Shown here piece after piece: positions 1-64,000 of a DNA stretch of 64,000 bases (within the stretch, counting starts at the first letter, position 1; every line of letters starts with the position of its first letter). The DNA comes from Pagrus major (taxonomy: Eukaryota > Chordata > Actinopteri > Spariformes > Sparidae). Made by a program: the position numbers and the translations under genes. The stretch is from the NCBI RefSeq assembly GCF_040436345.1, contig NC_133234.1, positions 7,812,446-7,876,445 of the forward strand, given 5' to 3'. The notes beneath the pieces are model-generated. The model did no database searches and was not told where the DNA came from. It saw only the letters and a program-made list of their open reading frames with translations.

Positions 1-2270
1 TTTCAATTCAATTCTATTTGTGCAGCAAGCAACCTAAAACTGGGTCTGCCAAGTGTATCATAAGCACTTACTGAGGTTAAGTAAGATCTGAGGGATGAAT
101 GTTTGCACTGTCATCAGGAAGACAGCTGAATGTCCACATATAGACTCCATAATGTGGGTCAAAGCCATTGCACTTTCAAGTTGCCTTCAGAAAGACACCT
201 GGCAACTCTGTTTTTTCCCCTATGAGTCTAGAAGGGTTAAACTTGCTGCATTAAGAAGCTTTACGTGAGAATTGGGAAGCAACAAGTATTTAAGAGATTG
301 GCACCAAAATCATATTTCTAGCAGCCCATATACAGTGCTCAGATTGAACCCTTGAGTATGCAGTGTGTTGAATCATTGTAGCAAGTTTGAGAATGATATG
401 TATCAAGCCAAAACCCTTTAGGACAAGCTGCTTTGAAGCCAATTTGACATAGTGGCCAAGCTGTGTAATTACAACTTCTCGTGACGCACAGGGGCCTGAA
501 AGACTTGTGACATTGTGACAGAAGCTGCTGTAAAATGGTGGATACGTTTTTTGGAGTGTAACAACCCATGTGAATTTAATTATCAGAATTTAATTCATGA
601 CATTAATGTGTATGTTGCATTTTACTGCTGTGGATGTTTAAAGGAGCATGCCAGCATTTGCTCTCCTTTCAGCTCCGTTTTGAATGAAATATCCAGCTCT
701 GTAAGGTAGCTGCTTAATGCTCCTCTATGTTCAGCAGCTATACTAACTGTGTCTGTCTTCTGTTTGGTGCCGGGCACGTAGCAAAAACGTAGTTTGTTTT
801 TAGAGTTTTTTTTTGCTGAAAACTGCTGCAAATTTACTGTTCACTCTCACTCTCGCCGACGAACTGTGAGAGTGAACTAAATCAGTAAAGTTGCAGCTGT
901 AGTTGTGACACCAAAATAGTGAGCTGAAAGACACTAAAATGCTCATAGAGCTGAGTGGAACAGCAGAAATGGGTGGTATTTCTATCTTTCTCTTCCCTTT
1001 CACATACACAATCATTTAATCCTTTGTTGATTTAATTTTTTGTGATAAATGGCACAGTCTCCTCTAAACAGGCTTTTACCAAGAGCTGCCTGTTTCAACA
1101 ATGTCCAGCAGTCATAGCGAGAGTGTCAATGAAGAAAAAAAGATCCCGGTTTGTGAACTGACAGCAGCCTTATTAGACCAGAATGCAGCTGGAGGTCATG
1201 TTTTTTTTTTGACTAAGGTGTATGATTATCTCCCTCTCACTGGTGAAAACACTGAGAGAGAGTACTTCAGTGAGAGATCCATCAACACTTTCGATTTCAG
1301 TATTTTTACACCCGGTGGCCAACATTCTGAGAATAACTGCAACCACTACGTGAACTAGATAAAGATAAGGCACGTCAAAGGAAAGTGGGTCAAGCAGGGG
1401 AGAGAATTTTGTTCCTTGAGTGCAGTTGGATATAAAAAAATATCAGAGTATCAGAAGGGAGACTTTTTTTTTATTTGAGGCTGGGATGAAACAAGCTTAA
1501 ATAACAGTATATTTCTCCGAATCTTCAACTCTACGGCTAGTTCATCAGGGAGGCATTGAGTTCAAAGTATTTCTGTCAAAAGCTGTGAAGAAACCATTAA
1601 CGCGCGTCAGGCTTACACTGGGTGGGGTTTTTTCATTTTCTTTTCAGAGGAAGACAATGAAATTTGCATTAGTTTCAGGGCAGAACAATTAAGTCCAGCA
1701 CTGAAGGTTTTCTTTTTTTACATTTCTTCTCTAAAGGAAGGAACACTGCCCACTGCCACACACTCACTTCACATAATCACTAATTGCGAATCCTGTTCTG
1801 CTAAAGGTCCCTGCAAATGTGATTCATTTCCAAGTAGGGCTTGATTATTTCTGCAGAACGGAGAAAAATGAAGAGAGCAGGAATTATAGATTGTTATGCA
1901 AGTGAGAAACTGAGTTGAACCCAGAAAGCATGCTGTCTGTGTTTCAGCTTGGGTTGATAAGCTGTGCACTGTGTAAAGTTTATCATGATTAATTTCCTAT
2001 GTGTTCTCACCATGGGAAGAACAGCTTGTTTTGTGTGTGTTTGTTTCTGCCTGCCGTCGTGTGCCATGTGTGTTTGTGTGTGAGAAATGGAGAGGAAGAA
2101 CACAGGTAAATTTCCACAGTGGACCAGACCACCACATCACTTTGCAATCCATCTTCACAGAGGAACAGACATGGCTGTTGACGGCTGCAGAGGCAACATC
2201 TCTTTATAGAGCTGCTTCATTTCCAGGCACAGGACCGAGCTGGAAAATTTTCACATTAGGCTGCTCACGA
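1..2270. other. no gene seen
   Basis: Only the small palindrome at 822-897 and GT-rich sequence near 2025-2085 stand out. Short open frames here have no recognisable domains. Confidence 0.6.
822..897. repeat. imperfect palindrome with a perfect 12-bp core
   Basis: GTTCACTCTCAC (839-850) pairs exactly with GTGAGAGTGAAC (866-877). Outside it, CTGCAAATTTACTG pairs with CAGTAAAGTTGCAG with few mismatches. Probably a small foldback repeat. Confidence 0.75.
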
Positions 2271-2329
2271 CACACACACACACACGCGCACACACACACA
2301 CACACACACGCACACACACACGCACACGC

Positions 2330-2393
<64 letters not shown>

Positions 2394-2400
2394 GCACACA
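2271..2400. repeat. (CA)n microsatellite with CG interruptions
   Basis: About 130 bp of CA repeats with scattered CG variants. Apparent His-Thr reading frames over it are artefacts. Confidence 0.97.
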
Positions 2401-3743
2401 AACATGCTTGTTTTCATTTCACCCTCTCCTATTGTTAATTCCTTATTGAATCTGGCACATAATCACCAAACACTCTCTATGTATGGCCTGATATAAAGGA
2501 ACCCTCAGCATCCTGTCACAAATCGCCCACCCAAGCCCAACATTTGTCCTCCATGGTGTCACTTTGAAATGGAAAAAAGAAGATCTGAGCTCTTAAAAAA
2601 CCCTCACCGTAACCTGGTCTCTATCTGTACAAATGTAAACAAGCTAACAGTTTTACCTTTTCTTCTGTGGGGATTTAGCCCTGTTATTGCAAGTTCACCC
2701 TGACATTTTTTTTTTTTTGCCAGGGGCAGCATCGCTGGCATTTCTGGTTATGATTGTGATTGGTTTAAAGAGATACCAAAAACAAGCCATAGCATTTCTT
2801 CGCCTAATGGGAGGAGCCAGGGAGACCTTTTTGCCAATGCTGACAGCGCTGTGGAGATCTGGCTAGGCAAGACTACATAATCGCTAACATTTTCGGCATA
2901 TCGTTGTCCAAAGGGCAGGTATATAGCAGACTTAGCAATTATTTTCAGCTGCCTGCTGATGACAGCAGTACATTTCTGGACCTGAAATCCAAGATAATGG
3001 GCTGAAAGTCACTCTCTGTGAGTTCATCACTATGGTTGAACCCTTTCATATTACACATAATTATTAGATCCATTGGCAAAATAATACATTTAGTATTAGT
3101 GCAGCTTTAAAGTATCTGATAGCAACAGTTAACGGTTAAAAGTTAGAGTATGCAATGCATACACAACAGGTTAGTCAATGTGTAATGGTTGAGTGACTGC
3201 AGTTTACTTGTCAAGAATGGGTAAGTAGGTCAAGTAAGGCAGCTGGCAGCCTTTTTATGGATGATTTTATTTGGCAACTTTTACACTCATTTACTTGACA
3301 CAGCCATGTTGATACATATGTTTTTTAATTGTTCAAACGACTCTAGGTTGATGTATAGTTTGACTTGTAGTTGAGTCCTGGTGTTCCCCTCATAAGGTTA
3401 ATGTTGCGTGACTCAACAGGTTGTTGTGAAACTTTAATATCATTGGATTTCGTTTTGTTTTTTCCATCATGGGGTCATCTTCCAAGAGCCAGGTTCAAGG
3501 CTGTGAAGTTTTCCGTTGAGAGCAAGGTGATAAATAATGCAGCGAGCTGAGAGGCAAAGGAGACTCGGACTGTATCGGTGCAGGAGCCGTGGAAATAGAG
3601 GATGACGCAAATGACACAGCGTTTGTATCATTGTGTGCATATGTGCGTGTGGCCTGAGAAGAGAGAGGAAAAAGAAAGAGGGCTCTGTGCCAGTGCAATG
3701 CACAGACTGACTCACCACAACCCTCTCTGGTGTGTGGTGAGGG

Positions 3744-3746
<3 letters not shown>

Positions 3747-3788
<42 letters not shown>
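3747..3788. repeat. (TG)21 microsatellite
   Basis: Uninterrupted TG tract. Confidence 0.97.
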
Positions 3789-3789
<1 letters not shown>

Positions 3790-4428
3790 ATGAAAGCACG
3801 CGCGGGATGGAGATGTGCCACCATAAGTCTTGAATCATCCAGCTCTGAAGTGAGAGGAAAGGGCTAAAATTAGAACGTAAATAAATAAATAAAACAGAGG
3901 AAATTACTCCCCCCCCAAAAAAATGTCGTAGTTTTCCTTTCTGGTGCGATGAATCATTTTCGGTGTGAACATTTCTTCAAAGATGGTGCTAAAGTGTTGG
4001 ATTTCACTGGGATGTCCTGTGGATTTTAAACCTCGGTAGGGGTGATGTGAGACTGCTGCTCGTGGCCCAATATCCGCTCTTTGGTTATCAAAAGCGCTAA
4101 ATATTATCCTTTTTTATTTTAGTTTGTCCCCTCCTTTGGAGCTTTAGTTTTAGGTGGAGCTTTAGTTTTAGGTGACACTTTTTTTTAACAGCTATGATGG
4201 CTATTACTACTGACTCCACTGTGTATCCGTCTGTATCTCATGTCTATATTTGTGTTTATTGTGAGTGTGTGCGCCTGAGAGAGCGCACTGAGCATCCCCG
4301 ATTCTGACTCCATTTTCTTTGCCAGGAAACTTCACACATTGACGTCGTGGGTAACAGATTGAGGCTGCAACACAGAGGAAGGCTCACAGTGTGATGCCGC
4401 GCATTGATGCCAAGTTGTCACTCACAAA

Positions 4429-4460
4429 TGTGTGTGTGTGTGTTTGTGTGTGTGCGCACG
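4429..4460. repeat. short TG tract followed by alternating GCGCACGC
   Basis: TG repeat with one T interruption passing into GTGCGCACGCACGC, an alternating purine-pyrimidine stretch. Confidence 0.9.
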
Positions 4461-4624
4461 CACGCAACGCTACTCCTCAGAGTCAGTATGTTAATACTTA
4501 CATGGCATTCCCTCGATTCCCCTGGTGTTCTGTTGTTTTTAGACACAGACTGACGCTGTGTGCCGTCATCGGGGCAGTGGGAAACCTGTTTCGTCCTCGA
4601 GTCACAACACACATTATGCAAATG

Positions 4625-4915
4625 TATGGACCTGCTTTAATGTTCAAAAACACATGATTTTTCATTGACTGACCACTGCTGCAGCACCTCTATTCACCCT
4701 CTGTCTGAGCGCTCTATTTTAGTGCCTGTCTCTTTATGGTCAGTTTCCCAAAAAGCCCAGTCTGCTCTGATTGGTCATCTTTCACAGGCCTGAGCAGGAA
4801 TTGTGCTGAGGTGGTATAGTTATGACATCACAACACAGTATTTATATAGCACCTACACCTGCATTATAATCTAAAAAGATGTGGAAATCTACAGTTTCTC
4901 CAATATGGGGCCTCT
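4625..4915 (+). repeat. MITE family X ('CTGCAGCACCTC...CTGATTGGTC'), copy 1
   Basis: Contains GCTGCAGCACCTCTATTCAC, CTGATTGGTC, CACAGGCCTGAGCAG and TATTTATATAGC, in the same order as at 57650-57990. Non-coding; limits approximate. Confidence 0.65.
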
Positions 4916-5939
4916 AAAAAGATTCTTTCTTTTAAAAATCTGAAATCCTAAGCCCAACCTAAGCCAAATATTGGTGACCCTATGGTTCAAAATTAACTTC
5001 ATGTCATTTTCAATCGATATGGGCATCATTTCCCACTGCTTTAACACAGTACAGGTGTTGGCATTAGCATGTTTCTTAAAAAAACAAATTAAGGAGACAT
5101 TCTCTGCCAAGACAAAGAACAGCATTGGTCTTTTGTTAAAGTGCCTAAAACTTCCTGTATAATGTTTGCTCATGCCTGTAAAAAGGTGTAAGTAACATAG
5201 ATTTATTACGAGGCAGGCCATTTCCTACCAGCAGTCAGTCCTGGTTTTATTTCAGCATGGCCAGCAATGGGCCTGAAAATGCTAATATAAATGTTGTTTG
5301 TGATATTTTTTGATGGCACTGACGAACATTTATTATGATGGCACTGAGGACGTGTTTGAGTAGGCGTATTGCACTTCAGTACAGGGCTGTCTAGAAAGAA
5401 AAAAGATGAGAGAGAGGCCATTAAGTGATCCACGAGGCTTGTGGGCTAAAACCAATCACACACTCTGGCACACACATACATCTCTCAGATGTCGGCCCAC
5501 TCTCAGTCCATTCACTCCTACGGACGTGTCTTGTTGTGACACGTGCATGTGCACTCAAGTGCCAGAAAACAAAGACAATTTATCTTGTTTCACTGATGTA
5601 GGAAGCACAGTGAGTGCTTCATATTCGTAGAAATACTGCCTCTCCTTGATGCTGCTTCTAGGCTTACATAATCGCCATTACAGTAGAGTTACAGTAATGG
5701 AAAGTCATTATCCATACTGGCTCTATGTCTGTGGTTACAGCAGCTGTTAAAGAATTCGTTCAACTTATGGATATACATTTTTATATATAGCAGTGCAGAA
5801 AGCTTGACATACAGTATCTATGAGATTTGTGTCTCTGCCGTTGTGTTTGTGTGAGCTCATAGGATTGAAAAATTATTAAAAAAAAGTAAAAAAGGTGTTT
5901 TAGCTGTGTTAATTAGCTAATGGCAGCTAAAGTTGGCAG

Positions 5940-6043
5940 CTACAGTTAGCAGCAGTTAGCGGTTACCCCGGTGATAAGCTGCTCCCCATTTGTTTGGAGT
6001 ATGAATTTGACACGTGGCCAATTCTTACATAGTGCATCTTTAA
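5940..6043 (-). repeat. MITE fragment of the 'AGGTGCAATATGTAAG' family, inverse copy
   Basis: Ends GGCCAATTCTTACATAGTGC then ATCTTTAA, the inverse of the sequence starting at 21928. Upstream are several TTAGC/GCTAA motifs typical of these repeats. Confidence 0.5.
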
Positions 6044-7275
6044 TGAATGCTGAATTTGCTCCGTATCTTCTTCATGTGTAAATATGGAACTGTTTGCTGA
6101 CCTTTTTCGCAACAGCAACTTTATAAGGTGGTAATATAATAACATCTAGTGTTTACAGGTTGTTACACTGACGCTATGTAAACTAGACTGAGGGAGACAC
6201 AGCGAGGCAAAAAATAAGGAAAGCGATACAGTAAATGCTCTTGTGTATTTGTGTAAAATGAAAAAAATGAAAAAATAAACACACGTTAAAAAGAACTTTT
6301 TAAGCAGCACTCATCAAAATCAGCATTGCAAACTACTTTACAAAAAGCAGCTTTGAACAGCAATGGAAAGAGTGATCTGCAGAACAGTAAAAGAAAATAT
6401 ACGAGAGCAGCCCAACAGAGCAGCTTAAGATGAAGTCAAAAAAATAAAAACAGGTCAGCAAGGATGTCATGATACCAGGAATACAAAATATGAACACAGA
6501 CCACATTACATAAGACACATAACAAGATGATCCTATTTTTCCAACTCAGCTGAACTGAGGACAACATAGAGACAAGGACTGTTTTTGTAGAGAGCAAGCA
6601 AACAGTTATTTACAAGAAAAGTATCTGTGTTTGCCTCTGATGAACTGTGACTCAACATCTTGTCAACGATCATAATCCAAATGGTAAAATTATATTGTAG
6701 TTAGTGCAAAAGTAAGATGCATGTGATTTTTCATTTTACAGTGTTTTTAAGATGTAACAAAGATGTCGTGGTTATTGAATGATGGCCCAACAGGACTGTG
6801 AAAAAGCGTGTTATTGTCCGATACTCAACCAGTAGATGCTTTATAAAACCAATGTTTGTCTGTCCAGCAAGTGAAAGTAGTATGATGTGTGACTGTATCT
6901 GTATTCTGTGCTGACGTACAAAGTCAACAGGCGCTCCAGTCAAGTGGATGTCTGACTTGAGGAAACTGAAGTGTTGCTCTGTCTGACATCTCAATCACTC
7001 GCCTCAACGCTCTGCCAACAGCAATTTGCTCAAGTGCTGTGAGGTTAGTTTAGACAAACTGGCTGTTTTTCCTCTCTCTTGTGGGAGATAACTTCATCCT
7101 GTGTCATCTGAAGTGTTTCAGTGGCTTCCTATGTGGCAGGTGTATCAGTTTGGTAGATTTGGCACACTGAAAATAAAATACACATCATCTCTCTCACTTT
7201 TGTGATTGCATGGACCTGAAACTGGTGCTATATGCTACAGCATGCTGCGATGATAGCTGAAAATACTTCCGCTTT

Positions 7276-7775
7276 CAAAGAATAGCTAGACATTTTAGGA
7301 TGTTACACTTTCTGACCTTTAGTTAGATGAGAAGATTGCAACATGTCTTCATATGTAAAAGGCTGGTTAGGTTGTTTGTCCCAGAACTACATATATCACT
7401 GTTCCCTAAACAGCATGACTGTTGCAGACTGTACAGTCGTAGTTTGATTAGGTTTAGGAAAACATGGTGGTCTGGGTTAAAATCACAGTTACATCCGTAA
7501 CTTCTGTTAAAACAACTTGCATTACAACTTACATTATGGCATGGAGTTAAAAAAACTTCACCATAGACTTCTGGTTTTATATTTGACACAAACAGTGGTC
7601 TCCTGAATCTAAGTCCTGTGCTTATGGAAACCTTCCACCATCCCCACCCTTTTCCCAATATGGACTGTCTCCTTGATAACTAACAATTGGTATCAGTATT
7701 GGCCCTGAAATAGGGTCAACCCCTAATTTACAGTACTGACGATAGAGTGGCATCAATCTTCTCATCTGAGGAGCC
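7276..7775. repeat. possible MITE with 'AGATGAGAAGATTG' inverted ends
   Basis: TTAGATGAGAAGATTG at 7323-7338 and the inverse CAATCTTCTCATCTGA at 7755-7770. Both belong to a motif also seen at about 56336-56355, in the fish repeat that starts near 56284. Edges uncertain. Confidence 0.45.
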
Positions 7776-10629
7776 AATCACACAGACTCGTCACTAGAGG
7801 TGCGGATGCCTCGAAAAAAAAGCATGTTTTGGACAAAAAAGCGTGGAGCGCCAGTGGGGCTGGCTGCATGCACACCCAGCCATCATATGTAATTAATGGG
7901 AAACACAGTCCTTGTGCTGTAAAGTTTATTTCAACTGCTGAACTTCTTGCTGGTGAGGAGTTCCTACTAATGTGTCTCTGTGTGATCAGCCCTAATTCTC
8001 AAGTCCATTTCCCAAGATGTCTCACTATTGGTTTTGGATGCTTCTTTCGAGAGATCATTAATTGGAAAATAGCTTTATCTGTCAGCTGTTGACATCAGAA
8101 AACACTGTGAAGCAGGATCATAAGAAGAGGAGACGACACTATGTTTATAGAAGACTACTTCCATGCAAGAAACTGTATCTTAACTGCTAGAAGAAGTTGA
8201 ACGAATGGAGAGTGAGGATAGAAGTTCAGAGGATATACACTAAAACATCCAGATCACATGAGCTGTTTTAAAGCCTTCTGGGACTTAATGCTGTACTACA
8301 GCTGCTGGGGACTGTTTGATATCAGCGTATTTCATCATTTTCCCTCCAGTACTGTTTCGGATGAGCAACCCACGTATCTGTCTTTTACTTGGACTCATCT
8401 ATGAAGAATTACGCATGGAGACTATAATTATCGTGACTGTCAGAGCCGTAAAGCCTCAAAGGTCACTGCATACACTGCTGTCTGCTCTGGAGCGGTGGTA
8501 TGTGTTGCCAAGTAATTTCCATGCAGTGTATCAATGTGCACAGTCTTGTGCATGATATAGATATAATTGGACTGAATAGAGCAGTGCCAAAGTATGAAAA
8601 TGTAGGCTTTTAATTAGGTTTGGGTAGTGAACTCTGTATTTTTAAGGTTACTGAACAAATTACGTAGGTTCTTTTGAGTACCTATTCACTTTAAATCAAT
8701 CTGTGCCAAATTTCGGTACTAGAGAGAACATCCTTACGGTTATAGAGAGTCAGTTGTCACCCAAAAAGCAGCCCCTGGTTGTGTCTGAAATTCCTTTCCC
8801 GCATGCTGTTTAGTTTACTAAAACAGGACATGTCAGTATGTCTGAAACCTTAGTATGAAACCAAGAGTATATGAATTGCAATCCATCTACGAGGAAATAA
8901 TACAGTATGAATTCTTCAAGCGTTTTGCCCATTAGCTTAATGCTAACTCATAATAGATATTCCCATTAACACGCTCAGGGAGGTAAGCCTCACGACTGCG
9001 CTAAAACTATATTTACAAAAGATCTGTTTTAATTCACATACGTTCACACTGCTTATATTTGCAGGCATATACAGTATTAAACATGCTCTGTAATTGAACT
9101 GCCGACTTCACGTTATTATCTTGATTAATTTTTTTCCATGGTTGCCATTGTTAGAACTGAATGTGTCTATTTTAAAAAGTAGATTTTTTGTCTGTGCGCA
9201 AAATGATTACTTAGCTAGAACCTGGCTCATTTTGCTCCTCAATATCAGTCTTGAAATCACTCAGTGTGTTAGGCAACAGTAGGTTCAAAATTCACACACA
9301 GATAGTGGAGAGAGCAGCCATGACACATTCGGTGACAAACATAACTGTGAAACCCCAACTAGCCTCAGCAGGTGGTGTATGACAGGACCTGACATCAGAG
9401 AGGTGTTGGGAAATCACACCCCAATCACACACAGCCTGTGTGATAATTTTGTGCAGGGCTAATTATTCAGTTTTTCCCCATTTGCAGGTACTCTTAGTCT
9501 GGGTATAACTGTTAAATACTATAAATCTGAAGGAAACTGAATGAAAAAAGCCTTTAGAGACTGCTTAAAATACAAATGTGATTCACATGAAGAAATAAAG
9601 CAATCAGCCAATCAGACAAACAGGTGAACATTGGTCATCTCGTTACTCACAATGTTCTGCTGCAAAACCTTGGGTCCTGGTATTCCTTTCTTCAGTCATT
9701 TGAAAGAAAGAAATGGTTGAATTTGAAATTATTATTCATTTGTACACATACAGCCTTGGGGTCTGTGGGTCCCCAAACAAAGAATATGTAAAGCCAACTA
9801 CACATAAGGGTGATATACTGGTCACAACCCAAATCAAGGCAGGCAATGAAATATTAAAAAACAAATAAGTAAATGGGTTATTAGGACAGGTGTAAATCTG
9901 CTTAGATAAGGCTGTCCCACTCTCCAATAAACCTTAACAAGCTTGATCCACTTTACCAAAAAAGGAAGAGGGCAAGTTGCATTGTTATGATGTGCAACAC
10001 AGATACAGACCAGATTATCTTTGGTTTTTAATTTGTACATCACTAAGGTATAGACATTTCTAGAAATGTCTCTTTAAAGAGTCTCTTGTGTTTATCTTGT
10101 CTGAAAAACATGTCTAAGGGAATGAAAACTTTTTATTGGCACTGTAGATCAGCCTGATACAAACACTTCTTCCATGTTCTTGCTCTAGCTCTGCTGCAGC
10201 CTCTGTCTGCCAACGTGCTGACATTTAAGGAATCTCTCAGATGTAACGTGCTGATGTCTCACTGGCATGCAGTATGAATCAGCTCTGTAAGGCTGCACAG
10301 TCAGTTGTAGCTCAAATTATGTTTTTGTCTGCAAAAACAAATTAATTATGATCTTAACAGTCTTCAGCCAGAATCCTCCATCAGACTGGCAGGGTGGCAT
10401 GGTGGAGGAGGTTCAGTTCAGCAAGAGCCTGGTTTCATAGTAAGACTATGTGATAGGAAAAAACCAAGTCCTCCCCTTAGTCCTTCCCTAAATTAATTTT
10501 CTGAGCAATAAAACACACTGTTGTTCAATTCAATTTGGTCAGAGGTATTGCCATAGCCCTAGTCAGCAACACCAGTAGCTATGGTGGCTAATGGGGAGTG
10601 TATGTATGTTCTAACTAACTTACAATTGC

Positions 10630-11115
10630 TTGTTCCCAGGGTCTTATGTTCTTACGTTTCCAGAAACCTAGGTACCCAAGGTGCTATGTTCACAGGGTTC
10701 TGCGACACTCATACTGTGTTCGGGTCAAATTTGACTCGATTCAAGGTAAACTATTTCACGAATATCCTTTTTTTTATTGGAGTCATGCTTCAAAACAACA
10801 ATAGACACAACCATTACCCTTAACCTAAAGCATATAATCTTAACCCTAACCGATATGGCAGTGCTTGGGAACAGAAAACCCCTTTGACAAGTTGCCCATG
10901 TCATATTAAGCAAATATAGAGCTAGGGAACATTGTTTCCAGGTTCATATTGTGTGCTATGGCCGGGAAACATAGGAGGAATAGGACCCTGGGAGAGGACT
11001 GTATGTACTGTATGTAGGGGAACATATGACCCTTGGAACAAAGGAGCTTTTGTCATGTTCCCATGTGTTCCACATGTATTTTGGGAACACAGAACCCTGG
11101 AAACATAGGAATGAC
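10630..11115. repeat. degenerate 'GGAACATAGGACCCTGG' repeat, inverted arms
   Basis: At 10630-10705 the motif runs as TGTTCCCAGGGTCTTATGTT. At 10925-11115 it recurs in the opposite sense several times (GGGAACATATGACCCTTGG, GGGAACACAGAACCCTGG, GGAAACATAGGA). Arms about 75 and 190 bp flank about 220 bp of unrelated sequence. Confidence 0.6.
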
Positions 11116-12366
11116 CCCGACTAGGGAAGCAAACATAAACCAACATTAGCCACAATAACAGATTGCTGTGTAACTGACATTATTGGGTCACTTTCCTGAT
11201 GAACTCTTATCCTCTAATGCTACTGTCACACTGCATTTCAGAATGTTGGATACACATTCAAATGGTTTTATCACAAAATTAAAACAAGCAGCTGAGAAAA
11301 TATAGACAAAAAGAAGAGAGTCATTTCCAATGTTTTGCAGCCAGCTCTCTATGTTGGCTAATGTTAGCAAATACTAAACAAATTAATTTGCGTTTTTCAT
11401 TACCTTAGAATAAGGCTACAGAGGAAGCGGGGCCTCTTCCAGAGAGTTGCAATGTTGGCCCGCCATGTCTCTACAGTAGCCTGGAATGGACAAACCAAGC
11501 ACTGGCTCTGGAGAGGGCCTTTTGGATTGTTAGGTTACCTGAAGATCACAACAGGTTGTCCTACATGCTTGAACAGAGAGGGGTGAGGGGGGGTTATGTT
11601 GATTGCAATCTGCAACCTCTCAGCTAGATGCCACTAAATCCTACACACTGCTCCTTTAACCATCACATGTTGTACACTGTATATTATCACTTCGCTCATT
11701 GCTCAACCCCGTACTTTTCTTCGTTTCTTTGTTTTGTCTCTTTTTTGAACCTTTATCTTGCCTTTGCAGAGCGGCTCTGAGACGTCAGATGGCAGCTCTT
11801 TAAAAAAAAACAAAAAAAAACATGGGAAGTTTTGCATGAGACACAAGCGTCCTTGATCCATTCCAATGCCTCTAGCAGATTGTTTCAGTCGCTCTCTGCT
11901 CAGACCATGTTGTCTTTGAGCATTGACTGCTGCTCTGTTACAGATGATTTCTCCTTTTGGTCATACACATGTGGGCTTAGGATCTATCCAGTTAATTTTC
12001 TTGTGGGCAGGATTATGATTCTGCAAATGAACCCTTTCTATGCCAGCCTTGCTCTCACAAAGGCCTTCAGGCTATACAATAACACCTGTCATGTTTGCTT
12101 CTGTTGCCACCTCTGCACCCACGCTTAAAATGCATTTGCACTGTGTGCATCCGGATCGCTTTTTTCAAATAAACAAGAACTAAATGAAAAACAGACACTG
12201 TTTATAGTATTCATAAGCTGGGAGGGTGAAAGAAGATTCATTACCTCTCATTTATGTTCATGAGTTTACATAGTGGCTGTGAATACAAATACTGTGTGTG
12301 TGTTTAATGTAATGTGTGGTAACATAATTACTTATTGCCATATGGGACACACAAAAAATGCTTCCA

Positions 12367-12367
<1 letters not shown>

Positions 12368-12410
<43 letters not shown>

Positions 12411-12424
12411 TGTGTGTGTGTGTC

Positions 12425-12509
<85 letters not shown>
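12368..12509. repeat. compound (TG)n-(GA)n microsatellite
   Basis: TG repeats to about 12427 switch directly to GA repeats, which end at 12509 with one AAG interruption. Confidence 0.97.
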
Positions 12510-12511
<2 letters not shown>

Positions 12512-12655
12512 TGAGTAGTGCAGCTGTGAGAAGTTGAACACTGTGGGAAGGTCACAGCCGAGAGAGAGGATGTTGGGAGGGAGCATTCTGTGCCTGGATG
12601 AGCTGGGTTACGCAGATAAAGGCTGTGACCTTTAATCATCAATGTAAAGCCATCT

Positions 12656-12656
<1 letters not shown>

Positions 12657-12737
<81 letters not shown>
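12657..12737. repeat. (CA)40 microsatellite
   Basis: Pure CA tract 150 bp downstream of the TG/GA array. Confidence 0.97.
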
Positions 12738-12739
<2 letters not shown>

Positions 12740-14903
12740 TACAGTATGTACAAACACAAATTGCCAGCAGCTCTTTATGTCACCATTTATCAAGCATGTT
12801 TTACTATCAGATTATATTTTTTCAAACAAGATTTCCTGACTTTTCACTAATGTATAAAATAATGCGCATGAACACATGGTACACTTAGGGACTGTATAAA
12901 AATAATTGTTGTGGAGAAAAGGGGGGCGAAACATATTCACTTAAAGCTGCTGTGAGTGATTGGTTAGTAACCATGTCTCTCTTTCCCACGCTCATGCTGT
13001 AAAAGAGAATAGAAATGTTCTGGTATCCCTGCCCATTTTATCCAATCAGGACCGAGAACTTCATAAACAGGTCGTCCTGCCTGCTCGTGAAAAGGGAAAG
13101 AGCAGGATCCTCCTGTTTGCTGCTGTGTCTGGCAATTATGGCTAAGCATTCATGTGGAAGGTTGAAGTTGTCTCAGTTAAAAAGCCAGTCTTTTGTGCAT
13201 TTTATTGAGGAGTTGCAGAGGATTATGGGATGTGCTAATGACTCCTCCATGGGCACAAAAAAAACACAAGTAACATTATGTAACCAGCTGGCTAAACCCC
13301 GGTGAAAATATGCTTCATAGATGACCTGAATGTTTTGTGTGGTTCAGGGACAAAAACATTTTGTATGGAAGTGTTTGTTCAGAAGAAAACACACCAGTTA
13401 AGTGCAGGGTGGGAACAGGAATTATAAGAAGTGTCCACAAGGTCATGAAGACCACTTTCTAAAATTTTGAAAAAGCAATAAAACCTCTTATCTAATCACA
13501 CTGCACGAGTGTAACATTTATGGCATGACCTTACGTTGCAGTGTATGGTTAACTGAATGTTCAGTTCATATGTTACTCAACAGGTTATTACAAACATAAT
13601 TTCCTTCCAGAGGAGCATTCACATTCAGAGAGATGCTGGGTTAGGTTTGTTCTGACTGCGGTAGAATTAAAAAGTATATTTTCAGAATTTTGTATAGAAT
13701 ATCTTTTGCGTTGAGCATTGAAATGTTTAAAGTATGCAATGGACGTTCTTGTTGCACTATGAGGGAGTTTGTGTGTATATGTCCTTGTTACTGTTCAGAA
13801 TACTTTGTGATCTTATCAATGTAGTTATGTTTTTTATACACTGATTACGCTGTTTCTGTTTGTCCTGGATTTTTGATAAAATATAAGCCTCTAATTTCAA
13901 TGAAGTTGTTACTTTGTGCTTGCAAAAAATGTATTATATAAACCTGGACTAATAAAAATACAAAGAGCATCCTTTGCCTTCCCATGATCACCCCGTCAGC
14001 AAAAAGAAAATATACCTAACCCTGCCCATTTTCAACACAACTCCTAGTCCAAAACTGTCCATAAAGTCCCTTAAGAGGAACAAGAATTCCCATTTAGAGA
14101 CCACAGGAGCCAGTAAATCTTCACCATGCACATACTTAGATGACTGAAACTGAAATCATAGTCAGACATTAAAAAACATTTCACCCCCCTGTGTGAAGTG
14201 GGCCAATGATAATGCATTTTCCGCTCTCTTCTCTGGTCAGGTATGGTGTTATGAATGACGTCTGTAATGTGATGAATTTCAGTGTTTTTTCCCAAGCCTG
14301 CTTCGTCACAGACACTTTTCTGAAACACTTCTCTCCTTTGACACTCTGACAGGATCTTCTACCCTTTATTTGCTCTTATGCTTCTGCAATAGCACAGTGT
14401 CTGCAGTTCACACACTGCACTGCTTATATGAGAAGAGCTACTGTATACTGCAGTCTGAGTCAGTGTATAGTTTTAGATGGATGTATAGGTGACGGGGATA
14501 AACTGAGAAAAGTAGGCTTTCCGCCAGTGTGTGGCCAGAGACAAGTTCTGAGGAGATGCGACAAAGTTAGAAAAAAGGGTTCACAGTGAGTCAGATCATG
14601 TTTTTCTTTTCATAGTCGAATGACTGGCCTGCACAGGGAGGCCACTACAGGGACTGTAAACATTTTTGTTTACAGAGTTATGAGAAAAAAATTAACTGTG
14701 AAATGAATAATTTTATTCTTGTCCTAACAGTCGAAATAAGGCTTTGGTCTTTAGTCACAGAAGGAAGCAATGACACTAACTGTGGCACTAACACAGATAA
14801 ACACATTTTCTAATGATGAAGTCACTTTTTTTACCCTTCTTGATGTTACAACTGCACTGTAATTATGCTCCAGTTAGGCGACAAACACACGTTACAGGGT
14901 TGG

Positions 14904-15019
<116 letters not shown>

Positions 15020-15795
15020 CATAATAAGTATATAAACATTAAAATCAAAAGACACTATGTTAAGCCAGACTGAAAAGGTGGCTCATAGCATAATGTAAAA
15101 TAACCTCTGCGGCAGGTTTGTGATACTTTCACGTTTTGTTCAGCAAGAGAATCTTCACAGATGAACACTGCTTTGATGGTTTTCGAAGCATAAATTAAAT
15201 TGCTAGAAGTAAAAAGCTAACAGCTATAAACAGACTACAGTGCAGTCGCATGACTTAAACATCACCACCACTAAGCGTCTCACTATACAATTACATGATT
15301 TCTGTAAATCGATCAACCTACAAGTTGTGAAGTTAGAGTTGGAATGTTTGCAACTAAAGTCGGCCTGTAAAGACGGACTAGTGAGTAGATGAGTCTCTGT
15401 GCTCGGCATGATGACGTTAATGTCCGCGACAACTTCTGTAGTCTCATTTAGCCACTTGTTAGCAAACATAAACGCTTTATGATTTAATTGTAGGACATTT
15501 ACCGATGTATTTTATGTCGCAGAACAAAACACGCAAATGACTTACGCCTGTGGTAACCGCAGACCTTATATCATGCATTTAACAGAAAACCCATTAACTA
15601 TACTCATTGACATTGACTGAGCTGCAGAGTGTGGATCTGTGATTGTAAGCCACTTACTGCCCCCATGTTCCTGCTCAACACCTGCTGCTTTGAGTTCTAT
15701 TATTTCTGATTATAATTATCATTATTACTTTACATCTCTATGTAAAACTTGCGTTGTGCTACTGTATATTCTCTTTCTTCCTGCTCTCTCTCTCT

Positions 15796-16006
15796 CAGCC
15801 CAATCAGTCGAAGTGCAGTTCTACTCGAGGTCTTCGCATGTTATCGGGGAGTTTTTCCTTGCCGCTGTCGCCATGACCTTTCTCATGTTGGGAATTGTTG
15901 GGTACTTTATACTTAATATAAAGAGTATGGTCAAACCCGCTTTGTAGAAAAAGTGCCCTGATATATTATGATTAAGCGCTATATAAATAAAATTGACTTG
16001 ACTGAA
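15796..16006 (+). mobile_element. LINE 3' UTR/tail
   Basis: Contains GAGTTTTTCCTTGCCGCTGT, then a block around GGGAATTGTTGGGTACTTTA, ending GCGCTATATAAATAAAATTG. This is a very common teleost non-LTR 3' tail. An apparent transmembrane-like frame over it is fortuitous. Confidence 0.75.
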
Positions 16007-16956
16007 TCATATGACACTGCAGTTGTTGAAAACATTAAAAGAGAATATTAAAGATGAAATTCAAAACTTGATGCATGTGGCATCCCTCTGCAGCAGGGTT
16101 TTAACAGCAACCAGTTACTGCAGAACTTGGCAGAACCACCACATGCAGTAATCTGTGAAACCTCGTGGCTGGTGCCGCTGGTTTCCATAGGTTTAAAGCC
16201 GTCAGCATGGTGTGAAATACGTCGCTTCAAGTGTGATGGGTCTGCATCTGACAGGCGTTAAGAGGCGCTGCTAACAGGACAGGTGTGACTGAAGAAGCCA
16301 ACCTACCCTGCTGTCAGACAGCTGTCAGTTCACCAGAGGAACACAAAATTCATATCACATACACTGCACTGCACGTCTTTTATTACCGTTGACTCTGACT
16401 ATAAACAACAGCATGAACAGTATTTAGACATTAGGATTATTCCAATTAATATTATATTAACATCTCAGCATTAACCTCCTCATGTCTGACTTGGACTTGT
16501 CTCTGACTCAAGTGCTCTTGACTGCATCCGTCCTTATTCACTAAAGTGGTCGCGTGGTTCATATGCAGTAACTGCATTGTGACATTTAAATGTCAAGGGT
16601 GGATAGCACACAATAAACAATTACAACCAAGTTGTATTCAGCAAAAATCCAATTCAATTACTGTGAAGAATTTCTAGGAAATGAAAAGTGTTTGTAACTG
16701 AATTATCGGATCCACTTTGTTAGCGGTGATTCTTCGACAGTACTAAGGCGATTGAGACAAGCGCGTCACAACTTCAAGTAGGAAACTCCACAGATGTGTA
16801 CTTGAGATCAAAATGAAGGGCCGATTTTGTAGATGTGCATGTCTGGCCCATGAGTACTGAGTACTAATGCACAACGTGAACATGTTGACAGGTTTCACAG
16901 CTGATGTGATCCCTACAGAGATACACCTTTTTGTCAAGGAGCTAAAATCCTTTTTA

Positions 16957-17015
16957 GGGGGCCCTGGTAACTCACCTGGTACAGCGTGCACCCCATGTAC
17001 CAGGGCTGATCCACC
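16957..17015 (+). repeat. tRNA-like head of a SINE, truncated
   Basis: GGGGCCCTGGTAACTCACCT with an A-box-like TGGTAACTCACCTGG, then CACCCCATGTACCAGGGC. It resembles the 5' half of tRNA-derived fish repeats. No B-box or acceptor stem closure follows, so it is not a tRNA gene. Confidence 0.45.
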
Positions 17016-17124
17016 AGACTCCATTCACATAAACAGAAATTTTATCATCTTAAAACAAACTTGGTTCTTCTTCCCATTGTTCCAACACTCACCAGCTCCG
17101 GTTTGGTCAAAATAAACTCTTAAA

Positions 17125-17161
17125 TCACATCCTCTCCTGAAAACTTCAGGAGAGGATGTGA
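17125..17161. repeat. perfect 17-bp hairpin with 3-nt loop
   Basis: TCACATCCTCTCCTGAA at 17125-17141, loop AAC, then the exact inverse at 17145-17161. It is the sharpest small palindrome I noticed. There is no U-run, and no gene ends nearby. Confidence 0.9.
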
Positions 17162-17886
17162 GTGGGAGGTCGGCCATCAGAGAAGCAGCGGGGAGAAACA
17201 AAGTGTGGGATCAGAATGTTTTCACATCTAAGCTGGTACCTATGTGATGTCTCTCTGTTGCCACAGTACACAGACGACATCACTTTGATCGTAATCCACA
17301 CAAATAATGCACTCTATGACTCATCTACTGTACAGATAGGTAGGCACTTACTGTAACAGAGAGGGGGTCAGTATCATGGAATTTACAGGTATTACAGCTT
17401 TGTACAGTGTAGAAATAAATAAAATACTTTATAAAAGACTCTTTTCCTTGACCATGGCATACTGTTCATATTACCTGATAAAGGTGCATGTTGCGTAATG
17501 TATTCCCAGAGTAGTTAGGAAGAATTGTTTCTGGTGACGTCAGTGTGTTTTGATAATAACATAGCGTATGTCACCACATGCAGGTCTGCCTTGCTGATCA
17601 ATGAGTAAAGCTGAATGGCATCATGCACTTAGGTAACCTGGTAATTGTCAGCTCTCTGTAGAAACCCCATTTCTTAAATGTCACGTAAACAGAGGATCTG
17701 GTTTCTTTCATTCAAGTGAGAGATTGTGTCCAAAACAAAAAGTCTCATTTAAACTGAAACGGAAATTGCTGTGAAAATTAGGTAGTTTCCTTGGCTGTAC
17801 AGTAAAATGAAAACACATTCCATAGTACGAAAAGATCAGTCCTTTAAAAGGGACATCATGTAGATCGTTCTGGGGGTGAGACATTG

Positions 17887-18343
17887 GCCGTAGAGATCTG
17901 CCTTCTCTCGAATATAATGGAACTAGATGGCACTCGGTTTGTGGTGCTCAAAGAGCAAAAAAAAAAAAAAAAAAAATTGAAAGACTCAACAGCAATGTCT
18001 CTTTTTAGAAATCGTGACACAGTTACACAAGATAATCCACAGACCTTGTTAGGAGCAGTGTCATGTAGGAACTATATCCTTTACTTAACACCGCGCAGAA
18101 GGAAATGTGCATCTACTCAAGGATGAGAGGCTAGCTTACTAAGCTGAGATGAGAATACCATGTGTTTCCTTCCGACCTTGTCACAAGCACAATGAGTAGT
18201 TGCACTTGAGTAACTGGGTCATGATTTCTAAATGAGACATTGCTCTTGAGTTTTTTAAATGTATTTTCTTGGCTCTTTGAGCACCACAAGCCGAGTGCAA
18301 TCTAGTTCCGTTATACTGGTGAGAAGGCAGACATCTCTACGGC
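17887..18343. repeat. 457-bp element with long imperfect inverted repeats
   Basis: The left arm from 17887 (GCCGTAGAGATCTGCCTTCT) pairs with the right arm ending at 18343 (AGAAGGCAGACATCTCTACG). The pairing runs through GTGGTGCTCAAAGAGC and on to AGCAATGTCTC/GAGACATTGCT, about 150 bp per arm with mismatches and an A19 run at 17959-17977. A MITE-like foldback; I recall similar blocks in other fish genomes. Confidence 0.7.
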
Positions 18344-21300
18344 TGATATCTCCAAAACTCGGCAACTCACTCCATCACAGTCTAGATGGATAAATAGCAC
18401 TACAGGTACAGCCAATTATGACCATTAGACAGAAACCAACAATAAAAACCCTTCTAAGGATGCAGGACTGCAATCCTTTCAGTCTTAAAGCTGAAGCCGG
18501 TGTTTTCCACTTAGTACGTGATGGGCTCTTTGAAAGTACAGTCCTCTTGTGATGAATTTGTTCCAGCCTCAACTTAATTTACAGACATTTCTTACCAAAC
18601 AGCTCCGTAGAAATTCTTACGAAGCTGCTGATGAGCTCTGCACACACAACACTGGATGCTGACGTTATAGGCTGAGATGCGCTTGATTTAATCATCAACA
18701 TGTCACACCTTTTGTCATGTTATTACTGAGGCAAAAGATGATCAGCTCTTCTGTAAACTTAAGCTATCTAAGGTCAAACACAAACACGCCCAAAATGCTC
18801 GACCGGCCTCGTGCCAGCAGCATCACATACTCATACAGATCCTCAATCACACACGGTATGCAGCTGTTTTACAACAGCTCATAAACAGCAGGGATGTCTC
18901 TGAGGAGTGTCATTCCAGTGTATTCTGGAGAATCTGCGGACCGATAAGCAATACGAGCATGTACGCAAACTGCACGAACACCGGCACAACACAACACAGT
19001 TTATCAGTCAAAACACCCACGTTATCAACACGGGATAACAGTGGTAAAAGGGGTAAAAGAACATTTTTTTAAAAAAAAGAAACAAATGGAAATAATAAAT
19101 CATAAAGACTGAGTGGCTTTTACCAGACGTGTGCACAGCCAGGCTGCTGCAACTTACAACACTCACACGCCCACACACACCCTTAGATGCTCAAGGCTGT
19201 TTAAACAAGGGACACTGTAATACAAGAGACAATAAAGTCGACCAAGACACACAGCAACCACTATGGGCTCACGTAACACAGCTGTTGATTTTCTGGCGTT
19301 GCTGATGTCAACTGAACACTTCTTGGACATGAATCCTTTTCATGTTTTCAGAAAACTTTGTCAATTTTTCAAAATCTCAGATCGTTAATGGACAAATTTT
19401 TGGGCTTGCTTATCGTGCATTCCCTAGAAACAGTCACCAAAGCAGTTTGCTTTGCATTAGTGCACAAAATTACTTACAGATGACACCTGGGGGCTAATAC
19501 CCACACCTGCTGCCTTGAGGACTTCCGGGTGTGCTCACACGCTGCCATTTGATAATTAAGTGTTTGCAACAACACTTTGCCTGATACTGCTCCAAAGTGG
19601 TAACTAAAACATAGAATTCACCACACCAGTCCAGTTTTGGTGGTGGTTCACCTGTAAGCTCGTTTTAGGGACGAAAATCATCAGCAGGATGGAAGAAGCA
19701 GGAGTTTATGTTGGGTTCAGCATGAATATTATTATGGCAGAGCCTCCACTTGTATGTCTTCATATTAGAAATCTATTCTTCTGGATGAGGCTGATAATTG
19801 TCTGTGTAGGTTCTGTGTGTGTGCACCATGAAGAGACGTCAACTTTCACTTTCTCGTGCAACCCTGTGATGTATAATCAAAACTAAAAGACCCTGATACC
19901 TTAAAATTATTAAATATATGCATTTATTAATAGTTCTGAGAAATACTTTACATCCTCATAAGTTTTATCTGATAAAAACTTTCAAAATAGCATGCTTCTT
20001 GTATGTACAGTACAACTAGAAGAGTTTATTGCTTTATTAATTGCATAACTGTATGTCTGATCCACCTTATGTATTCATGAGATGGAAATTACGTAAAGCA
20101 AACAAAGCATCTGAGCTCAACTGAGCCATATATTTGTATTTGCGAGAACCGCAGGATAATAAAGAATGTCTGAGCGAGCTCTGATAAACCTGCACACACT
20201 TCACCGTCTCAACTTACCAACCCCAAGAAAGTTAGATATGGGAGTGTACATAGGTTGGGCTTATGGTTAAACTCACCTTCTTTCCAAGTTCTCCAAGTTT
20301 GTGCAGCCATGACCATTATACTGAACACGACATTTTAATAGCACCTGAGTGAAACATCGAGGAAGACATTGCACTGGGTTGTTTTTAACTTTTTCATCAA
20401 CTGCAAAGTAATAAGACAGCATCTCCACTTGAAACATTGCTTTTCCCCGAATGGTAACATTATTTCCTGCAATTTTTATTTCCATGCGCTGGAGAGCTCT
20501 TCATCTCTGGTGACGCAGAATCTCTGGCCCCGCGTCGAGCCATTAGTCCCTTTCCGCTTTCATTTCTTTGTTCTGCTCTCGAGAAAAGAAGATGGGGAGG
20601 GAAAATGTTAACTCGACTGGTGTGTGTCTGTGATGAACGCGGGTGCACAGATAGAGACTTGCTTCTAAGACAGAACAGCGTTGTGATTGAATGATTTACA
20701 CAGATATGTTAGAGGGAGACATTATCAGTCATGTGGGAACATATGTCGAGGTCTGCCATACAGACACTTGTTCACTGGCACCACTTCAAGTGTTTTGCAA
20801 TCTACAGTATGTAACGAAATGACTAAACTGTGCAAAATCACTGCATGAGGATCTTTCATTGGAGCTAGAGCCCTGGTGGCAAGATGCTTCTTCTTTGTTG
20901 TCCTTACATGTAGCATAGCAATGAGCTACAGCTTTACTCCCCCATGTTTGCTTTATCTTATATGAAATGACATAACCTGCTTTTGGAAGTACAACAGACC
21001 TGGCAACTCCAGTATTTTAGCCCCAACTTCGATGCCACACATTCAGGATAACGTTCACTGGTATCTGGGGCCTTGCATCAGTTAAGAGATCATATGATGA
21101 ATTGCAGAGAAATTAGAGAAAGAGGCCTGTGGTCTGATTACAAGGTCAAATCACAGGCCTGGCTTGATTAGTGTTTCTGGGAAAAGGGAAAACAGAACAC
21201 AAGGTGCACTTGTTCAGGGGACTTGAGCCTGATGTGCGTTCTCGTCGACTTTCGTTGAATGTCTCGTCATGTGTAACGTCAAACAGAGATAATTTTTAGT

Positions 21301-21837
21301 TTTGGTGATTATTTCTGCTCCTGTCTTGCATGAAAACAAAAGTGAATGCTGATTTTTTCATTTAATCCAACCATGATCTTTTCCAAAACCTAGCCGAGCA
21401 CTTTTAATTGCTAAGTCCAGTAGTGTATGTCCTAAATTTAAGTATATTTATTGCCCAAATCTGACCAAACTGTGACTGAGAAGTACAAATATTGTTTTAA
21501 AAACCTGAAAGCTCGCTGAAGCGTCGCTTCTGCATCCTGCAAAACCATGGCCATCTGGGTGAAATACCAAGTTTTTAGGGAGTCCCCTTGTCAGGAGGGG
21601 CTTCTGTATTGTGCCAGCTAATAATATTATAAGATAAAACAAAACTGCAGGGACAAATAATTAGTACAACTGCCCCCTCCAGCTCCTATACAAATAAAAT
21701 CAATTAAAGGTCATTATAGCAGTTAGCTAAGTAAACTGTAACTTTAAGCTAGCAGGATTTAGCTGTCAAAAACAGCTTTGTTTTCGGTGAAGACATACTA
21801 TACTATTGGGAAGTAGTAAAAATATATGTCATGAACA
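18344..21837. other. no gene seen
   Basis: No family-level protein match by eye in six frames. Small frames of 60-80 aa look random. Confidence 0.55.
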
Positions 21838-22211
21838 GCCAATAATAGGATAGAATAGAATACCAGTATCACAAACTGGCATGGTTTGTGGTTTGTGCAC
21901 AGGACAGGAAGGCCGTGCAGCGGATGATTAAAGGTGCAATATGTAAGATTTGGCCACCTCTCAAATTCATGCGACTGCAAACCAATAGCGGGCAGCATAT
22001 ATATACCAGAGTAACTGCTAACTGTTGGTTAACTTCGGTGAAGTGAGATGTCTGCACAGAGCCCAAAGGATACTTAAAGACACCCACCCCAGCCACAGTC
22101 TGTTCACCCTGCTGCCAGCTGGACAAAAGATACAGACGTATCCCCTGCCACACCAGCAGACTACAGAGCAGCTTCTTTCCTCAAGATGTGAGACTCCTTA
22201 TTTATCCTCTC
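21838..22211 (+). mobile_element. LINE ORF2 C-terminal remnant (L2/CR1-like), split by later insertions
   Basis: The sequence at 21870-21930 translates as ITNWHG then, after a shift, QDRKAVQRMIK. At 22048-22211 it reads RCLHRAQRILKDTHPSHSLF then LLPAGQKIQTY. These match the C-terminal end of non-LTR reverse transcriptase polyproteins. The two blocks are separated by a foreign MITE fragment at 21928-22032, and the LINE is cut at 22211 by the TTAA transposon. The 3' UTR probably resumes at 27755. Old and not coding. Confidence 0.7.
21928..22032 (+). repeat. MITE fragment, 'AGGTGCAATATGTAAG' family
   Basis: Begins TTAAAGGTGCAATATGTAAG and lies between two halves of the LINE remnant. A related copy lies in the opposite orientation near 5940-6043, ending CTTACATAGTGCATCTTTAA. 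The right boundary is not clean. Confidence 0.55.
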
Positions 22212-22215
22212 TTAA

Positions 22216-22235
22216 AGCTAGGGTCTGTAATCCTG
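22216..22235 (+). repeat. left terminal inverted repeat of the 5.5-kb element
   Basis: Twenty bases identical to the reverse complement of 27731-27750. The TTAA target duplication sits immediately outside, at 22212-22215. Confidence 0.95.
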
Positions 22236-22474
22236 GAAAACTAGCAAGAGAGCGAGCAAGAATTGAAAAATGCACCTCCTCCTGCCTCCTCTAAGTTCCT
22301 CCCCCCTGCTCCCCCTCCCGTCAGTGAGTCCGTCCAAGCCACGCCCCCACACACAGGAACGCGCACAGCCGCACACCAAAAATGACAAGCGGCACGGAGA
22401 GGGAAGCTAACCTGGAGCTAACCTAAAGAGCTAGCTATTTCGGAGTATTTTGGAGGACAACAACGAACAGAATC

Positions 22475-23578
22475 ATGTCTCATTTATCTGTAAGTAAACT
22501 ATATTATTATGTTTTTTGTTTTGTTTTCTAGCACATCAGTCTGTGCAGACCCAGAGGCAGGTCGGGTCTGAATCTGCCGAATCTCTCCAAGGATCCGGCT
22601 GGATACAGACCCATCAGCTAAATTACATTGTAATACGTGTTACGTGTTATTCACTGACAAACGTGTTTTATTTTTATTATTATTGTTATTAGTCACATAG
22701 CATGTAATAGCAACTCGGTTTTTTCATTGACAATAATGCAGGGTAATGCAGAAGTGTTAGAGAAGTAAATTTGGGCCAATATGTCAATTTTACTCTAAAA
22801 ATTAGTTAGACAGAAATGCTATTAGGCTAACGATATCTTTGTTGTTTGATTGTTAGAGTTTACATGATCAGAGCACTGGCTCAGATCCGAGCTACAGTCC
22901 GCAACCGAGCACGTCTTCAGCTCCAAGAGGACGCGGTCGTGCTAGAGCCAGAGGAGGCCGTGCTCGAGGGGCTGCAAGGGGCAGAGGCCGAGGAACTCGA
23001 GGTCAAGGACGTGGAGCAAGCCGGACTGCGACTGGAGAGCGTTTACAAGATGAGGATATTCAACGAATGGAGAATCTGCAAGCTCAAAGAATTGCAGAAG
23101 AGCAGGTAGCCTTTCTAAAATAGCCTTTTGCCCCCCATGATCTCCACATTATCTAGAACGGTAAACAATGACATGCCATTTACTGTGAGCACAACATTTC
23201 TTTTAGTTTATTGTCATTCATAAACTGTAAAAGAAAAATATAAACAAATTAAATTTTCAACTCTGGTCTGGCAACAAACCAAAAATAATATTAGTAATAA
23301 TAAAGGACAAGGTCTAATCTTCTTGATGAACTGTTTTTTTTTACAGGCTAGAATTGGACGACTGAGCTTGGAAGAATCCCATCAGGTGCTTCAGATCTGC
23401 CTTACAAGGGACCCAAGCCTCCTGTTCGACGTCCTGCAGATCTCAGCATCAGTGGCAATATGGGGCACTGGGTGCTGGGCACAGAGTGGTTATTCCTAGT
23501 TGCTGTGTCTGGAAAATCAGAGACCGCTACCCAGACCCCAATGGACAGTACAAGGGTTTTGTCCCTAGCAGAGTCTGA
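22475..23578 (+). pseudogene. P2X7-tail ('ballast') domain protein with RG-rich N-terminus, transposon-borne, core deleted
   Basis: Three exons with consensus splice sites: 22475-22489 (MSHLS, donor GTAAGT), 22857-23105 and 23347 onward. Exon 2 encodes 83 residues: a Ser/Pro start, an Arg-Gly tract of about 30 residues (GRGRARARGGRARGAARGRG) and a charged helix (ERLQDEDIQRMENLQAQ). Exon 3 starts with a helix ending [11 protein letters not shown], as in P2X7 intracellular-domain proteins. It then passes into another frame and stops at TAG 23497-23499. In the +1 frame from about 23437 to TGA 23576-23578 the sequence reads [17 protein letters not shown] then [16 protein letters not shown], the typical end of the P2X7 tail. 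The Cys/His-rich zinc and nucleotide-binding core between these parts is absent, so a frame-shifting deletion has removed it. It has no transmembrane or ATP-binding ectodomain, so it is not a p2rx7 receptor gene. Confidence 0.75.
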
Positions 23579-23723
23579 AAAGAGATCTAAAGATTTACAC
23601 TGAAGCCCTGCCATTTATATGGCAACATTTGGACTGAGGTTTACATTATGCACATAACAAGGTTGTTTATATTTTACTTTTATTTAAAATTTGTCTCTTG
23701 TTATTTATATTTTGTCATTTTTG

Positions 23724-23729
23724 AATAAA
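23724..23729 (+). terminator. poly(A) signal of the P2X7-tail-like gene
   Basis: AATAAA about 145 nt after the ancestral stop codon at 23576 and in the same strand. It faces the opposing signal at 23849-23854. Confidence 0.6.
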
Positions 23730-23848
23730 ACTTTTGAAAAAGATGAATGCCTTTCATTGTACTATATCTGCAAAACAAGCAATAGATTTTCTCACCACCA
23801 CATTCAAAATAAGTGATTACAAACAACAACAAAATTGGTATAACTCTT

Positions 23849-23854
23849 TTTATT
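23849..23854 (-). terminator. poly(A) signal of the minus-strand transposase gene
   Basis: AATAAA on the minus strand about 105 nt past the transposase stop at 23958. The two element genes therefore end convergently about 120 bp apart. Confidence 0.55.
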
Positions 23855-23957
23855 GTTACATAAATAATCTGTAGATTTTCAAGAATAGTATATACATGGT
23901 GTTTCCAGGGATGGGAGACAGGTCAGGCTGTGTGGAGTAGTTGTCAGCTGTGGTGAT

Positions 23958-26723
23958 CTACTCCTTTGGCAGTGATTTACCTTTAGGAAGAATATCACAA
24001 TTACACATCTGATAATAATTAATAAATTTTTTGAGACAATCAATGAATAAGAATACTTAGAGCGTGTACATAATGTGTACATTATGTTATAACTTCATCA
24101 AGCTACAATATTGTAAGAAAACTCACCTAGGCCTCTGCTGAGTTGGGTCTGCAAAAGTTCCTGCATCGATGGAGCTGGGACACCTGACAGAACCCCATGT
24201 TGACGTGGATCATCTGGCCTTTTCCTTGCAGTCCGTGGCAAACCCCCAGTAGCAGACAGCCTGCACCGCAGAATTGCACTTTGAAGGTCTGGAATGTAGC
24301 TGTAGTCCTTCTCCACCTTTTCTGTGTACAGGCTCCACTTCTTTGACTTTTTGTTGTACACCTTGCCGTATCTGTAATAAGAGAAAAGATAAGAAGCTTT
24401 GTGATACATTCATATTAGCATAGAATTTAGTCAGGGTGGAGTTGTATGCGTCAAGGTCTGAGGCATAAAGCTCTGCCCGCAGTTGAACAATGTCTGAAGG
24501 GAGCAACATCTATCATAACCACTGTAATTTCAACTTATTTCTAAGACACACAACCTCCCACATTCTCACCAAAATATCAGACTTTTAAATTGTAATTGTA
24601 AATTGAATCCCTTTAGATTTCAACTACCTGAGACACCAAACATCTCACTTTCTCATCAATACTCAAATCCTTTTGTATTTTAAATTGTGCTGACTAGACC
24701 TCTTAGCTTCACACTTCAGGGGGTCACTGCCCATCTGTGAAAGACAAAAGAGTGTGAAAACACACCCTAGGTAAGAGGACGACCCTACAGCAGACAAAGG
24801 ACGTAAAGCACACATCAGAGGTGGGCTTTTACTCAGGTGTAAATGTTTCCCTTCATTTTGAACCGCAAGCATGTTGATTGACCTTTTCTTTGCAAAGAAA
24901 ATAAAAACCTTGTTGGCTGAAGGAAGTCTCTATTCTTCACCCTTGTGCACCCTTATGAAAAATGTACGTTCTTAACATTTGGGGACAAAAATGTCCTCTT
25001 CAAAAACACCAAGAAAGGTATCTTAATATTTTTTGGCCTTTTTTTTTGCTCATCAGTGTTCACATGCTTGACTGTGCTAATCCTCCTATAAAAAAATAAA
25101 CCTTTAATGTATGTTTTTAACCAAAATCTGTGCACTGTGATGTCCTCTTGAATTCTGGAAATTAAAAATAAGTATTTTATTTTTATAAGATAAAAATGAA
25201 CATACTGAATCGAGCCATCAGTCCTTTTCTTGACTGGTGATTATGGAACGACTCCAATTCTGCAGTAGACCTGAGAGCACAGAGAGCATTTACAATTACT
25301 TCAGAATCTGATTATGACAATTATGACTGACAAGAAGTCAAAGTTTCATTGTGAAAACAGTAAGTGGAACATAGACCTATACTGACTTACCGGAAATGTA
25401 GATATTTGTGTACATTCTTTAGCCAGCGTGCGTCAAGGACAACTTCTCTCAGTCTCTGGTGTGCTACAGAATTCTTCTCGATCCAGGTCTTCTCTCTGTC
25501 CTCCACCAAGGGACCATGGTGACAGGCACCTAAGGCCCACGCATGTGTTCCTGACACGTGGTGAAGCAGGCCAGCCCACATGTCCTAAGAAAAATAAATG
25601 TGGTCAATAACAAAAGAATCAATTTCTCCAAAATAACTATTACAAAATAAAATCTGGCCTAGATATTTTTATTTCTATAATACTTACAAAGAACTCTGTG
25701 TATGTATCTGCAGTCTTGCAGCAATACCAGAAGTGGTTGCAGATGTCTTTGGTCCACATCTGAAGGATGGCACACCCCTTTTGTTGTCCTGCCTGGACAT
25801 TGCATCAGAATTACATTGTAGGAATGTCAAATTAGTTTCTGAAATTTAAGTAGATGATATTTTTTAAATCCAGCTATATCAATCTACATAGAGATTGACT
25901 ATGATTTTACAGTAAATTTTACTCTGCAAATTATTGGACAAAACCATCTGACTAATCTTAAAATAAATTGGACCTGGTGTGCTTCTTCCTCCCTCGTCAC
26001 AAACTGGGCCGCACGGCCGTGACAAAGGAAGGAGAAGCACACAAGGATTCAATTAACAAAAAACGCAAAAAGAACAAAATAAACTAAGCATGGCGTGTGT
26101 GGTCAGTAACATACCTTGCATCCAATTGCTGAAGAGCTGTCTCCTCTGGGCAGCTTATGTCCAAATCCTGAACCCCAGCTACTGAGAAGTCTTCATCGCT
26201 GTGAAGATTACACAATTAGAGAATACTGTCAGTGCAGCATCAACATACATTTACCCTTCATTCATAGAGGACAAAACATGGAACTGTTTGTGTATGTATA
26301 ATGTAGAAATAGAAGTCTTGGGTTTGGCAGTTGGACCAAAAAAGCATAAAGATTGATATAAACTGAAGATCCACAGTTGTCCCTATCCTCACTGCATAGC
26401 ATGTACAGACTACTGCAGCCCATGACAAGCTTGTAACATGATCAATTACTCCACCAACACCACACAAAGTTAGAGGTACAACTTATGGTAGCTGTGTTTT
26501 ATTTTAGTGTTGGTTGTTGTTTTAGTTGATGTTAACAACTCTGTGTTGAGTGCTGGACCTCCTATGGTGAAGGACAGTGATCTAATCACTAACATTTACA
26601 TGTATTTATAATGTTTGTATAATGATATGGCAGATATCACTGATAATAATACCTCAAATAGCACTTTGAGGCACATAAAACAGAAAAGGCTAGATGTAAA
26701 AGCGTTGACAAATTCATATTCAT

Positions 26724-26754
<31 letters not shown>

Positions 26755-27389
26755 AGTTGAACTCACCGGTCGGAAAGAGACTCAGACACAATAGTTGAAA
26801 CTGGCGGGGGAGGTGGCCTCATCAATCCTTTAGACGGCGTCGAGGTTGATGGATCCTTCTCATAGCTATGAAACATAAATGAGCTACGTCACCGCGGTTG
26901 TAAAAGCCAATATATGTACGTCTTTTATCACAATAACACAGACACAGACGACTATGGTAGTAGAGTAATATCTTGTATAAAATCAGTATACTATAATCTA
27001 TTCAATACTAGCGTCATCGGCCCGTTTTACACCACAGAGAAGCTAATATTAGCATTTGGCTAATACAAGCTACAATAGTAGCTACGTTAGCAAAAGTTAG
27101 CCTACATTTTCATGAAAATAAGAAATCCTCCCTGAGGCTAAACAAATAATTACCTGTCCAACAGAAAGACGGCAACCTCGGCATCACTTTTGAGTCTCTT
27201 CAGATCCCTCAGTTGTCTCCACCGCTCAAAAGCTGAACCAATGTTGACTCTGGTTTTCGCTCTTGCTTTATCCAGAAGCTTTTTGTTTGCAGACTTTTCT
27301 TCCTCTGGCTTTCTCTTTTTTGCCTTTTTCTCTGGAAGAGCCGTAACAAGTAACCGTTGAGGCGGTTTGGGCTGCGTTTTCTCAGCCAT
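23958..27389 (-). pseudogene. Kolobok-like transposase, about seven exons, internally deleted
   Basis: Recognised as the large teleost transposase family with RxRVNIGSAFxRWRxLRxLKxLKxDAEVAxFLL, a W-K-D-I-x-N-H-F-W block and LExFHNH. Exons in order: 27154-27389 (start ATG 27389, basic N-terminus, DAEVAVFLLD); 26767-26865 (SYEKDPSTSTPSKGLMRPPP); 26115-26198 (DEDFSVAGVQDLDISC); about 25688-25792 (WTKDICNHFWYCCKTADTYT); 25391-25584 (DMWAGLLHHVSG, CHHGPLVEDREKTW); 25206-25270 (STAELESFHNH then KKRTDGSIQ); 24127-24371 (KVYNKKSKKWSLY, DYSYIPDLQSAILR); 23958-23980 (GKSLPKE, stop TAG). Donors and acceptors are consensus. The 25206-25270 exon has lost roughly 30 residues after FHNH and changes frame there. 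The fourth exon is also out of frame with the third, implying a lost 5' part. The element is therefore non-coding for a full transposase. The acidic catalytic triad cannot be assigned with certainty; E in LESFHNH is a candidate. Confidence 0.8.
26724..26753. repeat. (AGC)10 trinucleotide repeat in a transposase intron
   Basis: Ten AGC units between the second and third transposase exons, just outside a splice donor (26761-26766). Not coding. Confidence 0.9.
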
Positions 27390-27730
27390 TGCTCAAATGA
27401 TCACGAAATCCGTTCTATAACTCTGTAGTCCTGCAGAGGTTTACTGAATCGGCAGCAGGCAGCAAGACCTGAAGGCGGTGCGCGCTCCGTAGGAGGGGGC
27501 GGGTGCAGAACTAGACATGAAGGCATCTGATTGGTTCCTTAGTCTCCGAGCAAACTTCGACCAATCCGTGCTATTCAGACCGAAGGGAACGGATAGGGGG
27601 GAGTTTTCTCAGTCTTGCGGCTGTCACAGAGCTCTGTTATTTTCCATTCCTTTTCCTGCTGACATAGCGTACCGATTCCTCTGAAATTAGACGGGCCATT
27701 TCCCCCAGTATAAGAAAAAGTGCTTTTGAA

Positions 27731-27750
27731 CAGGATTACAGACCCTAGCT
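27731..27750 (-). repeat. right terminal inverted repeat of the 5.5-kb element
   Basis: Exact inverted copy of 22216-22235, followed by TTAA at 27751-27754. Similarity stops abruptly at 20 bp. Confidence 0.95.
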
Positions 27751-27754
27751 TTAA

Positions 27755-27880
27755 CACTCCACATGTATACTCTATTTTTTCCAACTTGATTATTATTTAT
27801 CAATGAGTCTTTATAGTTTTTGTTTTTGTGTGTATGTAGCTTCATCTTGAACTTTAATATTAAAATGGAAAAAAAATGAC
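27755..27880 (+). mobile_element. probable 3' UTR of the interrupted LINE
   Basis: Follows directly after the right TTAA of the 5.5-kb element and so continues the LINE remnant that ends at 22211. AT-rich, ends vaguely; no coding sequence. The right limit is a guess. Confidence 0.35.
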
Positions 27881-30800
27881 ACCCACCTCTCCCACAGGAG
27901 TACAAACGTGGACAATAGAGAGGTGCCCTGGGGCTTCAGACTCCAACCTTACAGATAAATAAAATGACAGATGTTGTATGATCTGAACGGCTTAAATTGC
28001 CTCAGGAGGAATGTGCCATTTCCAAAACAGCCACCATGTTCTTTCCAGGATCAAAGACTGATGACAGCCCAAGAAAGAACGGTGCCTGGGTGAGATAGGG
28101 AACTGTCCACCATCTGTTGTATTACTTAAAAGGACATCTGTCGCAAGCGAAAGCCTGTTGAGCTTTAGCACAATCCAACGTCAGAAGTTTAAAACTGTGG
28201 TGTGACTTTGACGAGACATCAAATATATTAAAAACAACAATTTACAATGACTTCTAGTTAGCCTGTGTGGAGTTCTATATTGTCTGTTATCCGGTTCAAG
28301 CTGAGTGGGTTTTATACTGAATGACAGTCAAGAAGTGCTGCTCACTATCGGCCGTCAAGGAGTGGATGCTCAGGAGGTGAATATGAATCAAGTGAACATG
28401 AATGCTGAAAGGTTGAAGGAGGACAAAGGTGCGACAGATGGAGAGAGGGAATGGAAGAGACACATAACACTCAGTTTAAGCTGTTGTTGTCTATATTAAA
28501 TAGATAACAGCTTATTGATCTGAGTCATACACGGGGTACATACCGTACAAATGCCTGAGATTTAACCAAGAATGTGTCGTGCTACAACAATTCCTTTGTC
28601 AGTATCTGTCTTTCTTTGCAGATGTAAACATTCACACGTGGGTTGACGGATATCCTGTCCCTGCCCGTCGAACCGTCCACCTGCACATATTTACTGAGGG
28701 AGGAATACCAAACTCAGAGTTACTGATTAATCACAAATGATCGTTTAGGTATTGACAACTACACTAATGTATTACAGAATAACTGGATAACACACAGACT
28801 TAGACAAACAGAGAGACACTAGATTTGAAATGAGTGTACATGGGCATGTGGCTCTCTTATTTCAGACATATTTTATTTGAGTTATGTAAAATATGTCATA
28901 ATATCACAAGCATCTTCCAAATAATTCCATTAAACTGACATTGTGGATTCAGTACAAACTGATCACACAGTGTCTGTAATAGCTGCAGAAAAATGACACC
29001 ATCCGCCTAAAGATTGGTTCCCTATAAACCTCGATTTCACAAATCTATTTTGTTCTGCCATCTTTCTTTCCCCAGAAAAATAAGGGTCAAAATACAGCAC
29101 AAAGGAAGCTCGTCTGTCAGGAAGAGGTGTTGTTTTCCCCGCTTGCTACCCCCAGGTTACGGCGGAACAACTGGAATAACTCTGGAAACTCAAAAACATC
29201 AAATTCTTTGATTTCATTAATGACATATAAGCAGATTTGTTCAGCAGCGACTGCTTGACCTTTCATCACTGAGTCATTTGGGGTTAAGGCAGATTTTCGT
29301 AGTCTGTGGAATCACGTGCAGTTCTAGCCGAGACACAATCGACAATCATTACTATTTGACACAGAGATGATAAATGATGCAAGTAAAAGTCCTCTCATAA
29401 TGAGGTCAGTCACACTAGATGACGCTCCTAACTTGGAGAAATTTTCTGGAGGAGTCTGGTGACTCAAAACACTGAGGAGGGCAGGGTGAAAACCAAACCA
29501 CTGCATCATGTTACTTCACACTAGTTTGGTCACTGCAACTGGGTGACAGCAAGACCAATCACGGGAACTTCGTTCAGCCGAATAAAGTCAAATCCCAAAA
29601 ACTGTTCATTTTAGTTTGTTGTTAATTAGTTTACTTTATTAGTTGTACTTTAACCACTCACCCTTAATGGGTAGAACAGCTGCAGTTTTTCCACATCAAA
29701 ATCATCTTCAAGGAGTTTAGAAAAATCCCTTTGGCCTTTTTCACTCCTCAACTAGTACAAAAAGCTGGCCGGTGTTCAGTCAAACAAACTGTTCTGCCGC
29801 CGAGCAGTCTTTGTCATCACCCCATTGCTTACGTTAGCAAATTGTTCCCAAACAATGGCTTTGACATGAATATAAAATAAATAGCTCAGGAAAAGATCAT
29901 CACTCCAACAAGGCGACGGCTTCCTCCAGAGTTAGTTTTAAGTGTCATTTTGTAGTGAAATGTATAAAAGTTTCAAACATTAAAGTTCAAACATTCTAAT
30001 TTCTTTTCTAATATGCGAGTGTATGAATCTATCACTTTACCAAAAACTGAAGATAACTATTTGAAAGTTGTTGATTGGTCAGGGAGGATGTCAATAATGG
30101 CATAGTAATAGATTTTGGCAATTGTGGCAATAATAGATTGTAGATGGCCATTTCTATCTTTATGATCCATTAGTGCATCTTGTATTTCTTATATACAAGA
30201 TTACTTCTTTGAAAATACTGCTTTGATTATTGGTGTTTACAACCTTATCTTGAACATTGTTAGTTTGTCAATGCTGAAAACTGGATACAGCAATTTGTTT
30301 GCTGCTTATCGAAGCCAACTTTAAAGTTGTATAACTCTGACCTCGGAGATGTGCAGAAGTTCCCATTTTAGGGTCAAAGCTAATCCGCCATAGACCTGAT
30401 TGTTTTCAGCACATTAACACAGAGGTGAAAAATGCAGCATTCTATATTAATACAACTGCCTTAAAGGAATACACCTCTGTTATGGAGGTTGTTGAGCATT
30501 TACCTGCTGTTAATCCTGGAGGTCTATTGTATTGACCTCTTTCCATCCGAGGTGTAAAAAGGCCATTATTAGGTGTCAAGAGCAGCAGGTGTGAAAGAAA
30601 AATATTGTGATTAGTGATAAGTGATGGATGGACCAAAATAACTCCCAGTAGAACATCAACTCTAGTATATCATGTGTACTCTTTGGCATATTGTACACAA
30701 TAAACTGTGCTAAATAATATAGAATTAAATAATAGAGAGTTAAAAAAATTAATGTAAAGCTAATAAGTTCAAGCGTCCTCAATATGAACACTTACAAGAA

Positions 30801-31863
30801 AACGTACTCAAAAGATATTGTTGCAAAAATAAATAAAAGTTTCTGAAATAAGCTGTGACAATGAGCAGTCTTGTGCTGTGTGAGCTACTTCCAAAACAGA
30901 CTTGGCCCACATCACTGCAGCCCATTATCACACCATACACCCGATACACTTTACTTTGACAGTGACACATTCGCCTTGCCTTGGTACACATATGCATCAT
31001 GTTGCAGTTCTGGTGTTACCAGTACCAGCATGTAGGTAAGTTACTTAACTTAACTTACCTGACCTACTTATGCTTGTGATGTAACTTATGTAACATTTGT
31101 GCTTATTTTAACCTAAACCATGCTCTTTTCCTATACCTTACCAAGTGTTGTTGCCTGAACCTAACCAGGTAGTAACATTCAAACTCTCCTCTCTTGACAT
31201 AAAGCCAAGCCATGTATACGTTAGTGTTTCAGCCCAGCCTTCTGGCTGGTAGTTGTTGTTGTACCCTAAACTGTATCTGCCACGGCCTCCTCCCCATCAG
31301 CTGCTATGGCTCAGCCTCAAACATTTAATTCTTCTCTCGGGTGTCTGATGTGATCGGTTTTTATCTAATTTAATATGTCCATTATGTAAGGAAAGATGTA
31401 AAATATTGGATTCAAAACCTGAAATATGTATAAATACATATTTTATATTTTGTATTATAGTACTTTGAAAAGGAATGAAGATTTCAACAATGACCTGCAA
31501 ATAAACTTAAAGTGGAAAAAAAACACTTCAACATTCCTCCCTCCTAACGTTTCCCTGTGGTGTTACTGTTGGCGCTGCTGTCGCAAAGACAGTGTTAACA
31601 AAACCTGGACCCAGAAACCCTGATCTCAGTGCTGTGAAAGGCAGTTTAAAACAATTGGTTGTATTCACAAAGTAGGCATGTTTTGTTACTTACAGATCTA
31701 GTAGAAAAAAACGCTGGTTTCCAACCATCCAATGGGGCAACATTGTGTTCTTGTGTATCTGTTGCTGTATATTTTGCACATCACTAAAAAGTCTTTCACA
31801 AGGATTCTCCTATGATTAAGTAGTGCACTTTTGGGACACTTTTAATTAAGAAGAAGTATAGGC

Positions 31864-31935
31864 CAGTGGCGGACTCAGGATGTTTGAGGCGCAGGGGTGA
31901 AAGGGCACCAAATGCATTCGGGGGCCAACTCAGCA
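31864..31935 (+). repeat. possible hAT-type repeat end (CAGTGGCGGA)
   Basis: CAGTGGCGGACTCAGGATGT followed by a GGGGTGAAAGGGCACC-like stretch resembles one end of an abundant vertebrate/fish hAT repeat. The other end was not found. Confidence 0.3.
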
Positions 31936-33838
31936 TGAAATGAGCGTCTTATACCACAGCTCTCAGTGCTGATTAAACATCACAGAGCAGCTGTGATGAA
32001 TGGCACACGCATGTCACTTCTTTGAAAAGCAGCCGAGATTGAAAAACATGCACTCAAAGAGTTCATGTTTCAAATTTTCAAAACAAATCATTTCACACAG
32101 CAAATAAAGAGCAGCACCACTTCAAGTGTTCCAGTCCATACGAGTACAATCACTGTGTTTAACCAAGGACTACATGTCTTTATTATCCATTCACACAAAA
32201 TGTTTTCATTTCATCACTTGTGTTATCTTGTCAAAGCAGCACTCCGTCTTGTTGTGAAGCTCTAATGACAAACCTGCAGGTCCACAAAAAAAGGGCAGCA
32301 TTAACAGGGCTGCAGAATGGTGAACAGTAATGTGTAGAACAGTCAGCACATGGACTACAACAAGCCGATTATGTCTTTCAAACCCTTGAGTCATCACCCA
32401 CCCGCTGAGCATCAAATCAATCACCAGACCGAATCCTGGTGGTCGGTTTACATGGCCGTTAGGGGCCTGTTATATTGTTTCTGTTCGAGTGATGTGCGTC
32501 AGTGGATTAGCCTCCATGCAAACACACTCGCGCACAAACTCACATCAGTGGGACCTTTGATGAAAGTGCCTTTTGTCATCGGTAATTGAATCTTCACTCT
32601 TGTGTCTTGTCTGCTCAGATCTAAAGCCTTTAGAGGAGCAGATTATCGTCACACGCAAGACACACAAATCATCTGCTTCTCATAAAACGCTCATCATCAT
32701 ACAAGGCCCCGCTGCTCTGCTGCTGTTGACCCAGGAACAAAGTGCCGTGAAAATCCCGCGGGGGTCGTACAGAGTGGAGACTCTCTGCAGGGAGAAGTAG
32801 CTGAGCAAGCTCTGAAAACAAAGATGTGCCTGCCCTAAATCAGCTTACATAATTAGCTTACTGCTGCCCATATGTAAAGATACATTACTTAACTTACATA
32901 ACTATTGTACTTCAAAATCATGATCTCTTCCTTAACCTAACCACGTAGCTTTGGTGCCTGAACCTTACCAAACTGCAACCGTTACACAACTTCAACCATG
33001 CAATGTGCTTAACGTCATGTATGTAAGTGTTGGGCACAATAGTTGATCATTTCATCCCAAGTATCCTAGAGGACGACATCTGACTCTGCATCTGGGACGC
33101 CTCACGACGTCCTTACAGAAGGACAGATTTTTTGCCTCCCAGAAAAATGTCATTTCATTTTAACAGACAAAAAATATCTTGTAGTCTGAATCTGGCAGAA
33201 GAGACGGGTCCAGTCATTAGCATTAGCATGGTATGGAGCCGTTTTATAAGTAATAAACTTCAAATTATTACATCAAAAAACGTACATCCATAAGGCCCCC
33301 CCCCCCTCCATGCTTGGATGTTAGAGTTTAGTTTTCACGTTACTGAGGTCAACTCGTGCATATGAGTGTGATTTTGTCACATCATGAAGCCAGTCATGGT
33401 CCATTGTGCAACTTTCAATAGTGTTATGTGGAACCATGAAGCCTCCAGTGCACACAGACAAGACTTTTCACTAAAGTAGTTGACATGTGCCCAGAAGCCT
33501 TCTGAAATGATAACTTCCATAGATTCTGGATTTGTCGTGGCTGATTTAAACTAAAAAGGATTTAACTAGGTAATTAAATTTTTATGTGGAGAAACCATAT
33601 AATTCCTGTGCAAACAACAAACACAGTGTCTTAAATTACACTGTGATTCTCGATCTACGCAAGAGAGCAGCCAAAGAGTCGCATATTGGCTGGAGCAAAA
33701 TATTACAAATTTAGATGATAGGCTTGGTCTCAAGCCAAACAAGCCAAACAGGCAGTAGTCATCTGTGTCACAGGATGGGCACACAGCGCGGCTGCAGACG
33801 CAACAAAATTAGATTTGTGAGCAATTTCCATGTGCGTT

Positions 33839-33852
33839 TGTGTGTGTGTGTA

Positions 33853-33899
<47 letters not shown>
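33839..33899. repeat. (TG)n microsatellite
   Basis: TG tract with TATG interruptions in the first third. Confidence 0.95.
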
Positions 33900-33901
<2 letters not shown>

Positions 33902-35329
33902 ACACGTGTGGATGTGTTTATTTTTGTTCCACTGTCTGTATTAAGGTTTGTCTCTGTGACAAGGGAGGGAGAAGGAGGGAGACAGAAAACAAAGGAAAAG
34001 AAGAATCATTGAGGCTCAGTATATACTTCTGCTTTTCCACATTACAAGTCTGCTAAACATTTTGCACTGTGTGCTGTATACAATAGATATTTACTGTCTC
34101 AGAGATACTTTTTTTTTACAGTTCATCTAGCTTAAAATTTAATCTTAAAAAAGGACAAAAATAACATGGTGGTACGGAAGCCAAAAACTGGGTGGCTGCA
34201 ATACTTGGTATTGATTTTTAACTTCATTGAAGTTAATTGAATTATCTCATTATTTAATCATTTATAATCATATATAAATAAATACATAATTAAATGATTC
34301 TCTTAAGAAATGTATCAAGATATTTATAATGTCGAAAACATTTATCTCGAAAAAAACAACAACTCTGTTACCCCATATCAGAAGATCCTCCACATGATCA
34401 TGAATTGTGTAATTCATATGGGCACAAATGTACGTGCACACCAAGTGACAACACTGATGTTAACTTTTAACTGTAGATGACTTCCTGTGGCTCAGTTACA
34501 TGCTAACCAGAGTCAATTTCATCATGTGCTGCCATGTCCGGACGAGGACATAGGTGGCTGCATCAGTCACCAGGCTTGGTACACACAAAAACAGAATACA
34601 GGCTCACGTGTATCAAAGTGTAGGTTAAACCTGGTTAGGATGTAACTGGACCTAAACATACACAGCATAATTGCATGTGTTCAGTTCCTCTATGTATGCA
34701 CATGACACAACAGGAAAACACTGAGCCCTGCAGGACTCTCCTCCTGTTTGAAATGTAACCAGTGGGTTAATATTAACTACTGTGGAATCACTGCTGTCTG
34801 GAGAGCATCTCAGGCATGTTGAGTATCGAGTTTGATGCAAGATCACAATACTGTCACTTAATAAAAAGACAATAAGCATTGATACATCTGGACATTTTGA
34901 ATCCCAGGTTTAGGGTTTCGAGTTGCTGCTAAACAACTTTCAGCTGACTTTCAAATTGCTTGACTTGTCCAATCAATTTTGGGCATTTTTTCCAGAAAAT
35001 AAGCTACATGATCACCACAAATGTTGCAGCTGACGTTTTTATCGACTGATTCATTGAGCTCTATTTCAATGACTTTATTACTCAACAAGTAGAAATCAAT
35101 TTGTACTTTTCTGTAAACAGCAATTATTTTGAATCTTGACATTTCAGTTTCATTTTGTGACAGTGCTGTGCTTATCATTTGGTTAGCTTTAGGCACAAAA
35201 CCCACAAAAGGTTGGAACATTTTCTTGATGCCTTGTCAAAAATATCCAGTTGTGTTGCCACAAACATGAAAATGTCCCAATGTCTCGTTAAAAATATTCA
35301 GTGGTTTCACACTTTTAGCACAAATGCTA

Positions 35330-35418
35330 AAACACCCGCCGCTCGCCCAGTGTTGGCTGGGATCGGCTCCAGCCCCCCGTGACCCTGCAAAGGATAAGCA
35401 GTTACAGATGATGAATGT
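35330..35418 (+). repeat. repeat 3' end ('GGCTCCAGCCCCC...GGATAAGC' type)
   Basis: CCCAGTGTTGGCTGGGATCG, GCTCCAGCCCCCCGTGACCC and AGGATAAGCAGTTACAGATG are hallmarks of an abundant fish interspersed repeat tail. The source element and the left limit are not clear. Confidence 0.6.
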
Positions 35419-37039
35419 ACGCTAAAACACCATCTCAAACAGTGATCTCTCGCTTGGCAGCCGTGTTGTCTTGCTGTCACACCACCGACTCTCCTGACTT
35501 GAAAGTCCGCTCATGCACAGAAATATTGATATGTATAAAATGTAGAAATTTAACGTATCCAACATTTTATTCTGCTGAATGTGCCGGTGATAAAAAGCCT
35601 TACAGTTTTCAGACCAACATTTTTTTTTTGTTGGCATTGTGTCTTTCTTTGATAGGAAAAAAATTGCATAGATACTGTATAATTGGGTTTAGGGAAAGAA
35701 TGTAGCAATGCAAAATTAAGTACCGTTAAAGGTATGGTCAGGGTTAGGCAAGTGTGATAGAGCTGAAAGGTGAACCTTAAAGCAGACATTATGCTTGTTT
35801 TCAAGTGAATAATTATTTTATTCTGGGTTACTACATAAGATTACATGCTTTAACGCTCAAAAACCTTTTTGCCTCGCTACATAAAGGGCATCATTCTTCA
35901 GTGTGGATGTATTCCCCAGAAGACTGCTAATTGACCATAACAACCTGTTAGCTGAGTGGACAGTATGCCGTTATGTCACTCTGAAACAGAGGCCTGCCCT
36001 ATAAATTTGATCTCAGCATGTCTGCTATGGTGCTCTGCTGTAACTTAAATACATTACGGATTAAGACTGATGCTGCCAGAAGCCGGGCTACTCATCATCC
36101 CTCTATCAGTAAATCATTTTGTGTAACAGGTGACATTTTTGGTGTATCAACAGCCCTGTGTTTTGTAACAAGTGTCCACAGGCCAGTCCTGTCAGAGTGG
36201 AAATACAGGTCTCTGCCTCATCTGCTACAAACTCTGCAAAAATCTCAAGGAAATGATTCAAATGCTTATTTCTTACAAAAATGTCAATGACGTCTCAGCG
36301 TGCAGCGTCATAACTAGTTGTTACATAAGATGGCTCATAAAATTGAGGGCTCAAGGGTTAGCCAACACTCTGGATTCATTTTAATTTAATACGGCTCAGT
36401 GACAAATTAAAGTTGTATAGTTTTCCAGTTGACCCGTCTTATTAGAAGATTTAATTTGAGGAGGTTGCCAATGAATACAAGGGAGCAAAGTTCTCATCTC
36501 GGAGGAAAAGGCTGGATATTCACGTCACTACTCACACAGCAGCACTGTGTAAGTAATAAGAGTGGTAATGCTACCACTACGATCCTAGAATACCAAACAG
36601 CAGGGCTAGAAAAAAGAAAAAGTGAAATTAGACCCAGGCTGAGAGGCTGGAGTGAAGTTTTAATATATTCATCTGCCTTCCCATGCATGAAAGTAAACAC
36701 TTTGCACATAGGTCAAGTCCAGACTCACTCAGCTGGCATCGTGGGCTACGAGTCCAGATGGTGGTGCAACCGTTGCAAGTTTAGAACCTTGAAAATTCAT
36801 TACAAACCAGTCGTATGTGCTACTACTTTGCAACTTTCACCAAAATGTAAGCCCAGTGAGCAGAAACGTTCAAATGCTTTTTTACTGAATTAAACATTAA
36901 CAATAATCCCCATCCCCGCCAGAATATTAATGATGATGATATAAATACGAATAAATACATTAAAAATAACAACAACAAAAAATAATAAAAATACAGCAGT
37001 GCATAGTTTTCATGCAGCATACAGCTTCAAATCAAATAA

Positions 37040-37185
37040 TTACAAATTGTGAGTTTCCAAAAACTCCATGTAGGGGCTCCACAAATGATTCAAATGAAAC
37101 TCATTTGAATCAGGTGTGTTGGAGCAGGGAAACATGTGCCCTGGTCCAGGGCAGGGGTCCCCAGGACCAGGATTTAGAAACACTT
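37040..37185 (+). repeat. fish repeat fragment with 'CAGGTGTGTTGGAGCAGGGA'
   Basis: CAGGTGTGTTGGAGCAGGGA and GGGGTCCCCAGGACCAGGAT are typical of an interspersed teleost repeat. A short palindrome, TTCAAATGAAACTCATTTGAA-like, precedes it. No gene. Confidence 0.5.
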
Positions 37186-37351
37186 AGACAAATTATGTCA
37201 AAAAGATCATTATTTAATACATTTTAATTAATTATGGACTTGGCTGTTCTGTCGTTGAGTTTCAAGCATTTGTGTGAAGCCACTTTTGACTTTCCTCTTT
37301 CTCTAAGTAGCTCAACGTGATCGCAATGTGCCGTTGATGATGCATGAACAA

Positions 37352-38094
37352 CGCACTGTAAAACTTTTAACTGTATATTTACAGTAATTTACTGGCAGCA
37401 GCTTCGCCAGCAAAGTACTGTGTTTTTTTTTACAGTAATATACTGTAATTTAGAATTACAGGGAAATAAAATAGTAAACTGAAGGTGTAAAGGGGCCTGG
37501 GTTTTACCAGAGTTCTGGCTGGCAATCTAAGGGGAACAAGGTTCTTGGTAATTTAGGGAGCAATTCAGCATGGGCCAGGGGCAGATTCAGTATGAGGGTG
37601 AGAGCCACTGGTGTGCCATTTCCCACCTCTTTTAAGCCATTCAAACAGGGTGTCGTCACACCCTGATTGGCTGGGAGGGAATTGCCCCAAGCTGCTTCCA
37701 CTCCTCAAATCAGGAGTCAGTCTCCCCACCTGTGCACAGGTGATCTGAATCCCCTGCAATCAGTCATGAGGAAAATCAGCCCAAACAAAGAAAAATAGCA
37801 AGTCAAACAATTAGACTGCTGCAAAAACAACTTTTGCCAGAAAATAAAAAGCTGCTGTCTCGTCAGTTAATTTGCACATGAGCTCCCACACTTTTTTCAC
37901 CTTCCCAAGATGCTCAGTTGTTTACAATAAAATTACAGTAAATTCCTGTAAATAATGGTACTCTCTTAAAGTGCTGTGATCATGTTCTTTTTTTTCCCAG
38001 ATTGCCTTGCAGTTTACAGTATGATACTGTAAGGCATTAATACAACATAATATTGTTGAGATTTTACTGTAAATTTACATCTAAGTCTTACAGT
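37352..38094. mobile_element. probable MITE with CACTGTAA-type inverted ends
   Basis: Left end near 37352 reads CACTGTAAAACTTTTAACTG; the right end near 38094, inverted, reads CACTGTAAGACTTAGATG. Both are followed by ACAGTAA-rich sequence. I could not find a matching target duplication, and the central part (about 37490-37800) may be a separate insertion. No gene. Confidence 0.55.
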
Positions 38095-41000
38095 GCGTAT
38101 ACGCATCGTGCTGTGCAAACTACACACAACTTCAAGGTTTATTTTCATCGGGACAGTTTTGCTTATGGACTTACTTCTAAATTTATCTTATTCTCTTCCT
38201 TTTTCCCTCCTCTCCTCCTACTATTTCTTCCCCCTTAAAATGGCAGGTCCCTGTTCACTGTTGAGCAGCAGCTATGATTCTGGTTTATAGTTGGCCGATG
38301 TGATGCCATGTCATTTATTTGCAGTTGCCCCGATGGAGTTCGATAGCAGGGAATGTTTCAGAGACAGAAAACATTTTGAGATTTTGAATGATCCGTCGTT
38401 TTGCAGATTTAATAATGATGCACAGACCGTTTTGTCAGACGTAATGTAGGAGCTAACTACAAACAAAACTCATTACCTCATAACAATGTTATGTGTAAAC
38501 AGGAGTAAACATCTACTGTAGGTATGTAACACTGTGATCCTACCCTCTCGCTGAAGTTACATAGTGCAGAAACAAGTGATTGGGGTTGGAGTGGCTGACA
38601 CAGAGACACCATTCACCCAATTACAAGACACTGGACCATCAAAATGATTTTGAAGCTGTTATTTTAAGGTGAAAATGTTACATAATGTTGCTTTAAACCA
38701 AAACTATATAATTAATACATATAATAATAAAAACAATAAAATGCAAGCAATCTGAAATTTGTGGTTTCTTGCCTTAAAGTTAAAAAATAAAAGGTAACTC
38801 TGCCATTGAAAGGATTTTATTTCCATCCACCTGTTTGAAGCAAAAAAGAATGAAATGCCAGAAAAATCCTTAACACGGCAGCCAGAAACACCTAATGAGT
38901 GCTCATTTTGGTAATGACTTTTTGTAACAGCTTGCTCTGCTGTCCCAAAGTGGCCAAACAAACAATTATTGCAGGTTTGGATGAAAATAGTCTGGTAAGC
39001 ATACCAAGCTTTTATCTGAAGATAAAATCACTCTGTAGACACGTCCTCTTTCTACATTCTACATTAGCTTATCTCTCTAGTGTTGACGTGGGTCTCCATT
39101 TGGAAGCAATGAGTGAAGTGTGTCAGCACGACGAATAACACAGAGTAATAAAAACTGACACTGATATCGAAAGTGAGCGCACCTGGAGAAAAGTAATCAC
39201 GAAATAACTCCTGGGATGTACCGAGCGTTGCAGACTGCTGATAGTTTTCAGATATTGCTCTCCACAGGCTGCCAGGCTGCAGCGTGGCGTCCTCGTCTCT
39301 GCTTCTATCTCTCCCACAGTACATATGACAACACCACTGTTTCCATGAGACCATCTCGGCTCCCTGGCTAACTTCCTCGAATTCCCAACCTGTAATGTGC
39401 TTAAGGTCAGTTACGACATTGTGTTGCATAAGCAGGATCCTCTGGACCTTCACTGTGCCATTAGTCTCCATTATAACGATTACATCTCCATTCTCTCACC
39501 CCATTTGTCTTTAATGACGTATGTTGGACCCATCGTTGTCAGTTGATAAGTACGTTGGAATATTTCATGTCAGCTCTTGCTTTTACAGTCACTTTACATT
39601 TCTGAGAAGTGGATGTTACCTACATTTGGACACTGAAAATCAAAGTGTTCTTTCATTTCTTGCTGAACACAACATCGCTTCTCCATTATCTATTTTCTAA
39701 CATAATTGTGTGTTTGTGTGTGTAAAGGATGCTGGTGCAATCTTGTTTTCAACACACAGAGCAACGAAAGCAAACACTTCAAGAACAAACCCATGACTCA
39801 TGTTTGCAAGATTGACCTTTTACTCCCATGCTTCCCTTCTCCCGGTGCGACATTTACTGGATCACTTTGTGTTATTCAGTACATAACCTTGGGAAAAACT
39901 TTGCTTTCGGGGCTTGTTTGTTTTTCGTTATCAAAAATCTCCCAGAGAAGTTGTTATCGTTGTCTTAATTTCTTCGGCCTTCACTTGCTTATTTGGTTCT
40001 GTCTTCAAGTACCCAAATAAAAAAACACCAATACTCCTCGGCCCTTATTTCTTAACCTTGTTTATCCTCCATTTTGCCAACGGTCACAAGAAATTGTTTT
40101 GTCATTGCTTATTTTGAGTTTCTTGGTCAACAAATCTGAGCTCAAATAGCAGAATCAGAGAAATAGTCTTTTTGTTTTTTAGTCCATGCATCCAAAAACC
40201 TGCTGTCTACATTATCCATAATACAACTCATCAACTGGCAGTTCTGTCACAGATTCAGGTGTGTTATGATAGCAGTGGCTAATGCCAACAGCCTTGAGCT
40301 GCTGTGGATATAGGCATGCAGACACCACATTGGCTGCTGTTCACTGGAGCGATTTGTCAACAAAGCAGACATCTTAATGAGGGGAAGCTGCGCCCCCTAA
40401 TACATGTATGTCCACGGAGGCGGGAGGTCTACCAACATGTTTAGTCTGTTACTAAAGTCTGGCATTTTCTATTATTTGAATGTCAGAACACCTCTGCAAG
40501 GTGGCGTGGCAGAGCATAGCTCACAAGTCAGAATGTGACATCTGCTAAGTATATCTATGTTGAGCTGCCAGCCTCAAGTTGAGATGAAGGGGAAGGTTAC
40601 AGAGGTCTGGTAAGCTCACTCCTTTCTGACTCCACACACCCAGTTTTTTTTTTCATTTTCAAACTTGCAATCATCAACTCATGCTGACTCATGCTGAATG
40701 AGGCAGTTTTTTTAGACTTCACGCAGCCGGGGCATGACCCATAAAAGTCTTTCCAAAACTATTGTCACATGTTTGTTTTCAAAATCAATTGGCCTTTGGG
40801 GACAAATAAAGTTGAACTTTTTAACATGTAAAATTGGGGGAGTTCCCCTTCACTAAGAGAAAACAAGATGTTTTTCCTCAGATTTAACATCAAAATCTTC
40901 CTCGGGCTATTTCACAATCATCTGTTATTATTATATAATTGTTTTTCAGCTCCTGCATTCCTTTTTGCATTGCATTGTGGGACAACAATCCATCAACAGC

Positions 41001-41224
41001 ACACTCAAAAACCAAGACTAATGTAATAAACTGCACATATGACTATTCTGATTCAACTACATTGAACACTTTTCCAGTGGGAACACACTTCATTTTCAAA
41101 CCCTATGTGGAAATAGTAAGTAGCATGAAATTGGGACACAGTTAAAAGCGCAAGCCCTCCTGACCACTAGGGGCGGTGGAGACTGCTGGCGTGGGCTGTC
41201 TGTTTTATCTAAAAATAAACCTGT
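38095..41224. other. no gene seen
   Basis: Sequence at about 38555-38697 (GAAGTTACATAGTGCAG to ACATAATGTTGCTTTAAA) looks like another common fish MITE. The rest is unassigned. Confidence 0.5.
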
Positions 41225-41305
41225 TAGAAGACATGTCCCTTTTTATGCTCATTTTCAGGTTCATACTTTTATTTTGGGTGGACCTTTAAACAAGTATTTT
41301 TTAGT
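41225..41305 (+). repeat. MITE family X, short 5' fragment
   Basis: CATTTTCAGGTTCATACTTT and TATTTTGGGTGGACC resemble the front part of family X. It abuts the TTAA MITE at 41324. Weak evidence on its own; a further weak fragment may lie at 35775-35880. Confidence 0.35.
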
Positions 41306-41323
41306 GAAATAGAGTGTGTATGA

Positions 41324-41632
41324 TTAAAGGGGAAAAACTCAGAATTTTTATTTTAAAAATATTAATGAGGTAATAATACAAATACAAAATGTTTATTTTT
41401 GCCATAACTGAATAAACAACTGTTCGAAGCTAGAAAGGTGGCAGGGTCCGCCACAATATAAACAAAGTAAAGCAGTATGAAGTTGTGTTGTCCTTTAAGG
41501 TCAGTTTGTTTATTCAGTTCATTCAGTATTGAAAATGAAGAGAGTATGTTTATTTATTTTGCTCAGGCATGAAAAAAATCAGTCAATGAAGATATAAGAT
41601 TTCTTTCCCAAAACTACATAGTGCACCTTTAA
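41324..41632 (-). mobile_element. TTAA-ended MITE, copy 1
   Basis: Runs from TTAAAGGGG at 41324 to AAACTACATAGTGCACCTTTAA at 41632. Shares, in inverse orientation, long blocks with 44117-44355 (ATTAATGAGGTAATAATACA, CTAGAAAGGTGGCAGGGTCC). No coding content. Confidence 0.7.
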
Positions 41633-43138
41633 GTCTGACTGTCTGACCTGCATGTGATTCAAAGGTTGGATTTAACTAAAACTTTGCTCGTCACAATATT
41701 TTATGGTGGTTTCCTAGTATAAAATAATGACATCCGAGCAGAACAAAGCCTTAAATATGTATTTCCTGCAATGTATGCATGTAGCTGATAGTTTGTCAGG
41801 GCATCCTTCACACACACCCCGAGGTGAGTACAAGACAAGTGAGCACACACTATGTAATAAGGGCCCACAAAGAAACTAGACTAGCCGTGGTGCCAAAGTT
41901 ATTTCGATTGGCATATTTTCCGATAAAGAGACATTCCAAAGAAAGTCCCGGCATTGTTACCTCTCATTGTTCTGATGCTGTGCTATTTGGTACACTCTGT
42001 ACTTATTTACACTGTGACACTGGCCTTCCCCTGCCGCTATGACGCTGGTACAAATGTTGATGCTTTTGCCATATGGGAGTTTGATGGTAATAAAGAAACC
42101 ATCATGCTCTTAATAAAAATGATTGTGTACTTTATTTGAGAGTCAGGCAAAGTTGTTGCTGTTGTCCCTCCGGTTAACGATCAACATAAAAGTTTCATAA
42201 TGAGAAAAACACATATTACCCTTCAGCTAAAACAGTGATGCATATTAATAAACACCATAATTATGTATTCCTCTTTATTATGAATGCAAAAAGGAGGAGA
42301 GCACATGGTGTTACTGATTAGGAGGGCAGTGTTACAGTACACTGCTGTGTGTCCCTGACTCCTTACGCACTTTTCTCTTCCACACACGCATGGGTAAGGC
42401 AGGATGCTCTTTGTGTGTATGTGTGTGTGTGTGTTAATTGCAGGATACAGTTTACGGCATTATTGCTGATAGTGAGGAGCCGGCACGTCAGAGAGAGAAA
42501 GAGGAAGAAGTACTGGACGCTGTGTTTCTGGTTCATCTCGGGGGAAAATGTTGAAACAGATGCGAATAATGTCAAATTAAAACCACGGTGAGAACAAACT
42601 GTGTGCTCCGTCTGCAGCTGCAGGGTGGAATAATTCTCCTGTTGTTGTTTTTACAGCCTGTAATGAAAATGCATGAGTGACCTCAAGGATCAGGGTGATA
42701 ATTTCAGTGCTAAAGGGGTAGAATGTGCCAATTCATGCTACAAACATCTACTGGGTGATGTAACAGCTCATCACCTGCTTTTATTAAGAATAAAACATGC
42801 ATGTGCTTGTGAGTACTCGCACGTACTCTCAATTCGCAGTTAATTTTCGTGCTCGAGGGCACTTCTCCAGTCAGAGAGAAAGTAAAAAGGTGGAGGACAA
42901 TGGCATATTTCATCGATTATGGTCTAGGTTTTTGTTAATTTTACCTTTTATATGGAGTCAAACAGGTCTGACTTTAAACATCTGATAATACCAGTATAAT
43001 GGTAATGTGGGCTTGATTTCCAATCCCCTTCAGACAACCATGAAAGCACAGGTGTTGTATACACTGGAGATGCTTGGGACACGACCCCACCACTTTATAA
43101 AACCATAATATGTTAAAATGCTGCTTGCGCCAAGAAAA
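41633..43138. other. no gene seen
   Basis: Unassigned sequence between the TTAA MITE and the direct repeat. No conserved exon recognised. Confidence 0.5.
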
Positions 43139-43430
43139 GAAACCGGCTGCTGCTGATTCTGGTACGAAATTATGCCAGAGATTTTAACCTAGCAGCTAAT
43201 AATTACAGCACACTATAAGCTAAGCAACAGTCTATAACATGTGTAGGAAAACTGTTGATATTCGTTATTAATAGATATGATCAACATATCACACACACTG
43301 TGAAATCAGAATGTAACGCATTCAATGGACCGATTTGCTCCTCCCTTTTTTCCTCTTGGACATTATGCTGTTTGCGTTGCTGTATATTAGGCTGTCCCCA
43401 CCACTTTTCAACACAAAGTGCTAAAATTTC
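43139..43430 (+). repeat. direct repeat unit 1 (offset 542 bp)
   Basis: Begins GAAACCGGCTGCTGCTGATT and includes ACATGTGTAGGAAAACTGTT, AATAGATATGATCAACATA and CCCCACCACTTTTCAACACA. The same order recurs at 43681-43970. Confidence 0.7.
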
Positions 43431-43680
43431 TTTACTTGATGAACATTATTTCTGTTTGGATCCAGGTGCCACATACAGATCTTCATTGTACTAGGGATAA
43501 TTGAGACTTGTGCTGGCTGAAAGCTTCTCTGTTCTTCTTATGTTCTGCAGTTGAGCTGCACAATTGAGACTTTTTTGTTTTTTCGAGATTACTGATAGGT
43601 ATGAATGCTGACAGATGTCTCGTATAGCTCGCACCAACAAATTAGAACTAATGCTTTGCTCTCCATTAGCACCTGCAGTT

Positions 43681-43970
43681 GAAACTGACTGCTGCTGACT
43701 CTGGTGCGAAATATGACAAACGTTTAACAGAGGACCTGACATGTACAGTAGCCTAAAATAAGGCTAAGCCACCGCCTACAACATGTGCATTAATACTGTT
43801 ATTGGATAATAGATGTGATCAGCATACTACATACTGCAAAAACTGCATATGTAATGTTACGTGTCCATAACGTAATTATCTACCACATCCAATCTCCCCG
43901 TTATAGTGCCTAAAATTTCATATGTTGAAGCCTTTATGTTCCCACCACTTTTTAACACAAACTGATGCCC
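43681..43970 (+). repeat. direct repeat unit 2
   Basis: Begins GAAACTGACTGCTGCTGACT and includes ACATGTGCATTAATACTGTT, AATAGATGTGATCAGCATA and CCCACCACTTTTTAACACA. Diverged copy of 43139-43430. Confidence 0.7.
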
Positions 43971-44116
43971 CCTGCCAATAATATAACTCATAATTTCACG
44001 TTTGTATTTCAAAAAGAAGTTTCTAAGCTCCAAATTTTCTCCTTCTCCTTTGTTTATTAGTGAACCCAGTCGCAAACAGCCACCTACTACTACAGACTTT
44101 GTACATTGTGTGCTTG

Positions 44117-44355
44117 TTAAAGGAGCACTATGTGGTTTTGGGGAAGAAATCTTAATCTTTTATATTTGGTGGACCCTGCCACCTTTCTAGCTTCAAACAG
44201 TGTTCTGGGGACCTTATTTTCCTCTGAGAACAGCTTGTTTATCAGTTATGGAAAAGATAAGTATGTCTGAGTTTGTATTATTACCTCATTAATATTGTAA
44301 ATATGAAAATTTGGACTTTGAATTTCTTCTCCAAAATAACATAGTGCCCCTTTAA
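44117..44355 (+). mobile_element. TTAA-ended MITE, copy 2
   Basis: Starts TTAAAGGAGCACTATGTGG and ends AACATAGTGCCCCTTTAA, giving imperfect inverted ends with TTAA at each side. Same family as 41324-41632. It could have been moved by a TTAA-specific transposase; that is inference. Confidence 0.7.
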
Positions 44356-44697
44356 GTGTATGAAAGAAATGTGACTTCTTATTGTTGGCTCTATTTATTA
44401 GTTAGAATTTCACCAATGCCAATACATAGCCGATAATATGCATTTTCTCAATTATGCCAATCATTTTTCGATCCAATACATATAGTGCATCCCGACTATT
44501 TTGGCCCGCTGATGCTTATTCTGCAAAAATGCACAATGCGGGGTGCCTAAGGAGTTATAACCTGGCAGCAGTCGTCAGTGTGTGTTCACTGCATGGGACT
44601 TTTAGATACAGATGAAGTGAACAGCAGGTGTGGTGCGTAAAAAGTTCAACAGTAGAATAGAATAGAAACAACGTAAAATATATTTTAGTTTATGTTT

Positions 44698-44703
44698 TTT
44701 ATT
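44698..44703 (-). terminator. candidate polyadenylation signal of rasd1
   Basis: AATAAA on the minus strand about 580 nt after the rasd1 stop codon, the first clear hexamer I found downstream. It implies a 3' UTR of about 0.6 kb that includes a (GGC)-rich stretch near 45148-45165. Other, later signals could be used. Confidence 0.4.
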
Positions 44704-45283
44704 GCATTTTCATATTTTGTTTGACTTCTCTGCAAAACTGACATTGACAATAAATATACATTCACAATAAAAAATAGTTCAGGTTGCAACAAAACATTCA
44801 AGTGTAGCTGCTTAGCCGTTATCAAATCTATGATACGATGTAAACAACATTGTTTTTCCCTCCATCTTTGCACCTCCTGATCCAAGAGTCTCTTTTCTCT
44901 CCCCTCTGACATCCGTTAAAGGCATGACATCAACGACACACGAGTCTCACAAGGTATGAAGCCACACATCGGGCTCTGATTGACAGGACAAGCTAACATT
45001 CTCACATGTCTCGTGGGTAATGTTTCATTTTTTGTTTTGTTTTTTTTGTGAGTTTTGTGTTTTTGTTGTTTTTGTTTTTGTGTTTGGCGCTTTGAGCGGA
45101 CTCGCGTGTCCAGTCAGTGTCCTTTGGAGACGGCGCTGCGTCAGAGCGCGGCGGCGGCGGCGGCTGCCCGGCGTCTCCACACGCCTTGAGCGCAGCCGGC
45201 CGCACATGTCGCCTCTCAAAGCTGAAGCACTAGGCTCAGTCTCCTTCCAAAGATTTGTGTTGAGTTCGCGCCTCACGGTCTGT

Positions 45284-46356
45284 TTAACTGATCACGCATC
45301 TCTCTTTGTCTTTACCCTGGCCGCCTCCTATCGCCTTCTCCTTTATGTACATGAGGTCGCTGTGCACGCTGGGTCTCCGGGCGCACGGAGTGACCACGCC
45401 GTACGCTTCCCCAATGTCCTTCATCTTCTTGTTTTTCAGAGACTTTCTGTGCAGCATGTCGCAGTACTGCACGGACACTTTCCGGTGAAGGTCGGGGCTC
45501 ATTTCGTGAGGCAGTTTGGCCAAGGTGAACAGAGTCTGAAACATCTTATCCACGTTCTCGTTGCGCTTGGCGGAGATCTCGAAGTACGCGCACTTCTCGT
45601 CCCCGGCCACCAGCTGCTCGATCTCCTCCTGCTGCACCTCCCGGTAAAACTCTCGGTCGCCCTTGTTCCCGCAGATGACCAGAGGCACGTCGATGTTCTC
45701 TTTGATCTTGTTTTTCAGACACGACTTGGTCTCGAAGATTTGCCGCTTGAGCCGCTGCACCTCCTGGAAGGAGTCGCGGTTGTCCAGGCTGAAGACGAGG
45801 ATGAACACGTCACCTGGAGATAGAGAGAGATAGGGAGAGAAGGATGCTTTGGTTAGATTGGACTGCTTTCGATGCATGCAAAGTCTCACATATGCGACCT
45901 ATGTGTTTTAATGCTATCATATACTGTTGCCCGCTGCAGCCGTGCGCTCAGGGCGCACGGTGCGCTCAGGGCGCACGGGGATCTCATATTTGTACCACTC
46001 AAAATGCACTTTTGCATTTTTAAAATTGCTTTCTGATTAATTGTAACTTGTCTTAAAACATAAGGACACAGATGTGGATAAGTACCTGTCAGTATGGACA
46101 GTCTCCTCATGGCGGGGAATGGGTGGTTCCCTGATGTATCCAGTATGTCTAGCTGGTAAACGTCTCCCTTGATGCTGTACAGTTTCCTGTGAAAGTCCTC
46201 GATGGTCGGCGTGTACTGGTCGTCAAACCTCCCGTTCAGGAACCGGGACACGATGGCCGTTTTCCCGACTTTTGTGGATCCCAAAATCACCATTCTGTAG
46301 CAGTTCTTCGCTGGGATGTCATAATCGCTCTCGGAGGGCGACATTTTCTTAATCAT
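45284..46356 (-). CDS. rasd1: RASD1 (Dexras1) Ras-family small GTPase, two exons, complete
   Basis: Membrane-anchored Ras-like GTPase; the mammalian orthologue is dexamethasone-inducible and modulates G-protein and adenylyl cyclase signalling (family knowledge). Coding exons are 46086-46356 and 45284-45813. The 272-bp intron has a GT donor (ACAG/GTACTT) and AG acceptor (CTCCAG/GTGACG), phase 1. The product is 266 aa, against about 280 in human. Visible motifs: P-loop GSTKVGKT (residues 26-33), effector YTPTIED (48-54), DTSGN (73-77, the RASD form of DxxGQ), NKGD (140-143), SAK (171-173) and C-terminal CVIS farnesylation box (263-266). The RASD-specific basic C-terminal extension, including the stretch ARRPSVHSDLMYI, is kept. 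The start was chosen at ATG 46356 (context AACCATGA); mammalian RASD1 begins a few residues further upstream. The conserved DLHRKVSVQYCD segment and tail favour RASD1 over RASD2. No frame breaks are seen. Confidence 0.96.
45943..45978. repeat. 2 x 18-bp perfect tandem repeat inside the rasd1 intron
   Basis: Two identical 18-bp units, TGCGCTCAGGGCGCACGG, lie head to tail in the single rasd1 intron. Each unit is itself a near-palindrome (CGTGCGC/GCGCACG arms), so hairpins are possible in DNA or pre-mRNA. No function is known to me. Confidence 0.85.
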
Positions 46357-46480
46357 GGTTGTACGCTGGTTCGTGGACTAAGTGCGAGTGCGTAAAATGC
46401 AGCTGAGCAGCCTTTGGTGCGTAAAGATGCCGTAGCTTGCTCTGCTGTGAGTTTCTGTCTGAAATCCGAACTGCAGCCCT

Positions 46481-46521
46481 GTATTTAAGCGCGCGGTGGA
46501 CTCCGCCTCCCGTGGACGTCA
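46481..46521 (-). promoter_or_regulatory. rasd1 core promoter: TATA-like box, GC box, CRE
   Basis: Read on the minus strand, upstream of the rasd1 start, there is a CRE-type TGACGTCC (46514-46521), a GC box GGGAGGCGGAG (46502-46511 region) and a TATA-like CTTAAATAC (46481-46490). They are ordered as in a typical inducible promoter and lie about 125-165 bp before the ATG. This implies a 5' UTR of roughly 95-100 nt. The order and spacing are seen; function is inferred. A CRE would fit known stimulus-induced expression of RASD1. Confidence 0.6.
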
Positions 46522-46599
46522 CAGCTCAGTGAGCAGGAGCCGTGCGCTCCATTGAGCCCAAGGAAAATCGGACCAAACTCTCACTGGTGCGTCAGTCTG

Positions 46600-49500
46600 T
46601 CATTTCTAGCGAAGACAAGATCAAGTGAGCGCTGGGAAATAGTGACATACAGAGCCTGTGAACAATTAGTGCACATAACATGAAGACGAGGGGACAGGGC
46701 GACTGGCGCTGTGCGTAACAGCCAAATAATAACTTCCACAGAGCAAGTTAATAATTCGCACTTCTTCCGGCATTTAACCCGGTTTGGTACATTGTGTTGC
46801 AAATCAGGATGGACTTTGGACATTTTCTTCAAATATCAAACCTTTGCAGCGGATGTGAATTCTTCTTGACTGAGCAAATATGTTACAAGACAGTTCAGCT
46901 TCTCATCCTCACTGAAGTGTGACAAGTGTTATGTTTGGTTCCCAACAACCAGTCATTTCATCAATTTATCCTCATGTTTACTAAAGCTAAAAAGTCAATA
47001 AAGAAGCAATATAACAATACTGAGCATATTTTTGTAGACCAAAGTAGTGGATAAAAGACTGTAGCCTGATGTTGAAGTGCACAGCTGTATTCATTAATGT
47101 ATTCATTCATAACCTCAGTAACTGCTGCAGCTACTCATTCATGTCACCTGGCAGAAGGAGGCTGCAGCAGCTTCTACAGCATGGCTGAGGGCCGAGATGC
47201 TGCAGTCACCGAAGTGACCAAAGGGGGGCACTCAGGGTACAGTTTCATCCAGATGAATGGCATGACTTCCCTGTGAAACCTTACAGTGGCAAAGGTTGTG
47301 TAGGTGTGTGTGTGTGTGTTTGGTTTGTTTTCAGTAATGCTTCATAAAATTAAATGGAGTTTCTGTAAACTTGATGGGAGAAGGCAGTTACTGGGTTAAA
47401 CTGGAGGCACGAGGACACCGTTTATTTAACAAATGAACTTTTCCTGCTTTAGTACGGCTCATTAAGTCATGTGCGGAGAATGGCTTTCTAGCTCGGTGGC
47501 ACCAAATAATGAAAATGTGACTGATGCAGTTTAATCAAAGTTACAATGAAGGCCAAACCAAGAGAAATGGATGAAATGAGTTCATACTCCGTTCATTTGG
47601 CAGTCTCTTTAGCACAGAGCGACTTATAGTCTGCATTTTACCCTTACAAACGAGTTCTAAGAACAGTCTCCACTTGAGGAAACAGCCAGCTGGAGTGAGG
47701 AGGATAAAATCATGGTCAAGAGCGTTGCTGATTTGTGGATCCAAGCTTGTCTCTTGAAATTACAGTACACATTTTGTCAATCATCCTCGCTTGCAAACAC
47801 TTGTTTTGTGTGCAGGTGGAGGCAAATGGTATGACTGGTTGAACTCTGCTTCTCCATCTTTTGAATTTCTGCAGGCCACATGCTTATTAGCGTATTGCCG
47901 GCACCTCTTGCTATTAGACCTGAATACAGCTGCACAATGGGTGATATTCACAAGGCACCACCAGTTTTTTTATGTACTTTACAGTGACAAAACCTACCAG
48001 CATACTCTCATGTCAAAATGCATACCTCCTATGCAAAATGCGCACAGGTTGGCAGGTCTGGAGTTGTAGTAGTGCAGACACAAGATGACAAAAGCTAGCT
48101 GTACTTGAACATAATGTGTAATATAAAAATATAATAGCTTACTTATTTTATTCCAAACCACACCTAACCGAGTATTTTTTTGCACCCATTAACTATGTGA
48201 CGACGAAGGTCTGGTTCGTGCGTCCTTGGGATTCTCCATTGGTCATGCATACCGTTTTGTGAGCCATTAATCGACCTGTTCAGTCATTTAGGCACAGGGA
48301 CATGTTGTATGGCATGGCCAGAAAATCATCGACATCTACAAAATTCCCATTTTTGAGTCCAAACTGTGCTGACTGAGCAGATTGAACTGCTACCAGCGTT
48401 CCACTCCTGTTCCCACCAAAGAAAACTCCCCTATGAAGTGTGACTGGCCCCAGAGCCTTTTAACTATGGGATAATCAGTAAGCGTATTGTCCGTGTCAGT
48501 GTCATATCGGGTTAACCAACTACAGAGTGTGCGTCACACGGTCAGTGGACAATATTGCTCAGCCTTTCTTAACTTTAATATATATTTTTTATTGAGTTTT
48601 CTGACCCACATGAACAAGATCTCTGCAGAACAAAAGCCATACTGAGTCTTTGTGACCCATGACCCGGCTACCTCTGTGAGTATGATGTTGTTATCAGTCA
48701 CGACTCAGTGTCTTGCAAGTAAGTGTGTGTCTTGGGGCAGCTGCAGAGAAATAATGATGTTTTTGTGTGCTGGAATAGGCGCTTTCACCAGTGTGTTACC
48801 CAGTGTAACCCCTCGGCATGTACAGTTCATAAAAACAAAACAATATGGCTGAGGTGTTCATTGCAGGTCAGAAACAAATAGATGCAATGAAGAGGTGTCA
48901 GTGTTAGGGGAGGCAAAAAGGACAAATCACTGATCAGTCTAGGAACGAACGAACAATCAGCTCGTTCAGTCTCTACAAAAATCTTTTTTTTTTCTTTCTA
49001 CCCTGTTTGAGCAGTAATAATGAGGTAGAGGCAACTGTGTGAAAACAGTGGTCATGTTTGGCTGTCTGATAGATAATAACCCTACAAGGAAGGGCCGATG
49101 TACTGTAGCACGGCAGAAATGCAGAGGAGAGTGGAAAAGCAAATACGACTTCTGCCAGGCAGCTCATAAAAGACAGTTAGAGATACAGATCAGGCATGGA
49201 AATGCAGTTTGTGAGGTCAGCCCTTCATACTGACATGAAAAAAAAATCTCCACAGTTTACACCCACTCTCAATCTACCGCATGAATGGACTGTAATCAGA
49301 GAGAGCAAAAATGCTTCAATTGCATCTGCAGTTCACTGCATTCAGATGCGTTAAAGTTGACAGCTGTCCACCTCTACAGATAGTCATAGTCACATCTGAA
49401 TGCATTAACACAAAGTGGTGGTCTAATGTGTCTACCTTAACTGAAATAAACTTTGCTGTGCAGATCCAACCAGGAGGCAAATTTATCATATGTACACACT

Positions 49501-50859
49501 TTATAGCCTTCAAACACGTACGTCATTGCTACTCTTTGGATTTTGGTGCTGTGTCAACCTGATATCTGTCTTAAAGCACTCTCTGGTGGAGAGCTAGATG
49601 AGACGATCCAGCCCCGTCACTGGAAGAAAGTATCATATCATATGACGTTTACATTATGTGCTGCCTTTCATGTCAGCTGGGTGATGGTGTGACAGCTAGG
49701 CGAGACAGTTGTCAAGCCAGAGACCACTGTTCTAGACGGCATTTCAACATCTGGGACAATTTCCAGCCGCGTTTATAGTGACACAACCAGGATTTCAAGC
49801 CAGGGGTTGGTTATTATTTATTATTTGCATATCTGAAGAAGGGGGGTGATGTTAAATGTTTTGTTGCTTGGGCTGTGAATACACTTTCTCTGGACTTAAC
49901 ATGCGAATACCCAAGTGTTACCTTATTATAATTAGGTCACTAACTGACAGCCACTAAAGGGGATAGATGTACAGATGAGACTGTTGCTTCAGTCCATCAC
50001 TGATCCAGCTGATTACTTGACCTGAATTTTTAACTGCTGAAAACGAAGAACAACTTAATTATTCCATAAAGACAAGTGCAGCATGATTTCAGAAAGCACT
50101 TTGTAAATCTTGGATCGCTAACTAGGCTACTTCTGTATGCTGCAGCTGGTGTTTTTGTAACACTACCTTTATTATCTATGACAGCGCTGTGAGTGCACCT
50201 GAATCCAAAGTAAAGCCAGATGGCTGAAAATATTCTGAATGGACAGCTTCTTTTTTTCTTCAGGCATATGTGGTACAAGGACGAGTGGAATGTGATGAAC
50301 AGAAGTTCTCCGAAAGTACAGTGATTTTTTGAGATGGACTGCAGAGAAAGTGGGAAAAAAAAGTATCCAAGGTTGTTTCAGGTGCTCTGACCTACTTTAG
50401 TATCTAGTATCACAAAACACAAGTTTTCTGACAAAGGGCGGGAACAAAAATGCAGAAAATGGAAAGTTGTGAAGGAACTGTGAGCATACATCGAAACTTT
50501 TTTCTGCTTGTTATAAAAAACAGGAAAAGAAGAAACATGAGGAGAGGTGTGAGAGACAGATGACCCAGTTTAGAAGACGCAAGAGACAATTATAAGGCAG
50601 ATTAAAAAATGTAACTGTATCGATCAACTCAAAGGACTGAAGAGTTTAATAAAACTATTGATATAAAAATAAAGTTCATCCGTGGTACTTAAAGTGGTTC
50701 AAATGGATTTGGTGATCTGAGACCAAACTGCACAAGTGATATCATTCTCATGTCTGTGCGTTAGCTGTGCTGTCAGGAAGTTATTATAGCTTACCTTAGC
50801 ATGAATACCAGAAGCCGCGTGTACATGAGGGTTTTTAAAACGCAGACAAACCCTCTAAA
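46600..50859. other. no gene seen upstream of rasd1
   Basis: Sequence 5' of rasd1 could hold enhancers, but none can be named from one sequence. Only the 48.2-kb repeat and a short TG tract near 47308 are visible. Confidence 0.5.
48185..48370 (+). repeat. copy of a repeat shared with 54240-54420
   Basis: CATGCATACCGTTTTGTGAG, TTCAGTCATTTAGGCACAGG and GACATGTTG correspond in order to CGGTCATATATGTTTTGTGA, TTGAGTTATTTGGGCATGAG and GGCATGTTGG in the 54.3-kb copy. Highly diverged. Confidence 0.4.
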
Positions 50860-51315
50860 AAATAGACCATAGCCATGTGGTAGCCATTTTCCTCTGACAT
50901 CACTCTCAGGCTGGGAAAGCTCAAATGTCGTACTGCGGTGTTCCAGGTTGCAAGTTATGTAGACGTGAGGAATCTGACAAATCCTCATCATTTCACTAAA
51001 TGCATTCTAAAATTCCAGCACAGATCATGGACGCATTTGATGTAATCGAAAGGTAGCGTTAGCTAGCGATTGGTTGAATGCTAACCTTAGCTAATGGGTT
51101 ATCAAATTTGTTGTTTTACTTTGAAGCATGGCCTGACATTCCTCCAGATTGTCAATATCCACCATCTTTTCAGTTGCACATTAATTGGGAAATGGTGGAA
51201 TGATAACAATTTGTCAGATTGCTTCTGTTTATACAACCTGCAAGCTGGAACACAGCAGCATAACATTATCCCAGCATTCAAGCTTTCCACATGGCCGTCA
51301 TGTTAATATGGTTTA
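50860..51315. repeat. foldback element with about 130-bp arms
   Basis: The inverse of 50870-50995 (TTGTCAGATTCCTCACGTCT, ACCTGGAACACC, CACATGGCTATGG) matches 51190-51310 (TTGTCAGATTGCTTCTGTTT, AGCTGGAACACA, CACATGGCCGTCA) imperfectly. Small mirror-image ORFs on both arms are by-products. Confidence 0.65.
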
Positions 51316-51461
51316 TTGCCATTTTACCTTCCTGTCTTTTTCCTATTGTGTCACGTTCAATGGCAAAAACTCTCCAGGAAAAAATAGAAATCAGCATGGT
51401 GGTCAATGATAATGAAAAAGGGGTTACTTTTTATGTATTTTACTTCAGTCTCTCCTTCAGA

Positions 51462-51882
51462 ATCAGAGTTGGTGCTGATAAAAACCGTGGCAGCACAGCA
51501 CCTCTACCCTACTTCACTGGCTCCTAGTTAATTCCTGTATCTCCTATAACATCAACCTCCTCACTTACAAATGCCTCCATGCTCCTCCACACCAGTACCT
51601 ATCAGACCCCCTGCACACTTATACCCCGTCCTGGACACCCATTGGTCCTCTCACCCCCCACGACACAAGCCTGTGGGCATTTGGGGACAGAGCCTCGAGT
51701 GTGCAGCCTCCACTCTTTGAAAAACTACCTGCTCACCAAGGCCTATGGTCTTAAGTAATTCTGTTACTCCTAGCAAACATTCCGACTATTATTTTCTGTT
51801 CTTGTGTTAGTTGTGTTTACTTGTGTGAGTAAACTGTCTCTCTCAAGGTGCTACACAAATGAAATTTATTTTTATTTTCAAG
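51462..51882 (+). mobile_element. LINE (L2-like) ORF2 C-terminus and 3' tail, truncated
   Basis: Translates in pieces as LLHWLLVN, LLTYKCLHAPPHQYLSDPLH, YTPSW and FGDRASSVQPPLF, the C-terminal pattern of L2/Rex-type reverse transcriptase proteins. Frame is lost in places. Ends TCAAGGTGCTACACAAATGA before an AT-rich tail. 5'-truncated and dead. Confidence 0.8.
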
Positions 51883-54800
51883 AATGTCCAGTACTACCAG
51901 TGAGTCACCCCTTACAGTTTTAACAGTTCCACTTTTACGTCTTTCTTGCCCAGACCTTGTGTTGTCCTGGTGATGCTCTTTTCTTTGTTGACTTCCCCTT
52001 CTCTTGTCTTCACAAAGAAAATAAAAATACTAATACTCCACTCTCATATGTCATTGTATGCTGCATCCAAGAACTCACAACATAAGATTAATCAAGTATT
52101 CTTGATTCACTAAGCGATCTTGTACCGTCTGCCAAATCAATCAGGAGGTCAAAGCATGTTTCGAGGCCAGCTGAGTTTCTCTGGTTCTATTTTCTGCTCG
52201 CTGCAGGAAAAAGATGAGAGGGTTGTTGGAGGCCACTCGCTGGAATTACTAGTCTTCATGCTCACTCAGGCTTCATTTGACATGATTGGCCATGTCTGGT
52301 GCTTAATTTAGGAGGAAAAGTGGAACAAGACAAAAAGTAGACATGCAAAGTGCTATATTGACATTGCTCCAAAAGCTGGACATTCATTGTCTTCATTCAT
52401 TTTAAAATGTTTATGATATTACCAAATAAGTGTGATACTTGGTATTGCCAGCGTTTCCCCTGCTCCTGTGTTTTTTCTCATCTCAGGTTACCTGTTGGGC
52501 TGATTGATGGGTGGTCCAGCCCACATTTAAGGGAGACTGGATGAGACGGCACTCTCTTTCTCCAGGCAAAGCATCTGCGACCCACTTTGAGTTCTGTTTT
52601 TTGTTTTCCCTTTTCCGGGATAGAGGCCTGGTAGTCCTGTTTTCTTGACCTTATTTGTTGGCTTAGCTTATGTGTTTATTTCCCTTTAGTTTAGGGAGAG
52701 AAACTCTGGTTCCTAAGGCCCACAGACGTCCCCCATCCTTTTGTTCATGTTGGCCAGGTCTCCATTCTCCCATAGTTTTGGTTAGTTTTGGGTATTATGC
52801 ATAAATTATTTATTTTGCAAACTCGCTCTCAGGTATGGCCTGTTCTAATATGTTGCTGGTCACAAGGTAGAGCCAACTGTTTGTTTTGGTTGTGGCCGTA
52901 ACAGGTATATTACTTTCATACTTACTAGTAGTTACTACACCATATGTCACCAAAGAAAATTCTTTGCATCTTTTGCAATTTCCTTTTTGGTATTCTGCTT
53001 CAGGTAGTCACATTAGCCCTCTGTTCAGCCGAACTGCATTCAGACCAGACAAAGGATGTCACAGACCCAATGTGGTTAATAAAGAAATATAGACAAGAGC
53101 GATTATAAAGTGTATACAGTGCATGAGTGTTTTTTTCTAGAATAATGAATAATGGTGTACCACTTAGGATTAAAAGTCAAGTTTAGACCTTAGACAAACT
53201 AGTTGACAAAGATACAAATGAACCATGTATATACTGTATCAGTGACAGCGTATATGCTAGCGGATAAGTAATAAGAAACGTCAAGTAGAGAAATGCCAAA
53301 TATGTTTGAGGTAGTTTAGAAACATTGCTGCCGTTACATTATGATTGAGCATTGAATGATTTTCAACTGTATGTTTATGTCAAAGAAGTCTAAATATGAA
53401 AGACAAGCTAGCTAATTAAAAAAAAAGGAAGGTAGGTTGTCTGTGCAAATAGCTTAGTATGACCAATATTTACATCTATTGTAAAGAGGCAACCTCTAGT
53501 GGCAATAGTAATTAAGAGGAAAGCAAAGGAGGCAATCAGGTGATGTCATCCCAGTTGCCAGGGTAAAATCATTCTACAAAACATATCACATTCACATTAG
53601 AGGTTCATGACATGACTTTCATATCAGGAGGTGGAGGGGATGGTGTTTGAGTCACAGGCCAGAAGGCTGCCAAGTCAGTGACCGCAGTTCAAGACTGCGC
53701 GTCAACATTTCTAAGCGTGATACCACTGCTTATTTTTTAGGAAACCTCAGGACAATTTACAGCCTTGTTTGTGGCGACAATACAGATATTTTTGACCAGA
53801 AGTCGGGACTTCGGCCATGTTTGTGGCAACAAAAGCAGGTGTTATTGATGAGACCTTGGGACATCTCCAGCTGTGTTTGTGGCTTCCAAAACAGGTACTT
53901 TAAGCTAAAACATGATCTTTTCTAACCATTACCACGTGGTTTTAGTGCCTTAACCTCACCAAACCATAAGCACAGTGTTGCCACAACATAATATAGGAAA
54001 TTTAACCTAAAGAAACATAAAGCTGCAACATAAACAATTGTTAAGTTTCAACATACCTTTGGTTTGCTCATACATTGCCATCATCTATTCTGGTGATTGG
54101 TTTGGTGTCATAGTCGAAGACTGTCAAAGTCCATCCAAGGAGGAGGATGGAGACGGTGGTTGGGACCTCACCATTTAGTTTTGTTCTTAAAACTACCAAA
54201 CTGCAACCCTTTCACAACTTTAACCTTGTGATGACAAAGGACAATTTTAACTGCTGCTGGTGGGCTACTCTCAAATGATCATATGTCATAGTTTTCATGC
54301 TTTTGTGGGAACGGTCATATATGTTTTGTGAGTAATTGGCATTCAACCTATTGAGTTATTTGGGCATGAGGGCATGTTGGACAAAGTTTAATATGTAGCC
54401 AAAATGAAAGGTTAAGTAGCAGACCCACTTTCTCTGCATTATAACATAAATGTGAGAATACAGGAGACTACTTACGTATGTAGAAGCTACTCAGTTATAA
54501 ACGAGCCAAATGTCTCATTTCTCACAGGAGCTGCATTAGGACAGCTTGCTGCAATCAAACACATAAGTAGCACTTTGATCATTCCCGGCCCACACCTGCC
54601 TGTGAGAGGTAGACATGCAAAAGTACAGACTTAATTGCATCCATTAGCAGTCTTGATGTCTTCAGGCGGCAAAAACATAGACAGCAGTGCTCCAAACCCT
54701 GAGTCACTTTCTTTATTACATAAAATATCCCACTAACATGGATCACGTCGCCAGGCAGGTTGGAAATGTTTGCATAGGTACAGTAAAAAGCCGTTACTGG

Positions 54801-56283
54801 TGTAGTTCCTCTGACATTTGAAAAGGGACACATTTCAGATAACATCAAAAACCTGTAGAACACTGAATAACTGTGTATTACATGAAATCTGTTGTTACGA
54901 TAATGGCAGTGTTGAAAGCTATCTATTTAAGTTCCATCACATCTAGCCCAGCATTTCCTTAAATGTAGTCATCATGTAGGGTTTTTCAAGGAATTGTAGC
55001 ATTTTAGATTAATTGAGAACTCATGGCAGTGATGAAACAATACGCTAGCTGTCGCCTTGTGTTTTAAGTATTTGCTATTATCTTACTAATACCTCGAAAT
55101 GGAGCAATTTGCACCATTTTACTTCAAGAATAACACAGTGCCTGCAGGTCAAAAAACTGTTTGTGTTGACACAGTAATGCATTTGAAAAGAAACACCTAT
55201 AACAAAAGGAATAATATGTAATGGTATCAACATCTCACAAGTCATTAACATCACTGGGTCATCAATATAATAGGACTTTTTCCACAGTGGACAGTGAGAC
55301 TTGTCAAACACAGGTGCCATGTTGAACATCAATAATGACTTCATTCCACGCAGGTGTGTCAGTTACAGATGGAGGTACTGTGCATGGTGACAATGGTGCA
55401 TCTAAATGGAACAAAGCCATCGATAATGTCATTAGCTACACCTGTGTTTTACCTGCTATGACAAAACCAAACATTTCCTTTAAAACCTCTCCTGGAAATA
55501 TTTACATTTCACTTTTGAATGTTTTACGTGAAGTGTAAAAAAAAACACGTTACATTCATGAACTATGTACTTATTGGATTTCTACTTCTTCTTGTCTTGA
55601 GGCGGAACTAAACCACCAGAACTGGTGAGTCAGGCTTTCTCTGGAAAAGTGTGTAGTTTGTATTTGGCTCTGTATCTTTGACTCTACCCTGCGCTAAAAT
55701 TTCCCTCCTGTGGCAGTACCTAACATGAATTTGGAAGGTAGATCGTCTTAAGAATTAAGTCTGATTTATGACAGGGTGGTCAACTCTTTTACTCAGTGTC
55801 GCTCGAGAGAAGTGTGCCATGGTCTTGGGTTTTATTTTGATTGTTTTGTCTTTTATGCTGAAAGAGACTTTCCTCCATGTGTCATATTTTGCTTCACAGT
55901 TCCTGTCTTTGAATATTTCCCTGTGTTTTTAGTCAGTGTGTTTGGGTTTTTGTCTGGATTGAGCTTTTCATTATTAAAGTTTTTTGTTTCTTTTTCATTT
56001 TTTTTATTCAATAGAATAAAATTATTGCTCAACATGTTCCTTTCATGTTGCTCACCTGGAGAGTTCTGTTATGCCGGGGATATCATCATTCGTTGTGCGA
56101 TGTGGCTGGGTAGTCACAGCGGCTGGGGGATAGTGTATGGTTACCATGGCGAATGCTGCTCGCCCGACAGGAACAGGATTCTGTTGCGTAACACTCTGAG
56201 GTGTTGAGCGCCAAACCATAAATCAAACTTTAGGTTGTTGGGAGTGGTGAGCATGTTTTTACTGCTCGTACAACCTAATACAG
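51883..56283. other. no gene seen; old repeats
   Basis: 52490-53095 has the feel of a degraded mobile element ending GTCACAGACCCAATGTGGTT but no ends could be paired. 53650-54420 is repeat-derived. Confidence 0.45.
53749..53905 (+). repeat. three degenerate 48-56-bp tandem units
   Basis: Units start at 53749, 53805 and 53858. Each has GGAC, then TGTTTGTGGC, then an ACAGGT/ACAGAT-like end. A single related unit lies near 49753-49800. Part of a larger repeat that continues with 'CCTCACCAAACC' motifs to about 54420. Confidence 0.55.
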
Positions 56284-56412
56284 CTTTAAAGGAATAATTA
56301 GGCATTTTGGGAGATAAGCTCATTTGCTTTCTTGCGAGTTAGATGAGAAGACTGATAGCACTCTCATGTCAATGCGTTAAGTATGGATCTAGTTCCAGGA
56401 GGTAATTAACTT
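56284..56412 (+). repeat. fragment of the 'TTTAAAGGAATA...CATTTTGGGA' fish repeat
   Basis: TTTAAAGGAATAATTAGGCA, TTTTGGGAGATAAGCTCATT, TGCTTTCTTGCGAGTTAGAT and GAGAAGACTGATAGCACTCT follow the order of a common teleost MITE. The right end is lost. Confidence 0.6.
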
Positions 56413-57649
56413 GACTGGAAACTGTAATCTTGATGAATGCCATTCTGCCCAGTAGTTCTGTGCGGCATTTGTGGCGGATGCCTGTCAACTTTATGGAGGC
56501 TGCATCACCACCTGGCTCCACCTCCATACTTGACTCACAGACGTGACAGTGGTATCAACGTTCTCATTGAATCCTCAACAAGAAAGCAATTAAGCACATG
56601 TCATATAACATCGAGCTTAAACGTGAGGAGCAATAGAAAGCATCCTGACTGGAAGCATCACATACTGGCATGGTTAGTGGTTGATGTCATAAGCATGTTG
56701 CCAAAATCAAAAATGGAACACTTGTTGCAGTTTGATTGTTGCCATTGAATCCACACTGGAGGTGGATTAATGATTGGGGCTGATGGTAAGTCTGTCGTTC
56801 AGTCACTCTGTCCTCGTGACAGGATGGGAATCCTCGGCCAAACCAGGAGCAGGAAGCGCCTGGGAAGGAGGTGATTATTCATGCTTGCGGCGCTGACTCC
56901 TCTGCTGATAGATCAGTCCAGTGAATGGTCTGTAAATACAGCAGAACAAACATATAATGGGATAATAAATCAGAGGCAAGAACGCCGTACCACTCTGCGC
57001 CTGGAACGCTGTGTGTGTGTGTGTGTTGAACCGTGAATAATAGGAAGATGTCTTGTGTCTGCACATATTCCTCCACCCTGTTGCACATGAATGCACACAC
57101 AAGTTTTACACCACTGACACCCAAATCAACTTACAGCTGGACCAGAGAACAACAGCTCTGGTCCTTGTGTGTAATTGTGGGAATTTGAAAAAAAAAAAGC
57201 CCTAATATGTGAGAGAAACAACTCGACAGGAGGCCGAGAGCAAGCCAGAGATCGATGACACAGAAACACTGAATCACTAGACACATTTGAAGAGTGTGAA
57301 GGAGAATGAAGGATGCAGGCAAGCTTTTGCTATATTTTGTGGGAATACTGTATCTTGACAGCTCTGCCAAGCCTGTGGTGTCCTGATCGGAGTGTGTCGT
57401 CACAAGTGTATTCTATCTTTTTAAGGTATAGGAGGGGCCAAATGGGAGAAAAACATTTTTAAAAGTAGTTGATTAACTTCTGTAGCTGGCAAGCTATTTG
57501 CTAACATGCTAGCCAGAGACCTCCATGGAAAATAAATGAAAAGGTGCAGTTGGCAGGGAAGAGACCCCTCCATGAGTCTCTCCTGCACACGCAATCAGAA
57601 CTCTGGATAATGTCTGAAGTTTCTTATGTTCCACATATCACATCCCAAA

Positions 57650-57990
57650 TATTTTTAAAGGTTCTCTATTATACTTTAGTTTTGGGCGTCTACTAGAACT
57701 TTTTTATATGCTTCAGTTATTAAGAAACACATTATTTTTCTCACACTGTCCTTTGCTGCAGCACCTCTTTTCACGCTTTGTTTTAGCTCGTCAAGGCCCG
57801 CCTCTCGAAAATTCTGATTGGTCAGCTCTCACAGGCCCGAGCAGAGTCTACTCTGAATATCGGCTGTGTGGATTGAGCATTTTAATACTTTCATAGTATT
57901 TATATAGCTCCTAGACCTGCTTTACAATCTGGCTTTGTACAAATCTGGCTTTGTACAGTACACACAGACATTTAAAGCTCGACTAAGACT
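57650..57990 (+). repeat. MITE family X, copy 2
   Basis: Contains TCTACTAGAAC, GCTGCAGCACCTCTTTTCAC, CTGATTGGTC, CACAGGCCCGAGCAG and AGTATTTATATAGCTCC, matching 4625-4915. Non-coding. Confidence 0.65.
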
Positions 57991-59107
57991 CTGGTTTGCA
58001 GTTAACACATTCATTTAGTATGTTTTGTTGATAACAAGGTGCAGACCAGAAGTGGAAAATAAATATAATTAAGTGATACGTCTATGAATAGATCTACTCT
58101 CACAAGGGCACTAGTGGAAGTCAAAACTAAGGCACCAAAATGTTTGCAGCCATTAAGTTTCTTCAAGAGCTTTCATACTATCTGGCACCAGCCTTCACCA
58201 CTACATCTTCATTTGTATCTATCAGAGAGCAAGAAAGCTGAGAGGTATAGTGTGAACTCACTCACTCACTATTTCCACTCAGTGTGATCTATCCCACTGG
58301 TGCCTTTTTCGATTCAGATCACTGTATGAGGTAATGTTCTACCAGACACCTTGCTTTCCTCGCAGTTTTGAGATCATTCAGAATCAAAGCCAAAAGCAAA
58401 AGACAAATATAGCATATGAATCTTATCCCAGTAACAGTGTTTGGTAAAATCTGGCTCCTGCCTTTTCCCCCAATTCTGGGCTAAATGACACAATTGTGGA
58501 TTGACACTGCCGGAAATTGACACAGCGACATGTGCACCTGTGCTTTCATTCACAGCATGTGTGAAATCTGCAGAGAAGCAGACTTCCGACCCTGCCAAGG
58601 CTAACCTCCCTTTTCCTTTTCAAGTGTAACGTGACTTTCATTTCATTCACGATTGAGGCCATTCTGAAAGAACACTGAACACTGAAAGACTTATGTATGT
58701 AGCACAAATATGGGCGAGAAGATATGAATAAAAAAAGAAAAATAACCTTCAGGGGCTTGACGAGGTAGGAAGTGGACAAAGATGTAATGAGATTCATATT
58801 TGGATTGGTCACTAATTATGCTTCTGACTCTGTATTATGGTGAGTGTATGTGTCTGCGGTCAGGTTTATGTATAGGATAAATGTAGGTCAGTCAGTTGTG
58901 ACCTAGTCAACCTGACATTTTCATTTTTCTTGCTGCTCCAATCCAGGTGAAGCCTTTTGTGGGGTCCTAAGTATAGCAATAGTGACAATATGATGTTTTA
59001 ATTAACTGTATATCACTGTTTAATCATAAGCAGCTATTATGTGTCAGGTTAACCACTCATGTAATGCAAAGGATTCAGGTTAATTAACATTAACACCTAT
59101 ACACCTG
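57991..59107. other. no gene seen
   Basis: No recognisable exon, RNA gene or repeat end. Confidence 0.5.
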
Positions 59108-59130
59108 CCCCCCCCCCACCCCCCCCACCC

Positions 59131-59178
<48 letters not shown>
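59108..59178. repeat. poly-C tract followed by (AC)n
   Basis: C10-A-C8-A-C6 at 59108-59133, then AC repeats. The minus strand carries G runs long enough for a G-quadruplex. Confidence 0.95.
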
Positions 59179-59179
<1 letters not shown>

Positions 59180-59516
59180 GGTTTAATGAGCGGGGGCACA
59201 CAGCAGCTGCTTCCACACAGAGCTCTGCCTCATTTGTGACTAGCTTATGCAGTCATAGCATGTTTGTGCATTTCCGTGTGTATGTGGGTGTGTGTATTTC
59301 TGCACAGTTGTCTGTGCGGACAGATGTCCAGAAGTAGGTCACTCATAACTGTTTTTTAGGTCTTATCTCGTAAATGCTGTGGACGAGCAGGAGGAGGAGG
59401 ACGCGAGGAAGAAAGGATTCAGCGACAAGGCTTTTGAAGCAGGAAAATAAGAAAAAAAAGATACGTCCACCTCTTCTGATCCTTCTCTTTCTGTATATCT
59501 CAGCTTATGGCGGAAC

Positions 59517-60381
59517 TAGGGGTGGGCGATATGGCAAAAATATCATATCACGATTTATTAAAAATAAAATCACGATTTCGATTTTATCACGATCTTAAAT
59601 CAAAAAAAGAAAAACAGACAATTTAGGCCAAAGAACCTTTCTGAACAGATTTTAATTTAAATAGTTGCAGTTTTGCCAACATGTGCAAACAACATAAACA
59701 TACTAAAAGGTAAACAACAACACTGATAAAGTGCACTCTTGCAACATAAAAGGTAGCTTTCAATAAACATGAAAGTAAAATATCAATGAAGACATTACTG
59801 TTTGTTTTATTCAACACAGTCATTTTAACAGGATTTAAGTATATCAAAACACTAAATAGCTTATTGAAAAGGGTCCGTCAGTGGTCGGACTATCCGATGG
59901 GGGGGGTGGGGGGTTCGCGGTAATTTGAACACTGTACAATTAGCGCAATTTACGGTTTATTAGCGGCCAAGCGCGACCTATCCATGCGCCCGTGTGTGTG
60001 TGTGCGTGCGTGCATGCGCACCCGAGAGAGGCGGCAGGTGGAGGGGCTAGCTGGCAGAGATGAGAGATGGTGAAACGCTGTTTTTTTGTTTTTTTTTAAA
60101 AGCGACCAACTCCTCCGTTTGGCTTTCAGCCATGGCTCTGCATGCGGCTACCGCTACACACATAAACAAGGAGGCCGGTAAGAAGGCGCGTCACTGCCCG
60201 TAATTCGCTATGATTGGTCGGTCAGGTTGACGACGTAATACGTTTGGTGCGTCGGTGCATCAGTATAGAACTGCAATTTATAGACTGTGCCCTAGACGAT
60301 CCCTACGATCTCTGCACTTTGGCAGATCGTCTACACACTCTAATCCTTCACGATCTAATATCGTCATATCGCACACCCCTA
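59517..60381. mobile_element. 865-bp non-autonomous hAT-type element
   Basis: Ends TAGGGGTGGGCGATATGG at left and the inverted TAGGGGTGTGCGATATG at right. An exact 8-bp target duplication, GGCGGAAC, lies at 59509-59516 and 60382-60389. The 8-bp duplication and TAGGGGTG ends are typical of hAT MITEs. The subterminal sequence is rich in ATCACGAT-like motifs. The interior has a poly-G tract (about 59899-59913) and GC-rich sequence; no transposase frame is seen. Confidence 0.88.
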
Positions 60382-60389
60382 GGCGGAAC

Positions 60390-61801
60390 TAATGAATGTT
60401 GTGCTCAATAGCTGGAGATGAAAACACAAGAGAGGAGGAAGAGGGGTGGGAGTGGAATAGTACATCAGTTTCCTACCCAGGTAGCCCTGTCTGCCAAATT
60501 AGAATTGCAGCAAGCCCAAAAAACGGAAGCCAACAGTCAACAATTCTGTAGACAGGATGAACTTTAAAATAACTTGTTGCCAGAGGTTGCCAACCTGATT
60601 GAGGTTCACTCTCCGGATGAACCGGACCTCTTCCACTACTAAGTAATGTTAAATGTTAAATTTATATATATATGTATAAATATATATGTATATATAGTTT
60701 CATACTATATCCATGACCATGTCTGACCGTGCCCAAATGATCAAATTCCACTGTGTCCTCAATGCATATTGGACTGCATTCCCCCCCTATACACAAGTGA
60801 TTTGCCAAATGTAAGATGAAGAAAGACTTACCCTTCATATCTTATCGCCACCTTGTAAGCCACGGCTACTATGGCAGTCAGGACGAGACCAACAGGACTG
60901 GCACCACTGAAGACAGCGAAGGAGAGAAGAGCGAGAAAGAGGTTATACAGTATATTGTGCGTGGCATTCTCAGTAGAGTAGCCACTTCAGGTCATCAATC
61001 TCAAACAGAACAAAGACAGCAGAACTTGAGAATGAATTAATATTAAAAAATCCCAAAACAACCAATGAGGAGTGAAACTGAATTTTTTAAAGATGTGCCT
61101 GTAAATCAATAAATCAACTATATTTTACACATTTTTTAAATAAGTTTAAAACATTGTTTATGCTGTAGTTCAACCTTGCAAGGAGAAATAAACCCGCACA
61201 CAACACACTGACCTACATACACCTGATCAGAAAGTGGCATACTGATTATTTTTTCAATGAAAAGGTATGAGTGAAAAGGAAGAATATGAACGGCGGACTG
61301 AAAGCATTCGCATGTGGAACCATAGTGTAGGTAATAAAAAGGTATTATCTGAAATCACTGAGGCACATATCACATTTTCAATGTTTACACCTTTTTGATA
61401 CCTCGACTGCCACTTGTTTGAATGCTCCCAGGAAATGATTTCATTTCTACCATACCACCTATTGAAGTTTATCAATGCCCACATTGTCATTAAAGCAAAG
61501 AAAGAAGCATAATGACATCAATCAGAACAACAACACAGTGTGGGGCCAGTTAAAGCTGAATTGCTGATGAGGCTTATAAAACTGTTCACCATGACCTACT
61601 TAGCAGTAAGTAACGGAGGCACACAGATATAGACAAAACTCTAGTCCAGTCTAATTTAGTTCATTTCTGGTCCTTTTTAAAAGGCCACTTGGAAAAATAT
61701 ATAATGACGAGATGAAAGGATACAAAGAATACTATTGTTAATTATTCCAATTTTGAATTTCTTTTCTGTTCGACAGCAACAACAATAATATTTAGAGAAC
61801 A
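60390..61801. other. no gene seen between the hAT and TTAA elements
   Basis: Includes an AT-rich stretch (60658-60710, TATATATG type). No conserved exon recognised. Confidence 0.5.
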
Positions 61802-61805
61802 TTAA

Positions 61806-62871
61806 AGGAACTTGGGGCAGGATTTGTGAAGTTTTTTAATGTTAATGGGTGATGAAGCGTTCAAAACCAAAAAGAATGAGCCCACCCACGTATCTCTTCA
61901 TTGCCTTGAACAGGCTGTGTGCTGCATAATGTACTGCAATTCGTGGTCCGAATTTCCCGCGCAGTCTTGCGGACGTGACGTCCGATGACGCTGAATGCGC
62001 GTCCTTGGATACGGGAAGAAGACAAGCGCGGTGGACCCAAACTAGTGTTTGGGTAGTAATGGATTCTGCTACGGCCAGCAAACGACCCACCACCACACAA
62101 AGTCCACTTAAAAGTCATACTAAGAAGAAAACGAAGGTTTTATCAGCGGTATGTCATGAGTCCAAACGAAATTACGAGCAAAGCGGGCTGGCACCTGAAC
62201 TCATGGAGGCAGCTTCAACTTGAATTGGGACTGAGAACAGATGCTGACATGGCTCATTTCCTAGTAACCAGGTAAGAAAACATTACAGGTCATGTTTAGA
62301 GCTTGATTTGAAAATCATATGAGATCACGAGGACTCGGAGTGACCTAACGTGCAAAGTAGTGTTAGCTGCTAACATGTAACTTAGTCCACCGCTGTGTAA
62401 CACTGAATAGTTACAGACTGTGCATTTTCCATGGTCCTTTAGTCTGAAACCGAATAGTTAGAAATATGTCCCTTTATATATGGGACCGAAAGCCCAACCT
62501 GTTATCCGGGAGGTGACGTTAGCAGCTGGATGTAGCCACAGGCTAACGGTTTGTTTGTGTCTGTGTAGCAACATTAGCCGCTTACACACAGCAATCCCGT
62601 ATCAGAGACGATATTTCTGTCCCTCACTATGCCGTCGCCTGTGCCTGTCAGACAGCATCAACCGTAACGGTAAATTGCCGCGCTTGTGTGTCGCTACACA
62701 CAGGGAGCCGGCTGCTTCATGTGTGTAGGGGATAAGGCATCAGCTGCACTGCTGTGAAGAGTTCATGCGCGCTCCCGCACCAGCTTGGCTGATGGCTGCA
62801 GTTACCCTAACGGCCACAACGGTCGTTGTGTCACTATTGAGTCTTATTTCTTCATCCTGCCCCAAGTTCCT
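61806..62871 (+). mobile_element. 1.07-kb TTAA-flanked element related to the 5.5-kb transposon
   Basis: Perfect 18-bp inverted ends, AGGAACTTGGGGCAGGAT, at 61806-61823 and 62854-62871. TTAA lies outside at 61802-61805 and 62872-62875. The interior holds a GC-rich stretch and one decayed transposase first exon, but no other coding exon that I can see. Its ends differ from those of the 5.5-kb element although the target site and gene type are the same, so it is a different subfamily. Non-autonomous. Confidence 0.85.
62059..62271 (+). pseudogene. first exon of a Kolobok-like transposase, frameshifted
   Basis: Starts ATG 62059 with MDSATASKRPTTTQSPLKSH, followed by a Lys-rich stretch. After about residue 41 the homologous reading moves to the +1 frame: WHLNSWRQLQLELGLRTDAD then MAHFLVTR. 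This ends at a donor CCAG/GTAAG (62271/62272) in phase 2. The block aligns by eye with AFERWRQLRDLKRLKSDAEV in the first exon of the 5.5-kb element, which also ends in phase 2. The plain open frame stops at TGA 62221-62223 (54 aa). Later exons are missing. Confidence 0.7.
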
Positions 62872-62875
62872 TTAA

Positions 62876-64000
62876 GTTTTGGAACAGCACACATTCAGAG
62901 ATAAAGAAGATGTTCTGAGTAATGTGTTGAAAAAAGCTTTTCGCTCACTAGTAGCATGGTTCAATGGGCAGCATAATTTGTCGGCAGCTCTGTCAGCCCA
63001 TCACTTTGGTTTAGAATGTAAGAGCTCAACAATTATTTGATGTAGTGTGATAAAAGTTGGTACAGAAATTCATGGTACCTTTCTTATTGGGAAAATTCCC
63101 ATATCAATAAAAATCCATACCGTGTTTTCACTGCTGCCTTGCAACCAGGCGGCTGACAGATAAGGGGACCTGACAATTGTGTCAGGCTATGAAATGTATT
63201 CAATAAAGAACAGCAAAAGCACCAACCCCCTTAAGTCATAGTTAGTGATTAATCATGTCATCTTTATAAAGATATTTCATTTGACTTTTTAGTTCTCTGT
63301 TAGGGGCCGGTCCTGTGCCACAAAGCTGTTATAAATTAGTCATCAAATAAATTTCTATACTTTTAGCTTTTTAATATCTTCAAATATGTGTCTGAATGAA
63401 ATTATAAATGTATCCATAATTTTTCTCCTGCTAATGTGTCCAGATAAAAGTGTTAAAAGCGTTAAAAGCAACCAGAATACAGAAAATGGCATATCCTCTG
63501 TTAAATAGTTTCTAGGGGATACCCCCAGAACCTTGTTAGACTGTCCCACCCACATTTTAAATGCTTTCTACGCCCATGGACTCCACAACCATTGGATGGC
63601 TTGTATAGAGATTTTATACTGACATTCATTTCCCCATCAGGATGAATTTCAACAATGCTGGTGATCCGCTTGTTGTTCAGTTTCATAATCCGATCAATAT
63701 TCAAATTGTCTAGTACTTTAATTAGACCAGTATGACCAGTAATCAACAAAACATTGGATGGGTGTCACTCGATGGATATTAAAGGAGCCACACGTTTTCA
63801 ATTAATGCTTTTGCAAAAGGTTTCAGTCATCTCCATAGCAACCAGACACTATTCTCAAGCCAGCTTGTTTAGTTACATATTATGGTTTCCGCGACATAAC
63901 AAAATACCCCAGGTGTGCGACATGAAATGTAAATGTTGAGGGACACTTCTTTTCGGTCTAAAGTACATCTTTTCTGTATGGCTTATGGCAATGCCATTAG
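62876..64000. other. no gene seen
   Basis: 63570-63740 (CCCATCAGGATGAATTTCAA etc.) looks like a decayed interspersed repeat on the inverse strand. Nothing else stands out. Confidence 0.45.

Follow-up and report, generated by a model that had tools for sequence, protein, structure and literature searches.

The window analysed here, a 64-kb stretch of DNA (C20:7812446-7876445), holds what is very probably a shortened copy of a Kolobok DNA transposon in which both genes, a transposase and a P2X7-tail-like gene called KolX, are broken, which spread by means of proteins supplied by other copies, and whose KolX we infer to be a transposition helper. The copy belongs to a young, nearly uniform Kolobok family in which two copies carry a full KolX and nested KolX-deleted copies lie at different sites. 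Such a family is natural material on what KolX does, a gene that the accessible text of PMC9587614 gives as the source of the P2X7 ballast.

Results

The insertion and its site

The initial annotation had described an element with clean 20-bp inverted ends and a TTAA duplication, and this description was confirmed: 5,535 bp lie between TTAA duplications, and the inverted ends, 24 bp long with the TTAA counted in, are 100% complementary (22212-22235 and 27731-27754, with 5,495 nt between the arms). The boundaries are as follows.

22212..22215, no strand: left TTAA target-site duplication; single, and reading TCAA, in the two unfilled paralogues that were aligned
22216..22235, plus strand: left terminal inverted repeat, AGCTAGGGTCTGTAATCCTG (inverted-repeat search and family ends)
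27731..27750, minus strand: right terminal inverted repeat (inverted-repeat search and family ends)
27751..27754, no strand: right TTAA target-site duplication (inverted-repeat search and copy alignment)

Unfilled sites were sought in the whole genome (786 Mb, 25 contigs) with a query in which both element flanks were joined at one TTAA, and 40 of 1,342 candidates were scored. Two of these were the window's own flanks; the other 38 lie elsewhere in the genome and are continuous over the join. In both unfilled paralogues that were aligned, the target site is single but reads TCAA. Because related copies of the host repeat thus have unfilled sites, the element ends are correctly placed. The host itself (22118-22215 and 27755-27862) is an interspersed repeat present in many copies, whose 38 scored relatives are 75-83% identical to it; its frame, which we take to resemble the final part of a LINE ORF for reverse transcriptase, found no match in a Pfam search.

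Elsewhere in the window, two minus-strand frames at 45284-46377 belong to a gene for a Ras-family GTPase that ends in CVIS (the frame 45287-45898 scores 61.8 bits with Pfam Ras); presumably this gene is like Rasd1/Dexras. An 85-nt inverted repeat, 82% complementary with its arms 275 nt apart (17892-17976 and 18252-18336), is perhaps a short foldback element. Rfam gave nothing in the 64-kb window at gathering scores.

A family with nested deletions

With up to two mismatches allowed, the end sequence has 14 matches in the genome, compared with one for a reversed control pattern. Twelve of the 14 bound six elements, and the remaining two are lone ends: L042 resembles the C5 copy only over stretches of 25-39 nt, and L040 showed no similarity to it at E 1e-3. 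The possibility that many short relatives carry the same ends was also considered, and at up to two mismatches no such swarm was seen genome-wide. The six copies are these.

C5: 8,384 bp
C17: 8,382 bp
C11: 8,094 bp
C20 (the window copy): 5,535 bp
C21a (L010), C21:30141757-30147380: 5,624 bp
C21b (L011), C21:30156318-30161941: 5,624 bp, about 14.6 kb from C21a

Every one of the six has the TTAA and the terminal AG...CT. C5 and C17 align over 8,395 columns with 99.6% identity, and outside its deletions the window copy is 99.1-100% identical to C5. C21a and C21b are identical, 300 bp of flank per side included, and probably represent a recent segmental duplication; counted as such, the family comprises five independent insertions, two with a full KolX and three with a 281-bp deletion in it. 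In this pair, 235 bp of the left flank are repeated in the right flank.

Compared with C5, C11 lacks only these 281 bp, apart from one 9-bp difference; the C21 copies lack them together with a large stretch; and the window copy has three gaps, of 281 bp, 100 bp and 2,465 bp, the last with a single extra base at its junction. The deletions, one in C11, two in C21 and three in the window, are therefore nested. At two deletion junctions 1-2 bases match the far side, and at one an additional T is present, a pattern that resembles end joining and may have arisen in that way. Near the large deletion junction, 28-nt arms that are 82% complementary form an inverted repeat around an 18-nt spacer (25973-26046). 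The simplest reading of the series is that KolX-broken copies moved to further sites, with a separate TTAA at each, although gene conversion between copies might also account for the deletions common to several of them. Both full-length copies are altered as well, C5 by a stop in a transposase exon and C17 by the replacement of a KolX ballast cysteine with tyrosine; either change may be damaging.

KolX in the window and in the full-length copies

In C5, conceptual splicing joins exons of 5, 83 and 170 amino acids at GT/AG into a KolX of 258 amino acids. The window retains the following parts of this gene.

22475..22489, plus strand: KolX exon 1 (MSHLS), followed by GT (conceptual splicing)
22857..23105, plus strand: KolX exon 2, RG-rich, with nine RG dipeptides in 83 amino acids (splicing and RG scan)
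23347..23499, plus strand: KolX exon 3 of the window copy, with exon start, frameshift and stop TAG at 23497-23499
23444..23560, plus strand: P2RX7_C (PF20478) match, a C-terminal remnant of the ballast, out of frame with exon 3
23452..23453, no strand: junction of the 281-bp deletion relative to C5, with the first six of the eight ballast cysteines gone (copy alignment)

The likeness to the P2X7 tail that had been proposed, together with a profile search as its check, was borne out: PF20478 matched the window copy with 46 bits (frame residues 27-65 against profile positions 153-191/192, cut-off 23.5, E 7.5e-12) and the C5 ballast exon with 105 bits. The C5 exon also matched four distinct P2X7 sequences in the PDB (E 1.2e-16 to 5.7e-16), and all eight cysteines of C5 KolX align with cysteines of the genome's own p2rx7 and of three mammalian P2X7. 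Between C5 and C17, KolX differs by two amino-acid changes, one of them at a ballast cysteine, a comparison that is hardly informative.

The last exon had further been read as running into the tail HRVVIPSC.... This tail is present in the window copy, but it is not read in frame there, because the 281-bp deletion shifted the frame: the spliced product (GT/AG) comes to 138 amino acids and ends at the TAG at 23497, and the frame of the P2RX7_C remnant continues to a stop ending at 23578. As modelled, the tail of the window copy is thus a probable untranslated remnant, unless splicing differs. An intron in place of the 281-bp gap was ruled out, since C5 codes through this stretch (in a frame of 211 amino acids) and the window frame breaks.

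Could the 138-residue KolX be a functional short form, made up of the RG-rich part and a helix and acting, for example, as a transposition repressor? The 281-bp deletion is found in four of the six copies (two independent insertions and one segmental-duplicate pair), and C11, which has it, keeps all five transposase stretches queried. However, hitch-hiking explains this spread equally well, and we consider a functional short form improbable.

A broken Kolobok transposase

A Kolobok-like transposase convergent to KolX had also been noted. Minus-strand exons of Kolobok type are indeed there, but the window copy does not have a complete catalytic part.

25237..25269, minus strand: what is left of the transposase exon for the catalytic Glu (motif TAELESFHN), truncated near 25237/25238 by a 100-bp deletion
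25390..25584, minus strand: exon with H2CH-type zinc-finger residues (sequence match)
25688..25792, minus strand: transposase exon, KGCAILQMWTKDICNHFWYCC (sequence match)
25895..25897, no strand: junction of the 2,465-bp deletion (one extra base), with the exons for the first two catalytic Asp and DxxH gone
27150..27389, minus strand: probable N-terminal coding frame, MAEKTQPKPP..., predicted (open frame, no Pfam match)

C5, C17 and C11 carry the motifs GDGRMDSPG, CTDAH, LDMWH, AGLLHHVSG... (H2CH) and TAELESFHN, and with them a DDD/E triad that has C/DxxH between the second D and E. In the window copy this arrangement is lost: the first two Asp and DxxH are deleted, and the H2CH exon and the Glu motif are kept. 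The zinc finger between DxxH and the last Glu is the HHVSGTHAWALGACHHG exon, retained in the window copy. In C5, the stop in the H2CH exon stands directly before AGLLHHVSG, at a place where C17 and C11 have Trp. The Kolobok transposase exons matched no Pfam family above cut-off.

According to PMC9587614, Koloboks follow the order DDD/E, C/DxxH and zinc finger before the last Glu, the same as that of the motifs in C5, C17 and C11, and the accessible text of PMC6004289 likewise gives H2CH, DDE, TTAA and RR ends as Kolobok features. The TTAA duplication and 5'-RR...YY-3' termini (AG...CT) are present here too. By motifs, ends and TTAA, the window element is assigned to the Kolobok DNA transposons. 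The accessible text of PMC9587614 also describes a Kol0 type of Kolobok that encodes KolX, a protein with the ballast fold, and a KolX with the cytoplasmic ballast is recognizable by sequence in our family as well (PF20478 with 105 bits, P2X7 chains in the PDB).

The element might instead be a piggyBac that acquired a C-terminal piece of KolX, a reading to which we give almost no weight. PiggyBac also uses TTAA, and a few piggyBac families carry the C-terminal part of KolX without most cysteines (PMC9587614, accessible text), as is the case for the window KolX. However, the ends, 5'-AG...CT-3', are of the Kolobok RR/YY kind, which the same text distinguishes from piggyBac ends; the full copies carry Kolobok motifs; and the loss of cysteines goes back to the 281-bp deletion, which neither C5 nor C17 has. 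No Pfam match to a piggyBac transposase was found in four C5 transposase exon frames at E up to 1. On the ends, the motifs and the missing piggyBac match in the C5 exons, piggyBac identity was rejected.

The two genes recur together

Taken over the whole family, the picture of a P2X7-ballast accessory gene beside a transposase in a TTAA element holds, most clearly in C5 and C17, where both genes recur between the ends as a complete KolX and a convergent transposase. None of the six two-ended copies is an intact copy without the KolX gene.

In the genome at large, PF20478 has 43 matches, two of them taken as p2rx7 exons, and the KolX protein as query has 53, both counts being of exons, not genes. 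We surveyed about 10 kb around 20 KolX places and the window, 21 regions in all, which are not independent of each other because most were chosen from better-scoring matches and several are copies of one family. KolX and Kolobok-type transposase exons occur together in 18 of these 21, every time on opposite strands; in three of the 18 (L013, L021, L022) the support consists of no more than a THAP domain and a single C-terminal frame. The other three regions (L018, L020, L025) had no transposase match with the queries used. Two shorter loci, L006 and L008, have transposase matches too, again on the opposite strand.

A second KolX-bearing family has the ends TTAAAGGTGACATATT, TTAA and a convergent Kolobok-type transposase region with a THAP domain (PF05485, 46.9 bits). 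Its KolX is spread over more exons, with the cysteine part in a separate exon. THAP-type Kolobok loci with KolX measure 4.4-5.9 kb (L012, L013, L014, L016, L021); L013 and L021 have one internal deletion in common, and L016 has a smaller deletion in the same stretch.

The RG-rich exon was followed with a scan for 40-residue stretches with at least six RG/GR pairs, taking the best per frame, in 29 sources. Such a stretch was flagged in 13 of the 29, in all 13 on the KolX strand and upstream of the ballast exon, so it is a shared part of the KolX proteins close to the window family; for the same reason, general low complexity was rejected as its origin. Once overlapping loci are merged, the 13 sources come down to nine separate places, which fall into four KolX groups: the window family, C12, C22 and C14 at 3.28 Mb. 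The 16 sources without the stretch include the THAP-type loci, the p2rx7 locus and two loci, L005/L026 and L008, with damaged KolX related to that of C22. A Pfam FoP_duplication match in the RG-rich exon stayed below cut-off.

KolX and the host p2rx7

The genome's probable p2rx7 lies on C5 at 16.64 Mb and is 36% identical to C5 KolX. In a small, unrooted tree of 11 rows, in which it was flagged as a long row, it clusters with three mammalian P2X7 (100/100), and the seven KolX lie outside this cluster. This tree does not suggest that the window family is a recent source of p2rx7, or the reverse.

Other KolX in the genome are 46-64% identical to that of the window family and mostly lie beside Kolobok-type exons (C22 excepted). 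Over 150 codons, C5 and C12 KolX (64% amino-acid identity) show 0.29/0.22/0.58 differences per codon position, and C5 and C22 KolX show 0.43/0.32/0.57 over 164 codons, a pattern as would be expected under selection that keeps the protein. The C12 KolX has a frame break near its end.

These comparisons bear on another reading, in which the window element alone took up an exon of the host p2rx7 and carries the P2X7-like exon by chance. The window match would allow it, being only 39 amino acids long and out of frame. We think such a capture extremely unlikely and rejected it: C5 and C17 have a complete KolX at full length, other KolX loci exist, again mostly beside Kolobok-type exons, and the host p2rx7, at 36% identity to KolX, sits with mammalian P2X7 in the tree.

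Discussion

The study on KolX and the P2X7 fusion is reportedly by Kojima and Bao. In the accessible text of PMC9587614 (2022), P2X7 is derived from a P2X4-like gene that fused with the KolX of a Kol0 Kolobok, so the main idea of the initial annotation is already published: a mobile element as the vehicle of capture stands in the literature, and the window family as donor finds no support, p2rx7 grouping with mammalian P2X7. Our search of the accessible literature found no further paper that joins the P2X7 ballast and Kolobok. PMC7016195 reports the ballast domain across animals, and its accessible text has no word starting with 'transpos'; the review PMC9319628 mentions both P2X7 and Kolobok and draws no link between them in its accessible part. 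Beyond the accessible text of PMC9587614 go the RG-rich exon in four KolX groups, KolX in a THAP-type family and the deletion series; the supplements of that paper or Repbase may cover the window family or the RG-rich exon.

How might this family have spread? Full elements of about 8.38 kb would insert into TTAA, presumably by cut-and-paste, as is known of Kolobok transposases. KolX combines an RG-rich N-terminal part with a ballast domain of zinc type, a homologue of the P2X7 tail, and its anatomy points to a nucleic-acid-binding transposition helper able to act in trans. We propose this role because KolX is conserved between families, has an RG-rich arm and has a zinc-type domain; the Myb-like helper of Harbinger elements would be a parallel. 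As modelled, neither gene of the window copy makes a full product, so other copies must have supplied the proteins for its spread. Since KolX-broken copies apparently moved, the most that follows for KolX is that it is not needed in cis.

The RG-rich exon makes nucleic-acid binding a possible ancestral job of KolX, and this invites a bolder, rather doubtful speculation. KolX may be made of an RG-rich nucleic-acid-binding arm and a zinc-binding, perhaps also guanine-nucleotide-binding, ballast and be needed in trans for transposition; on this view the P2X7 ballast would be a nuclear transposition factor that was domesticated and lost its arm on fusion with the channel.

Finally, we would like to place the window family beside the systems it resembles. 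With the Kol0 Koloboks (Kolobok-1_XT type; PMC9587614, accessible text) it has in common TTAA, RR/YY ends, a second gene with the ballast, and a transposase with a DDD/E triad, DxxH and, ahead of the last Glu, a zinc finger. The window copy differs from this type in having lost the core of both genes, and the family's KolX has an RG-rich exon, a feature that the same text leaves unmentioned for Kol0 KolX. The TTAAAGGTGACATATT-ended family is like the window family in its TTAA, a KolX with a cysteine exon and a convergent Kolobok-type transposase, but differs in its THAP domain, its larger number of KolX exons and a KolX in which no RG-rich stretch was flagged. As to P2X7 genes, no P2X channel part was found beside the KolX ballast, which, as modelled, is instead preceded by a 5-residue exon and the RG-rich exon. 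C5 KolX is 31-36% identical to P2X7, and p2rx7 forms a separate group, yet the P2X7 ballast (PF20478) and KolX share eight aligned cysteines and the ending IPSCC.W..R...P...GQY.GF.
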